From contig NZ_PNEC01000031.1 of the NCBI RefSeq assembly GCF_005886345.1, forward strand, positions 1 to 64,000: a stretch of DNA of 64,000 nucleotides, read 5' to 3'. This DNA comes from Pseudoalteromonas phenolica. Its GTDB lineage: Bacteria; Pseudomonadota; Gammaproteobacteria; Enterobacterales; Alteromonadaceae. Both the position numbers and the translations under genes were made by a program. How positions within the stretch are numbered: the stretch's first letter is position 1; every line of letters begins with the position of its first letter. Below are positions 1 through 64,000 of this stretch, piece by piece. The notes beneath the pieces were generated by a model, which was given only the letters and a program-made list of their open reading frames with translations, was not told the origin of the DNA and made no database searches.

Positions 1-473
1 TCTTATACAGATCTGAGGTTACCTAAAGCAACGGCAAAATCAAAATTATTAGTGCCGATGTAAGCTAATCTGTATGAAGCATGTTGAGGTAATAATTCAG
101 AGTCAAAGGTGATTACAGGAATATTCTTTATTTTTAATTGCTTTAATTAATGGGGAACTAAATACTCCGAGTCAGTGGTTGAAATTAAAAAAGCATCGAC
201 ATTCTCATTGGCTAACTCATTTATAATGATTGATTGTGTTCTAACGTCCTGATAGTAATCCGCACCATCATAAATACATTTAACGTTGCTGTTTTTCTCA
301 GCAAAGTGCAAGCAGCCTTTAAATGACTGTTCATCAAAAGAGTCATTTTTGGTTTTACCGATGACTGCTATTGTGAATGTCTTGTTTGCAAGTACTGCAA
401 AAGAGAGCACAGAGAAAAGAAAGGTAATAAAAAGTGCCAAAGAGTTAAAACATTTTCGAAAAGTTAATGCCAT
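1..473 (-). pseudogene. Decayed periplasmic sugar-binding-like protein (partial)
   Basis: The minus-strand frame opens at 473 with a signal peptide (residues about 1-30) and a start typical of periplasmic binding protein type I domains (ITIAVIGKT-like strand, then a KGCLHFAEK helix). It stops after 108 codons at a TAA (147-149). The same frame continues past that stop with clearly homologous sequence, including IPVITFDSE and YIGTNN, the usual hinge-region motifs of ribose/galactose-type binding proteins. A second in-frame TAA lies 3-5 bases from the window edge. I read this as one gene with at least one nonsense mutation, running off the window. No permease or ATPase gene is adjacent. The family assignment is good; the substrate is unknown. 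A sequencing error at 147-149 is possible but would not explain the second stop. Confidence 0.7.
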
Positions 474-649
474 TGGTTCATCTTTGATGAGATAACCAAA
501 TATATTATTGCATTAGTATACATAAAAAATTTATAAAATAATTGTTTTGCGAACTACCTTATTTAAATCCCTGTTTCTCAGAGGTTTAAATTTTAGCTTT
601 TAGTCGTTAAACGACTAGAATTAAGGGTAAAGATTAAACAAGAACGATC

Positions 650-1390
650 ATGTTTAAGAAACGCTTTTTATTTGTATGCTTTTTTATCAGCTTTTTATCA
701 GAGGCCACAACACTCAATTTCTGTTACGAAAGCAAAGAGCTATTTCCGCATTATATTGGTGAAGGTGTTCATGTTCCTGATAAAAAGCCAGGTGCTGCTA
801 TAGAGATGTTGCAGCATTTAGATAGCAATTTTCACAATGTTCAAATTAGATTTGTTAGAGAGCCTTGGAATCGTTGTTTAAACGACCTTAAGCTAGGGAA
901 AGTGGATGCCCTAATTGCACGTTATTCAGAAGCAAGGGCTAAATTTGCCAAATACCCTAAACAAAACAATGGGGCAATAGACACTAGCAGATCATTTTCT
1001 AATACAAGCACATGCTTTATACATAGTAACAATGTCTTACTTGAGTGGGATGGGCAAGAGTTGAAAACAAAACAACGGCAAGGCATAGCTGTACCAAGAG
1101 GTTATTCTCTAGTCGAAGACTTAAAAAGCAAAGGTTTCCAAATTTATGAAACAACATCAGTAAAAAAAGCGCATGAATTGCTATTTAATGGCAGAGTAGG
1201 CGTTTCATTGAGTGATTGTAACCATAAAAAACTGCCGGTTGGCTTTGTAGAAAATAAAACACCGATTGTCGAGAATTATGGTTACTTAGTGTTTAGTCAT
1301 CAATTTTACGATTTGTACCCAAGGCTGTCTGAGAGAATGTGGGACAAATTAATACAAATAAATCACAAACTTTTTTATGAAAAGTACTAG
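650..1390 (+). CDS. Orphan periplasmic solute-binding protein (SBP family 3-like)
   Basis: A 246-residue protein with an N-terminal signal peptide (residues about 1-19, ending near SEA) followed by a type II periplasmic binding fold. The pattern LNFCYESKELFPHY, then PGAAIEML, FVREPWNRCL and LKLGKVDALIARYSE is typical of the amino-acid-binding-like SBP_bac_3 proteins common in Shewanella and Pseudoalteromonas. There is no ABC permease or ATPase next to it, so a role in transport is not supported by context; such orphans may feed sensors or be vestigial. Its end meets the end of the convergent small gene at 1387-1746. Confident on fold, not on ligand. Confidence 0.7.
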   Translation: MFKKRFLFVCFFISFLSEATTLNFCYESKELFPHYIGEGVHVPDKKPGAAIEMLQHLDSNFHNVQIRFVREPWNRCLNDLKLGKVDALIARYSEARAKFAKYPKQNNGAIDTSRSFSNTSTCFIHSNNVLLEWDGQELKTKQRQGIAVPRGYSLVEDLKSKGFQIYETTSVKKAHELLFNGRVGVSLSDCNHKKLPVGFVENKTPIVENYGYLVFSHQFYDLYPRLSERMWDKLIQINHKLFYEKY

Positions 1391-1746
1391 AAATTCTTAA
1401 GTTGGTCTTGCCTTACTAAATGAGCAAGCTTACAAATTGTAATGTATTCTTCATCTTCTAAAAGCATAGGTGAATTTTCGATCAGCTGAAACTTAAAATT
1501 TTTCCTGTTTTTATTACACTCAATCCAAAACTCTTGTTCACCATCATCATATATAAAAATCGTTTGCTTATTTGTCACATTTATTTTTTCTACATGATTA
1601 TCGACCATGTATTTTATTGAGGCATGAACAAAATCGACGGTTTTAAAAAATGAATTCCGGTCTCTTGTAAGCAACATTCTTTGCTTCTCATCTAGGCAAC
1701 TTTCAGGTGGAATAGGTAAATTAACGATTTGTTTATCTAAATACAT
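1387..1746 (-). CDS. Hypothetical protein, 119 aa
   Basis: I do not recognise this protein. It is a soluble 119-residue product with no signal peptide or membrane segment. It is rich in charged residues, with a beta-like central part (INVTNKQTIFIYDDGEQEFWIEC) and a helical C-terminus (EYITICKLAHLVRQDQL). It overlaps the 3' end of the convergent binding-protein gene by about 4 bases. The 245 bases upstream, before the desaturase operon, hold the divergent promoters and little else. Coding is supported by an intact frame and amino-acid composition typical of real protein. Confidence 0.5.
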   Translation of the reverse strand: MYLDKQIVNLPIPPESCLDEKQRMLLTRDRNSFFKTVDFVHASIKYMVDNHVEKINVTNKQTIFIYDDGEQEFWIECNKNRKNFKFQLIENSPMLLEDEEYITICKLAHLVRQDQLKNF

Positions 1747-1918
1747 GTATAACTCCGAATAGAATAATTATGTACGAAGAGGAAATCCGGTTGGATTGAT
1801 TTCAGTAACATTAAATTATCGAAAATTATCAATGTGAGCTTATTGTTGTTATAAATTTCAGCTACCAATAGCATTAAGGTGCTTAAAACTAGTTTTTAGA
1901 GAAATTAACCAAAAAAAA

Positions 1919-1946
1919 TTGCATTTTAAAATATTCAGCTTACACT
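1919..1946 (+). promoter_or_regulatory. Putative sigma-70 promoter of the desaturase operon
   Basis: TTGCAT (1919-1924) and TACACT (1941-1946) with a 16-base spacer fit a moderate sigma-70 promoter. The -10 element lies inside the first FabR-like palindrome, so a bound repressor would occlude it. Assignment is by eye. Confidence 0.4.
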
Positions 1947-1954
1947 TGTTCGCT
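1937..1954 (+). promoter_or_regulatory. FabR-like operator 1
   Basis: AGCTTACACTTGTTCGCT closely resembles the operator bound by E. coli FabR upstream of fabA and fabB (as I recall it, AGCGTACACGTGTTCGCT-like). FabR is a TetR-family repressor of unsaturated fatty-acid synthesis that responds to acyl-CoA/ACP composition. Here the site sits upstream of a fatty-acid desaturase operon, a biologically matching target. Confidence 0.65.
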
Positions 1955-1959
1955 CAATG

Positions 1960-1977
1960 GGCGTACACGTGTAAGCT
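1960..1977 (+). promoter_or_regulatory. FabR-like operator 2
   Basis: GGCGTACACGTGTAAGCT is a second, better match to the FabR palindrome. It starts 5 bases after operator 1 and ends 14 bases before the first gene. The two sites are arranged as mirror images, so together they also form an imperfect hairpin with arms of about 17 bases. Tandem spacing suggests cooperative binding by two dimers. Confidence 0.65.
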
Positions 1978-1991
1978 AAAATGGTTTTGAC

Positions 1992-3035
1992 ATGCAAAAT
2001 ATCTCACGATTCATTTCAAAAAATTTATTTCATCACAAAGATTTAACAGGTTATTTCGAGCCTGTTTTACAAGTTTTCAAACCATCGTGGAGAAGCGGTT
2101 ATTTTCGGGCACAAGTTAAAAGCATTCGAGTTCTCTGCGAAAATGCACTCAAAATAACCCTAAAACCAGAGAGAAAATGGCCAATACACACAGCCGGCCA
2201 GCACATTTCTTTGACAACAGAGCAACAAGGTCGGCTGATTTCACGGGTATTCACCATTGCGTCTGGGGCGAAAAAATTAAAAGAAACGGGTTTGATTGAT
2301 CTGGTGATCCGCACTCATGATAAGGGTAACTTCACTCCGTATCTTGGTGAGTTAGCTATGAACAGCTGGGTTAATATTTCCGAGCCAATGGGAGAATTTA
2401 TATTTGATGAGCAAAGCAATCATACGACATTGTTAGCGGGCGGTTCTGGCATTACCCCATTCATTGCAATGTTGGATGACTTACAAGCAAATACGCAGAA
2501 TCACATTCATTTATTGTATTACGCAAAGCCTAACGGGCATTTAATGGTGGAAGTTTTAGAGAAGTTTATGACTGCTCTTCCTAATTTTAGTTTTGAGCTA
2601 CTTCATCGCAGTGGACATGGTTCATTTACCAAATATGTTTCAGTAGAACATACCGAAGAGCTTCTCGTCTGTGGACCAGAAGAAATGTTCGTTGAAGCTG
2701 GAAAATTCTGTAAGTCACGTCAAATACCCATCAGAGCAGAACATTTTCAAGCAATTAGGCCAACTCAATCTGTAAATGAAGCTGCAAGATTCAAGGTAAA
2801 ACTCAATCATGGTGACTTAGAAGTCAGTAACCAAGATTCGTTATTAAGTGAATTTCAATCGCACAATAAGCCTGTGACATATGGCTGTGGAATGGGTATT
2901 TGTCATCAATGTCAGTGTCTAAAAAAGAAAGGTATTGTCCGAGATATACGTGATGGTAGTTTGTCAGACAATAGCGAGGAGCTGATCCAATTGTGTGTAA
3001 CTCAAGCCGTGACAGATTTGGAGTTAGAATTATGA
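1992..3035 (+). CDS. Ferredoxin reductase-type electron transfer protein for desaturase
   Basis: A 347-residue flavin reductase with a C-terminal plant-type [2Fe-2S] ferredoxin domain. An FAD-binding barrel (about residues 35-140, with the RVFTIAS flavin motif) is followed by an NAD(P)-binding domain (LLAGGSGITPF, about 150-155). The ferredoxin domain has the cluster cysteines C299, C304, C307 and C335 (CX4CX2CX27C). The protein would pass electrons from NAD(P)H to the acyl desaturase encoded next, as the DesC/DesB pair does in Pseudomonas. The desaturase ATG overlaps this stop codon (ATGA), so the two are translationally coupled. Two FabR-like operators precede the gene. Confidence 0.85.
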   Translation: MQNISRFISKNLFHHKDLTGYFEPVLQVFKPSWRSGYFRAQVKSIRVLCENALKITLKPERKWPIHTAGQHISLTTEQQGRLISRVFTIASGAKKLKETGLIDLVIRTHDKGNFTPYLGELAMNSWVNISEPMGEFIFDEQSNHTTLLAGGSGITPFIAMLDDLQANTQNHIHLLYYAKPNGHLMVEVLEKFMTALPNFSFELLHRSGHGSFTKYVSVEHTEELLVCGPEEMFVEAGKFCKSRQIPIRAEHFQAIRPTQSVNEAARFKVKLNHGDLEVSNQDSLLSEFQSHNKPVTYGCGMGICHQCQCLKKKGIVRDIRDGSLSDNSEELIQLCVTQAVTDLELEL

Positions 3036-4084
3036 AACAAGTGAATTTTGACCAGCTTGCTTTGCAACTTGATGAAGTAAAACAACAAGTGCAAACAAAA
3101 GTCGGACAAGAAGATGCGAACTATATTCGTAAAGTCATTGTCTGGCAGAGAGTATATGAGTGGAGCGGCAGAATTTTATTGATGTTAGGATTCTGGCAGC
3201 CGTTACTTTGGGTCGTGGGGGTCTTAAGTCTTGCAATAGGCAAGATTTTAGACAATATGGAAATTGGTCATAACGTGATGCATGGTCAATATGACTGGAT
3301 GAACGACAAGTTCATTAATTCTCGTGCCTATGAATGGGATATTGCCTGTGATGGTAGTAGTTGGAACAGGGTACATAACTACGAACATCACACTTATACC
3401 AATATAATCGGTAAAGACAGAGACTTTGGTTATGGCCTTTTGAGGTTATCGAATGACTTCAGGTGGCGTGTGAAAAACCTTTGGCAGTTTATTACTTACG
3501 TTTTACTGAGTGTGCTTTTTCAGTGGGGCGTTTCATATCATGAAATGGCGGCGGAGCGTGTTTTCTTTGGTAAAAAGAAAGACAACCGAGATAATAAAGT
3601 ATCACACGCAGAGCTTAAAAAACGCTTCTTTAGTAAAGGGGCTAAGCAACTGGTTAAAGATTATATCATTTTTCCACTTCTTGCAGGGCCGCTCTTTCTA
3701 TGGGTTTTTTGTGGTAACTTGATAGCAAATTTATTAAGAAACTTATGGACTTCAACCATTATTTTTTGCGGTCATTTTACGGAGCATGTTCATACTTTCA
3801 CAGAAGAAGAGTGTAAAAATGAAAGTAAAGGGCAGTGGTATTATCGACAAGCTTTGGGCTCATCAAACCTGAAAGGTCGCACATGGTTTCACATTTTAAC
3901 AGGGCATTTAAGCTTTCAGATTGAACATCATTTGTTTCCAGACTTACCGGCGAAGCGCTACCCAGAAATAGCCCCGAAAGTACAACAAATCTTTCAGCAG
4001 CACGGTATTCACTACAATACGGGCGGATTTTGGCGCCAATACGGCTCAGTCTTAAAACGTATTATTCGATATTCATTTCCTTAG
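3032..4084 (+). CDS. Membrane fatty-acid (acyl-CoA-type) desaturase
   Basis: A 350-residue di-iron membrane desaturase. The three histidine boxes are present: HNVMH (80-84), HNYEHH (115-120) and QIEHH (296-300), plus extra histidines at 247-253. Hydrophobic segments lie near 46-70, 150-165 and 210-235. The ATG at 3032 overlaps the reductase stop codon; an in-frame ATG at 2993 lies inside the reductase gene and lacks a reason to be used. The enzyme introduces a double bond into saturated acyl chains, using electrons from the upstream ferredoxin reductase. The regiospecificity (delta-9 is common in such operons) cannot be read from the sequence. Confidence 0.88.
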   Translation: MKQVNFDQLALQLDEVKQQVQTKVGQEDANYIRKVIVWQRVYEWSGRILLMLGFWQPLLWVVGVLSLAIGKILDNMEIGHNVMHGQYDWMNDKFINSRAYEWDIACDGSSWNRVHNYEHHTYTNIIGKDRDFGYGLLRLSNDFRWRVKNLWQFITYVLLSVLFQWGVSYHEMAAERVFFGKKKDNRDNKVSHAELKKRFFSKGAKQLVKDYIIFPLLAGPLFLWVFCGNLIANLLRNLWTSTIIFCGHFTEHVHTFTEEECKNESKGQWYYRQALGSSNLKGRTWFHILTGHLSFQIEHHLFPDLPAKRYPEIAPKVQQIFQQHGIHYNTGGFWRQYGSVLKRIIRYSFP

Positions 4085-4091
4085 AAAAGCG

Positions 4092-4122
4092 GCTCCCTCA
4101 GTTAAAATTTGGCTGAGGGAGA
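4092..4122 (+). terminator. Terminator after the desaturase
   Basis: CTCCCTCAG (4093-4101) pairs with CTGAGGGAG (4113-4121) around an 11-base loop, followed by ATTTATCTTT. It lies between convergent genes and may act in both directions. Confidence 0.7.
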
Positions 4123-4129
4123 TTTATCT

Positions 4130-4981
4130 TTAATACTCCACACGTTCTAGTTTATCAGATGGGATCTCTGGAAATTTACCATCTATCCATTTTTGTTTTG
4201 CTTGTTCTATTTTTTCTTTACTAAACGATACAAAGTTCCAATGAATATAAGGCACATGCTGCCATTTCTCTCCACCCAGTAAAATAACACGGCTGTTTTT
4301 AGCAAACTTAATCGTTGTTTCTGTATCTTCTAATAATACAAGCTCATTTGGATAGATAGTCTCGTCATTGACCATGACTTGACCATATAAAACATAGAGT
4401 GCGGTTTCAAAGTCTGGGTTGGGTACGTCAATTGTTTTACCTTCAGCACCAATTACATCTAGATAAAACATTTCTGAATAGGTTTTGATTGGTGATCTTA
4501 AACCATAGGCATTACCCGCTATGAGGCGGGTCATAACGCCATCTTTAACTATTTTTGGCAAGGCTTCTCGCTTCACATGCGTGAATGTAGGCACAATATC
4601 TTCATGTTGTGCTGGTAAGGCAATCCAAGATTGTAAGCCGTTGAGAGCGTGTTCGCTTGCCCTTGTTTCGACGCTTTCTCTTTCAGAGTGGGTAATACCT
4701 GAACCAGCTGTCATCCAATTCACATCACCTGGTGCGATTTCTAAGTTATTACCCAATGAATCTCTATGTAAAATTTTACCTTCAATTAAATAAGTCAAAG
4801 TAGAAAGGCCGATGTGCGGATGCGGTTTGACATCAATTCCTTCACCTTGAGAAAAAGTAGTCGGGCCCATATGGTCAAAAAATATAAATGGCCCAACCAT
4901 GCGTTTTTTCATGTGGGGAAGTAAACGTTTTACGTTTAGGCCACCAATATCATGTTCTGTTGCGGATAATTTTAATGCCAT
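4130..4981 (-). CDS. Pirin family protein
   Basis: A 283-residue bicupin of the pirin family. The N-terminal cupin carries the metal-binding signature HPHIGLSTLTYLIEG and GDVNWMTAGSGITHSE, including the conserved histidines and glutamate that bind iron. The C-terminal cupin (about 175-270) is more diverged, as is usual. Some bacterial pirins have quercetinase activity and others modulate metabolic enzymes, so no single reaction can be assigned. The gene is monocistronic and converges on the desaturase operon. Confidence 0.85.
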   Translation of the reverse strand: MALKLSATEHDIGGLNVKRLLPHMKKRMVGPFIFFDHMGPTTFSQGEGIDVKPHPHIGLSTLTYLIEGKILHRDSLGNNLEIAPGDVNWMTAGSGITHSERESVETRASEHALNGLQSWIALPAQHEDIVPTFTHVKREALPKIVKDGVMTRLIAGNAYGLRSPIKTYSEMFYLDVIGAEGKTIDVPNPDFETALYVLYGQVMVNDETIYPNELVLLEDTETTIKFAKNSRVILLGGEKWQHVPYIHWNFVSFSKEKIEQAKQKWIDGKFPEIPSDKLERVEY

Positions 4982-5141
4982 TAGTAACTCAAGTCAGTTG
5001 ATTAGCTATTTACAGCATAGGTGCAAAATACACATTTAATCTATTCAAAAATTTTGATTAGAGTGTTCAAAATTTATAGCTGTTTAACATTTTCTGCCCA
5101 ACATAGACTGGAGTTATTGAAATGACTTAAGGTGAATACAG

Positions 5142-5936
5142 ATGAAAAATGTTTTAACCTGAGCTCTGGTTAAGAGATTTAGTAGTCTAGCGATATTGAA
5201 TTAGTAAATTTGTTCAACTCTGCAGCCGGAAACTTTTAGGGCTAACAAGGCGAATTTACGAGTCAATAGCTAGTCTATTGCGAGTAAATTCAACGCAGAA
5301 AGCATTAAAAGTAGCCGCTGGTGATAGATTTATTACCCAAAACTCAGGTTATAAATTAACACATCAATTAATCATGACGTTGGTAATTCTTATATTTTGA
5401 GCAGTGAGTTTGTCGACAGATTATCAAATAAGTTTGAGTTAACAGTTACACATCGCGATCTAGTTAATGAGCCGCTGGAACACTTGAACCAAACAGAAAT
5501 GCTTGCTTGGATGACGCCTGAAGCGCAGAGAAACAGTGAACAAAAATCTTTGGCTAATTTATCTGATAATTTGATCAAAGAAGTGCAGCAAAGCGATGTT
5601 TTGGTGATTGGCTTGCCTATGTATAACTTTGGTGTGCCTTCACAGTTTAAAGCCTGGATGGATAGGATCGCCAGAGCGGGTGTGACGTTTAAATTCACAG
5701 AACAAGGCCCTGTTGGCCTGATAGCAAATAAGAAGGTGATAGTGTTAGCTGCACGTGGCGGAATTTATGCATGTACTGATAATGACTCATAAACTACACA
5801 TATTAAATCGTTTTTTGCGCTTTTAGGGATCACAGACATTGAGTTCATTTATGCTGAGGGTTTGAATATGCCTAACAAAGATAAGGAGATGGCATTTGCT
5901 AGAGAGAATATGGAAGACATTATCGTAAATTTATGA
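5142..5936 (+). pseudogene. azoR-like FMN-dependent NADH-azoreductase, disrupted
   Basis: The body (about 5352-5936) is a flavodoxin-fold azoreductase: LVIGLPMYNFGVPSQFKAW, RAGVTFKFTEQGPVGL, AARGGIYA and the C-terminal FIYAEG are family hallmarks. Two lesions break it. First, the natural start seems to be ATG 5142 with AAGGTG just upstream; its frame reads MKNVL, the usual azoreductase N-terminus, and then enters a palindromic insert (about 5154-5354). Homology resumes as INTSINHDVGNS. Second, a TAA at 5790-5792 interrupts the frame, which then continues as THIKSFFALLGITDIEF to the natural stop at 5936. Intact homologues are about 200 residues long. The gene is almost certainly non-functional; the exact insert borders are uncertain. 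Confidence 0.8.
5154..5354. mobile_element. MITE-like palindromic insertion in azoR-like gene
   Basis: About 200 bases flanked by inverted repeats: TAACCTGAGCTCTGGTTAAG near 5155-5174, and the reverse complement of TAACCTGAGTTTTGGGTAAT near 5333-5352. About 23 of 30 bases match when the repeats are extended. Inside, 5223-5320 forms a large imperfect palindrome centred near 5272 (perfect inner arms CAATAG and CTATTG). There is no open frame for a transposase. These are the features of a non-autonomous miniature inverted-repeat element. It lies between codon 5 and the rest of the azoreductase-like gene. Confidence 0.65.
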
Positions 5937-5983
5937 TTAAAAAGTAGAGCAGCGTACTTTATATTGCAGCTCTACTTTCTTGC

Positions 5984-7936
5984 TTAGTTTATATCAAATC
6001 TACCAACTAGTCTATTGAGGCTATTTGCAAGTTCTACTAATTGAGTTGCACCAGCAGAGAGGTTATAAGCAGCTTCGCCTACATGCTGAGCTGAGTCATT
6101 AACCCCAGAAATGGTATGTTTGGTCTCACTTGCTGTATCACCTTGCTGTTTAGCTTGCTCGGCAATTTGCGCAATAAAATTCTGCACTAAACGAACAGAT
6201 TCAGCGATTACGTCAAAACTTTGATGTGCCTGTTCCGAGCATTCAATGGCTTGCTCTGAGTCAGCGACACTGGACGTCATTTGTTGAGAAACACTGCGCG
6301 TTTGATCAATTAATTCGGTAAGTACTTTTTCAATATCTTGCGTCGCATCATGAGAGCGTTGTGCCAGTGTTCTAACTTCGTCAGCAACAACAGCAAAGCC
6401 TCGACCTTGTTCTCCTGCACGGGCAGCTTCGATAGCGGCATTAAGTGCTAGTAAGTTAGTCTGTTCTGCGATATTTCTAATTACTTCTAGAATATTGGTG
6501 ATGTTATTTGATTGCTTCTCAAGGTCACTCATAGCGCCGGCTGATTCGCCCAAAGAACCATGAAGTTGTGCAACTTGTGAAACCGTCTGCTTAATTAAAT
6601 CATTACCATTTTGAGCATGAGAATCAGTCGTTTCAATCGCATTTAAAGCATCACCACAGTTTTGGCTAATGGTTATGGCCATGCTCTCAACTGACTCGGT
6701 AGTGTATGTTGCTTGTTGCGCTTGGTCTAGTTGCGTTTGGCAGCGTTGTCGAATCTCACTGATACGTGATTTTGAGCTTTGCGCTTCATCATTTAACGTA
6801 GCTGCGTTGTTTTGAATGTCTTTAACTAATTCATTAATTGAATTTAAGAATTGGTTGAACCAAGAGGCAAGTTCGCTGATTTCATCGTTACCTATGACTT
6901 TAAGGCGTTTCGACAAATTACCTTCGCCTTGCGCTATTTCTTTCAAGCCTTCAGATACCATTTCGATTGGGTAAACAATTTTATTTGCTAACACCACCGC
7001 GATAATGACAAAGACGATTAACATGAGCACTGCAATCACACTGATGCTATAAGACATGTTGTAGGCAGAAGACAGAATTTCGTCTTCATCAATGATGGCG
7101 ACAAATGTCCAATTCAATTCATCTGAATGGTACAACTGAGCAACCATGGTTTTATTGCTTCCTTCAATATTGATCAAAGGCTGATTTTTATTCGCTTTGA
7201 TCGCATTGAAAATAGGCGAGTTTAATTTGTTAATTGATTTAAAGTTGTTATCAGGATTTTTAGGATCTGCTAGGACTGTACCTTGACCATCCAATAACAT
7301 TAAATACCCAGTTTCACCTAAACGAATGTTGCTCACAATATCAGTTAGAGTAGATAAGGTAACATCGAGCGACTGTACACCTATCGTTTGCCCTGACTTT
7401 TTAATCGCCGTTGCCACACTCACCATGGCTTGACCTGTTACACCTTGATACGGCTCAGTTACAATGACTTCACTCGGATTTTGCGTAACTTGTTTGTACC
7501 AAGGACGTTTACGCGGATCGTAATTTCCTAAGGGTTCGGCAGGGTATTGAATGAAACCACCATATTGAGTGCCTAAGTATACAAATAGGAGTTCTTCATG
7601 AGTTTGTCCGAACGATTCAAACAACTCAAAAATTTCAGCTTCTTCTTTTCCTGCTGAACGCGGGTCCATCATTTTTTCAGTACCAAAGTAAGTCGAGGTG
7701 TTTTCTGAAACCGAAGTGACTGTGCTGCTTTGCGCTAAAAAGCGAGTATTATTCTTCATTTGATCAAAGAATAAATTGAATGTGTTTTCGACCTGCCGTA
7801 TCTCACTACTTGAGCTATCGATAAAGCGCTCTAAAGATTCGGTTTTGGTTTGTGAAATGCTCACAATTGAAATTGCTAAGATAGGGACAATCACAGTTAA
7901 TACAAAGCTAGCTATCAGCTTTTGGCGCATTCTCAT
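5984..7936 (-). CDS. Methyl-accepting chemotaxis protein with dCache sensor
   Basis: A 650-residue chemoreceptor. The start is set at 7936 because GGAGG lies 8 bases upstream; the longer GTG start would fall inside that ribosome site. Order: TM1 (about 8-28), periplasmic double-Cache domain (about 35-280, with [16 protein letters not shown] and [12 protein letters not shown]), TM2 (about 293-315), HAMP (about 316-370) and the cytoplasmic signalling coiled coil. The hairpin tip is the invariant [20 protein letters not shown]-type sequence. The RPWY/EPY features are typical of dCache_1 ligand pockets, many of which bind amino acids, but the ligand is not proven. It is a single gene with no chemotaxis genes nearby. 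Confidence 0.92.
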
Positions 7937-8174
7937 AAATATCACCTCCCGGGTTATTGTTTTTATTGTAGATGATTTATTTGAATACTATGGGGAATTA
8001 GGGGTATTTGGCAACAGTTAACGATTATTTAACTATTTTTTTGTTACTTATTCCTTTTAGTTTAGTTGTGATTTAATTCTTACACATAAAAACATAAGAG
8101 AAATGTAATTTTTTTGTAAATTAATTCATTTAGGGTGTGGCTCCAATTTTGATACAGCCAAGTGGATAAACAGT

Positions 8175-9743
8175 TTGCAAGTGAAAAGAGCCAATCGACA
8201 CCTTTTTATTATTCTGCATTTAATCGTTATGATTACTGTAACACTCTCCTTGATAACAGGTTTGAGAGTCAGCTTGTTACAGTATGATCACTTTTCATTT
8301 CTAGCCCATGTTTTGCCGCAAGGTAAAATGCATACCGTTCACTATTATTCTGGGATTACACTTGCTTTAGCGAGTGTCTGTTTTATTCTTTACCGCTTAA
8401 CGTTTGAGCATAAAACAACAAATAATAAGTATCATCGATCAGTAAACTGGTTTGGTTATATCGTTCTTCTTGTTAGTTTAATCTCGGGCTTTATCCGATG
8501 GTTAGACTTAGCCAATGTATGGATCTCAACAGTTCATTACCTGAGTGCTTTAGCGATCATACTCTTCTTGATATTGCATAGTTACGTTTACTTCTTAACA
8601 TTAGGCAAAAAATTAGTAAGTAAACTCTTCCAAATAAAAGCGATAGTGAGATTTAAATGGCATCTCATTAGTTTTGGCTTGCTGGCAGGTACAGGCTTAT
8701 TTATTTTTGAGCAAAATAAATCTCTAAGCTTTCAGGTGTTACCACTTGAACATTCAGACTTTATTGCAATCGATGGACAAGATTCAGAGCCTTTTTGGCA
8801 AAATATCGAATGGAAAACAATTAACACCTACGGCGGGGCAAACTTCAATAACGGTTATACACCCGTACAAATAAAGATTGCCAGCAACGATGTCGAGAGC
8901 TATTTCTTATTTCGTTGGCAAGATGAGACTAAAAGTCTAACCCACCTGCCATTGGTTAAATTAAATCAACAGTGGCAAGTGAAGCAACAAGGCTTCCATA
9001 TATTCAATGAAACTCGCTATTACGAAGATAAATTTGCAGTTTTGCTTAGTCAGAGTTGTGACCATGGCGGCGATGGCACAGCGCATTTAGGAAAGTCACC
9101 CATCAAAGGCAAACCTGCCAATTGGCATGGCAAAGGCTACCATGGTGCACTCGATGGCAGAGTACGTGACCTTTGGCATTGGAAAGCTCTACGCACCAAC
9201 GACATGGTACAAATGGATGACAATGTCATTGCCGCGCCAAGAATTGCTAAATCTGGAGATAGGCGTTATACCGCAGGTTACTTTGCAGATGGTAAAGAAA
9301 GTGGTGCGTATGTAATGAATTGGCTTTGGTACGACAAAAACAAAGTCATCCCCAAGCGTTTGCCATTACCTGAATATCAGCACATGTATAGAGTTGATAA
9401 CCAACATATTGAACAAGCCGTTTTACCTTGGTTCTCAAGTAAACCTTATAAACCATTGCTAGATACCTTCCCTGAAGGCACTTTATTAAGTTCGGTACTT
9501 TATCGTTCGAATCGCTTTGAAGGAGACCGAGGCGATGTCACAGCAAAAGGTCATTGGCAAGACGGGTATTGGACATTAGAAGTTGCGAGAAGGAACAAAA
9601 CAGGTTCTGAATATGACGTAGCGTTAGAGCAGGGCGTTTGTTTGTGGGTTGCCGCTTTTGACCACGCACAAATCGCACATACTCGTCACCAGAGGCCTTT
9701 GAAATTGGATTACTCGGCGCTCAGTCAAAAAGGAAAGTTATGA
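8175..9743 (+). CDS. Cytochrome b561-like / ethylbenzene-dehydrogenase-type heme protein
   Basis: A 522-residue fusion. The N-terminal part (about 1-180) has four or five membrane segments with histidines in them (HVLPQGKMHTVHYYSG, STVHYLSALAIILFLILHSYVYF), as in di-heme cytochrome b561/b6-type domains. The rest (about 195-510) is a periplasmic domain resembling the heme-binding ethylbenzene dehydrogenase gamma subunit (EB_dh): LEHSDFIAIDGQDSEPFW, YFLFRWQDETKS, HGKGYHGALDGRVRDLWHWK. This suggests electron exchange between the quinone pool and a periplasmic partner. The start is TTG 8175 or GTG 8181; neither has a strong ribosome site. It overlaps the next gene by ATGA. Function inferred only. 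Confidence 0.65.
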   Translation: MQVKRANRHLFIILHLIVMITVTLSLITGLRVSLLQYDHFSFLAHVLPQGKMHTVHYYSGITLALASVCFILYRLTFEHKTTNNKYHRSVNWFGYIVLLVSLISGFIRWLDLANVWISTVHYLSALAIILFLILHSYVYFLTLGKKLVSKLFQIKAIVRFKWHLISFGLLAGTGLFIFEQNKSLSFQVLPLEHSDFIAIDGQDSEPFWQNIEWKTINTYGGANFNNGYTPVQIKIASNDVESYFLFRWQDETKSLTHLPLVKLNQQWQVKQQGFHIFNETRYYEDKFAVLLSQSCDHGGDGTAHLGKSPIKGKPANWHGKGYHGALDGRVRDLWHWKALRTNDMVQMDDNVIAAPRIAKSGDRRYTAGYFADGKESGAYVMNWLWYDKNKVIPKRLPLPEYQHMYRVDNQHIEQAVLPWFSSKPYKPLLDTFPEGTLLSSVLYRSNRFEGDRGDVTAKGHWQDGYWTLEVARRNKTGSEYDVALEQGVCLWVAAFDHAQIAHTRHQRPLKLDYSALSQKGKL

Positions 9744-10390
9744 TGCTTAAACGATTATTACTTTCTATTGTTTTTTTTTCGGTTTGCTTAGCTGTTGGGC
9801 ATCTAACTCAGAGAGCGCCGAGTATACCCCTAGATAATAAATTTTATAAAGTTGATAAAGATGGTCAGTTGATGGCTGCGTGGAAGGGCCCTTGGGCTTG
9901 CGTTTACGATGAAAAACAAAATCTGTTATGGGAAGTGAAGCGTGACGATGAATCCATCCATGATGGTTACTGGAGTTATTCGTGGTTAAACGACCAAATA
10001 GGCGTAAAAGATAGCGGCGATTGCTATTTTGAGCCGAACCGATGCGATACCCAAGACTTGATCCGTAAAGCAAATCAAATTGAGCTTTGTAAAGTAACAG
10101 GTTGGCGCTTACCGACAAAACAAGAAGTAGAAGCAATCTTACAAACTCAAGATAAACCTCAGCAAGCAATGCTTTCTACAGATTATTTTCGTCATATAAA
10201 AGCGGGCGATTATTGGACTCAAGACGCAGAGCGACCTTTAGGTGGGCATTATCGCCATCTAGATAAAGGTGCGATTGCTGTCGATTTTTATCAAGGGCGT
10301 TTTCATACTCTTCCCTACAGAAATGCTGCATTTGTGATGTTAGTAACTTCCGAATTACCCAATTCGATTAAGGAGGCTAATGTACATTAA
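9740..10390 (+). CDS. DUF1566-containing secreted protein
   Basis: A 216-residue protein with an N-terminal signal or anchor (about 1-22) and a DUF1566 (Lcl C-terminal-like) fold: the sequence around WACVYDEKQNLLWEVK, GDCYFEPNRCDTQDLI and VTGWRLPTKQEVEAIL is diagnostic, including paired cysteines that could form disulfides. It is translationally coupled to the upstream heme protein (ATG overlaps TGA), so both probably act in the same envelope process. No catalytic residues can be named. Confidence 0.7.
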   Translation: MMLKRLLLSIVFFSVCLAVGHLTQRAPSIPLDNKFYKVDKDGQLMAAWKGPWACVYDEKQNLLWEVKRDDESIHDGYWSYSWLNDQIGVKDSGDCYFEPNRCDTQDLIRKANQIELCKVTGWRLPTKQEVEAILQTQDKPQQAMLSTDYFRHIKAGDYWTQDAERPLGGHYRHLDKGAIAVDFYQGRFHTLPYRNAAFVMLVTSELPNSIKEANVH

Positions 10391-10400
10391 ACCCGTCAAT

Positions 10401-10450
10401 TTAATACCAATACTCAAAATAGATCATTTAATTAAGAGGATTGATATAAG
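10401..10450. repeat. Short palindromic intergenic repeat
   Basis: TTAATACCAATACTC at the left and the complement of GAGGATTGATATAAG at the right form an imperfect inverted repeat about 50 bases long, with AT-rich middle (AAATAGATCATTTAATTAA). Repeats of this type (ATACCAAT...TTAATTA...ATTGGTAT) are, to my knowledge, scattered between genes in Alteromonadales. I found no second copy in this window. Confidence 0.45.
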
Positions 10451-10489
10451 ACGATTTTTTAACAGCAACATCAGTACTAAGGAACAACT

Positions 10490-12457
10490 ATGAAAACTTA
10501 TAGCAAGGTCGCTATATCATTTGCTTTGCTTGGTGCGTTTAACGCGCAAGCAGGCAGTAAATATCATCGTCTCATTTGGGATAACGCCCCACAGAGTCAA
10601 GCGACTATCGGCTTTACACCTAATGGCAGCTCAAATCATTATGTCAAATATGGCGTATCGACAGATGAGTCTTTATGGCAAAGAAAGAACGTGACAGCTA
10701 GCCATACCTTCGATGGTTCTTTACAAAGTAAATTTGTAAAGCTCACAGGGTTATCTGCGAATAAAGCCGTGTATTATCGCGTCTGTGATGATTCGGGGTG
10801 TGGGCAGCGTCTGTGGTTCAAAACAGCTCCGAATGACAGCTCCCCCTTTATTGCAATCGCTGGTGGAGATACACGCACTGGATGGACGAATCGACAAAAT
10901 GGTAATAAGTTAGTCGCTAAGATCCGTCCACTGTTTATTATGCATGGCGGCGACTATACCAATGCAAACACCGCTTCTGAAATGAGCAGTTACCTCAATG
11001 ATTGGCAGCTTACTTTCTCGTCAGATAGCATTGACGGGCTGAGTTACAAACGGATCTACCCGTTTGTTGCCACACATGGTAATCATGAAGATGATAACTA
11101 CAAAACACTGTGCCAGGTGTTTGGTGTGGATTACGACAACAATAATGTCTGTGACGCGAAAGATACCTATGGTGCATTTAACGTTTCGCCATTATTACGT
11201 GTATATACGTTAAATTCTCAATATAAAAACTCGGGCTGGTCGAGTTATGCAACAGCAATGAATAATTGGTTGCAACAAGATCTGCAAAGCTCTGGTGGCT
11301 CAGTAAGTTGGCGCGTAGCACAATACCATAAGCCAATGTTCCCGCATTATTCAGGTAAATCAGACAACACCATTTTGCATACTTGGTGGGCAAATCATTT
11401 CTATAACCATAAAATGAATTTGGTGGTTGAATCTGATACGCACATCAACAAAGTGACACAAGCACTGAAACCAAGTGGTAACAATTTTACGAGTACAACC
11501 AGTGGCGGTACTGTGTTTGTAGGGGAAGGAAGTTGGGGGGCGCCTGCCCGTAGTGCCAACGAACCTAAATCTTGGACGATTGATCTTGCCAGTATTCAAC
11601 AATTCAAAGTGCTCACGGTATCAAGTGATAAGCTTGATGTGAGAACTGCACAATTTAACTCTACTGCAAACACACTTTCAAAAGCTGATCGAGATGCAAA
11701 TCCAACCTTGCTACCCAATAATGTTAATTGGTGGTATGCCTCAGGGGCAGGTGATGTACTTAACTTAGTTAAAGCGACTAACGGATTAACTAAAATTGAT
11801 ACTGGTGTGATAGATCAACCTGTGGGTGATACGGAGTTAACAAGTGGTGTTGCTGCAACAAATATCAGCGGTAATAAATCGCAAGAGCTAGGTTTTTATA
11901 TTGACGTGCCAGCTGGTCAAAATGCTTTATTAGTTGAAATGTCTGGTGGAGCTGGTGATGCCGATATGTATGTGCGTTATGGCAGCAAACCAACGTCGAG
12001 TTCATACGACTGCCGCCCTTATAAAAATGGCAATAATGAAACTTGCAGTATTGATGCTGTGAAAACGGGTAAATACTACGTGGTCGTTAAAGGTTACAGC
12101 GCATTTAGTGGTGTGAGCTTAAAAGCAACCTATAGCAATAATGGCAGCGGAGGTAATGGCGGGTCTGATACCTTTACAAACCTGTCTGCGAGTACCGGTA
12201 AATGGCAATATCGAAGTGCAACTTTACCCAGTGGTGTAAGCAAAATGACGGTCACTATTTCTGGTGGCACTGGCGACGCGGACCTATATGTTAAAAGTGG
12301 TTCTGCACCCAATAGTTCCAGTTATGAATGTCGTCCTTATAAAGATGGCAACAGTGAGACATGCACGCTCATAAACCCAAAAGCAGGCGAGTGGCACTTT
12401 GGCGTAAAAGCCTATAAAGCCTATTCGGGTGTGACGTTAAGTTATAGTTATGAATAA
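10490..12457 (+). CDS. Secreted metallophosphoesterase with two PPC domains
   Basis: A 655-residue exported enzyme. Signal peptide (1-21), a fibronectin-like N-terminal domain (about 25-110, as in purple acid phosphatases), then a calcineurin-like phosphoesterase core with metal ligands in GGDTRT, MHGGDYTN, THGNHEDD, QYHKPMFPH and ESDTHINKV. Two bacterial pre-peptidase C-terminal (PPC) domains follow (about 445-550 and 560-655), near-repeats of each other (GGAGDADMYVRYG and GGTGDADLYVKSG), separated by a GGNGG linker. PPC domains are usual in secreted hydrolases of marine gammaproteobacteria and are often removed after export. It likely releases phosphate outside the cell. A strong terminator follows. 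Confidence 0.88.
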   Translation: MKTYSKVAISFALLGAFNAQAGSKYHRLIWDNAPQSQATIGFTPNGSSNHYVKYGVSTDESLWQRKNVTASHTFDGSLQSKFVKLTGLSANKAVYYRVCDDSGCGQRLWFKTAPNDSSPFIAIAGGDTRTGWTNRQNGNKLVAKIRPLFIMHGGDYTNANTASEMSSYLNDWQLTFSSDSIDGLSYKRIYPFVATHGNHEDDNYKTLCQVFGVDYDNNNVCDAKDTYGAFNVSPLLRVYTLNSQYKNSGWSSYATAMNNWLQQDLQSSGGSVSWRVAQYHKPMFPHYSGKSDNTILHTWWANHFYNHKMNLVVESDTHINKVTQALKPSGNNFTSTTSGGTVFVGEGSWGAPARSANEPKSWTIDLASIQQFKVLTVSSDKLDVRTAQFNSTANTLSKADRDANPTLLPNNVNWWYASGAGDVLNLVKATNGLTKIDTGVIDQPVGDTELTSGVAATNISGNKSQELGFYIDVPAGQNALLVEMSGGAGDADMYVRYGSKPTSSSYDCRPYKNGNNETCSIDAVKTGKYYVVVKGYSAFSGVSLKATYSNNGSGGNGGSDTFTNLSASTGKWQYRSATLPSGVSKMTVTISGGTGDADLYVKSGSAPNSSSYECRPYKDGNSETCTLINPKAGEWHFGVKAYKAYSGVTLSYSYE

Positions 12458-12473
12458 ATTTGCGTGATAATTG

Positions 12474-12502
12474 AAAAAGCCAAGCTTCGCTTGGCTTTTT
12501 TG
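12474..12502 (+). terminator. Terminator after phosphoesterase
   Basis: AAAAAGCCAAGC (12474-12485), loop TTC, GCTTGGCTTTTT (12489-12500), then more T. A perfect 12-bp stem of the classical intrinsic type. Confidence 0.9.
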
Positions 12503-12586
12503 TTTGACCTGTCTACTACTTTACACTTTATGCTTTCATCATCGAAACAAGCTAATCTTAATTACGCTTTAATTTATACACTCAGA

Positions 12587-13029
12587 ATGGGCTATATGTT
12601 TTTAATCTCCGAACTTGCAAAACGTGTAGGTGTATCAAGAACGACCGTGTTGTACTTCGAGAAATTAGGTGTCATTAGAGGTCAACGTTTAGACAATGGT
12701 TATCGGGTTTACACCGAATTGGATGCTCAGCGTTTAATTTTAACCATGCAGTTACAAGCTGGTGGATTATCACTTAAAGAGTGTATTGCCTGTCTGAATG
12801 GCAAATTAGAGAAAGATATTTTAAGTGAAAGACTGCGCTTGTTAGATGAAGAAATAGTGCAAAAACAGAAAGCGAGAAATTACTTTCTGGTTTACTGGGG
12901 GAAAGTTCTAATCGTGACTTTCATGCGCAATTAAATGAACTTGCTCCACAAGCGGACTATGAATGGTTATTACAGCAGGGTTTACTGAAAAAGAAGCGCA
13001 AAGAATCAGGTAGTTATCAAAAGATATGA
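12587..13029 (+). pseudogene. MerR-family regulator, frameshifted
   Basis: The N-terminal MerR winged helix is clear (FLISELAKRVGVSRTTVLYF, VIRGQRLDNGYRVY), followed by the dimerisation helix. Near 12876 the frame is lost: the original frame runs into RNYFLVYWGKV and stops at 12934, while the -1 frame carries the expected continuation ELLSGLLGESSNRDFHAQLN through QADYEWLLQQGLLKKKRKESG to a stop at 13027-13029. One missing base (GAGAGAA to GAGAAA-like) explains it. The restored gene ends in an ATGA overlap with the methyltransferase, as in related MerR/methyltransferase pairs. Start could be 12587 or 12596. It could be a sequencing error, but the neighbour is broken twice as well. Confidence 0.7.
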
Positions 13030-13771
13030 ATACACACGACCAATATATGCAAGACTTCCTAACCGTTTTGAACCTTTGACTCGTTGGGGGCCCGGAGACG
13101 ACATTGATACGCTCAAAGCGATTGCACATATTCCGAGTAAAGCTGATAGCATTTTAGAAATCGGCAGTGGTAAAGGTTTATCGACTTGTTTATTGGCAGA
13201 GTATTTTAACGCTCAGAACACAGCCATTGATAACGAACCCATTGCAGTAACAAACTTAGCAGAGTTGATAGATAGTAAGGGTTTCACAAAACAGGTTACC
13301 CCCATGTGTGCGAGTATGTCTGAACTGCCATTTAAGGCAAATAGTTTTGATGCAATTTTGGCAGAAAACTGTGTCTATATTATGGGTTTTGAAGAAGCTC
13401 TAAAGCACTGGCAAACTGTGCTCAAGACTAATGGTTAGATTATTGTCAGTGATTTAGTTTGGTTAACTTCTAAGCCAAGTGAAAAGTATCAATCATTTTG
13501 GTCAACTGAATATCCAGCTATGACAAATGTTGATACGCGTTTTATGCAAGCTAAAAAACAGGCTTTTGAGGTGTTAGATGACTTCACAATTAGTGACAAA
13601 GCTTGGCAAAACTATTGGCAGCCCTTGCAAGCAAGGGTGAATGCGCTAAAAGCCAGTATGCCAGAGTCACAGGCAATCAAAGATATTCAAAGAGAGCTCG
13701 ATATTTATCAATCACATGATGGGTCGCAGTTCGGTTATCATTTCTTTGTGCTAAGAAGAAAAGAGTTATAA
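13026..13771 (+). pseudogene. Class I SAM methyltransferase, frameshift plus nonsense
   Basis: ATG 13026 overlaps the MerR stop and begins MNTHDQYMQDF. One missing T near 13054 shifts the frame; with it restored the protein reads on as PNRFEPLTRWGPGDDIDTL into the SAM-binding motif ILEIGSGKGLSTCLLAEYF and motif IV region AILAENCVYIMGF. A TAG at 13436-13438 then interrupts a frame that resumes immediately as IIVSDLVWLTSKPSEKY and ends at 13771. The restored length is about 248 residues, normal for the family. Two independent lesions make this a pseudogene. The substrate of the ancestral enzyme is unknown. Confidence 0.75.
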
Positions 13772-13805
13772 AGTTAAGCATAAATAGTTAGTTAGGATGT
13801 TCGTT

Positions 13806-14342
13806 ATGTACCCGCAAGTACTCGATTTTTGGTTTAATGAAATCTCACCAAAGATGTGGTGGCAAAAAGATTTAGCGTTTGATACTGAAATTGTTCGACG
13901 CTTTGGCGCATTACATCAACAAGCGGTTCTAGGAGAGTTGTTTGAATGGCGAGAGAATGCAGAGTCTAGTCTTGCAGAAGTGCTTGTACTCGATCAATTT
14001 TCCAGGAATATACATCGAGATACGCCACAAGCTTTTGCTGCAGATCCGCTCGCCTTGGCACTTGCTCAGCAAGCCATTAAAAATGGTTTTGATAAATTAG
14101 TTGAGGTTGATAAACGCAGCTTCTTTTATCTTCCATTCATGCACAGTGAGTCAAAACGCATTCATGAAGAAGCAGTAAAGCTCTATACAGCGTATGGCAA
14201 TGAAAATAATCTAGAATTCGAGCTGAAACATAAAGTGATCATAGACAGATTTGGCCGTTATCCACATCGTAATGAAATTTTAGGCAGAGAATCTACCCAA
14301 CAAGAAATCGCTTTTTTGCAAGAACCAGACTCGAGCTTTTAG
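13806..14342 (+). CDS. DUF924 family protein
   Basis: A 178-residue protein of the DUF924 family, recognisable by YPQVLDFWF at the start, EVLVLDQFSRNIHRDTP (about 57-73) and DRFGRYPHRNEILGRESTQQE near the end. The family has an all-helical TPR-like fold and no established biochemical role. ATG 13806 is preferred over the in-frame start 9 bases upstream because TTAGGATG lies at a good distance. The frame is intact, in contrast to the two genes upstream. A terminator follows. Confidence 0.85.
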   Translation: MYPQVLDFWFNEISPKMWWQKDLAFDTEIVRRFGALHQQAVLGELFEWRENAESSLAEVLVLDQFSRNIHRDTPQAFAADPLALALAQQAIKNGFDKLVEVDKRSFFYLPFMHSESKRIHEEAVKLYTAYGNENNLEFELKHKVIIDRFGRYPHRNEILGRESTQQEIAFLQEPDSSF

Positions 14343-14360
14343 GCTTTTATAAACTAACTC

Positions 14361-14390
14361 ACAAAGCGCGTGTAAATCGCGCTTTGTTTC
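14361..14390 (+). terminator. Terminator after DUF924 gene
   Basis: ACAAAGCGCG (14361-14370) pairs with CGCGCTTTGT (14378-14387) around a 7-base loop, followed by TTCC. Confidence 0.75.
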
Positions 14391-14485
14391 CTTTGAACAT
14401 AAAAAATAGAATATGCTTAGTCATTACTGAATCATTCATAAAGATAAGTTAAACTCTCGCCTTTATTTTTAGGAGGCGAACAAGC

Positions 14486-15835
14486 GTGATCTCAGGACTA
14501 ACAGCAGCAGAGCAACAATGTCATAATCTAAATGATTTAAAAGCAGGGAAGTACCAAGGTTATAAAAGGCTGCAATTAGTCGAAGGCTTATCTGAATTCC
14601 CTGAAGAAATCCTTTCTTTATCAAACACACTTGAAGTGTTAGATCTCTCAAATAATCTGCTATCAGAATTACCAGACAGTTTTGTTCAATTAAAAAACTT
14701 AAAAGTATTATTTTTATCGTTTAATCAGTTTAAAGTTTTCCCTGACGTGTTAGGGGAATGCATCAATTTAGACATGGTTGGGTTTAAATCGAATCAAATC
14801 GAGTCAATTAGCGAGACGGCACTCCCAATAAACTTACGCTGGTTGATTTTAACCGACAATCGTCTAACTCAATTACCACACAGCTTTGGTCAATTAAGTC
14901 AGTTAAAGAAGTTAGCATTAGCCGGGAATAAACTTTCTGCAATTCCAGAAAGTTTTACACAGTGCAAGCAATTAGAGTTAATTAGGCTTTCAGCGAATGA
15001 ACTAACTTTAGTCCCAGCGGGTTTATTCAAACTGCCAAAATTGGCTTGGCTGGCACTATCAGGTAATCCATTGGTTGGCGAGCATAAAGCACATTCAGGT
15101 ATTGCCCAGTATGAACAGCAAGATATTGTTCTCAATGAGCAAATAGGTCAGGGCGCATCGGGTGTAATTTACAGAGGAAAATTAAATAATGCTGACACAG
15201 ACATTGCCATTAAGGTGTTTAAAGGCGGTAAAACCAGTGATGGTTATCCAGAAGATGAGTTAAATGCTTGTTTAACTGCAGGTCAGCATGAGAACTTGAT
15301 CAAAACATTTGCGCATATTTCAGACCAAGACTTTTTGGCGCTTCTTATGGATTTAATTCCAGCAGGTTATGAAAATCTTGGCCTTCCTCCAAACTATGAA
15401 ACCTGTACAAGAGACACATTTGTCGAAGGCACGCAATTTTCTATTGAAACAATAAACAATATTGCTAAACAGTTAGCAGATGTATTATCGCATTTACATA
15501 ACCAGCAAGTCAGTCATGGTGATTTCTACGCGCATAATACGATGATTAATGCTCAAGGGCATGTGATGTTTGGTGACTTTGGTGCCGCGACGCAATTACA
15601 TAACTTGTCTGAAGTACAGCAACAGCAATTTGAACGCATTGAAGTCAGAGCGTTTGGTAATTTGCTAGACGATTTATTGAATCATTATGAAGTAATAGAA
15701 ACAGAAGAAAGGTCAAAGCTCGAGGACTTAGCATTGTTTGAAAAAGTTTCAAATATTCGAAATTCGTGTTTGAATGATGACATATCACACAGGCCAAGCT
15801 TTACTGATATTAAGAAATTGATGACTCAAAACTAA
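14486..15835 (+). CDS. Leucine-rich repeat protein kinase-like protein
   Basis: A 449-residue soluble fusion of about eight leucine-rich repeats (about 25-200; LEVLDLSNNLLSELPDSF, LRWLILTDNRLTQLPHSF and similar) and a eukaryotic-like Ser/Thr kinase domain (about 215-445). Kinase features: glycine loop IGQGASGVIY (about 219), lysine K243 in AIKVF, catalytic loop HGDFYAHN (D346, replacing the usual HRD form) and GDFGAA (DFG D364). It starts at GTG 14486 with AGGAGG 7 bases upstream; no ATG alternative keeps the first repeat. There is no signal peptide, so it acts in the cytoplasm. The target is unknown. The family exists in other proteobacteria but is little studied. Confidence 0.85.
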   Translation: MISGLTAAEQQCHNLNDLKAGKYQGYKRLQLVEGLSEFPEEILSLSNTLEVLDLSNNLLSELPDSFVQLKNLKVLFLSFNQFKVFPDVLGECINLDMVGFKSNQIESISETALPINLRWLILTDNRLTQLPHSFGQLSQLKKLALAGNKLSAIPESFTQCKQLELIRLSANELTLVPAGLFKLPKLAWLALSGNPLVGEHKAHSGIAQYEQQDIVLNEQIGQGASGVIYRGKLNNADTDIAIKVFKGGKTSDGYPEDELNACLTAGQHENLIKTFAHISDQDFLALLMDLIPAGYENLGLPPNYETCTRDTFVEGTQFSIETINNIAKQLADVLSHLHNQQVSHGDFYAHNTMINAQGHVMFGDFGAATQLHNLSEVQQQQFERIEVRAFGNLLDDLLNHYEVIETEERSKLEDLALFEKVSNIRNSCLNDDISHRPSFTDIKKLMTQN

Positions 15836-15895
15836 ACAGGCTTTTTGAGTCAACAGCACTTGCTGAATTCATAGATGAAGTTATAAGGATTATTC

Positions 15896-16240
15896 ATGCC
15901 TCACTTTATATTAGATTGTTCAGATTCTATCCTTGATAATTATACAGAAGAAGATTTGATGGCAAGCATTCATCACGCAGCGAATTCTTCTGACTTATTT
16001 GTTGAAAATGAAATTAAGGTAAGGATTAACCCTTATCAAAAATACTTAGTTGGTAATAAAAGTGCTGATTTCATTCATGTATTTGCACACATCATGCAGG
16101 GCAGGACTACCGAACAGAAAGCCATGCTTTCAAAGATTATTGTTTCTAAACTCGCTGAACTATTTCCAAATATTGAGAATATCGCGATGAACGTCAGCGA
16201 TTTTGAGAAAGCAACTTATTGTAATCTTGGGAAGTTATAA
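15896..16240 (+). CDS. 5-carboxymethyl-2-hydroxymuconate isomerase-like protein
   Basis: A 114-residue tautomerase-superfamily protein with the CHMI (HpaF) pattern: PHFILDCSD at the N-terminus, so that removal of Met exposes the catalytic proline, plus FIHVFAHIMQGRTTEQK and a SKLAELFPNIENIAMNV tail. HpaF acts in homoprotocatechuate degradation, but no other gene of that pathway is nearby, so the true substrate here is uncertain. An 11-bp stem (CTTGGGAAGTT at 16226, partner at 16255) spans the stop codon and may terminate transcription. Confidence 0.8.
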   Translation: MPHFILDCSDSILDNYTEEDLMASIHHAANSSDLFVENEIKVRINPYQKYLVGNKSADFIHVFAHIMQGRTTEQKAMLSKIIVSKLAELFPNIENIAMNVSDFEKATYCNLGKL

Positions 16241-16265
16241 ATTTTTTAGCTTTGAACTTCCCAAG
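16226..16265. terminator. Hairpin between convergent genes
   Basis: CTTGGGAAGTT (16226-16236) is the exact complement of AACTTCCCAAG (16255-16265), with an 18-base AT-rich loop. It overlaps the end of the isomerase gene and lies before the end of the convergent DUF2805 gene. Without a T-run after it, termination is plausible but not certain. Confidence 0.5.
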
Positions 16266-16285
16266 TAGCCTATGCATTGCTATCC

Positions 16286-16537
16286 CTAGCGGTGCTTGTA
16301 CTGTGTTTTACAATATCCTCGTGAAATGTCAGGGTTTCGTAATTTAAGATGTTTGGTCTCTCGTCCAGACATGCGTTTTCGCCACATTTTGAAACTGCTT
16401 GGTTTCATTTCTTTACGCATTAAATTAACGACTTGCGTTTCATTTAAGCCATATAAGGTATTAATTGCTTCAAATGGTGTTCTGTCTTCCCACGCCATTT
16501 CGATTATGCGTGAAACTTCGTGCTCTAATAGGTCCAT
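16286..16537 (-). CDS. DUF2805 / TIGR03643 family small protein
   Basis: An 83-residue basic protein. LEHEVSRIIEMAWEDRTPFE, GLNETQVVNLMRKEMKPSSFKMWRKRMSGRETKH are the conserved core of the DUF2805 family, which has a helix-turn-helix-like helical pattern. The strongly basic C-terminus suggests nucleic-acid contact, but no function is established. Convergent with the isomerase gene. Confidence 0.8.
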   Translation of the reverse strand: MDLLEHEVSRIIEMAWEDRTPFEAINTLYGLNETQVVNLMRKEMKPSSFKMWRKRMSGRETKHLKLRNPDISRGYCKTQYKHR

Positions 16538-16731
16538 ATTTTTTATGTACTGAGATACTTATTCTGTTATTACGGAAAATTCTAAGCTTTAGATTTATAA
16601 ATTTTCTGTATTTTTATGAAATAGTTAAATCCAATTATCCGGGATAAAATTGTAGTTTTCAGAAACAATATAGAAATATTTGTAAACAAAATATTGCAAT
16701 TGTTCACAATTCGATCTAAAACTCTAACTGC

Positions 16732-16755
16732 ATCTGGACTGATGTCATACCAGAT
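16732..16755. promoter_or_regulatory. Inverted repeat in lipase leader
   Basis: ATCTGG (16732-16737) and CCAGAT (16750-16755) form a dyad with a 12-base spacer, about 70 bases before the lipase-like gene. It could be an operator; the regulator is unknown. Confidence 0.25.
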
Positions 16756-16823
16756 TCCGCACGGGAAACCTTATTCCTAGTAATGAGAATAAGATTATTT
16801 TTGCAATAAACTTGGAGGTTGCG

Positions 16824-17885
16824 ATGGGCAATCTGAATACAATGAAAATAACAAGCTTAGTTTTTGCAGTATGGGCTTTAGCACAATCAAGCGTTGTAAG
16901 TGCAACGGATTATAAAACAGTATTGATTCATGGTTTTCAACCACAACAGCTATTATTTGGTTCGCCAAATACAGTTAGTAGTGATGGGGAGAGCTATTGG
17001 GCTGACTATTGGGGCGCTTTGGCAGATGAAAGGATTGATTGGCCTTCATTTGAGCGCGTTAAAGGTAAAATCGCGACAGATTATGTATGGCCGAAATTAA
17101 AGTCTATGAGTGAGCGTGGTGTATGCGACCAAGGCTGTATACTTGTTACACACTCAACAGGTGATTTAGTCGCACGTTACATTATTGATAACCAAGCAAA
17201 CTGGTTAAGTGCAGCAGGACTTAAGCCGCTCAATATCATTGCAACATTTGATATAGCAGGCGCTGGTGGCGGCAGTGAGTTAGCGGATTTGGCAGTGAAT
17301 GTGACTCAAGGCGCAACATCTTGGAACCCACTTATAGAGTTGGCCTTACAAGCCTGGTTGGGAGGACCATTGACCGATAAGCTTGGGGTTCTAAACGACC
17401 TCAAAGTTAATAATGCTCGTCAATTGGCAGCATTACCCAGTGATAGAGCCCCAAGATTAAGATTTGTTGGTGAGGGCGATCTATTCCTGGGGGCAACAAA
17501 GCTATTTTTAAAAGGCAAAGATGACAGTGTAGTGGCTTCTCATTCAAGCTGTGGATCAAGCAAAGCAGGGAACTTTGGTAGTTGTTCTTCAAGCGTTGCA
17601 TTTAACGGCAAGATCTCATCACAAGGTGATGCTGTGAAAAGTTTCATGCCAAATCACTATCCAATGTTGATGTCTGATAACTATGATCACTTATCAATCA
17701 TTTTGAATAAGCCAAAAGGCAAAGTGACAGCGGCTAATGACACTGTAAGGTTGGATAATGGCGACACAATTTCATTTTCTACCTACCAAAAAGATTATGG
17801 GTTCTGGATCTTTAAGACACATTATAAATATGTAAGTCAGTCTGACTCTCAAAGTATGTCTAAATTAATCTATAACACACTATAA
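16824..17885 (+). CDS. Secreted lipase-like alpha/beta hydrolase
   Basis: A 353-residue exported protein. Signal peptide about 1-27 ending in SVVSA; then the hydrolase strand YKTVLIHGF (oxyanion region), and the nucleophile elbow VTHSTGDLVARYI, where HSTGD replaces the usual GHSxGG of triacylglycerol lipases. A later DLFLG and SFMPNHYPMLMSDNYDH hold candidate acid and histidine residues. ATG 16824 is chosen because TGGAGG lies 5 bases upstream; the longer TTG start overlaps that site. The next gene encodes a membrane-anchored protein of similar length. Substrate unknown; esterase or lipase is the best guess. Confidence 0.7.
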   Translation: MGNLNTMKITSLVFAVWALAQSSVVSATDYKTVLIHGFQPQQLLFGSPNTVSSDGESYWADYWGALADERIDWPSFERVKGKIATDYVWPKLKSMSERGVCDQGCILVTHSTGDLVARYIIDNQANWLSAAGLKPLNIIATFDIAGAGGGSELADLAVNVTQGATSWNPLIELALQAWLGGPLTDKLGVLNDLKVNNARQLAALPSDRAPRLRFVGEGDLFLGATKLFLKGKDDSVVASHSSCGSSKAGNFGSCSSSVAFNGKISSQGDAVKSFMPNHYPMLMSDNYDHLSIILNKPKGKVTAANDTVRLDNGDTISFSTYQKDYGFWIFKTHYKYVSQSDSQSMSKLIYNTL

Positions 17886-17909
17886 ATTTTCAATCTGAGT
17901 AATGTTACT

Positions 17910-17936
17910 AAGGCCGTAAAAACTTTTTACGGCCTT
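17910..17936 (+). terminator. Perfect hairpin after lipase-like gene
   Basis: AAGGCCGTAAAAA (17910-17922) and TTTTTACGGCCTT (17924-17936) are exact complements around one base. It lies 25 bases after the lipase-like stop and ends just before the next gene. It lacks a T-run after the stem, so it may attenuate rather than fully terminate transcription. Confidence 0.55.
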
Positions 17937-17950
17937 GTATGGTAGATACT

Positions 17951-19000
17951 ATGAAAAAGAACAAAATCATCATTGGATTAGTTGCCATTAGCTTTATAAG
18001 CATTTGCTATTTTCTTGGTACAAAACAAAATAGCGATAATGAATTAGATACTGATAGAAAAACAGCACTTGGAAGCAATCAAGTTGATGAAATGAAGTCT
18101 TCGAAAGAAATCATTCAAGAAACTAAGACACCTATGCCTATAAGCTTTAATCAATCAACGGTTGATTCGGCAAAAGTCATCGCAACTAAATATGAGCAAA
18201 CTTTGAATTATCCGCCTTATTCGCAGCCACTTTCTTTAAATGACTTTAGTATTTTAAATCCAAATTATTTCGAACCAGTAACTATGGTTACTCAAGATAG
18301 CAATGTGAAAATATCAATGATGCTTGAGAAATATCATTTTGTTTCGCCAGAAGCCATTATAGTTCAAGTAAAGGGTATCGATATTTATGGTGTGGAACTA
18401 AAAGTGCAGGATGCTGATACGCGCAAGCTATTATCTAGTTATACGATGCACCCTTCACAAGATGCATACTTAGCACAAATAAAAGGAAACACTGATTACC
18501 CAGCTAACTTACAAATCACGGCAATAGCCAATGTAAACGGCGATGAAGTGCCTATGGTTGCGCAAATTAGTTACAACCAAAAAAGTGCGACAATTGTCGG
18601 AGGAACCAAACCATTTGTTGAAAGCGCCGACCTAGTTTTTCCTATTGATATTAAAGTTGAGAAAGCAGGTCTTTATAGAGTGAGAGCAAATTTGTTTTCA
18701 GGTGCGCAACCCATCGCCTCTTTAGTCTCTGAAACCAAATTAGAGGTAGGGCAAAAACATATTTTGTTGCGAGCACATCAAAGTGTACTGCCAAACACAA
18801 GTGAATTTGAGCTGGCCACTTTTACTATTGAGAGGCGCTCTACACACCCCGCAGAGCCATCTCGATTTGGTAACTCTGAGATTGAAAAATTGGTATTCGA
18901 TGATGTTGACCTGTCAGGCATAGACAAAACTCACTACCAACCAAATGAAAACGAAAGAAAGCGTTTGATGTTTTTGAAAGGCATGGCAAATCAGGATTAA
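17951..19000 (+). CDS. Membrane-anchored hypothetical protein
   Basis: I do not recognise this 349-residue protein. One N-terminal membrane segment (about 5-25, KIIIGLVAISFISICYFLG) is followed by a polar linker and a beta-rich periplasmic region with two Ig-like segments (about 100-200 and 210-290: VKISMMLEKYHF, FPIDIKVEKAGLYRVRANLFSGAQPI). The tail is charged and helical. The start at 17951 puts MKKNK directly before the membrane segment; the in-frame ATG at 17939 overlaps the hairpin. Position after a lipase and N-terminal anchoring recall lipase-specific foldases, but the foldase sequence motifs are absent. Confidence 0.55.
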   Translation: MKKNKIIIGLVAISFISICYFLGTKQNSDNELDTDRKTALGSNQVDEMKSSKEIIQETKTPMPISFNQSTVDSAKVIATKYEQTLNYPPYSQPLSLNDFSILNPNYFEPVTMVTQDSNVKISMMLEKYHFVSPEAIIVQVKGIDIYGVELKVQDADTRKLLSSYTMHPSQDAYLAQIKGNTDYPANLQITAIANVNGDEVPMVAQISYNQKSATIVGGTKPFVESADLVFPIDIKVEKAGLYRVRANLFSGAQPIASLVSETKLEVGQKHILLRAHQSVLPNTSEFELATFTIERRSTHPAEPSRFGNSEIEKLVFDDVDLSGIDKTHYQPNENERKRLMFLKGMANQD

Positions 19001-19022
19001 CCAGTTTACCCGTAATCATAAC

Positions 19023-19793
19023 TTAATTGTTAACTAAATAACTCATAATAATGGCATCAATCTTAGGTTGTGACTCGTTTATTGCTCTATTAATTATTTT
19101 AACTTCGTATGGTGTGAAAGATTTATGGCTAAGTAGAAGGTGGACGGGGTTATCATGCACTATGTAAGGCCATATTTTAATGTTGTCGTGGCCGAGTGTT
19201 GTCTTATAGTAATGCGCACTGATAATGTCATCAATAATAAAATCGACGCGGTTTTTAACCAGCATTGAGATGCGGCTGTTAGCACTTGCCAAACTCACAA
19301 ACTGCTCTTTGAATTTTTTGTGTTCGAGTAGTTTTTTTAATTCCTTTCCATAGTAAGACCCGATGCTTAAACCAATGGTATGATCTTTTCTGAGAATTGC
19401 CTTGAGGTTTTGTATAGGCCTTGGTTTAAACAGAGATATTAATCTCATCTTCTCATCTCGATAGCTTACGGAGAAAACACCATATTTTTGCCTTTCAACT
19501 GTAAAGCTTGTCATGGTGGAAACATCAATGATAGCTTTGCCCATTTCTTCAAAAGTTCTTGCACTGGAGGGAAGCCGCACAAATTTGTAGCACAAACCGG
19601 CTTGATCAAATATTGCTTTTACAATCTCAACATCAAGACCTGTTGCACCAGTACTATCGAAAACGGTTAGAGGAGGCCAGCTAGCTACTACACCAATCTT
19701 TTTACAGTTTTGTGCAAGTATAGTTTGTGAAAAAATCAGGCAAGCAAAAGAAAGTAGAAACGTAATTCGCCTCATTGAGAACACCATCATCAA
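19023..19793 (-). CDS. Orphan periplasmic solute-binding protein (SBP family 3-like)
   Basis: A 256-residue protein with a signal peptide (about 1-27, ending ILAQN) and a type II binding fold: IGVVASWPPLTVFDSTGATGLDVEIVKAIF is the typical first lobe, followed by FVRLPSSARTFEEMGKAIIDVS and a second lobe (about 130-230) with NRVDFIIDDIISAHY. It resembles amino-acid-binding proteins. No transporter genes adjoin it. Ligand unknown. Its end converges on the hypothetical gene upstream. Confidence 0.75.
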   Translation of the reverse strand: MMMVFSMRRITFLLSFACLIFSQTILAQNCKKIGVVASWPPLTVFDSTGATGLDVEIVKAIFDQAGLCYKFVRLPSSARTFEEMGKAIIDVSTMTSFTVERQKYGVFSVSYRDEKMRLISLFKPRPIQNLKAILRKDHTIGLSIGSYYGKELKKLLEHKKFKEQFVSLASANSRISMLVKNRVDFIIDDIISAHYYKTTLGHDNIKIWPYIVHDNPVHLLLSHKSFTPYEVKIINRAINESQPKIDAIIMSYLVNN

Positions 19794-19997
19794 ATTTTAT
19801 TTAAGCATAGAGCAAAAAACACCGAATGATTGTGGAATCTAACTATCTTAGTTCCTAATTTGTTGTTTTTTATATGTGTTTTCATACCTAAAAAGGTATT
19901 TTTTAATTGCTTTTAGATATAATTCTCTCATAAGTCATTATTTATATTGCTAATAATTTTATTGCGAAATTCTTAATCATTAATAACTGAGAGAAAT

Positions 19998-20837
19998 ATG
20001 AAATTAAAAACACTATGTGCAATGGGCATCATCACATCTACTTCATTTGCTGTCATGGCAGATGTATCTGACAAAGTGATCGCAGATCAGCGTGCTAACC
20101 TTGCTAAAAATACTGAGGGTAAAGGTTTTGGCCCGCAATCTCCGCGTGATATTGATACTCTAGAGGGCGAAAACAACATCGCTTTTAATGCTGCACCTTC
20201 TCATAAAGAAATGAACTTGTGTAACATCCACTTCCATAAAAACGCAGAGCATAAAGGTGGCGAGTTTACTAGATATGCTGGCAATGGAAATGGCAAAGGC
20301 TCTGAAACTGGATTCGTTTTTAACGGTGAGCTTTCAAAGAAAGAGCTAAAAGCAGTTAAAGGCCAAAATTGCCCTTCTAAAACGGGTAGTCTATTCCCGG
20401 GCGACACCATTGAACTTCACTATGTTCATACAACAGCGCAAGTGAAACCAGGTCCAACACTGGGTGCTTGTTTAAGTGACCCAATTGCTAACCCGCAATT
20501 ACGAGTAGAAGCGCAAGTGTATGTACTTGTAAATGACAAAAATGCATTAGATTTTGCTGAACTGACAAAGTTTGGTAAACAAAACGGCTACTATCAAGCG
20601 CTGAATATTCCTAACTTTACCGGTGCACCAGTACAATATGCGGGTTCAACAACTGGCCCTAGTTACAATGAAAAAGGTTCACCTTTACAAGTAAGCTGGA
20701 GCGTTCGCCCACGTGTCGCGAAAGTTAATATTGAAACGGTAGGTGAGTGGTGTAAAGGTAATGAGTTCGACGAAGATCACGCTCATGGTGTGCGTAATTT
20801 AGTTATAAACCCTAAGCTTATTTCAGATATTAACTAA
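19998..20837 (+). CDS. Delta-class carbonic anhydrase
   Basis: A 279-residue periplasmic protein: signal peptide about 1-21 (cut near VMA-DV), then the core motif CNIHFHKNAEHKGGEFTRY (C75, H78, H80, H85) and TIELHYVHTT (H141, H144), which match the zinc-ligand region of delta-class carbonic anhydrases first known from diatoms and also found in marine bacteria. C75, C125, C158 and a C-terminal cysteine could form structural disulfides. It would interconvert CO2 and bicarbonate in the periplasm. A strong terminator follows. A SulP anion transporter lies about 1.6 kb downstream on the other strand. Confidence 0.82.
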   Translation: MKLKTLCAMGIITSTSFAVMADVSDKVIADQRANLAKNTEGKGFGPQSPRDIDTLEGENNIAFNAAPSHKEMNLCNIHFHKNAEHKGGEFTRYAGNGNGKGSETGFVFNGELSKKELKAVKGQNCPSKTGSLFPGDTIELHYVHTTAQVKPGPTLGACLSDPIANPQLRVEAQVYVLVNDKNALDFAELTKFGKQNGYYQALNIPNFTGAPVQYAGSTTGPSYNEKGSPLQVSWSVRPRVAKVNIETVGEWCKGNEFDEDHAHGVRNLVINPKLISDIN

Positions 20838-20854
20838 ATATTTTTTCTCCATAA

Positions 20855-20885
20855 AAAAGGAGTACAAATCTGTACTCCTTTTGTT
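20855..20885. terminator. Bidirectional terminator
   Basis: AAAAGGAGTACA (20855-20866), loop AATC, TGTACTCCTTTT (20871-20882). Perfect stem flanked by A and T runs, between convergent genes, so it can serve both strands. Confidence 0.9.
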
Positions 20886-20899
20886 ATTCAAATCAGAAC

Positions 20900-22099
20900 T
20901 TAGTTACAATAGTTGTCTACGAACGTTAAGTCATTAATGTGCTCAGGTGCGTCCATTACATATGTGGCAACCGCTGTTTGAGGGTTTACACTGTAAATTT
21001 TGGCATTCTCACCTGAAATTCTGCCTGATACATACAAAGTACCGTCGTCTGAAATTGCTAAACCAGATGCCCAGTTAATTCCATGGTGACCAATTAAAGT
21101 AAGCTCCATGTTGCTATCATCAATTGTGTAAAGAGACTTACCAGTTAACACGTAAAGCGTATTGCTATCGGGAGAATAGGCTACATCGCCGTGTGAGAAT
21201 CTATCACCAGAATAACGCATTTTACCTAAAACTGTTTTCTCGCCAGTTTGTAGGTCGTAGTCATACATATATGTTTTACTTGTTGCTCTTAAAGATTGAC
21301 CATCAGCGCTTACAGCTGAGCGATAAATAGGCCATGAAGTTGCATCAGCTTCAGTGGTTTGAACACCTGTCTCTAAGTCTAAAGACCAAAGTTTAGAAGC
21401 TTTAGTTTTAGAATCTAATTGCTCCATGAAATAGAGTTTACCGTTATGACTTGCAAGGTTAGACGCTGTGTTTTGAACACCGGCGACAACACTGTAAGTA
21501 TTATTTTCTAAGTCAAATTTATATACGTAACCTGATTCAGTAGAACCACTATTGTTAATACCAAAAATACCTGTATGACATACTAGGTTCTCAGTTACGC
21601 TGACATTATCGATAAAGCCACCATAGCTATCATTTTTTCCAGCACCAGTAAAACGAAGTTCGGAAGACTCTGATGATGCTTCAACAGTAATAGAGAAAGA
21701 CTGCCAACCTCTTTGAGTGGCATTTAGATTTAAAACGGTAACACCATCCCACTTTACATCTACTTTATTGGTTTCTTCATTACCATTAACTCGTGGAGAG
21801 TAGTAGAATGAAACTTCATAAGTTTTGCCGCTTTGCGTTGCAATATTTTGATATACACTGTGATTTGCTGTTGAATCTAGTTCAATATATTGATTTCCAT
21901 CTTGTGCATTGATGATCCCTAAACGAGATGTTTGGATCTCGAATCTAGCTCCATCATTTTGCCAACCAGTTACAGTGTTCAACAACGTCCATTTTGAATT
22001 TACTACGTCCTGCTCGAATGAGCCATTGGTAATTAGATTGTCAGCAAATGCAAATTGCGAAGCAAAAAGCGAAGACATTGCGATTAAAGATAACTTCAT
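20900..22099 (-). CDS. Secreted DUF642-like / beta-propeller protein
   Basis: A 399-residue exported protein. Signal peptide about 1-20 (ASQFAFA-DN), then a jelly-roll domain like DUF642 or a carbohydrate-binding module (about 22-175: LITNGSFEQD, YIELDSTANHSVYQNI, GGFIDNVSVTE). The rest (about 180-399) has repeated strands such as YVYKFDLENNTYSVV, LWSLDLETG, YMYDYDLQTGEK and LYTIDDSNMELTLIG, which look like a six- or seven-bladed propeller. ATG 22099 is preferred since TTGGAG lies 9 bases before it. Probably surface or extracellular; ligand unknown. Confidence 0.7.
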   Translation of the reverse strand: MKLSLIAMSSLFASQFAFADNLITNGSFEQDVVNSKWTLLNTVTGWQNDGARFEIQTSRLGIINAQDGNQYIELDSTANHSVYQNIATQSGKTYEVSFYYSPRVNGNEETNKVDVKWDGVTVLNLNATQRGWQSFSITVEASSESSELRFTGAGKNDSYGGFIDNVSVTENLVCHTGIFGINNSGSTESGYVYKFDLENNTYSVVAGVQNTASNLASHNGKLYFMEQLDSKTKASKLWSLDLETGVQTTEADATSWPIYRSAVSADGQSLRATSKTYMYDYDLQTGEKTVLGKMRYSGDRFSHGDVAYSPDSNTLYVLTGKSLYTIDDSNMELTLIGHHGINWASGLAISDDGTLYVSGRISGENAKIYSVNPQTAVATYVMDAPEHINDLTFVDNYCN

Positions 22100-22405
22100 A
22101 TGGTTGTTCTCCAAGTTTAGAAACTGCTACAACAAACTTAAAAAGTAAAAACTAACCCTATTTTCTAGTATTATTCTGTTTCCGTCAACAATTAAATAAC
22201 ATTTGATCAGAAATTAGAGTAGTAAAATGTGTTTATCAACACAATAAAAGCAGATAAATATTTGTATAAGCAAAAATTATGCTCAAAAGTTTATAAGGTT
22301 GATTATGGGTGGAGGGAGGATCTAATTTTAGAACAAAGGAGTGTAAATTTATAAAGTAAAAGCACTCTAAACACTTTCTATGTTAGAGTGCTTATAAGGT
22401 CAAAA
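22100..22405. other. Intergenic region, 306 bases
   Basis: It holds the upstream region of the DUF642-like gene and, at its right end, the SulP terminator hairpin. Apart from AT-rich tracts I see no gene, repeat or operator in it. Confidence 0.5.
22361..22392 (-). terminator. Terminator of the SulP gene
   Basis: AGCACTCTAA (22361-22370) pairs with TTAGAGTGCT (22383-22392). On the minus strand the stem is followed by TTTTAC. It lies about 14 bases past the transporter stop codon. Confidence 0.75.
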
Positions 22406-24058
22406 TTAGCTATTAGGTTTCATTGCAATTAAAGCTCGCTCTAAAGCATCTATTCTCGAATTACAAAAGGCGCTTTCACCGAGTTTTTCATTGATTTGAA
22501 AACGATGAAGTTGTTCGCTAGTGTCATCATTTGGAGAATAGATAAACACTTTGCAGTTTGCATCAAGTGCGTCTGTCATTGCGTTTTCTAAAGCTAAACT
22601 CACAGTTACATCTAACATTGGTACATCACTTAAATCTAAGACCATTGCTTTATACTTGCTAATGTCACGGTGTTGGCGCGCAATGGCTTTAGACACACTA
22701 AATATCATTGGCCCAGATAAATAGAAGTATAAGAGTTGGCCATTAGCTTTTTCGAATAATAGTTGCTCAGTTTCATTCATCGGCACATCATCATCGGAGT
22801 CACTAATGGCTTTAACTTGTTCTGATTGAACTCGGCTCAATCGCTCTATAACCATAATATTAGAAATAAATACACCTAAGCCCACAGCTGCAATGAGATC
22901 TACAAATACAGTGAGTAACATTACACCATACATAATTGCCATTTGAGATATACTTAATTTGTGCGCTCTTTGAATAAAGCTCCAATCAAGAATGTTGATA
23001 CCAACATATACGGCAATACCCGCTAAAACAGCCAATGGAATTGGTTCTGTTAAGCTTCCGGCTACAAATACAACCGCCATTAAAATCAGTGCTCGGAAAA
23101 TACCCGCCAACGGAGAACGCGCACCGACTTGAATATTTACCACTGTGCCCATGGTCGCACCTGCACCAGGTAATGCACCGAATAAGCCAGAGATGATATT
23201 TGCAACACCTTGGCCTCTTAACTCTTTATCAGAATCGTGCTCAGTTCGGGTTAAGCTGTCGCCTATAACAGCAGTTAATAAGGTATCAATACAACCCAGC
23301 GTACCAAGCACCAAAGCATCGATTACCATTGATTGAAATTGGTCAGCAGTAAAAGTCGGGATAACAATAGAAGGTAGGCCACTTGGTATCTCACCGATCC
23401 TTCGAATGCTATCAGTGTCAAAAATGATAATCGAAACTAAGGTCACAGCAACAAGTGCGACTAATTGAGCAGGGACATATTGGCGATATTTCTTAGGAAA
23501 ATAAAACAATATTGCTAATGTAGCTGCGCCTAACAACACCTCTGAAAACTTAATATTTAATAAAAGCTCTGGGAGTTGACCTAAAGTGCCTGCAACTCCT
23601 CCTGCAGGTGCTTGATGGCCTAATAAAGGTGCAAGCTGTAAAATGATGAGTATCACGCCAATACCGGACATAAATCCGGAAATAACCGAGTAGGGCATTA
23701 GTGTTACGTATTTACCGAGCTTTAAGGTACCAATTAACACTTGAAAGGCACCAGCCATCATCACGACGGTGAAACCCATAGCCAGGCCAGACTCAGGATA
23801 TTTAGCCATCATTCCAGTCAAAACCGCGGTCATAATAACCGTCATTGGACCAGTTGGTTCAGAAATCAAGGAAGTGGAACCACCAAACAAGGCAGCGAAA
23901 AGACCGACTAAAATTGCACCCCACATACCTGCTTCAGCACCGGCTCCTGAAGCAACACCAAACGCGAGGGCGAGCGGGAGAGATATTATGGCAGTGGTCA
24001 CACCACCAAATAAATCGCCCTTTAAATTCATATGCTTATATCGAGAAAGAGATAACAT
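22406..24058 (-). CDS. SulP family inorganic anion transporter with STAS domain
   Basis: A 550-residue inner-membrane transporter (560 if the upstream ATG at 24088 is used; 24058 has GGAAG before it and starts at the conserved region). The SulP core (about 20-425) shows GGVTTAIISLPLALAFGVASG and LISEPTGPMTVIMTAVLTG, followed by ten or more further membrane spans. A C-terminal STAS domain (about 435-550: AMVLDLSDVPMLDVTVSLALE) regulates it. SulP proteins carry sulfate, bicarbonate or other anions. The nearby delta-class carbonic anhydrase makes bicarbonate a reasonable but unproven substrate. Confidence 0.85.
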   Translation of the reverse strand: MLSLSRYKHMNLKGDLFGGVTTAIISLPLALAFGVASGAGAEAGMWGAILVGLFAALFGGSTSLISEPTGPMTVIMTAVLTGMMAKYPESGLAMGFTVVMMAGAFQVLIGTLKLGKYVTLMPYSVISGFMSGIGVILIILQLAPLLGHQAPAGGVAGTLGQLPELLLNIKFSEVLLGAATLAILFYFPKKYRQYVPAQLVALVAVTLVSIIIFDTDSIRRIGEIPSGLPSIVIPTFTADQFQSMVIDALVLGTLGCIDTLLTAVIGDSLTRTEHDSDKELRGQGVANIISGLFGALPGAGATMGTVVNIQVGARSPLAGIFRALILMAVVFVAGSLTEPIPLAVLAGIAVYVGINILDWSFIQRAHKLSISQMAIMYGVMLLTVFVDLIAAVGLGVFISNIMVIERLSRVQSEQVKAISDSDDDVPMNETEQLLFEKANGQLLYFYLSGPMIFSVSKAIARQHRDISKYKAMVLDLSDVPMLDVTVSLALENAMTDALDANCKVFIYSPNDDTSEQLHRFQINEKLGESAFCNSRIDALERALIAMKPNS

Positions 24059-24214
24059 AGAACTTCCATACCGCGAGATTTCACGCATTTTACACCAAAT
24101 TTTCTTTTTAACTATCGGATTTACAAACTTTTTTACAAGTTAGTATTTATATATGTAATGTGACTTTGTGGTAGTATGCAAGCATGTAGAAAATGAAATT
24201 TTAATTTATTATAT

Positions 24215-25426
24215 ATGTTTCAACCAGTTAGCCTTTTTGTTGGGCTTCGGTATGCCAAAGCGAGCAAAGGAAATGCGTTTATTTCATTCATTTCTTTTTT
24301 TTCTATCGCAGGTATCGCATTAGGACTTATGTCCTTGATCACAGTGAGCTCTGTGATGAATGGCTTTGAGCAAACACTAAAAAACGCGATGCTTGATATG
24401 ATCCCTCATGTGCAGCTAAAACCTGAAAGGGAAGTAAAATCATCTAATAATTTAAAGACGCAATTAGCCGATTTAAGCACGGTCAAACGTGTGCAATCTT
24501 ATCTCACCTCAGATGTTATTTTGCAAACCAATGAAGAACTTTTAGGTGTTAGGTTGCAGGGTGTTTTTGAAGGCGGGACTACGCAATTAGAGAGTCATAT
24601 AGAGTCTGGCAGTATAAAGCAATTCCAATCGGGTAAGTATCAATTAGCCATCAGTCGTTATCTGGCAAATAGTTTGAAAGTTCAGGTCGGTAGTCAAATT
24701 CGAGTGATTATGCCTGAGATTACAACTTACTCGCCTATGGGCAGGGTTCCTGCGCAAAGACTATTTACTGTGGCCCTTATTTATAATTCAAGAAGTGAAG
24801 CTGATACACAACTTGCCTTCGCAAATGGTCAAAGCCTTGCAAGATTAATGCGGAAAAAGTCGCAATCTCATTTAGATATTAGTATTTCACTACATGATGC
24901 TTTTTCTCTTGAAGACTTTTATGAAGAGCTTTCTAGTATAGATACCTCTAATTACATAAGCATTGACTGGCAAGTACAGCAGGGGGCTTTGTTTGCAGCC
25001 GTTGCAATGGAAAAAAGAGTGATGTCTCTATTGCTAGGACTGATTGTCTTAGTCGCGATTTTCAATATTATTTCGGGTCTTTCAATGATGGTCAAAGAGA
25101 AACAAGGTGAAGTAGCCATATTACAAACTTTAGGTTTCACACCTGTGATGATATCGAAAGTGTTTATGGTTCAAGGACTTTACAATGGAGTTATCGGTAC
25201 TTTATTGGGGCTATTTGCTGGTTTGCTACTGGCAAATTATATCAATGAAGTGATGTCATTGGTCGGCTTGTCTTTACTGGGAGGGATGGCCTTACCCGTA
25301 AAGTTTGAATTTACAGGTCTAATAATCATGGCCACATTGAGTGTTTTATTAAGTTTTATAGCTACCCTTTATCCAGCTAAACAAGCTGCCAAAGTAATGC
25401 CTGCTGAGGTTTTAAGATATGAGTAA
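24215..25426 (+). CDS. lolC: Lipoprotein-releasing ABC transporter permease LolC
   Basis: A 403-residue FtsX/MacB-type permease: one N-terminal membrane span (about 25-50, GIALGLMSLITVSSVMNGFE), a large periplasmic domain (about 55-265), and three C-terminal spans (about 270-395). ISVSSVMNGFE-like and PAKQAAKVMPAEVLRYE are classic LolC/E signatures. Together with LolD and LolE it extracts mature lipoproteins from the inner membrane and hands them to LolA. It starts the operon and overlaps lolD by 8 bases. LolC versus LolE is assigned from gene order, which follows lolCDE. Confidence 0.92.
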   Translation: MFQPVSLFVGLRYAKASKGNAFISFISFFSIAGIALGLMSLITVSSVMNGFEQTLKNAMLDMIPHVQLKPEREVKSSNNLKTQLADLSTVKRVQSYLTSDVILQTNEELLGVRLQGVFEGGTTQLESHIESGSIKQFQSGKYQLAISRYLANSLKVQVGSQIRVIMPEITTYSPMGRVPAQRLFTVALIYNSRSEADTQLAFANGQSLARLMRKKSQSHLDISISLHDAFSLEDFYEELSSIDTSNYISIDWQVQQGALFAAVAMEKRVMSLLLGLIVLVAIFNIISGLSMMVKEKQGEVAILQTLGFTPVMISKVFMVQGLYNGVIGTLLGLFAGLLLANYINEVMSLVGLSLLGGMALPVKFEFTGLIIMATLSVLLSFIATLYPAKQAAKVMPAEVLRYE

Positions 25427-26108
25427 TTTAGTAATTGATTGTCAAAACTTAGGCAAAGTTTACCAAGATGGAAAGAACAAAGTTGAAGTGTTGAAAGGTG
25501 TAAACTTACAGTTAGAGCAAGGACAAATGCTTGCAATAGTTGGCAGCTCTGGTTCAGGTAAAAGTACCTTATTACATATTCTTGGTACGCTAGATCATGC
25601 AACAACTGGGCATGCCAAAATTAAAAGTACAAATGTTGCGGAGTTATCAAGAAATCAGCAGGCTGAATTTAGAAATAAACATATGGGGTTTATCTACCAA
25701 TTTCACCATCTATTAATGGAATTTACTGCACTTGAAAATGTCGCTATGCCGCTACTCATTCAAGGTGAAAAAGTAAATCGTGCGCATTCTGAAGCGCTAA
25801 GTATGCTAGAAAAGGTGGGTTTGGGGCATAGGGCTGAACATAAACCATCTGAGTTATCAGGTGGTGAGCGTCAACGCGTGGCTATCGCTCGCGCACTCGT
25901 TACAAAACCTGCATTAGTTTTAGCTGATGAGCCAACTGGTAATCTAGATAAGCAAAATGCTATTAAAATTTATGATTTATTAAATGAGCTCAACCAGCAA
26001 CTTCAGACCAGTTTTGTCATTGTCACTCATGACTTAGAACTTGCAGAAAAGCTTGGGCGAAGTGTGCAACTCGATGATGGCGTGTTGACTGAGGTTAGTC
26101 ATGCTTAG
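25419..26108 (+). CDS. lolD: Lipoprotein-releasing ABC transporter ATPase LolD
   Basis: A 229-residue ABC ATPase powering lipoprotein release. Walker A GSSGSGKST (about 42-50), Q-loop YQFHHLLMEF, signature LSGGERQRVAIARAL, Walker B LVLADEPTGNLD and H-loop VTHD are all present. FHHLL before the signature is the LolD motif. Length matches E. coli LolD (233). Overlaps both permease genes by 8 bases, showing tight coupling. Confidence 0.95.
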   Translation: MSNLVIDCQNLGKVYQDGKNKVEVLKGVNLQLEQGQMLAIVGSSGSGKSTLLHILGTLDHATTGHAKIKSTNVAELSRNQQAEFRNKHMGFIYQFHHLLMEFTALENVAMPLLIQGEKVNRAHSEALSMLEKVGLGHRAEHKPSELSGGERQRVAIARALVTKPALVLADEPTGNLDKQNAIKIYDLLNELNQQLQTSFVIVTHDLELAEKLGRSVQLDDGVLTEVSHA

Positions 26109-27327
26109 CCTATTTTTATCTAAGCGATTCAGTCAATCACGACAAAAAGGATTCGCTTCAATCTTAAACAAAGCCTCTACTTTAGGCGTTTTACTCGGGG
26201 TTAGTGTATTAATCGTGGCCTTGTCAGTTATTAATGGTTTTGAAGAGCAACTTGAAAAGCGGCTTTTATCTGTTGTTTCTCATGTCACCTATGATGCGCC
26301 ATATGAACCAATCAATGATTGGCAATCAAAAGTATATATACTAGAGAAACAACAAGGTGTTCTTGCTGCTGTACCAGAAATAAATGTGACTGGTATGGTG
26401 CAATTTAAGGGGAAATTAAAGGCCGCCCAAATAAAGGGGGTTGATATTCATTCACATGAAGAGGTATCGAGCGTCGGTGAGTTTATTAAAGATGTCAGCA
26501 TAAAGAGCTTGGCACAAAATGAAGTGATTTTAGGAGCTCAAATTGCTGAAAGTTTGAACCTTTCTATTGGTGATAATTTTACTTTATTAATTGCCAATAA
26601 AAATGCGAAATCAATGTTATCAGCGCCTAAACGAATAAAAGTAACATTAGTCGGTTTGGTTAAAATGGGCGGCCCGATAGATCAATCTATGGCACTTATT
26701 AACCTGGAGTCTTTACAAACTTCGTTAAGCCTAAAACCAGATCAAGTCACAAGCTTGAGAGTCAAAGTGACGGATGTATTTGAAGCTCATAATATTGCTA
26801 TGTCTGCAGGCAGAAGCTTACCCGATCTAGTGTATGTAAATAGTTGGTTTAGAACGCAAGGCAGCTTGTACCAAGATATTCAAATGGTTCGTACCATTGT
26901 GTTTCTAGTGGTTATTTTGATTATTGCTGTAGCAAGTTTTAACATTGTTTCGTCTATGGTGATGGAAGTTAAAGATAAGCAGTCTGATATCGCAATACTC
27001 AAAACTATGGGCGCCAAAGACAGTACTATTTTTTCTACTTTTGCCTTCAAAGGTGTTGGTAATGCGTTACTTGGTTCATTAGTTGGCAGTGCGCTGGGTG
27101 TTGTAATATCTCTTTATTTACCTGAATTATTTGTCTGGTTTTATGGTGAGGGTACACAAAACCCACTTTCAGGCGTCTATTTTGTTGAATTTCTTCCATC
27201 AAAACTGATCTGGACAGATATCGCCATCACTTTAGGTGTAACTTTAGTACTCGCACTTTTAGCCAGTATTTATCCTGCTTGGCAAGCAACAAAAACTGAT
27301 CCAGCGAAGGTGTTAGGCAACGGTTAA
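26101..27327 (+). CDS. lolE: Lipoprotein-releasing ABC transporter permease LolE
   Basis: A 408-residue second FtsX-type permease of the Lol complex with the same layout as LolC: N-terminal span with VSVLIVALSVINGFEEQLEKRLLS, periplasmic domain (about 50-270), then three spans (SSMVMEVKDKQSDIAILKTMGAKD before the second) and the terminal LASIYPAWQATKTDPAKVL. Both permeases and the ATPase are intact, so the complex should be LolCD2E as in enterobacteria rather than the two-gene LolDF form. No terminator is obvious in the 208 bases after it. Confidence 0.9.
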   Translation: MLSLFLSKRFSQSRQKGFASILNKASTLGVLLGVSVLIVALSVINGFEEQLEKRLLSVVSHVTYDAPYEPINDWQSKVYILEKQQGVLAAVPEINVTGMVQFKGKLKAAQIKGVDIHSHEEVSSVGEFIKDVSIKSLAQNEVILGAQIAESLNLSIGDNFTLLIANKNAKSMLSAPKRIKVTLVGLVKMGGPIDQSMALINLESLQTSLSLKPDQVTSLRVKVTDVFEAHNIAMSAGRSLPDLVYVNSWFRTQGSLYQDIQMVRTIVFLVVILIIAVASFNIVSSMVMEVKDKQSDIAILKTMGAKDSTIFSTFAFKGVGNALLGSLVGSALGVVISLYLPELFVWFYGEGTQNPLSGVYFVEFLPSKLIWTDIAITLGVTLVLALLASIYPAWQATKTDPAKVLGNG

Positions 27328-27535
27328 GAATCAAAATGAAGAAAGTTTGACTCCTCATCTGACAAGAAATTAACCTTATTTATAAAGTCATATGTACAAT
27401 CAGTTATGTAGTTTATGATTAATGAAGAATGTTTCTTGTGCAAATTAATCAATAAATAAATTTTTGAACGTGCGCATGTTGACAAGGTGTTGTAAGAAAG
27501 TAGAGTGACAGCAACAAAAATTATGAGAAAGATAA

Positions 27536-27967
27536 ATGTCTGAAGAAAAGAAAGCACCGGTAGAGATTACAAACGAGCAAGTAGAAGCATGGCAAAGAGA
27601 GTGTTTGGGTAATGCGCAAAAATTTTTAGCTGATAAGGGAATTTTACCTGTCAGTATACTAGACAAAGAGTGCCGTATTTTGCCTCCTTTATGTGCTATC
27701 TGGAAAATTAAAGGTAACGATGGAAAAACCTATTGGGTCATCACTGGGCGTTTACCTACAGATGCTGTTGAAGTAACTGCTGCTTCAAATGCACGTGATG
27801 TTATGCGACATTTTTCATTTCAATGGCAAGTTAAAGCTGATGCAATTATGGCAAATAAGTTTATTGATAAAACGCAAGTTGATTTTGCTAATCTATTAGT
27901 AAACAGGGCACATGGCCTTTATGAAATGTATGAAAACGAACAGCTATGGGCTAATGAAGCATCGTAA
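27536..27967 (+). CDS. DUF4826 family protein
   Basis: A 143-residue soluble protein matching the DUF4826 family by ITNEQVEAWQRECLGNAQKFLADKG, LPPLCAIWKIKG, YWVITGRLPTDAV and ARDVMRHFSFQWQ. No enzymatic residues can be named and the family is uncharacterised. Its last 17 bases overlap the convergent acetyltransferase gene. Confidence 0.8.
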   Translation: MSEEKKAPVEITNEQVEAWQRECLGNAQKFLADKGILPVSILDKECRILPPLCAIWKIKGNDGKTYWVITGRLPTDAVEVTAASNARDVMRHFSFQWQVKADAIMANKFIDKTQVDFANLLVNRAHGLYEMYENEQLWANEAS

Positions 27968-28409
27968 ATGGCTCGGCATTAAAGTCACTAACAGGGCAGT
28001 ACAGTTGCTGCCTTGCTATACCTGCTTCCATGAATACACTTCCTTTTTTACAGAATCCGTATTGAACAAATGTAGGTACTTCATCAAGAACAGAGTTGAT
28101 GAATATGTTGTTCAACCCTTTTTCTTTTGCTATTACAACCAAATAATTGAGAATGGAACAATATGCAGTTTTATTTCTATGTTTTCTTTCAATGGCAACG
28201 CGACTAATCAAGCCATTTGGAGTCAGTCTACCGGTGCCGACTGGCGTATTGAAGTTATCATAAATTATTGCATGCTCAGATTGTCTATCGAGTGAGTCGA
28301 ACTCAACTTTTTTTGGTAAGTTTAGTTCATAAACAAACACTTTTTCTCTTAGCTCAGTTAATAACGTTTGTTGTTCAAACCAATTAACTCTAGTTACATG
28401 GTAAACCAT
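27951..28409 (-). CDS. GNAT family N-acetyltransferase
   Basis: A 152-residue acetyltransferase fold of the ElaA/PhnO-like type: LREKVFVYELNLPKKVEFDSLD, then HAIIYDNFNTPVGTGRLTPNG, ISRVAIERKHRNK (the acetyl-CoA pyrophosphate-binding motif A in reduced form) and FVQYGFCKKGSVFMEAGI. The start at 28409 has TGGAGG four bases upstream; the longer frame from 28457 lacks one. Substrate unknown. Lies just after roxA on the same strand. Confidence 0.75.
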   Translation of the reverse strand: MVYHVTRVNWFEQQTLLTELREKVFVYELNLPKKVEFDSLDRQSEHAIIYDNFNTPVGTGRLTPNGLISRVAIERKHRNKTAYCSILNYLVVIAKEKGLNNIFINSVLDEVPTFVQYGFCKKGSVFMEAGIARQQLYCPVSDFNAEPFTMLH

Positions 28410-28496
28410 GTGTCCTCCAGTAAGATTCAAATCAAATGTGCAAGCCTTGGCACTCAAAGTAATTAATAATCAGGCTTGCTTGCACATACAGGATCT

Positions 28497-29648
28497 TTAT
28501 TCTTCTTGTTGGATAAAGTAGTAACCTTCATTAATAAGCTTAGTTAACATTTCAGCAAACTCCAAACATGAAACTGAAGGAATAATTTCGTTAGCTTCAA
28601 AATAAGTTAAATCTGTAAGTAACTTGGTAGCATCTAACATATTGATTGGCAGTGAGAAAGTCTCACTATTTACACTTAGAAGTATCGAGTTTTCAAACAG
28701 TTGATAAAAGGTTCTAACACCACCTGCTCTGTTAATTACTTGTGATGATATGTAGTTAGCTAACTCATTTGATGAGATTGGTTCCTCAAGTGGTAATAAA
28801 TCCATATCATGCTTTGGTTGACTTAAATAATTTCCAAGCCAACGTTTAATAACAGCTTTGTCTTGAATTGCATCTAGCATTAAGCTCTGGATCTTTTCGA
28901 CTTCCTCATTCTTAAGCTCGCCAGATGATTCTCTGAGTGTAAGTGTTTTGTCTGAATAGCGTGTTTTACCGAGCTCATTATCAATTAAGTAATCGGCAAA
29001 ATTGCTTAAGAAATCTTTCGTGTCAGGCGCTCTAAAACCAACTGAGTAGTTTAATGCATTCTCAACCGCATAACCTTCGTGTGGGCAGCCTGGTGGAATA
29101 TAAAGAATATCACCAGGTTCAAGAACTTCATCAATGATAGCATTGAATTGCTCAACTTGGAGTAAGCTCTTATTTTGTGCAAACTCTTTTAGACTTGAGT
29201 CAGGCAAACCAACTCGCCAATGTCTTTTACCTTCACCCTGTATGATGAACACATCATACTGATCTAGATGAGGCCCAACACCTCCGCCAGGGGTTGAATA
29301 GCTAATCATTAAGTCATCAATTCGCCAGTTAGGAATGAATCGAAATGGCTCTAACAATTCAGTTGCAACAGGATGCCAGTGATCGACTGCTTGAACGAGC
29401 AGGGTACTATTAGTTTCTGTTAATTGTGAAAAGTCTTCGAATGGACCGTGGTAAGATTCCCATTTATCGTCATGATTTGTGATTAGACGAGATTCAATGT
29501 CATCTTCCATGGCAAGACCCGCTAATTCTTCTGGCTCAATCGGATCTTCGAAATCAGTAAAACCACCTTTGATTAATAACGGCTGTTTTTGCCAATATTC
29601 TTTTAGAAACTCGGCGTGAGTTAATGCGTTAATTTTCAAATCAAACAT
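28497..29648 (-). CDS. roxA: Ribosomal protein uL16 3-hydroxylase (cupin/JmjC)
   Basis: A 383-residue 2-oxoglutarate/Fe(II) oxygenase of the YcfD/RoxA family that hydroxylates an arginine of ribosomal protein uL16. The N-terminal FLKEYWQKQPLLIKGGF, the metal triad in PHLDQYDVF (HxD) with the later H of CPHEGYAVENALNYSVGFR, and the C-terminal winged-helix region (about 250-383) all fit, as does the length (E. coli 373). A terminator separates it from purB upstream. Confidence 0.9.
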   Translation of the reverse strand: MFDLKINALTHAEFLKEYWQKQPLLIKGGFTDFEDPIEPEELAGLAMEDDIESRLITNHDDKWESYHGPFEDFSQLTETNSTLLVQAVDHWHPVATELLEPFRFIPNWRIDDLMISYSTPGGGVGPHLDQYDVFIIQGEGKRHWRVGLPDSSLKEFAQNKSLLQVEQFNAIIDEVLEPGDILYIPPGCPHEGYAVENALNYSVGFRAPDTKDFLSNFADYLIDNELGKTRYSDKTLTLRESSGELKNEEVEKIQSLMLDAIQDKAVIKRWLGNYLSQPKHDMDLLPLEEPISSNELANYISSQVINRAGGVRTFYQLFENSILLSVNSETFSLPINMLDATKLLTDLTYFEANEIIPSVSCLEFAEMLTKLINEGYYFIQQEE

Positions 29649-29655
29649 ATTTTTC

Positions 29656-29690
29656 CATAAAAAAAGCGAAAGGGTTACCTTTCGCTTTAT
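29656..29690 (-). terminator. Terminator of purB
   Basis: AAAGCGAAAGG (29663-29673) pairs with CCTTTCGCTTT (29678-29688); on the minus strand the stem is followed by a seven-T run. Strong intrinsic terminator directly after purB. Confidence 0.9.
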
Positions 29691-29709
29691 AAACTAAATT
29701 TGTGTGTAA

Positions 29710-31119
<1,410 letters not shown>

Positions 31120-31722
31120 TTAAATACTTTTTTTGGCGATTTCGATAATTTTCTTTTTGCCAAAGAAAAATTGACGTCGCTTACCACCAAGTTGTCGCCA
31201 TAGCACAGCACTGCGTATGCCTGCTAATAAAAGCGCTCGGATCTTATGTTGGTAACTTGGTTGTTTTAATAAATCTGGTTGGCCAAATACTTGAATTTTT
31301 TGTCCAAGTGGACTGAGTACTTGGCTGTAGATATCAGCTAAAGCAGCAACTATGGTGCTATCGCAAATATCAAAATGTAATAGTTGTCTTTCCACTTGGT
31401 TCAAACGGTTTGCAAGCTCATCTAATGCTTTTGGGTTTGCTGAAAGAGCGCGCTCTAGCTGCATCAAACTGCCAACATATTTAACCAGTTCAACATCTTT
31501 CTCGCCTTCAGGAGAGAGCTGCTGAACAAGCGTTTTATAACCGTCTTTGATAACCCACTTGTCGTCATAAACATCTTCTGGCTGAGCAGGACTGAGGTTA
31601 ACAATACTTTTTAGAAAAGTACTGACTTCCGCTTCATTAAACTGGCCGTATTTTGCTGTTTTTTGGACAAGTTTGCTGATCTGGCACATAGCCGCCAGCG
31701 GTAAAACATAACTTGTTGACAT
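31120..31722 (-). CDS. hflD: High frequency lysogenization protein HflD homologue
   Basis: A 200-residue helical, membrane-associated protein of the HflD family (LAAMCQISKLVQKTAKYG near the start, LLAGIRSAVLWRQLGGKRRQ near the end). In E. coli HflD binds phage lambda CII; its cellular role is unclear. The start ATG shares one base with the mnmA stop (TAATG), and the order mnmA-hflD-purB is conserved in gammaproteobacteria. Confidence 0.92.
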   Translation of the reverse strand: MSTSYVLPLAAMCQISKLVQKTAKYGQFNEAEVSTFLKSIVNLSPAQPEDVYDDKWVIKDGYKTLVQQLSPEGEKDVELVKYVGSLMQLERALSANPKALDELANRLNQVERQLLHFDICDSTIVAALADIYSQVLSPLGQKIQVFGQPDLLKQPSYQHKIRALLLAGIRSAVLWRQLGGKRRQFFFGKKKIIEIAKKSI

Positions 31723-32822
31723 TATTTGATCACCGAGTCGATTATACCGCCACCTAAGCAGACGTCGTCAGCGTAGAATACAGCTGATTGACCAGGGGTT
31801 ACTGCTTTTTGGGGCTCATCAAATAAAACCCGTGCCATCCCGTCTTCGCCAACCAGCAAAGTACATGGAATGTCAGTTTGTCTATAACGGGTTTTTACTG
31901 TGCAACGTGTTGTGCCTTGCGGTCCAACTCGATCAACCCAGTGTAATTGATTTGCGTTAAGGCCGTTACTAAATAGGCGAGGGTGGTTTTTGCCTTGGCC
32001 GACAATTAACACGTTACGCTCTACGTCTTTATCAACGACATACCAAGGCTCGCCACTGCCTTCTTTCATACCACCGATTAATAGGCCTTTTCTCTGACCA
32101 AGCGTGTGGTACATTAAACCTTCATGTTCACCCACTTCATGACCGTCAGTGTCTTCAATTTTACCTGGTTGTGCTGGTAAGAATTTTTGTAAGAAGTCTT
32201 TGAACTTGCGCTCACCAATAAAGCAAATACCGGTACTGTCTTTTTTATCGTGTGTAATTAAACCTTGCTCTTCAGCAATACGACGTACTTCAGGCTTTTC
32301 AACTTGACCTACAGGGAATAGTGTTTGTGCAATATGCTCATGGCTAAGTGTATAAAGGAAGTAGCTTTGATCTTTGTTGTCATCAAGGCCACGTTGCATC
32401 ACACATTTACCATCGCGCTCTTCACGACGAACATAGTGACCTGTTGCAATGTAATCTGCACCGAGTGCTTGTGCAGCGAATTCTAAGAAAGCTTTGAATT
32501 TGATTTCTTTATTACACATGATGTCTGGGTTTGGCGTGCGGCCCGCTTTGTATTCCTCTAAGAAATACTCAAAAACGTTGTCCCAGTACTCAGCTGCAAA
32601 GTTTACGGTATGGAGTTCAATACCTAACTTATCGCAGACAGCTTGTGCATCTTTAAGATCTTCAGCAGCAGCACAATATTCGTCATTGTCATCTTCTTCC
32701 CAGTTCTTCATGAACAGGCCTTCTACCTGATAGCCTTGTTGTTTTAATAAGTAGGCTGAAACTGAAGAATCTACACCGCCGGACATACCAACGATGACTT
32801 TAATCTGACTATTATCGCTCAT
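31722..32822 (-). CDS. mnmA: tRNA-specific 2-thiouridylase MnmA
   Basis: A 366-residue enzyme making 2-thiouridine at the wobble base of tRNA-Lys, Glu and Gln. PP-loop SGGVDSS (about 14-20), catalytic cysteines in NPDIMCN (about 102) and [10 protein letters not shown] (about 199), and the family-specific FLKNW-like [11 protein letters not shown] and NKDQSYFL loops are present. First gene of the mnmA-hflD-purB cluster. Confidence 0.96.
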
Positions 32823-32909
32823 ATTTTTTGCTGTTAATCTCTATGATTTTGAAAGGCGTGAGTATAGCACGATATTTTAAGAGGCTGAATCCAAAGTTAG
32901 CGTTTAACG

Positions 32910-33551
32910 CTAAAGCACTTTATATTCGCCATTGTTAATGCCATCAAGGGTGTATTTTCCAATACGATAGCGTATTAAGCGCAGTGTAGGGTGACCAATG
33001 TGGGCTGTCATTCTGCGAACCTGGCGGTTTTTACCTTCAGAAATGGTAATTTCGAGCCAAGTAGTTGGAATATTTTTGCGCTCTCGGATTGGTGGGTTAC
33101 GAGGCCAAACATTTGGTTCTTCAATAATTCTGACTTTTGCAGGCTTAGTAAGGCCATCTTTTAATTCAACGCCTTTATTAAGTGCATAAATTGACTCATC
33201 ACTTGGCACACCTTCAACTTGTACCCAGTAGGTTTTATCTGTGTCTTTTTTCGGATTCGTTAAAGTGTGTTGTAATTTACCGCAGTTTGTTAAAAGTAAT
33301 AACCCTTCACTGTCTCGGTCTAACCGACCTGCAGCATATACGCCTTTTTCTTTTACGAAGTCTGCCAAAGTTGCACGGTTTTGATCATCGGTAAATTGGC
33401 AAAGTACATCAAAAGGTTTATTAAAAAGGACAATTTTAACTTGATCTGCAGGAAGCGCTTCCTTAACCACACGTTTTTTATTAAATGGTTTTCTGTTATG
33501 TGGTTTCTTTTTGAGTGTATTGTAGTTGCGATTAGGAGCGCGATTTTGCAT
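32910..33551 (-). CDS. rluE: 23S rRNA pseudouridine synthase RluE
   Basis: A 213-residue RsuA/RluE-family pseudouridine synthase. A lysine/asparagine-rich N-terminal tail (1-40) precedes the catalytic domain; [14 protein letters not shown] carries the catalytic aspartate, followed by KTYWVQVEG and [20 protein letters not shown]. There is no S4 domain, as in RluE (modifies U2457 of 23S rRNA in E. coli). Monocistronic. Confidence 0.9.
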
Positions 33552-33623
33552 TACTTATATGAGATAAAAACGTTGGTGTGTGCATATTAGCAAATTATGA
33601 GTTTGCTAATAAGTAAAAGAAAC

Positions 33624-33652
33624 ATAAAAAAGGGCATCAAACGATGCCCTTA
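33624..33652 (-). terminator. Terminator of icd
   Basis: AAGGGCATC (33630-33638), loop, GATGCCCTT (33643-33651); on the minus strand followed by TTTTTATG. Directly after icd. Confidence 0.88.
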
Positions 33653-33668
33653 ATCATTCAAATTAGCA

Positions 33669-36202
<2,534 letters not shown>

Positions 36203-36421
36203 TCAAGCGAGTTCAGCTTCTCTAGGAGCGATGTTCGTTGCATGAAGTCCTTTAGGACCTTGTTGCAACTCGAAGGTTACATCTTGACCGGCTTTAAGTG
36301 TTTTGTATCCATCCATCACAATCGTCGAGTAATGGGCGAAGATATCTTCTTCACTGCCGTCTTCTACGATGAAACCAAACCCTTTGGCGTTATTGAACCA
36401 TTTGACTTTTCCGCAAGCCAT
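36203..36421 (-). CDS. cspD: Cold-shock domain protein CspD
   Basis: A 72-residue cold-shock domain protein with RNP1 KGFGFI and RNP2 DIFAHYS. The DIFAHYSTIVMDGYKTLKAGQ form is typical of CspD, the stationary-phase replication inhibitor of E. coli, rather than CspA. It lies divergent to clpS-clpA, the same neighbourhood as in E. coli (cspD-clpS-clpA), which strengthens the call. Confidence 0.92.
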   Translation of the reverse strand: MACGKVKWFNNAKGFGFIVEDGSEEDIFAHYSTIVMDGYKTLKAGQDVTFELQQGPKGLHATNIAPREAELA

Positions 36422-36622
36422 ACTTCCACATCCTTCTATAAGTTGACTAATTTAGTTAATCTAAACTTTATAATTTGCTAGACTGCCCATAGATTAGACA
36501 ATCTAATAACGACTGTAGTTTAAATGAGCAATCAGTCAAGACTTTTAGACATTTTTTTAACAAATAATTTATTTTTTCAATTCAAGTTTGCTTGAGTTAA
36601 CAACACAAGACTATATTTTATT

Positions 36623-36940
36623 ATGAGTGGTATTAAAGATTCTGGTGTAATCGATACAGTTCGAGAGAAGCAAAAGCAAAAGCTAAGCCCACCTCGCAAG
36701 TATAAAGTCATTTTAAATAATGATGATTACACTCCAATGGACTTTGTAATCGAAGTATTAATGACGTTTTTTAATATGGACAGCGAAAAAGCAACTGACG
36801 TGATGCTGCGCGTGCATCACGAGGGAAAGGCAGTATGTGGTTTATATACTTCTGATATTGCACATACTAAGGCGGAACAAGTAAATCGTTACGCTCGCGA
36901 CCATGAACATCCTCTGCTATGTAGTTGTGAGCAGGAATAA
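36623..36940 (+). CDS. clpS: ATP-dependent Clp protease adaptor ClpS
   Basis: A 105-residue N-recognin adaptor that delivers N-degron substrates to ClpAP. The core [18 protein letters not shown], the binding-pocket region and [16 protein letters not shown] are all present, preceded by a flexible N-terminal tail (1-25). The Leu/Phe transferase (aat) and Bpt that create such degrons are encoded about 3.5 kb downstream. Starts the clpS-clpA operon, 29 bases before clpA. Confidence 0.95.
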
Positions 36941-36969
36941 CCGATATAAATCTCGTTTGGGGGTTGCTT

Positions 36970-39237
36970 ATGCTAAACAAAGATCTTGAAATTACCTTAA
37001 ATGCAGCGTTTCGTGAGGCGAGAACACGTCGTCACGAGTTTATGACTGTTGAGCATTTATTACTTGCATTAATAGATAACCCATCAGCTGGTGAGGCGTT
37101 AGGCGCATGCGGTGTTGATACAGAAACGCTTAAACGTGAGCTTTCTGAGTTCATCGATGAAACAACACCGTTATTACCAGAAAGTGAAAATGATAGAGAA
37201 ACACAACCAACACTTGGCTTTCAGCGAGTTCTACAAAGAGCTGTATTTCATGTTCAGTCTTCAGGGCGAACCGAAGTTACAGGTGTAAATGTTTTGGTAG
37301 CGATTTTTTCTGAACAAGAAAGTCAAGCAGTTTACCTGCTTAAGAAGAGTGATATTAGCCGTCTAGATATTGTGAACTTTATTTCTCATGGCGTTGCTAA
37401 GTCTGACGACGAGCATCATGAAGATGATCACGAAGATATCAATAGTGATGATTCAAATGATATACAAGGTGAAGAGCAGACTAAACTAGAAAACTTCACT
37501 ACTAATCTGAACACAATGGCTCAAGCTGGTCAGTTAGACCCGTTAGTTGGCCGAGACCAAGAAGTAGAACGTACAGTACAGGTTTTATGTCGTCGTAAAA
37601 AGAATAACCCTTTGCTTGTTGGCGAAGCGGGCGTTGGTAAAACAGCGATTGCGGAAGGCCTTGCCTATAGAATCGTTAATGAACAAGTACCTGATGTGAT
37701 TGCAGATGCTGTAGTCTACTCACTTGATATGGGCGCTTTGTTAGCGGGTACGAAATATCGCGGAGATTTCGAAAAGCGTTTTAAAGCACTTTTAAAAGAG
37801 CTACAAGCAAAACCGCATTCAATTTTATTTATTGATGAGATCCATACAATCATAGGTGCAGGTGCTGCGTCTGGTGGTGTGATGGATGCCTCGAATTTAA
37901 TTAAACCTCTACTATCTAGTGGTCAATTAAGATGTATGGGTTCAACAACTTATAACGAGTTTAAAAATATCTTTGAAAAAGACAGAGCACTTGTTCGTCG
38001 TTTCCAAAAGATAGATGTACTTGAGCCAAGTGTTGAAGACACCACAAAGATTCTCATGGGCTTGAAAGACCGTTACGAAGACCACCATGGCATTCGTTAT
38101 ACCCAAAAAGCACTTCGTGCTGCTGCAGAATTAAGTGCTAAGTATATCAACGAGCGTCACTTACCAGATAAAGCCATTGATGTAATAGATGAAGCAGGAG
38201 CAAATCAACGTTTACTGCCAGTATCTAAGCGTAAGAAAACCATTAATGTTGGCGACATTGAGCAGATCGTATCTAAAATTGCGCGTATTCCGCAGCAGAG
38301 TGTGTCCTCAAGCGATAAAGAAACACTCAAAAACTTAGACAGAAACTTAAAAATGTTGGTGTTTGGTCAAGACCAATCAATAGATGCATTATCGTCTGCA
38401 ATTAGATTATCTCGCTCAGGCCTTTCAAATGAAGACAAACCAATTGGTTCTTTCTTATTTGCAGGTCCAACAGGTGTTGGTAAAACTGAAGTAACTAAAC
38501 AACTAGCAAAATGTATGGGTGTCGAGTTCATCCGTTTTGATATGTCAGAATATTCTGAACGTCATGCGGTCAGCCGCTTAATCGGCGCGCCTCCAGGCTA
38601 TGTAGGTTATGAGCAGGGTGGGTTGCTAACTGATTCTGTGATTAAGCACCCTCATGCAGTTGTGCTTTTAGATGAGATTGAAAAAGCGCATCCAGATATT
38701 TACAATATTTTGCTACAAGTAATGGACCACGGCACATTAACAGATAACAATGGCCGTAAAGCAGACTTTAGAAACGTTGTACTTGTCATGACCACTAATG
38801 CGGGTGTACAAGAAACCATTCGTCAGTCAATTGGATTTGCTCAACAAGATCATTCACACGACGCTATGGTTGAGATTAATAAGGTATTCACTCCAGAATT
38901 TAGAAACCGCTTAGACAATATCATTTGGTTCAACCATTTAGATAAAGAGGTCATTTTACAAGTTGTAGATAAATTCTTAGTTGAACTTCAAGCGCAACTT
39001 GACCGTAAATCTGTGAACCTTGAGCTTACAGCTGCAGCTAGAGAGTGGTTAGCTGAACTAGGTTACGATAAGGCAATGGGTGCAAGACCAATGTCACGTG
39101 TTATTCAAGAGCAATTGAAAAAACCGCTTGCAAATGAAATCTTGTTTGGCAAATTAGCCGAAGGTGGCACAGTTAAAGTGGGCCTTAAGAGTAATAAGCT
39201 TAATTTCCAATATGCCGTTGAAATGGCTGAGGCTTAA
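36970..39237 (+). CDS. clpA: ATP-dependent Clp protease ATP-binding subunit ClpA
   Basis: A 755-residue AAA+ unfoldase. N-domain (1-145, ClpS-binding), acidic linker ([16 protein letters not shown]), D1 (about 165-400, Walker [10 protein letters not shown]) and D2 (about 430-745, Walker [10 protein letters not shown], Walker [12 protein letters not shown]). The ClpP-docking IGF tripeptide (QSIGFAQ) is present. The ATG at 36970 fits other ClpA N-termini ([11 protein letters not shown]); the TTG two codons earlier is less likely. A strong terminator follows. Confidence 0.96.
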
Positions 39238-39276
39238 AATGAGAAGGTGTTAAATCACCTTTTATGAAACCATTAG

Positions 39277-39303
39277 AAAAGCCTAGCTATGCTAGGCTTT
39301 TTT
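39277..39303 (+). terminator. Terminator of clpSA
   Basis: AAAAGCCTAGC, loop TAT, GCTAGGCTTTTTT. Perfect stem with T-run. A smaller stem (AAGGTG/CACCTT) lies just before it, at about 39244-39261. Confidence 0.9.
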
Positions 39304-39388
39304 ATTTAACACATCAAGTGAAATCAATTTGATGAGTCAAAAGTAAAACGAATGAACTTAACCAGTACGCTTTACAATCACGGCGTAA

Positions 39389-39634
<246 letters not shown>

Positions 39635-39703
39635 TTAACGCAGCAGATTTTGCCGAAAACCACACAATAAGTAAAGGTAAGGGGGGGAAATTAGTTAATT
39701 TAA

Positions 39704-40411
39704 TTACAGCTTGAGTTGCCAAACATCTGAAATAAAACGCTCTGCAGGTTTAAATTGAGACTTATAAGACATCTTTCTGCATTCGTCAATTTGATAGCCT
39801 AAATACACGTAATCTAGACCAGAAGTTTTTGCATACTCAATTTGCAGCAAGATCATTACATTCCCTAGGCTAAATTTATCGTAATCAGGGTGATAAAAGG
39901 TATAAATTGCTGACAATGAATTTGGCATAGTGTCTGTCACTGCAACAGCAATGAGTTCATCTTGATCCCATAGCTCAATGAAGGTAACAGGTAACCAATT
40001 ACAAAATAAAAAGCTTTCATATTGTAAGCGATTAGGGGGGAACATTGTGCCATCATGATGCTTTTTACTTATATAGTTTTCATATAGTGCGTAATAATTG
40101 GATTGTTCTATATCACTTACCTTAATATAGAAATTGTTTTTAGCTGTTTTTAGCTTTCGCTTTTGTGATTTTGATAGCACAAAATCTTTAACAGGAAGGC
40201 GCATTGACTCACAAGCATTACAACTAGGACAATGAGGGCGATAAATTTGATCACCACTGCGTCTAAAACCTAACTCTAACAAGTCTTGAAAACGTGCCGC
40301 GTTGTAGCATTGACTATCAAGAATGACGAGTAACTGCTCTTGTTTGTCAGGCAAATAACTACAATCAAACTGTTGGCTTAAGCCAATCTTTGAAGGAAAA
40401 TGTTCAGTCAT
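39704..40411 (-). CDS. bpt: Aspartate/glutamate leucyltransferase (Bpt)
   Basis: A 235-residue ATE1-family transferase that adds leucine to N-terminal Asp or Glu of proteins, creating N-degrons. The cluster CPSCNACESMRLPV with conserved cysteines, the GTMFPPNRLQYESF region and YVYLGYQIDECRKMSYKSQFKP are family hallmarks. ATG 40411 overlaps the end of aat by 8 bases and is preceded by GGAAGAG; a longer frame from 40459 would run inside aat. Works with Aat and ClpS-ClpAP, whose genes are in this cluster. Confidence 0.93.
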   Translation of the reverse strand: MTEHFPSKIGLSQQFDCSYLPDKQEQLLVILDSQCYNAARFQDLLELGFRRSGDQIYRPHCPSCNACESMRLPVKDFVLSKSQKRKLKTAKNNFYIKVSDIEQSNYYALYENYISKKHHDGTMFPPNRLQYESFLFCNWLPVTFIELWDQDELIAVAVTDTMPNSLSAIYTFYHPDYDKFSLGNVMILLQIEYAKTSGLDYVYLGYQIDECRKMSYKSQFKPAERFISDVWQLKL

Positions 40412-41123
40412 AAATCTCTTCCAATACCTGTGGTTTCCACATCGAACTGGGTATTTCAAATCTCTGAGCTAACTTAAGTTTAGTTAAAAACTCAGATCTT
40501 GAAATTAATTTTGCACCTAAAGTCGTTAAATAGGGGTTTTCCAACTGACAATCTACAAAATGAGCATTGTGACTTTTAAGCCAATTTACCAGCGCCCACA
40601 TGGCTAACTTTGAGCCGTTTGCTTGTTTATAAAACATAGACTCACCACAGAAAACCCCAGAGTTCATAACTCCATAAAGACCGCCCATCAGATTATTGTT
40701 TTGATCCCAGACCTCGAGGCTATGTGCAAAACCTAATGTATGGAGTTCGGTGTAGGCAGCTAACATCTGATGGTTTATCCAAGTGCCTTCAGCATGTAGT
40801 CTTTGCTCTCGGCAGGCATTGATGACAGTTTCAAATGCTTTATTAACAGTGACTATCGGTTTTGTTCTTCTTGCCACTTTTTTTAATGAACGACTAACAT
40901 GGAAATCATTAATCTCGATCACACCTCTATCACTTGGTGACCACCACATGATGGGCTCTTTTTCATTAAACCAAGGGAAAATGCCTGACTTATACGCAAG
41001 GTTGAGTCTTTCAGGTGTAAGGCAGCCTCCGATAGCAAGTAAGCCGTCAGGTTCTTTTAATGCCAAGGTTGGTGAAGGAAAATCGATTGTTTCAGTTGAT
41101 AGCTGGTATAGGCGTGGTGTCAT
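40404..41123 (-). CDS. aat: Leucyl/phenylalanyl-tRNA--protein transferase
   Basis: A 239-residue GNAT-fold enzyme that adds Leu or Phe to proteins with N-terminal Arg or Lys. FPSPTLALKEPDGLLAIGG, LAYKSGIFPWFNEKEPIMWWSPSDRGVI and GGLYGVMNSGVFCGESMFY are diagnostic. First gene of an aat-bpt pair with coupled translation. Length matches E. coli Aat (234). Confidence 0.95.
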   Translation of the reverse strand: MTPRLYQLSTETIDFPSPTLALKEPDGLLAIGGCLTPERLNLAYKSGIFPWFNEKEPIMWWSPSDRGVIEINDFHVSRSLKKVARRTKPIVTVNKAFETVINACREQRLHAEGTWINHQMLAAYTELHTLGFAHSLEVWDQNNNLMGGLYGVMNSGVFCGESMFYKQANGSKLAMWALVNWLKSHNAHFVDCQLENPYLTTLGAKLISRSEFLTKLKLAQRFEIPSSMWKPQVLEEIYD

Positions 41124-41171
41124 TTAAGAAATTAATCGCTTTTTTAATGAAAAACATCTTAAAGTGAAAGT

Positions 41172-41191
41172 GGAGGGTTAAACAACCCTCC
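41172..41191 (-). terminator. Probable terminator of trxB
   Basis: GGAGGGTT (41172-41179) pairs with AACCCTCC (41184-41191) around AAAC, 12 bases past the trxB stop. The T-run on the minus strand is poor, so efficiency is uncertain. Confidence 0.6.
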
Positions 41192-41202
41192 CGGTATAAG
41201 AT

Positions 41203-42162
<960 letters not shown>

Positions 42163-42405
42163 CTAATCAATTATCATTTTAACGAAGTGAGGACGATTCT
42201 ATGTAAAACAAGTGAGAAGTAAAATAAATTAGCAATATTGAAAATTAATAAATTTAAAAGGTGTCAAATAATCTGTACTTGTTGAAAAAAGCATCCAAAA
42301 ATCGCTGTTTTATCAGAAATTCATGACCTAATAATATTTTTTTGATATGTTCTTACTAATTTTGTGTGAGACTCTGGATTGAGTCACCTTTTATTATAGG
42401 TTGTT

Positions 42406-43731
42406 ATGGCATTTTGGCAGGACATTCCAAGCTTTGATTTGGTTGGTGAAGACGTTGAAATACTTAGAAGTGCAAAGCAATATTATCAGAGGCTAATACG
42501 TCTAATTGAGCACGCTAAATCACGTATTTATATTACCGCTTTGTATTTGCAGGATGATGAAGCGGGAAGAGAAGTACTTTCAGCACTTCATAAAGCCTCA
42601 CTTGCAAATCCCACACTAGAAGTTAATGTATTAGTTGATTTTCATCGAGCCCAGCGAGGCTTAATTGGAGCAGCGAAATCAGAAGGAAACGCGGCTTTAT
42701 ACTGTGATGAGCTAGAAAAGCATCAAAGCAATGTAAAAGTCTTCGGTGTACCAGTAAAAGGGAAAGAGCTTTTTGGTGTTCTACATTTAAAAGGCATCGT
42801 TATAGACGATACTTTGCTCTATAGCGGTGCTAGCATAAATAATGTTTACATGAATGTGGGTGAAAAGTATCGACTTGATAGATATTTCATTCTAAAACAG
42901 CCAGGCCTAGCGAATTCTTTTTGTAATTTCATTAATGACTTTTTGTTGTCGTCAGAAGCAGTACCTAGAATAGATGTTCGTCCTGTGCCTAAATACAATC
43001 AGATTAAGGCTGCTCAGCGCCAACTGATGAAAGAGTTGAGAAGAGGGCGTTACAATGTAGAATCAACTAACACTGATTCTACCTTGAATGTTAGGCCATT
43101 CTTAGGGTTTGGTAGGCGTGCAAATAAGTTGAATAGGTTAATTAAAACCTTGTTTGACACAACAGAGAAAGAGCTACTACTGTATACACCTTATTTTAAC
43201 TTTCCCGCGCCATTACTTCGGTCTTTACGCCGTTTATTAAAGCAAGGTAAAGAAGTTACTATTGTTGTTGGTGACAAAACGGCTAATGATTTTTATATTT
43301 CTCCAGAACAGCCATTTAGTAAAATAGGTGCTTTGCCTTATCTTTATGAAACAATTTTATTTAAATTTTTAAAATCTAATAAAAGGTTCATTCAGTCAGG
43401 GTTATTAAAAGTATACATCTGGAAACATGAAAATAACTCTTTTCATTTGAAAGGTGTGAGCAAAGATGGTCAGCTTCATCTACTGAGTGGTCATAACCTT
43501 AACCCTAGGGCTTGGGGGTTAGATATCGAAAATGGTATTTTTATCCAAGACAAATCGCACAAGCTCGACAAATTGTTAATAACTGAAAAGCAAGACATTC
43601 TTCAACACTGCAGATTATTATCTAGTCATGAAGATCTTGAGTCAGTTCAAGATTATCCTCAACCGGTAAGAAAATTATTGGGCCAAGCCAAAAGAGTTAA
43701 AGTCGACTTTATTATCAAACGATTCATATAG
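42406..43731 (+). CDS. pssA: CDP-diacylglycerol--serine O-phosphatidyltransferase (PLD type)
   Basis: A 441-residue phospholipase-D superfamily enzyme, the gammaproteobacterial PssA type, making phosphatidylserine from CDP-diacylglycerol and serine on the way to phosphatidylethanolamine. Two HKD-type motifs are visible, HLKGIVIDD (about 128) and HLKGVSKDG (about 346), and also the LTPYFNFP-like YTPYFNFPAPLLRSLRRLL block. Length is close to E. coli PssA (451). Monocistronic with a terminator. Confidence 0.92.
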   Translation: MAFWQDIPSFDLVGEDVEILRSAKQYYQRLIRLIEHAKSRIYITALYLQDDEAGREVLSALHKASLANPTLEVNVLVDFHRAQRGLIGAAKSEGNAALYCDELEKHQSNVKVFGVPVKGKELFGVLHLKGIVIDDTLLYSGASINNVYMNVGEKYRLDRYFILKQPGLANSFCNFINDFLLSSEAVPRIDVRPVPKYNQIKAAQRQLMKELRRGRYNVESTNTDSTLNVRPFLGFGRRANKLNRLIKTLFDTTEKELLLYTPYFNFPAPLLRSLRRLLKQGKEVTIVVGDKTANDFYISPEQPFSKIGALPYLYETILFKFLKSNKRFIQSGLLKVYIWKHENNSFHLKGVSKDGQLHLLSGHNLNPRAWGLDIENGIFIQDKSHKLDKLLITEKQDILQHCRLLSSHEDLESVQDYPQPVRKLLGQAKRVKVDFIIKRFI

Positions 43732-43733
43732 AT

Positions 43734-43758
43734 TAAAGGCCTGCAGGGGCCTTTTTTT
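43734..43758 (+). terminator. Terminator of pssA
   Basis: AAAGGCC (43735-43741), loop TGCAGG, GGCCTTT (43748-43754) and more T. Confidence 0.85.
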
Positions 43759-43837
43759 ATGGCTGAAAAGTTGTGTAATTTCAATAAAGACGATTTTTAG
43801 ACTAAGGTTAATTAAACAAAATCGACTAGAAGAAACT

Positions 43838-45043
43838 ATGAAAGGCTACATTCTTACTTTTCTGTTTGCCCTATGCTTTTTTAGTCAACTCTCTTGGGCA
43901 GAAAAGTACAAGTTTAATATTTACCACGATTCTGATTATTCAACCCACTTCTCTTCAGCAAACGCGATGAAAATGGGCTTTTTATCAGCGCTCGAAACTG
44001 AAAAAGAAAGATTACAGAATTTTGATTTTGAGTTTATGGAGTTGGATCACAGAGGTAATAGTAATAGAAGTCTATTACACATGAAAAAATTCTTAAAAGA
44101 CCCAAATGCACTTTTTATGCTTGGCGGACTGCATTCCCCTCCTTATATAAAAAACAGAACATATATTAATAAAGAGGGGATTTTATTATTAGTTCCATGG
44201 GCTGCTGGTGGACCAATCACTCGCTATGAACATGGTACTAATTGGGTTTTTAGACTATCAATAGATGATACTAAGGCTGGATATAGAATCATACAGTTTG
44301 CCAATGACATCATGGCTTGCTCGAATCCCCACTTATTATTAGAGGACACCCCTTGGGGTAAATCGAATGAAAGAACAATGAAAGATGCATTAGGTAAAAC
44401 GATACCTGAGATTTCTTGGTTTAGTTGGAATACAAGACTTAAACAAGCAAAGTTACAAATTAGAGGTATTTTAGAGGCCAACGCAGATTGCGTTATTTTT
44501 GTTGGTAATTCTGTTGAAGGAAAGTACTTCATACAAGCTATGTCTGAAATTGACGAATCACTGCAAAAACCCATTATCAGTCACTGGGGGATCACTGGAG
44601 GTGATTTCTACGAAAATGCGAGACACTTTTTAAATAACATCAGTCTTCATTTTATTCAGTCTTGTTTTTCTTTTACACATAGCTCTTCAAGCAAAGTTGC
44701 CAAAAAGGCCATAAAATCAGCAAATAGATTATTTAAAACAGAATTTGACTTGGCAACTCTTCAGGCTCCTGCAGGTTTCATTCATGGTTATGACCTTGGT
44801 TTGTTATTTGCCCAAGCAATGACACAAATAAAAATGGACAGAGAAATTAAAATTGTACGTTCAAGGCTAAGAGATGCATTAGAGAATATAGAATTACCTA
44901 TTGAAGGCCTAATTAAAGTGTATAGCAGACCTTTTAAAAGAGAAGGTGTAGATGCGCATGAAGCATTAGGCTTAAGTGATTTTTGTATGGCGACTTATAA
45001 AAATAATGGCGCTATAGAGATAATTCTTAACGAAGGAGTCTAA
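43838..45043 (+). CDS. Periplasmic type I ligand-binding protein, partner of the LOV kinase
   Basis: A 401-residue exported protein: signal peptide about 1-21 (SQLSWA-EK) and a Peripla_BP_6-like two-lobe fold (FNIYHDSDYSTHFSSANAMKMGF, LFMLGGLHSPPYI, ILLLVPWAAGGPITRY, DCVIFVGNSVEGKYF). It is like the Leu/Ile/Val-type binding proteins but has no transporter beside it. The stop codon TAA is directly followed by the GTG of the hybrid kinase, so the two form an operon, and this protein probably presents a ligand to the kinase's periplasmic domain. Ligand unknown. Confidence 0.75.
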   Translation: MKGYILTFLFALCFFSQLSWAEKYKFNIYHDSDYSTHFSSANAMKMGFLSALETEKERLQNFDFEFMELDHRGNSNRSLLHMKKFLKDPNALFMLGGLHSPPYIKNRTYINKEGILLLVPWAAGGPITRYEHGTNWVFRLSIDDTKAGYRIIQFANDIMACSNPHLLLEDTPWGKSNERTMKDALGKTIPEISWFSWNTRLKQAKLQIRGILEANADCVIFVGNSVEGKYFIQAMSEIDESLQKPIISHWGITGGDFYENARHFLNNISLHFIQSCFSFTHSSSSKVAKKAIKSANRLFKTEFDLATLQAPAGFIHGYDLGLLFAQAMTQIKMDREIKIVRSRLRDALENIELPIEGLIKVYSRPFKREGVDAHEALGLSDFCMATYKNNGAIEIILNEGV

Positions 45044-48000
45044 GTGAAATCTCACATGTTGCGAATGCAATTAGATGCAAATAAAGCATTTGTTGTTTTT
45101 GTTATTATGAGCTTACTCTTATCTGTAATGATAAGTGTGCTGCTGGTTGGCAGAGAAGCTTCAGCTGTTTTAAATAGTTATACGCAACAAGCATCTAAAA
45201 CTGAGGCAAAATTAAGTGCTAGATACATTGAGAACTTTCTAGAAACAAGAATATTGCTGCTTAAAGATCTTGCTAGTCAACCTTTAATCACAAATGGTGT
45301 GATGGGGGCATCTGCTTCAGAAGCTTCTTTAAATGACTATTTATCAGAGTTTAAAATCTTAGGGATTAAAGAAAAGTTATGGATTTATAATGTCTTAGGT
45401 GATTATGTTTATAAAAATACTACGCAAGAAGCGACTCAAAAAACACCAAGTAAGTGGCTCGAAAGACTTTTAAATGGAGAAATTCAGCACATAGTCTTAA
45501 TTGAAGAGCTTGAAGGCCAATACTTTTTTAAACTAGCAGTCCCAATTACATATAATGGCTTCACAGAAGGTGCCTTAGTCGTGAAATTTCAGGCTACAAT
45601 GGCGTTCTTGCTGTCTGAAGTGATTCAGTCTCAGGCACATGGTATCAAGCTAACAGGTCCTTGGTTAAGCTATTCCAGTTTTAACTCAGTTAAAGAACAC
45701 GAACCAATCTTAAAGGCACACCTAGGTAATACAGGTGTGAAGCTGCAATATCTCATTGAACCTACAATAGTCACCAGTCAAGTCGATAAAGTGATACTTA
45801 ACATAGCAAGCTCAATAATTGTTAGTTTATTTCTTTCTTCTTTATTTTTATTGGTAGTTGGGCAGAAATTACTGCTAAACCCTTATAGAAAGTTGGAGCA
45901 ATCGCAAAAAGCAACAAAAATAAGCGAAGAAAGGTTCAAACTTGCAATCAACGGAAGTTTAGATGGCATTTGGGACTGGGATATTTCAACCGGAAAAGTG
46001 TTTTGCTCTGAACGTTTTAAAGAGCTTTTAGGCTATCAAGAGGGAGATGATTTCCCTATTGAGTACACGGTATTAGAAAGAATGGTACATGTCGACGATA
46101 GAGATTTTGTGAAAAGTAGCCTAAAAGCTCACCTGCAAAAAGATTCAATTTATGACGTAAAACATAGGTTTCAGACCAAAACCGGCGAATTCAGAGTTTT
46201 TAGAGTGAAAGGGGAAGCACTTTTTGATCAGCAAAATAAAGCAATAAGAATGGCTGGTTCAATGACTGATGTGACAGAACAAATAGCATCACAAAAAGCA
46301 CTGAAAAAAGCTAAAGAAGAAAATGACTTACTCGCCCTTTCAGTTGATGCAAGTAATTTAGGTGTGACAATTAGTTCAGTAGAAGAGCCTAATTTACCCT
46401 TAATATATATTAATCAAGCATTTACGAATATTACGGGGTATGGTGAAGAAGTGTTAGGAAGCAATTGCAAATTCCTACAGGGTGAAGGTACTTCCAAAGA
46501 AACAATTACGCAAATTATAGAAGGCTTACACGCTCAAGAAGTTGTTAAAGTAGAGCTTCTAAATTATAAAAAAAATGGACAATCATTTTGGAACAGTTTG
46601 CAAATATTTCCAGTGCACAATGACAAAGGTAAGCTAACGGCTTTTGTTGGAATACAACAAGACATTACCGATAGAGTTGAGTCTGAAAAAGCCTTAAAAA
46701 AAGCAACAAAAATGGCTGAACAAGCAAGCCAAGCTAAAAGTGAGTTTTTAGCATCTATGAGTCATGAGATCAGAACGCCAATGAATGGGGTTCTGGGTAT
46801 GCTTAATCTCTTACTTAATAGTAATTTGAGTTCAGAGCAGTTACATCGTATTAATGTTGCCATGAGTAGTGCAAATGCATTACTTAATTTAATCAATGAT
46901 ATATTGGACTTTTCTAAAGTAGATGCTGGAAAGCTTGAATTAGAATTTTTGGAATTTGATTTAAGAGGATTATTAGGTGACTTTGCTGAATCTTCAGCCA
47001 TTCAAGCTCATAATAAAAATATTGAGTTGATCCTTGATGTGGCGAACATTGACGAATCTGTTGTTATTGGTGACCCAGGAAGATTTAGACAAATACTCAA
47101 TAATTTGGTCGGAAACGCTATAAAATTTACAAAAGATGGAGAAGTATTAATCGAAGCAAGCTTGCAAGATTATAATCATGATAATTGGCAATTGATTTGC
47201 CATATAAAAGACACCGGTATAGGTATCTCAGCTAAGCAGCAAGAAAAATTATTTAAGTCATTTAGCCAGGTTGATGCTTCTACAACAAGGAAATATGGTG
47301 GCTCTGGTCTTGGTCTTGCGATAGTACAAAAGCTTTGTCGTTTGATGCAAGGTGAGGTGTCGGTATCTAGTAAAGAGGGAGAGGGGGCTTGCTTTAGTTT
47401 TACTGTGTTATTAGGTAAAAGCAAATCTTCATTCCATGTCATTCCAGACGTTAGAATGGATGATTTAAATTTACTTATAGTCGATGATAATAAAACCAAT
47501 CGAGAAGTGCTCAAAGCACAGTTGGAGCATTGGGGGGCTAACGTGACTGAAGCCCGTTCGGGTATTGAAGCACTGACAGTATGCGAAGCTTATTATAACA
47601 AGTATAATGTATGTTTTGATATTGCGCTTTTAGATATGCAAATGCCTGTCATGGACGGTGCACAATTGGGTGAGCACATAAAAGCACATGAACATCTAAA
47701 AGATATGAAGCTAATTATGATGACTTCGATGTGCGACAAAGGCGATGCTAAGTTTTTTGCCAACTTGGGGTTTGATGGATATTTTCCCAAGCCAGCTACA
47801 ACATTCGATTTATTTGCTGCGCTTTCGATCGTCGCAGAAGACGGAGAAGCTCTCAAAGGCGCTAAGCCTTTAGTGACGACTCATTACATAAAGTCGCTTA
47901 AAGCTCAATCAGCTTTAAAACCTGAAGAGATAAGCTGGGGAGAAGGTATTCGTATTCTTTTAGCCGAAGATAATAGAGTAAATCAAATTGTTGCACAAAG

Positions 48001-48349
48001 TATGTTGGCAAAGCTTAACTTAACGCATATCGATATAGTGGCAAATGGTGAAGAAGTCATTCAAAACTTATTAAATACAACAAGAGAGACTAAATACACA
48101 GCCATTCTTATGGATTGCCAAATGCCAGAAATGGATGGGTATGAAGCTTCACAAGCCGTTAGAAATGGAAAAGCAGGGGAGCTTAATAAAGATATTCCGA
48201 TCATTGCGATGACGGCAAATGCGATGGTTGGTGATAAAGATAAATGCATAGAAGCTGGTATGGATGACTATATTTCTAAACCAATAAAACCCGAAGTTTT
48301 ATTTGAACGTTTGTTGCAATGGCTGCCATTCAAAGAAATAGACTCCTGA
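45044..48349 (+). CDS. LOV-domain hybrid sensor histidine kinase
   Basis: A 1101-residue membrane kinase. TM1 (about 17-38), periplasmic region (about 40-245), TM2 (about 250-275), a PAS domain (about 300-415, GSLDGIWDWDISTG), then a LOV domain (about 425-545). The LOV part has VNxAF-like INQAFTNITGY, the photo-adduct motif GSNCKFLQG with Cys475, NYKKNGQSFWNSLQIFPV and FVGIQQDIT; these are the FMN contacts. HisKA has His574 (FLASMSHEIRTPMNG), followed by HATPase_c (about 680-795) and two receivers with phospho-acceptors Asp864 and Asp1024. GTG start with GGAG 5 bases before it. Likely senses blue light and, through the upstream binding protein, a periplasmic ligand. The output regulator is not adjacent. 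Confidence 0.9.
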   Translation: MKSHMLRMQLDANKAFVVFVIMSLLLSVMISVLLVGREASAVLNSYTQQASKTEAKLSARYIENFLETRILLLKDLASQPLITNGVMGASASEASLNDYLSEFKILGIKEKLWIYNVLGDYVYKNTTQEATQKTPSKWLERLLNGEIQHIVLIEELEGQYFFKLAVPITYNGFTEGALVVKFQATMAFLLSEVIQSQAHGIKLTGPWLSYSSFNSVKEHEPILKAHLGNTGVKLQYLIEPTIVTSQVDKVILNIASSIIVSLFLSSLFLLVVGQKLLLNPYRKLEQSQKATKISEERFKLAINGSLDGIWDWDISTGKVFCSERFKELLGYQEGDDFPIEYTVLERMVHVDDRDFVKSSLKAHLQKDSIYDVKHRFQTKTGEFRVFRVKGEALFDQQNKAIRMAGSMTDVTEQIASQKALKKAKEENDLLALSVDASNLGVTISSVEEPNLPLIYINQAFTNITGYGEEVLGSNCKFLQGEGTSKETITQIIEGLHAQEVVKVELLNYKKNGQSFWNSLQIFPVHNDKGKLTAFVGIQQDITDRVESEKALKKATKMAEQASQAKSEFLASMSHEIRTPMNGVLGMLNLLLNSNLSSEQLHRINVAMSSANALLNLINDILDFSKVDAGKLELEFLEFDLRGLLGDFAESSAIQAHNKNIELILDVANIDESVVIGDPGRFRQILNNLVGNAIKFTKDGEVLIEASLQDYNHDNWQLICHIKDTGIGISAKQQEKLFKSFSQVDASTTRKYGGSGLGLAIVQKLCRLMQGEVSVSSKEGEGACFSFTVLLGKSKSSFHVIPDVRMDDLNLLIVDDNKTNREVLKAQLEHWGANVTEARSGIEALTVCEAYYNKYNVCFDIALLDMQMPVMDGAQLGEHIKAHEHLKDMKLIMMTSMCDKGDAKFFANLGFDGYFPKPATTFDLFAALSIVAEDGEALKGAKPLVTTHYIKSLKAQSALKPEEISWGEGIRILLAEDNRVNQIVAQSMLAKLNLTHIDIVANGEEVIQNLLNTTRETKYTAILMDCQMPEMDGYEASQAVRNGKAGELNKDIPIIAMTANAMVGDKDKCIEAGMDDYISKPIKPEVLFERLLQWLPFKEIDS

Positions 48350-48361
48350 GATTAAAAGAGC

Positions 48362-48724
48362 TTGAACTTATTTTTTCGAAGTGTGAACCACTCCCTGCTT
48401 ATACTAACCCTTTTTTTAGTCACGATTTTTATCGTCACTAATGACAAACTTTTACCGCTTGTTTTAACCTATTTATTCATAACCAATTCGATCTTTTGTT
48501 TTTTATTCTTACTTGATAAAAAGCGGGCAAAAGTGGATGGGCAAAGGATCAGTGAGTTATGTTTAAGTGTCACGGCACTGCTATCGTTCAACTTTTCAAC
48601 TTTATTGATGCAAGAGTTAATACGTCATAAGACCATAAAATGGCAGTTCAACGGTAAGCTTTTTATTACATTTGTAATTCAAAACATACTTCTACTCTTT
48701 TATTTTTCTCTTCAAACCTTTTAA
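48362..48724 (+). CDS. DUF1294 membrane protein
   Basis: A 120-residue protein with three or four membrane spans and the DUF1294 pattern: FLLDKKRAKVDGQRISELCLSVTALL followed by RHKTIKWQF. The usual N-terminal cold-shock domain of longer members is absent. It starts (TTG 48362) 12 bases after the kinase stop and is probably cotranscribed. Function unknown. Confidence 0.75.
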   Translation: MNLFFRSVNHSLLILTLFLVTIFIVTNDKLLPLVLTYLFITNSIFCFLFLLDKKRAKVDGQRISELCLSVTALLSFNFSTLLMQELIRHKTIKWQFNGKLFITFVIQNILLLFYFSLQTF

Positions 48725-48731
48725 AAGATCT

Positions 48732-48756
48732 AAAGCACCGTTTATTGTTGTGCTTT
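48732..48756 (+). terminator. Weak terminator after DUF1294 gene
   Basis: AAAGCAC (48732-48738) and GTGCTTT (48750-48756) with an AT-rich loop. Short stem, moderate support. Confidence 0.45.
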
Positions 48757-48812
48757 ATCATCATGACTAAGCTGTTAAAATACGCCCTAAATTTAAAGGG
48801 CCGAGAAATCAA

Positions 48813-49568
48813 ATGAAAAGAACAAAACTTGTTAATCAATTAACCGAACTCTTAAAACCATTTTCTATTAGTGATTATTGCCCGAATGGTTTACAAGTTG
48901 AAGGGGCTGAAGAAGTTAAAAAAATTGTGACGGGTGTTACTGCCAGTCAGGCGCTGATCGATGCTGCCATAGAAGCTGGAGCAGACACGATTTTGGTTCA
49001 TCATGGTTTCTTCTGGAAAGGTGAAGACCAAACTATTACGGGCATGAAGCAAAGGCGTATTAAAGCTTTATTAGAAAACAACATCAATTTACTTGCATAT
49101 CATTTGCCTCTAGATGTTCATCCTGAACTTGGCAACAATGCGCAATTGGCTGAGTTACTCGATATAACTTACGAAAGGCCTCTGGAGCCTTGGAATAAAA
49201 ACTGTGTGGCAGTGAAAGGCAAACTCAAAACACCAATGAGCTTAGATGCATTTTCGCAATTGATAGAACAGAAACTTGATAGAAAACCATTAGTAAATCA
49301 AGCGGGAGATCACCTAATTAAAACCATCGCTTGGTGTACTGGTGGAGGCCAAAGTTTTATCGATATGGCCGCAAGCCAAGGCATTGATGCCTACTTAACA
49401 GGTGAGGCTTCTGAGCAGACAATCCATAGCTCAAATGAACAAAACATTCACTTTATAGCAGCAGGCCATCATGCTACTGAACGTTATGGTGCCAAAGCTT
49501 TAGGTGAATACCTTGCTACAACTTATGATTTAGACGTTGAGTTTATTGATATCAATAATCCGGTTTAA
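48813..49568 (+). CDS. Nif3-like dinuclear metal center protein (YbgI family)
   Basis: A 251-residue Nif3/YbgI protein that forms hexameric toroids with a di-metal site. DYCPNGLQVEG, LVHHGFFWKGE (two metal histidines), AYHLPLDVHPELGNNAQLA and AAGHHATERYGAKALGEYL are conserved. Exact function is unresolved; GTP cyclohydrolase-like and repair roles have been proposed. Precedes cmoM by 9 bases and is likely cotranscribed. Confidence 0.9.
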   Translation: MKRTKLVNQLTELLKPFSISDYCPNGLQVEGAEEVKKIVTGVTASQALIDAAIEAGADTILVHHGFFWKGEDQTITGMKQRRIKALLENNINLLAYHLPLDVHPELGNNAQLAELLDITYERPLEPWNKNCVAVKGKLKTPMSLDAFSQLIEQKLDRKPLVNQAGDHLIKTIAWCTGGGQSFIDMAASQGIDAYLTGEASEQTIHSSNEQNIHFIAAGHHATERYGAKALGEYLATTYDLDVEFIDINNPV

Positions 49569-49577
49569 CCGTTGAAT

Positions 49578-50387
49578 ATGAGTAAAAAAGGCAAAAGCTA
49601 TAAAGATAAATTAGCGCGAGATAGAAGCTTTAATGCTATCTCGCAAAAATTTAAGAAAAATATTTACGGCACACCCAAAGGCAAAATACGAGAAGCTGTT
49701 TTAAAGCGTGACTTTTCTCAGCATATTCCATGGCTAGATAATGCCACTGCACCAAAACGAATAATCGATATTGGCGGTGGGCAAGGTCAGTTAGCTGTTT
49801 ATTTAGCAAGTTTAGGCCATCACATCACGCTGGTGGACATATCGGAAGAGATGCTAAAACTTGCAAAAGAGCACGTGGAGCAAGCGGACTTAAGTTCTCA
49901 ATTTGAATTTATTCACGCGCCATTACAGGCATTGCCTGAATTAAAGTTAGGTACTTTTGATTTTGTTCTATGTCATGCTGTACTTGAATGGTTAGTTGAC
50001 CAAGTTGAGGCGATTACAGTTTTGACAAAGCTCGTCAACGATTCGGGTTATTTGTCTTTAATGTACTTCAATAAAGATGCGCATTTATTTGCAAATATGG
50101 TCTATGGAAACTTTGATTATATAAATCAAGGTTTGCATGTGAAACAGAAGGTTGGTTTAAGTCCTAATCATCCTGTAGAACCTGAAGTTGTATATAATGC
50201 TTTAAGTTGCGAAAATTTTGAGCGTCTCTGTAAAACGGGTGTACGTTGTTTTCATGATTATTTGCGAGAGCTTGAAAAAGGTAAAGCGCAATTTGATGAC
50301 TTACTTGCATTAGAGCTTAAATATAACCAACAAGAGCCTTATGCGTCACTCGGTCGCTATACGCATTTATTGCTGCAAGCAAATTAG
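49578..50387 (+). CDS. cmoM: tRNA 5-carboxymethoxyuridine methyltransferase CmoM
   Basis: A 269-residue SAM methyltransferase of the SmtA/CmoM type, which methylates cmo5U34 of tRNA to mcmo5U. The N-terminal FNAISQKFKKNIYGTPKGKIREAVL block is CmoM-specific; the SAM motif is IIDIGGGQGQLAVYLA and motif IV is FDFVLCHAVLEWLVD. ATG 49578 is chosen over the TTG two codons upstream. A terminator follows. Confidence 0.9.
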   Translation: MSKKGKSYKDKLARDRSFNAISQKFKKNIYGTPKGKIREAVLKRDFSQHIPWLDNATAPKRIIDIGGGQGQLAVYLASLGHHITLVDISEEMLKLAKEHVEQADLSSQFEFIHAPLQALPELKLGTFDFVLCHAVLEWLVDQVEAITVLTKLVNDSGYLSLMYFNKDAHLFANMVYGNFDYINQGLHVKQKVGLSPNHPVEPEVVYNALSCENFERLCKTGVRCFHDYLRELEKGKAQFDDLLALELKYNQQEPYASLGRYTHLLLQAN

Positions 50388-50409
50388 TGATTCTCTTAAC
50401 CAAAATAAT

Positions 50410-50433
50410 AAGCCCTTAAACAAGGGCTTTTTC
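50410..50433. terminator. Terminator between cmoM and DUF885 gene
   Basis: AAGCCCTT (50410-50417), loop AAAC, AAGGGCTTTTT (50422-). Between convergent genes; mainly serves cmoM. Confidence 0.82.
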
Positions 50434-50447
50434 AATTTATTTTGATT

Positions 50448-52220
50448 CTATTTATCAGTCATTAACGCCTTGACGTATTTTACCGGGGTACTGCCATAGC
50501 TTAAAAACTCCTCATGGAACGCTTTTAAGTTAAAGTCATCACCTTGAGTGGCTTTTAACGACTCTCTAAAATCATAAATCTCTCTATAGCCGCTGTAGTA
50601 ACTAGTTAACTGGACTTGGCTCAATGTCGCACGACGCCATTTACCTTCAGCTTCCGTTTTTTCTTGGAAAGCACCGTTCATTAATAGATCTAGGCCTTCT
50701 TCTTTGCTGATCCCTTTTACTTGAATAGCATAATCTAGAATAGTGTTACAGATGACACGAAGATTCCACTTATAGTACATAAGCCACATCTCTGGCTCAA
50801 AATCACCATAGCCTTCTTCTAGCATCATACGTTCAGTATACACAGCCCAACCTTCAATCATCGCGCCATTCGCAAAAATACTTTTAATTAAAGAAGGAGA
50901 CTCGTTTGAGTAAACTAATTGCGTATAGTGGCCAGGGATCGCTTCATGAATATTTAAGATCTGTAAAATCCAGTGGTTATATTCTCTTAAATATGACTCA
51001 GCTTGCTCAACAGACATGTTATCTAATGGCGTTACATTATAATAAGTGTTTTCTTTTTTATCGTATGGGCCGGGTGCACTAATAGATGCACCAGCAAAAC
51101 CACGCATATACTCTGGTGTTTCACGAACAACTAGCGGCTTTTCAGGATCAAGCGTGATCAGATCTTTTTCTCTGACGAATGCTTCTAAATCTGGAATTTG
51201 GCGCTTAATTTCAGGCACGAATTCGTCACGAGCAACATGTTTGACCGAAAGGTGCTTGATGAGTTTCGCTACAGCATCTCTGTCTTTAGATGGACGCTTA
51301 GTGTTAGGGAAATACATAGGCCACAGTTCATGTGTGATCTTTACCATCTCAGCTGTTACACGATCTTTGTCAGCAACTGCTTTGTGATACATCTCTTTTG
51401 CGCTATAACCCGATTGAATATCTAGTGCGAACTTCTCTTCATAAAGCTTTTCGCCAATTCTAAATGAACGGGCGTTATCATTTTCTACAAGAGACTTTTC
51501 AAGTTCAGTTAGAAAGTCGATGTAGCCATTGATTGCGTCTTTTGCAGCATTGAAACGCTTAACAAAAAGTACTTTATCACTTGAAGATAAATTTGAAGCT
51601 TCAACTTGCGTTAATAGCTCATCTTTTAGCACACTAAAAGCGCCTTTGTTTTGGCCGATTGCAAGCTGGGTATATTCTAAAGTTGGGTTATCAATGTTTG
51701 CTTTTGCAGCATCGTAATATGCAGGCACGTATTGAAGACGTTTTAAAACAGTAGCAAACTTTTCGTCATCAGTTTTAAAACGGCTATTTAAAATTGTCGC
51801 AAAGCCGCCAGAAACATTGTAGTTAGATGGGTTCCATTGCCAGCTTTTGAAGGTTTCTAAGTGCCAAATGGTCCGTTTTAAAGCATTTTCGATCAGGTAA
51901 TAATCTGTTTTTTGTGCTGTTGGCAATGAGGCTAAATCGAATTTTTCTAGTTCGTTTAATTTTGCGTTAGCAAAAGCCAATGTAGTGTCACGATAGACTT
52001 GATTTGGAATACTGATAATATCATCGTATTCACCATAGCCTGCCCATGCAGAATGCTCAGGGAACTGTTTCCAATAATCATGGATAAACTGTTCAGAGAA
52101 GTTAGCGAAATTTTGTTGTACTTGAACGCTGTTATTTTCAGTTTGTTGGGTAACTGTTTGCGAACAAGCAGTCAATCCAAGCGCTGCGATAAGTGCGAGC
52201 GAGAGTGCAGTTTTTTTCAT
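50448..52220 (-). CDS. DUF885 lipoprotein, putative metallopeptidase
   Basis: A 590-residue predicted outer-membrane or periplasmic lipoprotein: signal peptide with lipobox LTAC (lipid-bearing Cys19), then a largely helical DUF885 domain. The zinc motif is NIHEAIPGHY (H425, E426, H431), with a downstream glutamate in GAMIEGWAVYTERMM. This is the gluzincin-like arrangement, HExxxxH variant, found across the DUF885 family. Substrates are probably peptides, but this is not shown. Lol-dependent sorting would apply, and lolCDE lies in the same window. Confidence 0.82.
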   Translation of the reverse strand: MKKTALSLALIAALGLTACSQTVTQQTENNSVQVQQNFANFSEQFIHDYWKQFPEHSAWAGYGEYDDIISIPNQVYRDTTLAFANAKLNELEKFDLASLPTAQKTDYYLIENALKRTIWHLETFKSWQWNPSNYNVSGGFATILNSRFKTDDEKFATVLKRLQYVPAYYDAAKANIDNPTLEYTQLAIGQNKGAFSVLKDELLTQVEASNLSSSDKVLFVKRFNAAKDAINGYIDFLTELEKSLVENDNARSFRIGEKLYEEKFALDIQSGYSAKEMYHKAVADKDRVTAEMVKITHELWPMYFPNTKRPSKDRDAVAKLIKHLSVKHVARDEFVPEIKRQIPDLEAFVREKDLITLDPEKPLVVRETPEYMRGFAGASISAPGPYDKKENTYYNVTPLDNMSVEQAESYLREYNHWILQILNIHEAIPGHYTQLVYSNESPSLIKSIFANGAMIEGWAVYTERMMLEEGYGDFEPEMWLMYYKWNLRVICNTILDYAIQVKGISKEEGLDLLMNGAFQEKTEAEGKWRRATLSQVQLTSYYSGYREIYDFRESLKATQGDDFNLKAFHEEFLSYGSTPVKYVKALMTDK

Positions 52221-52232
52221 GGGTGTTCCTTG

Positions 52233-52736
52233 TTAGTGATTCTCGCCTATTTTATCAGTTTTTTCATGATTTAATTGTGCATCAGGGTTAGAAGGCAAAA
52301 AAGCTGCGCCGGATTGCGATTTGCCACAGATATCATCTGGGTTATACATAGGGCATTGCGTCATAGATAAACAGCCACAGCCAATACAGCCATCGACTTT
52401 GTCTCTGATCTGCTCTAAATACTCAATTTGCTTGGTCAGTTGAGTGCGCCATCGCTGAGATAAATTTGCCCAATCTTTTTTAGTTGGGGTTCTATTATCA
52501 GGCAACGCATCAAGAGTCTCTTTGATGTCTTGTAATGTGACGCCCATATGCTGTGCTGCTTTGATCACGGCAATTCGCCTGAGCACATCGGGTTTATATC
52601 GACGTTGATTTCCTTGATTTCGCCAACTTCTGATCAGCCCTTTGGTTTCATAAAAATGCAGGGTTGAGACTTTTACGCCGGCACGTTTGGCAATATATCC
52701 GACAGACAAGGTAGCGTCTTGAAGTGGTTTGCTCAT
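52233..52736 (-). CDS. soxR: Redox-sensitive transcriptional activator SoxR
   Basis: A 167-residue MerR-family protein with the [2Fe-2S] motif CIGCGCLSMTQC (C117, C120, C122, C128) that defines SoxR. The winged helix (about 10-75: LSVGYIAKRAGVKVSTLHFYE) and dimerisation helix are intact. ATG 52736 matches other SoxR starts; the frame extends upstream to 52775 without a ribosome site. It senses redox-cycling compounds. No soxS lies beside it, as is usual outside enterics. Divergent from the sigma-54 activator gene. Confidence 0.92.
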   Translation of the reverse strand: MSKPLQDATLSVGYIAKRAGVKVSTLHFYETKGLIRSWRNQGNQRRYKPDVLRRIAVIKAAQHMGVTLQDIKETLDALPDNRTPTKKDWANLSQRWRTQLTKQIEYLEQIRDKVDGCIGCGCLSMTQCPMYNPDDICGKSQSGAAFLPSNPDAQLNHEKTDKIGENH

Positions 52737-52823
52737 TATAATCTCATAAAAACATGTTTTAGTGACTTTAAACACATATGTCAGAATTTGCTAATAGTAT
52801 AACGTGTCAATATGTTACAGTTT

Positions 52824-52839
52824 TCGTGATATTTCACGA
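52824..52839. promoter_or_regulatory. Operator copy 1, before the sigma-54 activator gene
   Basis: TCGTGATATTTCACGA has 6-bp perfect arms and lies 8 bases before the activator start codon. A near copy (14 of 16 bases) occurs upstream of ccoG at 54291-54306. The position suggests autoregulation by the encoded activator. Confidence 0.6.
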
Positions 52840-52847
52840 GGAATGCT

Positions 52848-54284
52848 ATGTCTCATTTACTTAAACGCTTGCTAAATGACCCTGAACTACTACTCAACTC
52901 TGTTGGCGAAGGCATTTACGGTTTCGATTTATTAGGTAATGCAGTATTTATAAACCCCGCAGCTGAACGTATGACAGGTTGGAAAGCCGAAGAGTTAATA
53001 GGTAAAAAAATACATCAATACCATCACCATAGCCATGCTGACGGTTCACCGTATCCCGCAGATGAATGCAACATCTACTGCACTATGTTTGATGGCAAAG
53101 TAAGGCAAATATCCGATGAAGTGTTCTGGAGAAAAGATGGCAGTAGTTTCCCTGTGGAATATACCTCTACGCCAGTATTCAAAGATGGACAAATTATCGG
53201 AGCGGTCGCGATATTTCGCGACGTAACAAAGCAGCACGAAGCAGAAAGTGCACTAAGAGCCGCACTAGAGCAAGTCCAAACTTTAACTGAGCAATTAAAA
53301 GAAGAAAACTCTTACTTGTTGGAAGAACTAAATGCAGATTGGCAAGGTTCTGGGCTAGTCGGGCAAAGTCATATATTTAAAGCCATGCTTGAACAAATCA
53401 ATCTTGTTGCAAAAACAAGTAGTACTGTATTGATCTTGGGAGAAAATGGTACGGGTAAAGAACTTGTTGCCAGAAACCTACATAGATTGAGTAATCGAAA
53501 TACGAAACCATTTGTGAAAGTAAATTGTGCAGCTTTTACGCCTAGTTTATTAGAGTCGGAATTATTTGGGCATGAAAAGGGGGCATTCACAGGCGCCAAT
53601 GAGAGACGAAAAGGGCGCTTTGAACTCGCCGATACAGGCACTCTATTTTTAGATGAAATTGCGGAGCTATCACTTGAGGCACAAAGTAAACTTTTGCGCG
53701 TTCTCCAAGAGCAAGAGTTTGAACGTGTAGGCGGCAGTAAAACGCTAAAAGTGGATATTCGTATTATAGCGGCAACCAATAAAGATTTGTGGCAAATGGT
53801 TGGAAAAGGTGAGTTTAGGATGGACCTTTATTATCGCCTTAATGTCTTTCCTATCAGAGTACCGAGCCTAAAAGAGCGAAAAGAAGACATTCCATTATTG
53901 TGCATAAACCTCATTAATCAGCTGAATAAAAGGCTAGGTAAACACTTAATGGGGCTGACAAAGTCAGCGATAGACAAGCTTCAAGCTTATGATTGGCCAG
54001 GCAACATCAGAGAGTTACAAAATATATTAGAGCGAGAAGCTATCTTGTCTAAAGGGCGATTAGTGTCAATTACTCAGCCACTGAATATGACTGATGAACA
54101 AATGCTTGAAGGTCAAAGTTTAAGGCTTGATGAGGCTGAGAAACATCATATTGAGCATGTACTTGAGCTAACTAACTGGCGAATAGCAGGTCCAAAAGGT
54201 GCTGCAGTTAAATTAGGGCTTCCCGAGAGCACACTACGCTCTAAAATGAAAAAGCTGAAAATAACTAAAAATCGCGACATATAA
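52848..54284 (+). CDS. PAS-containing sigma-54-dependent transcriptional activator
   Basis: A 478-residue regulator. N-terminal PAS domain (about 12-130: GIYGFDLLGNAVFINPAAERMTGW) with a YHHHSHADGSPYPADECNIY insert rich in His and Cys; a coiled coil (about 130-165); AAA+ domain (about 175-405) with Walker A GENGTGKE, the sigma-54 contact GAFTGA (245-250) and Walker B GTLFLDEIAEL; a Fis-type HTH at the end (about 440-475). There is no receiver domain, so it senses a signal directly. Palindromes before it and before ccoG, and a sigma-54 promoter before ccoG, indicate its targets. Confidence 0.9.
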   Translation: MSHLLKRLLNDPELLLNSVGEGIYGFDLLGNAVFINPAAERMTGWKAEELIGKKIHQYHHHSHADGSPYPADECNIYCTMFDGKVRQISDEVFWRKDGSSFPVEYTSTPVFKDGQIIGAVAIFRDVTKQHEAESALRAALEQVQTLTEQLKEENSYLLEELNADWQGSGLVGQSHIFKAMLEQINLVAKTSSTVLILGENGTGKELVARNLHRLSNRNTKPFVKVNCAAFTPSLLESELFGHEKGAFTGANERRKGRFELADTGTLFLDEIAELSLEAQSKLLRVLQEQEFERVGGSKTLKVDIRIIAATNKDLWQMVGKGEFRMDLYYRLNVFPIRVPSLKERKEDIPLLCINLINQLNKRLGKHLMGLTKSAIDKLQAYDWPGNIRELQNILEREAILSKGRLVSITQPLNMTDEQMLEGQSLRLDEAEKHHIEHVLELTNWRIAGPKGAAVKLGLPESTLRSKMKKLKITKNRDI

Positions 54285-54290
54285 CGAGCT

Positions 54291-54306
54291 TCGCGATATT
54301 TCATGA
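54291..54306. promoter_or_regulatory. Operator copy 2, upstream activating site for ccoG
   Basis: TCGCGATATTTCATGA matches operator copy 1 at 14 of 16 bases (two C/T changes). It lies about 60 bases upstream of the sigma-54 promoter, a normal enhancer distance. Confidence 0.6.
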
Positions 54307-54365
54307 GTATTGGTTTTTGCTATTATTTAAAATGCAATAAAAACAGAATGTTATAAACTTTCAGA

Positions 54366-54382
54366 TTGGACTGAAACTTGCT
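54366..54382 (+). promoter_or_regulatory. Sigma-54 (-24/-12) promoter of ccoG
   Basis: TTGGACTGAAACTTGCT has the obligatory GG (54368-54369) and GC (54380-54381) 12 bases apart, with TTGG and TTGC contexts that match the TTGGCAC-N4-TTGC consensus well. It lies 37 bases upstream of the ccoG start codon. Confidence 0.7.
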
Positions 54383-54418
54383 CTGTAGATATTAACCAAT
54401 GTTAGTAGAGCAAGTAAT

Positions 54419-55801
54419 ATGAAGTTTGATATTAAAGAAGAAGACATGATCATTAAGCCGCATAAATCGGAGGGCCCGATTTATGTGCGCGAGCAAAAAG
54501 GTTTTTTCCAAAAAATCCGCCGTAACTTGGGTTGGTTATTAATGCTGACCTTTATTGCTATTCCTTGGCTGCAATATAACGGCCAGCAGGCTGTATTGTT
54601 TGATGTAGGCAGCCAACATTTTAGAATTTTCAGCCTCACATTTTTGCCACAAGACTTTATGATCCTGGCTTGGGTATTTATGGCGGGGGCATTTGCGCTT
54701 TTCTTTGTGACCAATTGGCTGGGCCGTGTATGGTGTGGTTATGTTTGTCCACAAACTATTTGGATGCTGATGTTTACATGGGTTGAGCACCGTATTGAAG
54801 GCAGTCGCAATAAACGCATAAAGTTAGATAAAAACCCTTGGGATGCAAAGAAAATTGCATTAAAAACAGCAAAGCACAGTGCTTGGTTAGCTATCTCTCT
54901 CTTCACTGCTACGTCATTTATGGCTTATTTTATACCTGCACAAAAATTATATATCGACATGTTCACACTAGAATGGTCAGGCCTAGTGAGTTTTTGGGTC
55001 TTCTTATTTGCTTTCTGTACCTATGGGAATGCAGGGTTTTTAAGAGAAAAAATGTGTACGGTTGCTTGCCCATATTCACGTTTTCAATCAGTGATGTTTG
55101 ATAAAGACACATTATTAGTCACCTACGATGCACAACGCGGCGAATCACGAGGTAAACGTAAACGTAAACAGGATCCAAAAGAGCTCGGACTTGGCGACTG
55201 CGTAGACTGTAACTTGTGTGTAGAAGTTTGCCCAGCAGGTATTGATATTCGAAATGGTCTGCAATATGAATGTATAAACTGTGGTTTGTGTATTGATGCC
55301 TGTGATGACACCATGGATAAGTTCGGTTATGCCAAAGGGCTCATTAAATATCAAAGTGAACACGAAACATCTGGTAAAAAAACCAATCCGTTTAGACTAA
55401 AGCTAGTTGGCTATGCAACCCTTACAGCGTTGATTATTTTAACTATGGTGGTGTGGGCATTTAATCGTACGCCAATTGAAGCATCGGTTATCCGAGATCG
55501 CAATACATTATATCGTGTTAACTATGAAGGTTTAGTTGAAAACCCTTATACATTAAGCGTGATCAATAAAACGCAAAACACCATGAGTTACACGATTAGT
55601 CTTGAGGGGTTAGAAGATGCTGAGCTGAGTGTCCCTGATATGATTGAAATTGAAGGGGGAGAAATGTTGCAAATACCTGTTACTGTTATTAAAGACGGTT
55701 ATGATCTAAAGCTTAAAGCAACCCCCATTAGTTTTACAATTGAGTCTAAGCAAAGAGCAGACATAAAAATAACGAAAGAAAGTTACTTTTATAAAAATTA
55801 A
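54419..55801 (+). CDS. ccoG: Cytochrome c oxidase accessory protein CcoG (FixG/RdxA)
   Basis: A 460-residue membrane iron-sulfur protein. Hydrophobic spans lie at about 35-53, 80-105, 155-178, 190-207 and 325-345. Two [4Fe-4S] motifs: C261, C264, C267, C271 (CVDCNLCVEVCPAG) and C285, C288, C291, C295. WCGYVCPQTIW (about 105) and the C-terminal Ig-like domain (about 355-460) are family features. CcoG is a cupric reductase that helps deliver copper to cbb3 oxidase. The ccoNOPQ genes are not in this window. Its promoter is sigma-54 type, with an upstream palindrome shared with the adjacent activator gene. Confidence 0.93.
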   Translation: MKFDIKEEDMIIKPHKSEGPIYVREQKGFFQKIRRNLGWLLMLTFIAIPWLQYNGQQAVLFDVGSQHFRIFSLTFLPQDFMILAWVFMAGAFALFFVTNWLGRVWCGYVCPQTIWMLMFTWVEHRIEGSRNKRIKLDKNPWDAKKIALKTAKHSAWLAISLFTATSFMAYFIPAQKLYIDMFTLEWSGLVSFWVFLFAFCTYGNAGFLREKMCTVACPYSRFQSVMFDKDTLLVTYDAQRGESRGKRKRKQDPKELGLGDCVDCNLCVEVCPAGIDIRNGLQYECINCGLCIDACDDTMDKFGYAKGLIKYQSEHETSGKKTNPFRLKLVGYATLTALIILTMVVWAFNRTPIEASVIRDRNTLYRVNYEGLVENPYTLSVINKTQNTMSYTISLEGLEDAELSVPDMIEIEGGEMLQIPVTVIKDGYDLKLKATPISFTIESKQRADIKITKESYFYKN

Positions 55802-55805
55802 CTTT

Positions 55806-55841
55806 AATTAAATGAGGGAAGTATGACTTCCTTCATTAATT
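55806..55841. terminator. Bidirectional terminator after ccoG
   Basis: AATTAAATGAGGGAAGT (55806-55822) pairs with ACTTCCTTCATTAATT (55826-55841) with one bulge. Between convergent genes. Confidence 0.75.
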
Positions 55842-55845
55842 GGAA

Positions 55846-56676
55846 TTACTTAATCCTTTCAATTAATGCGGCTTTTAAGTTCTCAGGTACCCACCTTAAC
55901 ATCAGAGATTGGTAATCTTCTGATTGCTTAATCTTCATTAATGCCTCATCGGCATGCTCTAGGAAAACGCCTGTGCCATCTATTTTATTGCAGCCTATAT
56001 AGCCTTTGACTGTTTTAGAAGCTTCTTTAATTTGTAATTGAATTAAGTTATGTGCATTTGGAAATTTAGACTGAAGATAAACATGCTCACCGGGGTAGCC
56101 AATAATAAGATCGATGCGTCGTTTAACAAGCATATAGGTTAAACTTTTTAAGGAATCTTTACCTGCTCTGACAATGATTCTGTCTGAAGGGATGTTGTTA
56201 ATAATACCATCAACTTGCTCTCCATAAGATCGCCTCATTGACTTGCCTAGCATTAATTGATGTTTAAAAACTAAATCTTTCAAATAAATTGAATTATTTG
56301 AACCAACATTAAGTGATTGAGTAACTTCAGAATGTAGCGCAATTGTAGGTGCCAAACCTACTGTGGAACTATTTGATGAGAAAAAATAATCTTTTTTTCT
56401 TTGTTCAGTTTTATACAATGACAGCATGCAAGTTGGTGCATCATTGATTTTAAGTTCGTGTAATGCGCGACTTGAAGGAACATGCTGAATATTAAATTGA
56501 TAATTTGGCATGACATTTTTTAATAAATTAATTACACCTTCATCTCTACCTTGTCCCTTGTTATCCCCTTGAAGTATGTAGTAAGGCGCAAAATCTACTT
56601 GAAGCCAAGTAATGCTATTCGCGTAAAGCGTACAACTGAAAGTGAGCATCATGGTTGTAGTAATAGATTTGAACAT
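55846..56676 (-). CDS. Orphan periplasmic solute-binding protein (SBP family 3-like)
   Basis: A 276-residue exported protein: signal peptide about 1-19 (LYA-NS), then ITWLQVDFAPYYILQGDNKGQG, VPSSRALHELKINDAPTCMLSLYKTEQR and a second lobe with MLVKRRIDLIIGYPGEHVYL. The pattern is that of the transporter-like binding proteins common as orphans in this lineage. No permease nearby. Ligand unknown. Confidence 0.72.
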   Translation of the reverse strand: MFKSITTTMMLTFSCTLYANSITWLQVDFAPYYILQGDNKGQGRDEGVINLLKNVMPNYQFNIQHVPSSRALHELKINDAPTCMLSLYKTEQRKKDYFFSSNSSTVGLAPTIALHSEVTQSLNVGSNNSIYLKDLVFKHQLMLGKSMRRSYGEQVDGIINNIPSDRIIVRAGKDSLKSLTYMLVKRRIDLIIGYPGEHVYLQSKFPNAHNLIQLQIKEASKTVKGYIGCNKIDGTGVFLEHADEALMKIKQSEDYQSLMLRWVPENLKAALIERIK

Positions 56677-56850
56677 AAAAAAACTTGTTGCCGCTGATTA
56701 AAACAAGTGTAGCAAATCATAAATAACAAATTTGTTTAAAACAAATTGTTTACAATTTATTATCCAGTGGTAAATTGAAATCTAGCTCGGTAGAAAGTGT
56801 GAACTAGATTTTGTAAATTTATCAATAAGAGTCTGGCAAGGACCATGTGT

Positions 56851-57447
56851 ATGCGTACATTGATAGTGACTGATATTTTTGGCTGTACAAAAAGCTTAAT
56901 TGAATTTAGTAATCAATTTGATGGAGAGATTGAAATTGTATCTCCATATGATGATGGAGAATATAAGCAAAGTCTTCAAGAGCAGCATGCTTATGATTAT
57001 TTTATACAACACTTAGGCCATGATGCTTATGCTGATAAGGTCCAAGAATCTTTGATTCGTTTTAGTCCTGAGTTTATTATCTCTTTTAGTGCAGGGGCAA
57101 CAGCATCATGGCGAGCCCTTGCAAGAACGCCACTTAAAAGAGTTCAAAAAATGATCGCTTTTTATCCGGGCCAAATTAGGAATTTCACCGACTTAAATCC
57201 TAATTGCCATGTAGATATTTATTTTCCTGAATATGAAAAACACTTCGAATTAAATCCAGTTATTTCGATTTTAAAAACAATCCCTTGTTTGTCAGTAGTA
57301 AAATCTCGTTATTACCATGGCTTTATGAATCAAATGTCAGAGGGCTATAATCACGACGCATACCAGCATTACAGCCAAATTTGCCAGCTGGAACAGCAAA
57401 TATTGGTAAATTTGACTGATAAACACACTAATTCATCCCTTGCGTAG
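56851..57447 (+). CDS. Small alpha/beta hydrolase-like protein
   Basis: A 198-residue cytoplasmic protein resembling dienelactone-hydrolase-type folds: LIVTDIFGCTKSL, then FIISFSAGATASWRAL, where Ser is in a nucleophile-elbow position (S-x-S-A-G), IAFYPGQIRNF, and YYHGFMNQMSEGYNHDAYQHY with a candidate catalytic histidine. The ATG at 56851 has AAGGA 8 bases upstream; the ATG two codons earlier is too close. Substrate unknown; enzymatic activity is inferred only. Confidence 0.55.
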   Translation: MRTLIVTDIFGCTKSLIEFSNQFDGEIEIVSPYDDGEYKQSLQEQHAYDYFIQHLGHDAYADKVQESLIRFSPEFIISFSAGATASWRALARTPLKRVQKMIAFYPGQIRNFTDLNPNCHVDIYFPEYEKHFELNPVISILKTIPCLSVVKSRYYHGFMNQMSEGYNHDAYQHYSQICQLEQQILVNLTDKHTNSSLA

Positions 57448-57571
57448 TGCAATTTTTATATTTTACAAGTAGCTTACTGAAAAACTTAGTTAAATAAGAG
57501 CTTTGGTCACAAACATCTTATAAACTATACTTTTGATTAGCACATCTTGAGCTGCTTCGAGAGTATGGAAC

Positions 57572-59815
57572 ATGTCTAAATTATCTATAAAAAAATTTCT
57601 ACCTGCATTGCTAGCGCTTTCATCATCACAAATTTGGTCAAATGCAACCGCATCTGAAATAGAAGTTATTGAAGTATATGCCCAAAAAAGAAAGCAACTT
57701 GATAATGAAGTTAGTATCACAGTTAATCAAGTCAAAGGTGATAAGTTACTTAACTTTGGTTTAAAAGACTCAACTGAACTTGGATTATTAATACCCAATT
57801 TAAAAATTAGTCAAAATGCAGCAGAAGGTACGCCACCAGCAGTGAATATTCGAGGTGTGGGACTAATTGATTACAACACAGCAAATACCTCACCTGTTGC
57901 AATGTACGTTGATGGTATGTCCGTCGGCTCTGCAAATAACCAGCTCATTAACCTTTTTGACATTGAACAAGTAGAAGTACTTAAAGGACCCCAAGGTACT
58001 TTGTTTGGTAGAAATAGTACAGGCGGTGCAATCTTAATTAGAAGTAAGCGTCCTGAGGCTGGAACATATGGTTTTATTACCTTAGGAGCTGGTACTGATA
58101 ATATGTATAAAGCTGCTGGGGCATATAATGTCGAAATGAGTGACAATTCGGCTATTAGACTTGTTTTTAACCACAATAAATATGATTACACTAGCTACAA
58201 TATTTTAGCTGACTCGCCTGAAGCCGGAATGGAACAAAATGACCTGAGATTAAGTTATTTAGGGCAGTGGGAACATTTGGAGTGGTATCTAAAGCTCAAT
58301 TATAGCCACTGGAACGGTATAGTTCAGCCGGTAGGTAATATAGGTATTTATTCTGATCCAATTAGTCAAACAAGGTGTTCTATATCACAAGTGAATGCAG
58401 GTAACTGCGTTGACGCATTCGGCTTTAATGATGGAAGTAATGATTATTGGGCTGTGAGTGTTAATAACGACTCACCTCACCATAGTATTAATAAAGGATG
58501 GACAAGTGAATTCACTTGGGATGTTAATCAAGACACTCAATTAGTTTGGTTAAATGGGTTTAATCGACTTGATAGGGAGCATGCATTTAATTGTGATGGT
58601 TCGCCAGCACAACTTTGTGAAGGGCAACTAGGTGTAAAAGCAGAAGTTTTGAATAATGAATTAAGACTTCAACATTCACTAGGAGCGCACTTTCTAACAT
58701 TTGGTGTTTTTGCATTGCAAGAGAGAATATTCCAAAAAAATGATAACGATATCTTGAGAGACCTTCGTGGTACGCCTTTCGGAGATAACTCAGCGCATTT
58801 CTTCTACGATAATGAGCTAAAGAATAATTCGTTTGCAGTATTTTCTCAATTTGATTGGCATCTAAATAAAAACTGGTTGGCTACGTTTGGTCTTAGATAT
58901 GCTGATGAGAATTTAGACTACGACTCTTTGAGCAACATAAACGTGGTTATTGACCCAACAAATTTATCTGGTGCCTTATTGCCTTTTTATCATGTCAAAG
59001 GTGAAGTTAAAGACAACGATCTATCAGGTCGACTAGCGATTAATTACTCTATCAATCAACAGCATAATTTGTATTATAGTTTGAGTAATGGATATAAAAG
59101 CGGCGGATATAATGGCGGGTATTTATCTAGTCCTGAGCAAGCAATGTTAGCTGATTATGGCCCTGAAGAACTTATTGCAAATGAGTTCGGGGGTAAGTTT
59201 ATAAATGCTCAAAAGTCTTTAAAAGTTAACTGGGCTTTATTTCATTACAACTATAAAAATCAACAAGTATTTATGAACCAACCTTCTCTTGTTGAAGGAG
59301 CACCACCTATTCAATTACTGGAAAATGTTGCTAACTCCAAAATTTATGGTGCTGACTTAGAAATATTACATAGTTTTAATGAAGCTCTAGAGCTTTCTTT
59401 TGGCATTGGCTATATACCCCATGCCCAGTTTGAAGCGTTTTCAGATCCTTTAGGCAACTCTTTGACAAATAATAGACTTCCCTTCACCTCGGAAGTTAAT
59501 TTCAATGGCGTATTGTCTTATCGAGTAGTTTGGGATTCAAAAATTGATATTCAAACAAATATAGGCTTTGACCACCAGTCAGATTATTACTTCGATCAAA
59601 ATCAAAGTGAACTTGCATCTCAACCTAGCTATACACTGTGGTCAATAAATAGCCAGTTTAATTTTGAAAAATATACCGTACGCTTTTGGGCTAAAAATAT
59701 TTTTGATAAAGAATATAGTCATCTTAAATTTGACCTAACAAATTTTTTAGGAATGCTAGAAGATTTCAAAGGAGAAGGAAGGCGAGTTGGGTTAGAGCTA
59801 ACTTATCGCTTTTAA
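57572..59815 (+). CDS. TonB-dependent outer-membrane receptor
   Basis: A 747-residue receptor. Signal peptide about 1-27, TonB-box-like IEVIEVYAQKRKQ, plug domain (about 45-160: NIRGVGLIDYNTANTSPVAMYVDGM and FDIEQVEVLKGPQGTLFGRNSTGGAI), then a 22-strand barrel ending in the aromatic ELTYRF. The sequence type (VYAQKR box, IRGVG, GTLFGRNSTGGA) is that of the IroN/BtuB-unrelated family seen in Alteromonadales and sphingomonads for organic substrates, though the ligand cannot be read. It is followed at 37 bases by a sensor kinase and then a transporter gene. Confidence 0.88.
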   Translation: MSKLSIKKFLPALLALSSSQIWSNATASEIEVIEVYAQKRKQLDNEVSITVNQVKGDKLLNFGLKDSTELGLLIPNLKISQNAAEGTPPAVNIRGVGLIDYNTANTSPVAMYVDGMSVGSANNQLINLFDIEQVEVLKGPQGTLFGRNSTGGAILIRSKRPEAGTYGFITLGAGTDNMYKAAGAYNVEMSDNSAIRLVFNHNKYDYTSYNILADSPEAGMEQNDLRLSYLGQWEHLEWYLKLNYSHWNGIVQPVGNIGIYSDPISQTRCSISQVNAGNCVDAFGFNDGSNDYWAVSVNNDSPHHSINKGWTSEFTWDVNQDTQLVWLNGFNRLDREHAFNCDGSPAQLCEGQLGVKAEVLNNELRLQHSLGAHFLTFGVFALQERIFQKNDNDILRDLRGTPFGDNSAHFFYDNELKNNSFAVFSQFDWHLNKNWLATFGLRYADENLDYDSLSNINVVIDPTNLSGALLPFYHVKGEVKDNDLSGRLAINYSINQQHNLYYSLSNGYKSGGYNGGYLSSPEQAMLADYGPEELIANEFGGKFINAQKSLKVNWALFHYNYKNQQVFMNQPSLVEGAPPIQLLENVANSKIYGADLEILHSFNEALELSFGIGYIPHAQFEAFSDPLGNSLTNNRLPFTSEVNFNGVLSYRVVWDSKIDIQTNIGFDHQSDYYFDQNQSELASQPSYTLWSINSQFNFEKYTVRFWAKNIFDKEYSHLKFDLTNFLGMLEDFKGEGRRVGLELTYRF

Positions 59816-59851
59816 ATTTTAATGAACTTAAACATGATTTTGGCGAATTGA

Positions 59852-62515
59852 ATGTCTAGATTATTTTTCATTCTAACGCTTATATTTTTAAGTTTTGCAT
59901 GTACCAATTCACATGCACAGGCTTTTAACTATCACTTAAACATGCAAAATGAGAATTTGCATGATTTTGGTGTGCTTTTAAAGTCTACTGAAGAAACAAG
60001 TTTTCCTGTTTCGTTTGATAAAGTAAAGAGTTGGCAGAGTAACTTAGAAGTCTTAGAGCAAAGAGCACTATTTGGTGGTCGTTATTGGCTTGTTTCCGAG
60101 CTAATTAACCATACCAATGAAACTCAATTTGTTTTATACCCCTATAATACGGTAGTAAATAAAATTGAAACCAAGTTATACAGCGAAAGTGGCACAATTC
60201 AAACAGTCACTACTGGCGGTGAGATTAGCAATGAATTTCCTTTCCATTATGGAAATAGAATCCAATTAAATCCTAATGAGCGCTATTTATTAGTCACTGC
60301 TTTTGAAAGTGACTTTTTTTACACACCGATAAAGTTTGTTATTAAACCTGAACAAGCATTTAAAAAGTTAGTTGTTACCGAAAACTTAGTCATGATTCTA
60401 TGCTTTGGTGTAGGTTTAGTTTTAGGTTTGTACAATTTTCTAATTTATTTGGGTTCAAAAGATAAAACTCACCTCTATTATGCTTTATTCGCAATTTGTT
60501 GGGTCTTTGCATGGAGCCATTTTTTTCACATTTCAGATCAATTATTTGGGTTTTATTCTTCTAATTTACACTGGCTAGGTTTTGCTCTAACGCCACTGAC
60601 AAATATCCTCTTTTATATCAACCTCTTAAAGCTGAAAGAGACACACTTTAAGTTGACAAACGGATCATTACTCTTTGGTGTGATAGCATCCTGCGGCGTA
60701 CCAATGGCAATGCTATTCCCAAGTTTTGGCTTTTTATGGGCAACCATTGTAACTGGTATTGCGTTATGTTTAGGGCTATATGTTGGTTTTTTACGGATCA
60801 GCGAAGGCTTCAAACCTGCTAGATACTTCGTTTTAGCCTATATCGCTATGGCGATCCCTAATATGATAGGCAACTTGACAAATCTTGGTGTGTTACCTCC
60901 CTCGAGCTTAAATCTCTATTTACTAGGCTTAATTGGTACTGCAATGGATGCATTATTATTAGCATTTGCTGTAGCAGATAAGTTTAGGTTAACCAATTTA
61001 GAAAATATCGAGCTAAACAAAAACCTTGAGCTAAAAGTTCAGCAAAGAACTCAAGAGCTTGAAGATTTAGCCTCAGAATTGAGGGATGCCAGTGAAGCTA
61101 AAAGTCGTTTCTTGGCAAATATGAGCCACGAGATCAGAACGCCAATGACCTCAATAATCGGCTATGCAGATGGTATGTTGCTTGGGGATATAAAAACTAC
61201 AGAAAAAGGGCATGCAATCAATGTTATTCTGCAAAATGCCAGGCATGTACAAAACTTGATAAATGACATATTAGATATGTCGAAAATTGAAGCAAATAGG
61301 TTAGAGGTTGAGTTAATTGAAGCTGATATGTTCCGCTGTATTGCTGAGATTGAATCATTATTAGGTAAACAGATAAGAGATAAAGGCTTAGAGTTTGAAT
61401 TAAATTATCATTTTCCGTTACCGAACTTAATTGTCATCGATCCAACACGATTTAGACAAGTTTTACTAAACCTGATCTCCAACGCGCTGAAATTTACCAG
61501 TGTGGGTAAAATAAGCATCGACGTTTCGAGTAACAATGAAAAATTAGAAATTGCTGTTCGGGATACAGGGATTGGCATGACTAAAGATGAAATTAAATCT
61601 TTATTTACGGCTTTTCATCAGGCTGATACATCCACAACTCGACGTTATGGTGGTACAGGGTTAGGTCTAAATATATCCAAGAATTTAGCCCGTAAGCTAG
61701 ATGGTGACATTACGGTTGAGAGTAATGTGGGTTCAGGAACGACATTTACACTTGAACTTGGCTTGTACACAACCAAAGATACACAGTGGGTGAGCTGTCT
61801 TGATGAACTACCTCAATCTAAATTAGATTTACAATCTATTGATACATCTACTACTTTAAAAGGAAAAGTATTATTAGCTGAAGATCACCCTGATAATAGA
61901 AAACTCATAACGATTATTCTAGAAGGCATGGGGCTTCAAGTTATCGCAGCTGAAAATGGGCAAGAAGCAGTTCAAGCCGTTTTAGATCACGAATTTGACT
62001 TGATTTTATTGGATATACAAATGCCAGTAATGGATGGTGAAGAAGCATTTAAGTTTATTCAAGCAACCGGGGTAAGCTCACCTGTACTGGCATTAACTGC
62101 CAATACAATGACCCATGAAATTGAACGATATTTAAATATGGGTTTTACCGATCATTTATCTAAACCTATAGATAGAAGCAAATTTCATAAGAAAATTAGT
62201 CACTATCTTAACCTAGAAGTAGAAGAATTAAATCTACCTTCAGGTGAGTTTGAAGCACTTCAAAAAAAATATTTACAAGGTTTAGATGAGCAAAAAGAGC
62301 TCTTAAACTCTAGCTTTAAAAATAATGATTTAGTCGCATTAAAGCGTCATGTTCATGCGATTAAAGGTACGGCTGGTATGTTCGAATGTTATGACATTCA
62401 CAATTATGCATCTCAATTAGATGAGCTATTGAAAAATGGCACAATTGAGGGTGTAGATGTCACCCTTGAATTACTAATAGATTCTATGTGCGATGCAGAG
62501 AAAGCCATACTGTAA
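59852..62515 (+). CDS. 7TMR-DISM hybrid histidine kinase with receiver and Hpt
   Basis: An 887-residue hybrid kinase. Signal peptide (about 1-23), extracellular 7TMR-DISMED2-like domain (about 35-175), seven membrane spans (about 178-378), a short coiled coil, HisKA with His426 (FLANMSHEIRTPMTS), HATPase_c (DTGIGMTKDE, GGTGLGL), a receiver with Asp721 (DIQMPVMDGEE) and a C-terminal Hpt with His835 (HVHAIKGTAGMF). The full His-Asp-His relay lies in one chain, so an unlinked receiver must complete it. 7TMR-DISM sensors bind carbohydrates or related ligands. Adjacent to the TonB receptor, which may share a regulon. Confidence 0.9.
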   Translation: MSRLFFILTLIFLSFACTNSHAQAFNYHLNMQNENLHDFGVLLKSTEETSFPVSFDKVKSWQSNLEVLEQRALFGGRYWLVSELINHTNETQFVLYPYNTVVNKIETKLYSESGTIQTVTTGGEISNEFPFHYGNRIQLNPNERYLLVTAFESDFFYTPIKFVIKPEQAFKKLVVTENLVMILCFGVGLVLGLYNFLIYLGSKDKTHLYYALFAICWVFAWSHFFHISDQLFGFYSSNLHWLGFALTPLTNILFYINLLKLKETHFKLTNGSLLFGVIASCGVPMAMLFPSFGFLWATIVTGIALCLGLYVGFLRISEGFKPARYFVLAYIAMAIPNMIGNLTNLGVLPPSSLNLYLLGLIGTAMDALLLAFAVADKFRLTNLENIELNKNLELKVQQRTQELEDLASELRDASEAKSRFLANMSHEIRTPMTSIIGYADGMLLGDIKTTEKGHAINVILQNARHVQNLINDILDMSKIEANRLEVELIEADMFRCIAEIESLLGKQIRDKGLEFELNYHFPLPNLIVIDPTRFRQVLLNLISNALKFTSVGKISIDVSSNNEKLEIAVRDTGIGMTKDEIKSLFTAFHQADTSTTRRYGGTGLGLNISKNLARKLDGDITVESNVGSGTTFTLELGLYTTKDTQWVSCLDELPQSKLDLQSIDTSTTLKGKVLLAEDHPDNRKLITIILEGMGLQVIAAENGQEAVQAVLDHEFDLILLDIQMPVMDGEEAFKFIQATGVSSPVLALTANTMTHEIERYLNMGFTDHLSKPIDRSKFHKKISHYLNLEVEELNLPSGEFEALQKKYLQGLDEQKELLNSSFKNNDLVALKRHVHAIKGTAGMFECYDIHNYASQLDELLKNGTIEGVDVTLELLIDSMCDAEKAIL

Positions 62516-62634
62516 AATTTTTTTTATTCTTAACTTATTTCAAAACTGATTACATTTTCTTTCTAAATTTAGATTTAACTTCCCCAATATAATGGTGGTA
62601 TATTGTATTCAAAGTTAAATTAGGAGATGTAATT

Positions 62635-64000
62635 TTGCATTCTGTTAAAAGAACAACAACATTTGGGCAGAGTTTTTATATTGCCAATCTCATGGAGATT
62701 TTTGAAAGGTTAGCATGGTATGGTTTTTTTGCTGTGTCATCTATTTATATGACCACGCCAAAATCACAAGGAGGTGTTGGGTTCTCTGATATTGAGAGAG
62801 GGGCAATACAGGGCATTATTCCTTTCTTTTTATATTTGTTACCTGTTCTAACAGGTGCACTTGGTGATCGTATTGGCTATAAGAAAATGTTTATTATTTC
62901 TTTTGTCATTATGGCACCAAGTTATTTCTTACTAGGGCAAGTCAAAGACTTTTGGCCATTTTTTATTGTACTCAGTTTTGTTGCTTTAGGTGCTGCATGC
63001 TTTAAGCCAGTCGTTGTTGGTACTATCGCTCATAGCACCAATGAGCAAAATAGAGGGCTTGGGTTCGGCATTTTCTATACCATGGTTAACGTCGGCGGCT
63101 TTCTTGGCCCACTTATAGCCGGAGCTATGCGCTCGATAAGTTGGGATGCGGTATTCATGATGTCGGCGGCTTGGATATTGCTAAATTTTGTACCAGTTTT
63201 ATTTTTCTACAAAAACCCGCCATCACTTAAGAAACAAAACGATAAAAGCTTAAAAGAAACGATAAATGAGGCACAAAGTGTGTTGGGAAATGGTCGTTTT
63301 GCTTTGGTTTTATTTGTTTCTATCGTATTACTAATGTGTTCAGGTGTTGAGTGGTTAACTTACCCACAAGCATTTTTAGCCATTGCTCTATGGCTTATTT
63401 TAAATATTGTTTGGAATTTATTTGCGAAACAAAGCGCTTTAAACTGGTGGCAAGAGAAAGTAAAAGTCAGTAATCCTAAGTTTGCGATTTATCTAGCCAT
63501 ATTAACTGGATTTTGGACTGTTTATAATCAACTTTTTTACACCGTACCGCTTTTTATTCGAGACTTTGTTGATACTAAAGACTTAGTACAGTTTTTATCA
63601 TTATTCGGGCAGGGTGCTGTCGATTTTTTTGCCTTCGTAGATCAAGAAAAAATATCTGCAGCTATAGAGGCTTTGTTTAATGATATTAAATTGAATAATG
63701 CCATTGAATTTGAAACGCTGAGGCTCGAGTGGGTGCATCTAAAAGTAAATGTGCCAACTAATGAGTTAGCAAATTTGGTCACAGAGTTACGTTTAATTGC
63801 AAACAATACAAGCGAATTAAATAGTACACAAATACAAAACTATACATCTCACCTCTTGGCATACCGACAGGTTAATCCTGAGTATCTAATTAACTTAGAC
63901 TTTGCTGCAATCGTTTTGCTACAAATATTTGTGAGTTTACTTTGCCAAAGGTTTAAATCTATCTATGTGCTAATTGCTGGGCTCATCATCATCGCGACTT
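62635..64000 (+). CDS. POT/PTR2-like peptide transporter (partial, cut by window end)
   Basis: An open frame of 455 codons runs off the window. TTG 62635 is the likely start: TAGGAG lies 8 bases upstream and no ATG comes before the conserved region. The N-terminal half matches proton-dependent oligopeptide transporters: FYIANLMEIFERLAWYGFF, LLPVLTGALGDRIGYKKM and ALGAACFKPVVVGTIA, with MVNVGGFLGPL. Between predicted spans there is an unusually long polar segment (about residues 320-410: ISAAIEALFNDIKLN...). Substrate is probably peptide or a related solute, not proven. Confidence 0.75.
   Translation, partial: MHSVKRTTTFGQSFYIANLMEIFERLAWYGFFAVSSIYMTTPKSQGGVGFSDIERGAIQGIIPFFLYLLPVLTGALGDRIGYKKMFIISFVIMAPSYFLLGQVKDFWPFFIVLSFVALGAACFKPVVVGTIAHSTNEQNRGLGFGIFYTMVNVGGFLGPLIAGAMRSISWDAVFMMSAAWILLNFVPVLFFYKNPPSLKKQNDKSLKETINEAQSVLGNGRFALVLFVSIVLLMCSGVEWLTYPQAFLAIALWLILNIVWNLFAKQSALNWWQEKVKVSNPKFAIYLAILTGFWTVYNQLFYTVPLFIRDFVDTKDLVQFLSLFGQGAVDFFAFVDQEKISAAIEALFNDIKLNNAIEFETLRLEWVHLKVNVPTNELANLVTELRLIANNTSELNSTQIQNYTSHLLAYRQVNPEYLINLDFAAIVLLQIFVSLLCQRFKSIYVLIAGLIIIAT

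Follow-up and report, generated by a model that had tools for sequence, protein, structure and literature searches.

Bacterial MITEs are usually seen as narrow-range remnants of one insertion sequence (IS). Among the small repeats of bacterial genomes, REP/REPIN units carry the tags GTAG or CGTC, and the Correia/NEMIS and ERIC elements presumably differ in sequence from the element reported here. MITECca01 is an IS982-derived MITE of a Cardinium endosymbiont, as given in the available portion of PMC9769881. Cutting of Correia transcripts by RNase III is reported in the available part of PMC10969869, and MITEs interrupt key genes in Thiomargarita according to the available part of PMC4853749. 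The element described below lies in the window (the whole stretch of DNA analysed, 64,000 nucleotides), which comes from a Pseudoalteromonas genome of 4.57 Mb in 164 contigs; no description of its family was found in searches of the open-access literature. The point of interest is the core that this element shares with others under different ends, not its insertion into azoR.

The azoR gene is interrupted by a MITE

The sequence-only reading had proposed an azoreductase gene that opens with MKNVL at 5142 and is cut by a MITE of about 200 bases at codon 5, as well as by a separate in-frame stop. This arrangement is confirmed (Table 1). Translation from the ATG yields MKNVLT and ends at TGA 5160-5162, and MKNVL corresponds to the N-terminus of an intact orthologue of azoR (MKNVLLINSSLNG, locus L024). 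The insert is a multicopy MITE with the predicted terminal inverted repeats (30-nt arms at 5152-5181 and 5325-5354, 77% complementary) and with the predicted internal palindrome, found as a structured core of 104 nt. Its length is corrected to 193 bp; it lies in codons 5-6, ends in ACCTGAG...CTCAGGT, and no reading frame runs through it. Homology to azoR picks up again at ATT 5355 (INTSINHDVGNS), with an in-frame TAA directly before it, and beyond the second in-frame stop, TAA 5790-5792, the azoR-like sequence carries on, broken, to 5936. Pfam Flavodoxin_2 recognises the body of the gene at E 3e-32 and its tail weakly, and the best NCBIfam names for the fragment are those of FMN-dependent NADH-azoreductase, at scores below their cut-offs. 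Taken alone, the broken azoR is an ordinary kind of gene loss.

Table 1 Features of the azoR locus and of its MITE copy in the window
Feature	Position	Strand	Evidence
Pirin-family neighbour gene, open; yardstick for dN/dS	4130..4981	-	
azoR 5' remnant (MKNVL)	5142..5156	+	Read from sequence; aligned to intact orthologue
Left target flank GTTTTA; of the expected TANNTA only TA kept	5151..5156	+	
MITE, 193 bp	5157..5349	+	Repeated in genome; ends scored; missing from sister record
Left terminal inverted repeat	5157..5181	+	
Structured core, 104 nt (model R1)	5220..5323	+	111.7 bits, E 4.9e-22
Right terminal inverted repeat	5325..5349	+	
Right target flank TATAAA, contains in-frame TAA 5352-5354	5350..5355	+	
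azoR body up to in-frame stop 5790-5792	5355..5792	+	Pfam/NCBIfam matches
azoR tail after stop	5793..5936	+	Flavodoxin_2 E 9e-4, below cut-off

Among named records the closest azoR is that of P. phenolica S3663, with 88% identity in the best segment. By blastn this record aligns to positions 2160-5156 and 5354-5916 of the window, and the gap between the two blocks measures 2 bases in S3663 versus 197 in the window; the insertion site is present there without the element. The azoR of S3663 (L108, 3000-3556) is itself broken, in its start codon, by three in-frame stops and by a short in-frame deletion. None of these lesions was seen in the azoR of the window, which argues for parallel loss of the gene in two species. 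The dN/dS of azoR between the window and P. phenolica is moderately raised, at 0.32 over 187 codons (NG86); yardsticks for the same species pair and method are 0.18 for the pirin gene and 0.054 for a desaturase, and ten pairs of intact relatives, five of them with dS > 1, give 0.066-0.165. The pattern fits either two independent losses after long constraint or a need for the gene that was lost before the split.

We give somewhat less than an even chance to the alternative that azoR was killed first, by the stop at 5790 or by another lesion, and that the MITE entered a gene already dead. The unshared lesions of the sister gene mean that the need for azoR may have lapsed ahead of both events, but nothing in the window orders the stop and the element, and a dN/dS of 0.32 permits either order.

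The insertion had also been called recent, a view that the window copy does not support: its identity reaches 85.5% with the nearest copy and 85.0% with the consensus of copies from the window's genome and P. phenolica, and its target duplication, which the sister alignment had been expected to locate, is not intact. The two 6-bp flanks differ (Table 1); the right one is in register with TACTAATAAATACATC of the sister, 12 of 16 bases being alike by eye. Ten other copies in the window's genome range from 81.3 to 98.5% identity to the consensus, two of them more diverged than the window copy, whose own distance could also reflect a diverged source copy. Only seven changes are private to the window copy and the dN/dS of azoR is only moderately raised, both of which speak against a great age of the insertion.

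The element family and its candidate mover

The element is repeated in its genome. We found 17 matches, resolved by eye into 13 copies, of which at least two are internally deleted (L013 and L016). The family occurs in 27 of the 60 genomes searched (own included) and in 2 of 25 genera. When 41 loci were scored for their ends, with at most four mismatches at each, 35 passed, among them three with weak left ends (L094, L098 and L102), while six others (L013, L016, L100, L101, L103 and L104) were excluded because their ends were poor. The family ends are ACCTGA..TCAGGT, and the target duplication is a 6-bp TANNTA. For ends set at ACC...GGT, a perfect 6-bp duplication flanks 17 of the 35 copies, compared with 6.1% of mismatched flank pairs; duplications of 3-5 or 7-10 bp are perfect in only 0-2 of the 35. 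TANNTA itself is found in 23 of 35 left flanks and in 23 of 35 right flanks, compared with 0.6% of window positions. Short, non-coding and multicopy, with terminal inverted repeats and a target site duplication, the family is a MITE. In 24 of 35 copies the gene to the left is directed towards the element, a manual count that is not decisive. A script that is blind to already broken genes found no copy within a reading frame that stays open to its left and right.

Longer forms of the element also occur. In Pseudoalteromonas an extra ~47-50 bp lie in the 5' arm (L008-L011 in the window's own genome, L289 in P. phenolica), and in another genus (G228, L286-L288) an extra ~47-50 bp lie in the terminal loop. 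Both inserts contain a similar CTAC..CATCCAT..GG stretch, which may be another small mobile repeat.

At 15 contig ends of the window's genome (L188-L202) the sequence breaks off inside an element whose end is TAACCTGAGCTGCGC, as would be explained by a multicopy IS breaking the assembly, and TANNTA adjoins 12 of these 15 ends. The MITE shares 22 of 29 and 20 of 29 bases with the IS ends. Stretches of 972-1005 bp between similar ends were found in other genomes (L204, L209, L210 and L216), and two of three frames translated there pass the cut-off of the IS982 transposase family NCBIfam NF033520, the third being a fragment. One such transposase sequence used as a query gave zero matches in the window's genome, where the copies were perhaps lost at contig ends. 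Since the MITE shares its target with an IS982-type element present in many copies in this genome, and has similar ends, we infer that an IS982-family transposase moves the MITE in trans.

The core was also sought inside autonomous IS982 elements; 34 IS-bearing loci gave four weak matches (30.5-36.5 bits; two overlapping loci, one genome), and this candidate was rejected.

A structured core with a strand bias

Conservation along the element is uneven. Among copies from 19 genomes/species, positions 91-150 keep a pairwise identity of 0.89-0.98 and the ends 0.79-0.94, compared with only 0.49-0.61 at positions 31-70. The core carries the fixed loop motifs CAAGGC, AATAG/CTATT and AACGC. Its structure was derived from an alignment of 27 copies that was built from sequence alone, for which RNAalifold predicts 54 pairs, 21 of them with a double change. 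When a named 52-pair structure is evaluated on the same copies, double changes occur in 19 pairs, against a mean of 6.0 after shuffling and 3-9 in slid controls. The element strand folds better than its complement in 26 of the 27 copies, by a mean of 10.0 kcal/mol, although the copies share ancestry and their counts are thus not independent trials. The pair cells of these copies hold 104 G-U versus 10 A-C, and of the pairs commonest as Watson-Crick, 21 show any G-U and six any A-C. Such a bias suggests that one strand is under selection, with which RNA and single-stranded DNA would both be compatible. In the window copy the fold beats its shuffles at z -3.6 (z -6.5 in a better kept copy), and the strand bias is nearly gone (-0.6 kcal/mol).

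Rfam searches of the window stretch and nine other loci gave no match at the gathering score, with zero matches in six loci at E up to 0.1 and in three at E up to 0.5; near the window's element a match to snoR28 (5880-5938) falls below the gathering score. The core site of integron attC is GTTRRRY, and attC was set aside for the core by eye.

The same observations could stem from an ordinary IS982-derived MITE, whose core would owe its conservation to descent and to palindrome mechanics (arm-to-arm copying) with no selected fold. IS982-derived MITEs are known and stable folds are common in MITE transcripts, as far as the available parts of PMC9769881 and PMC10969869 go, and copies within a genome are kin. 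We consider this explanation the less likely one. The contrast between positions 91-150 and 31-70 among species copies argues against it, as do the unequal arms, CAAGGC against AACGC, that are kept in distant copies. The excess of G-U over A-C is not expected from arm copying in double-stranded DNA, and the core is found again under unrelated ends.

Distribution of the core

Covariance model R1 of the core has hits in 71 of the 394 order genomes searched, the window's own among them; these 71 represent 19 of 114 genera. Of 29 order loci that were fetched (L257-L285), 24 measure 192-196 bp between the best-fitting ACCTGA-type ends; a perfect 6-bp duplication is present in 14 of the 29, and the core strand folds better in 26. 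Across 36 model-aligned copies, double changes occur in 29 of 33 pairs and covariation reaches 0.503 versus 0.182 after shuffling, in an alignment that, like the others fitted to a model, leans towards the structure.

In a sample of the class, core matches were found in 24 of 369 genomes, 22 of them outside the order. By our reading of ten class loci (L290-L299), IS982-type ends are present in a single one; seven carry different ends, GGAACCTCTGA, GGGGGTGTTAACAATT and GGGACCCTGGTCGAAA being examples, and two have no clear ends. In other genomes the core sits in elements of 158-161 bp with unrelated ends. A second model, R2, matches 71 of 398 phylum genomes at 1e-6, of which, by manual count, 39 lie outside the class; 31 of these belong to one family, many of them incomplete bins. 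Among 23 primary copies outside the training of R2, AAG[AG]C is kept in 20 and AACGC in 19, each where it is expected, letters that R2 itself scores. Folding favours the core strand in 31 of the 32 rows of alignment A6 and in 25 of the 27 of A7.

The association of core and ends was also approached from the ends alone in four core-bearing genomes. All 17 distinct elements of 158-161 bp fetched in this way carry the core, at 37-81 bits; 4 of them (L324, L325, L359 and L372) are training rows of R2 and 13 are new, and copies within one genome are related. Eleven loci with other bracket lengths, or with no bracket near the core, gave six matches, mostly weak (32-45 bits), and five without a match. 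R2 run on 79 named loci that had been fetched through azoR (490,763 bases) gave one match, in Thalassotalea mangrovi (39.6 bits, E 1e-5). A sequence-only model recovers 22 of 23 phylum loci, all but L320, with E values no worse than 2.4e-4. It also recovers all 14 loci that had been retrieved through their ends, although one of these, L325, had served to train it. As a model of this kind recovers distant loci, the likeness of the cores exceeds palindromy. For two of the other end types the bracketed loci yielded no autonomous partner; one bracket of 1238 bp holds a frame of 243 aa.

Two further arrangements were seen. L306, L317, L319, L323 and L380 each hold a back-to-back pair of cores, one on either strand, separated by 0-7 nt, with nearly equal spacing in G087 and G932. 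In G778, elements of 292 bp (L336, L342 and L349) have ends nearly as those of the 161-bp elements and weak core matches of 34-36 bits.

Discussion

The reading that we favour, at a probability of about 0.72, is that of an IS982-type MITE mobilised in trans and built round a widespread structured core whose fold on one strand is maintained by selection. A non-autonomous element, probably moved by an IS982-family transposase, entered azoR in codons 5-6 at a TANNTA-like site and ended translation of the gene after six residues. Lineages would differ in the terminal repeats under which they carry the core, which might form a functional hairpin in the RNA of read-through transcripts or a fold of single-stranded DNA in transposition or replication. 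A further proposal, which we put forward tentatively and hold to be somewhat short of even odds, is that the core is a distinct one-strand-fold module across much of Pseudomonadota, repeatedly refitted with unrelated IS ends and riding the transposase of its host. That the stretch is intergenic and adjoins a functional but shorter azoR with an internal start is very improbable, for although a frame of 131 aa is open from TTG 5397 to 5792, it has neither the N-terminus nor the tail, MKNVL fits the start of intact orthologues, and both gene parts stand together in P. phenolica.

If the favoured reading of a shared core is true, with one core, at least three sets of ends and compensatory change throughout proteobacteria, then selection keeps the interior of the element and the ends are exchangeable. 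The 104-nt fold with its fixed loop motifs offers a concrete object for testing the roles of MITE folds.

Comparison with known systems

Several described elements resemble this one in part. As characterised in the available portion of PMC9769881, MITECca01 is alike in its size of ~240 bp, IS982-type inverted repeats, lack of a transposase, many copies and mostly intergenic placement; it differs in being confined to one strain lineage and in keeping sequence of its parent IS, whereas the family here extends over a GTDB order and its core does not come from the IS982 elements seen. QMITE1 of Coxiella burnetii, in the available part of PMC5896051, likewise has variable ends, a conserved core and a long palindromic transcript, but is ~400 bp long, and QMITE2 of the same species has relatives in alphaproteobacteria and Lacimicrobium (same source); the likeness to the QMITEs is one of descriptions, not of sequence comparison. 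Correia/NEMIS and ERIC are also MITEs that lie near genes and whose transcripts fold, according to the accessible parts of PMC10969869 and PMC3733652. REP/REPIN sequences, in the available parts of PMC3733652 (see also PMC3116915), are palindromic repeats moved in trans, and some of the cores here stand in inverted pairs; REPs measure 20-40 bp (PMC3733652, as available), in contrast to the elements here, of 158-196 bp with long terminal repeats.
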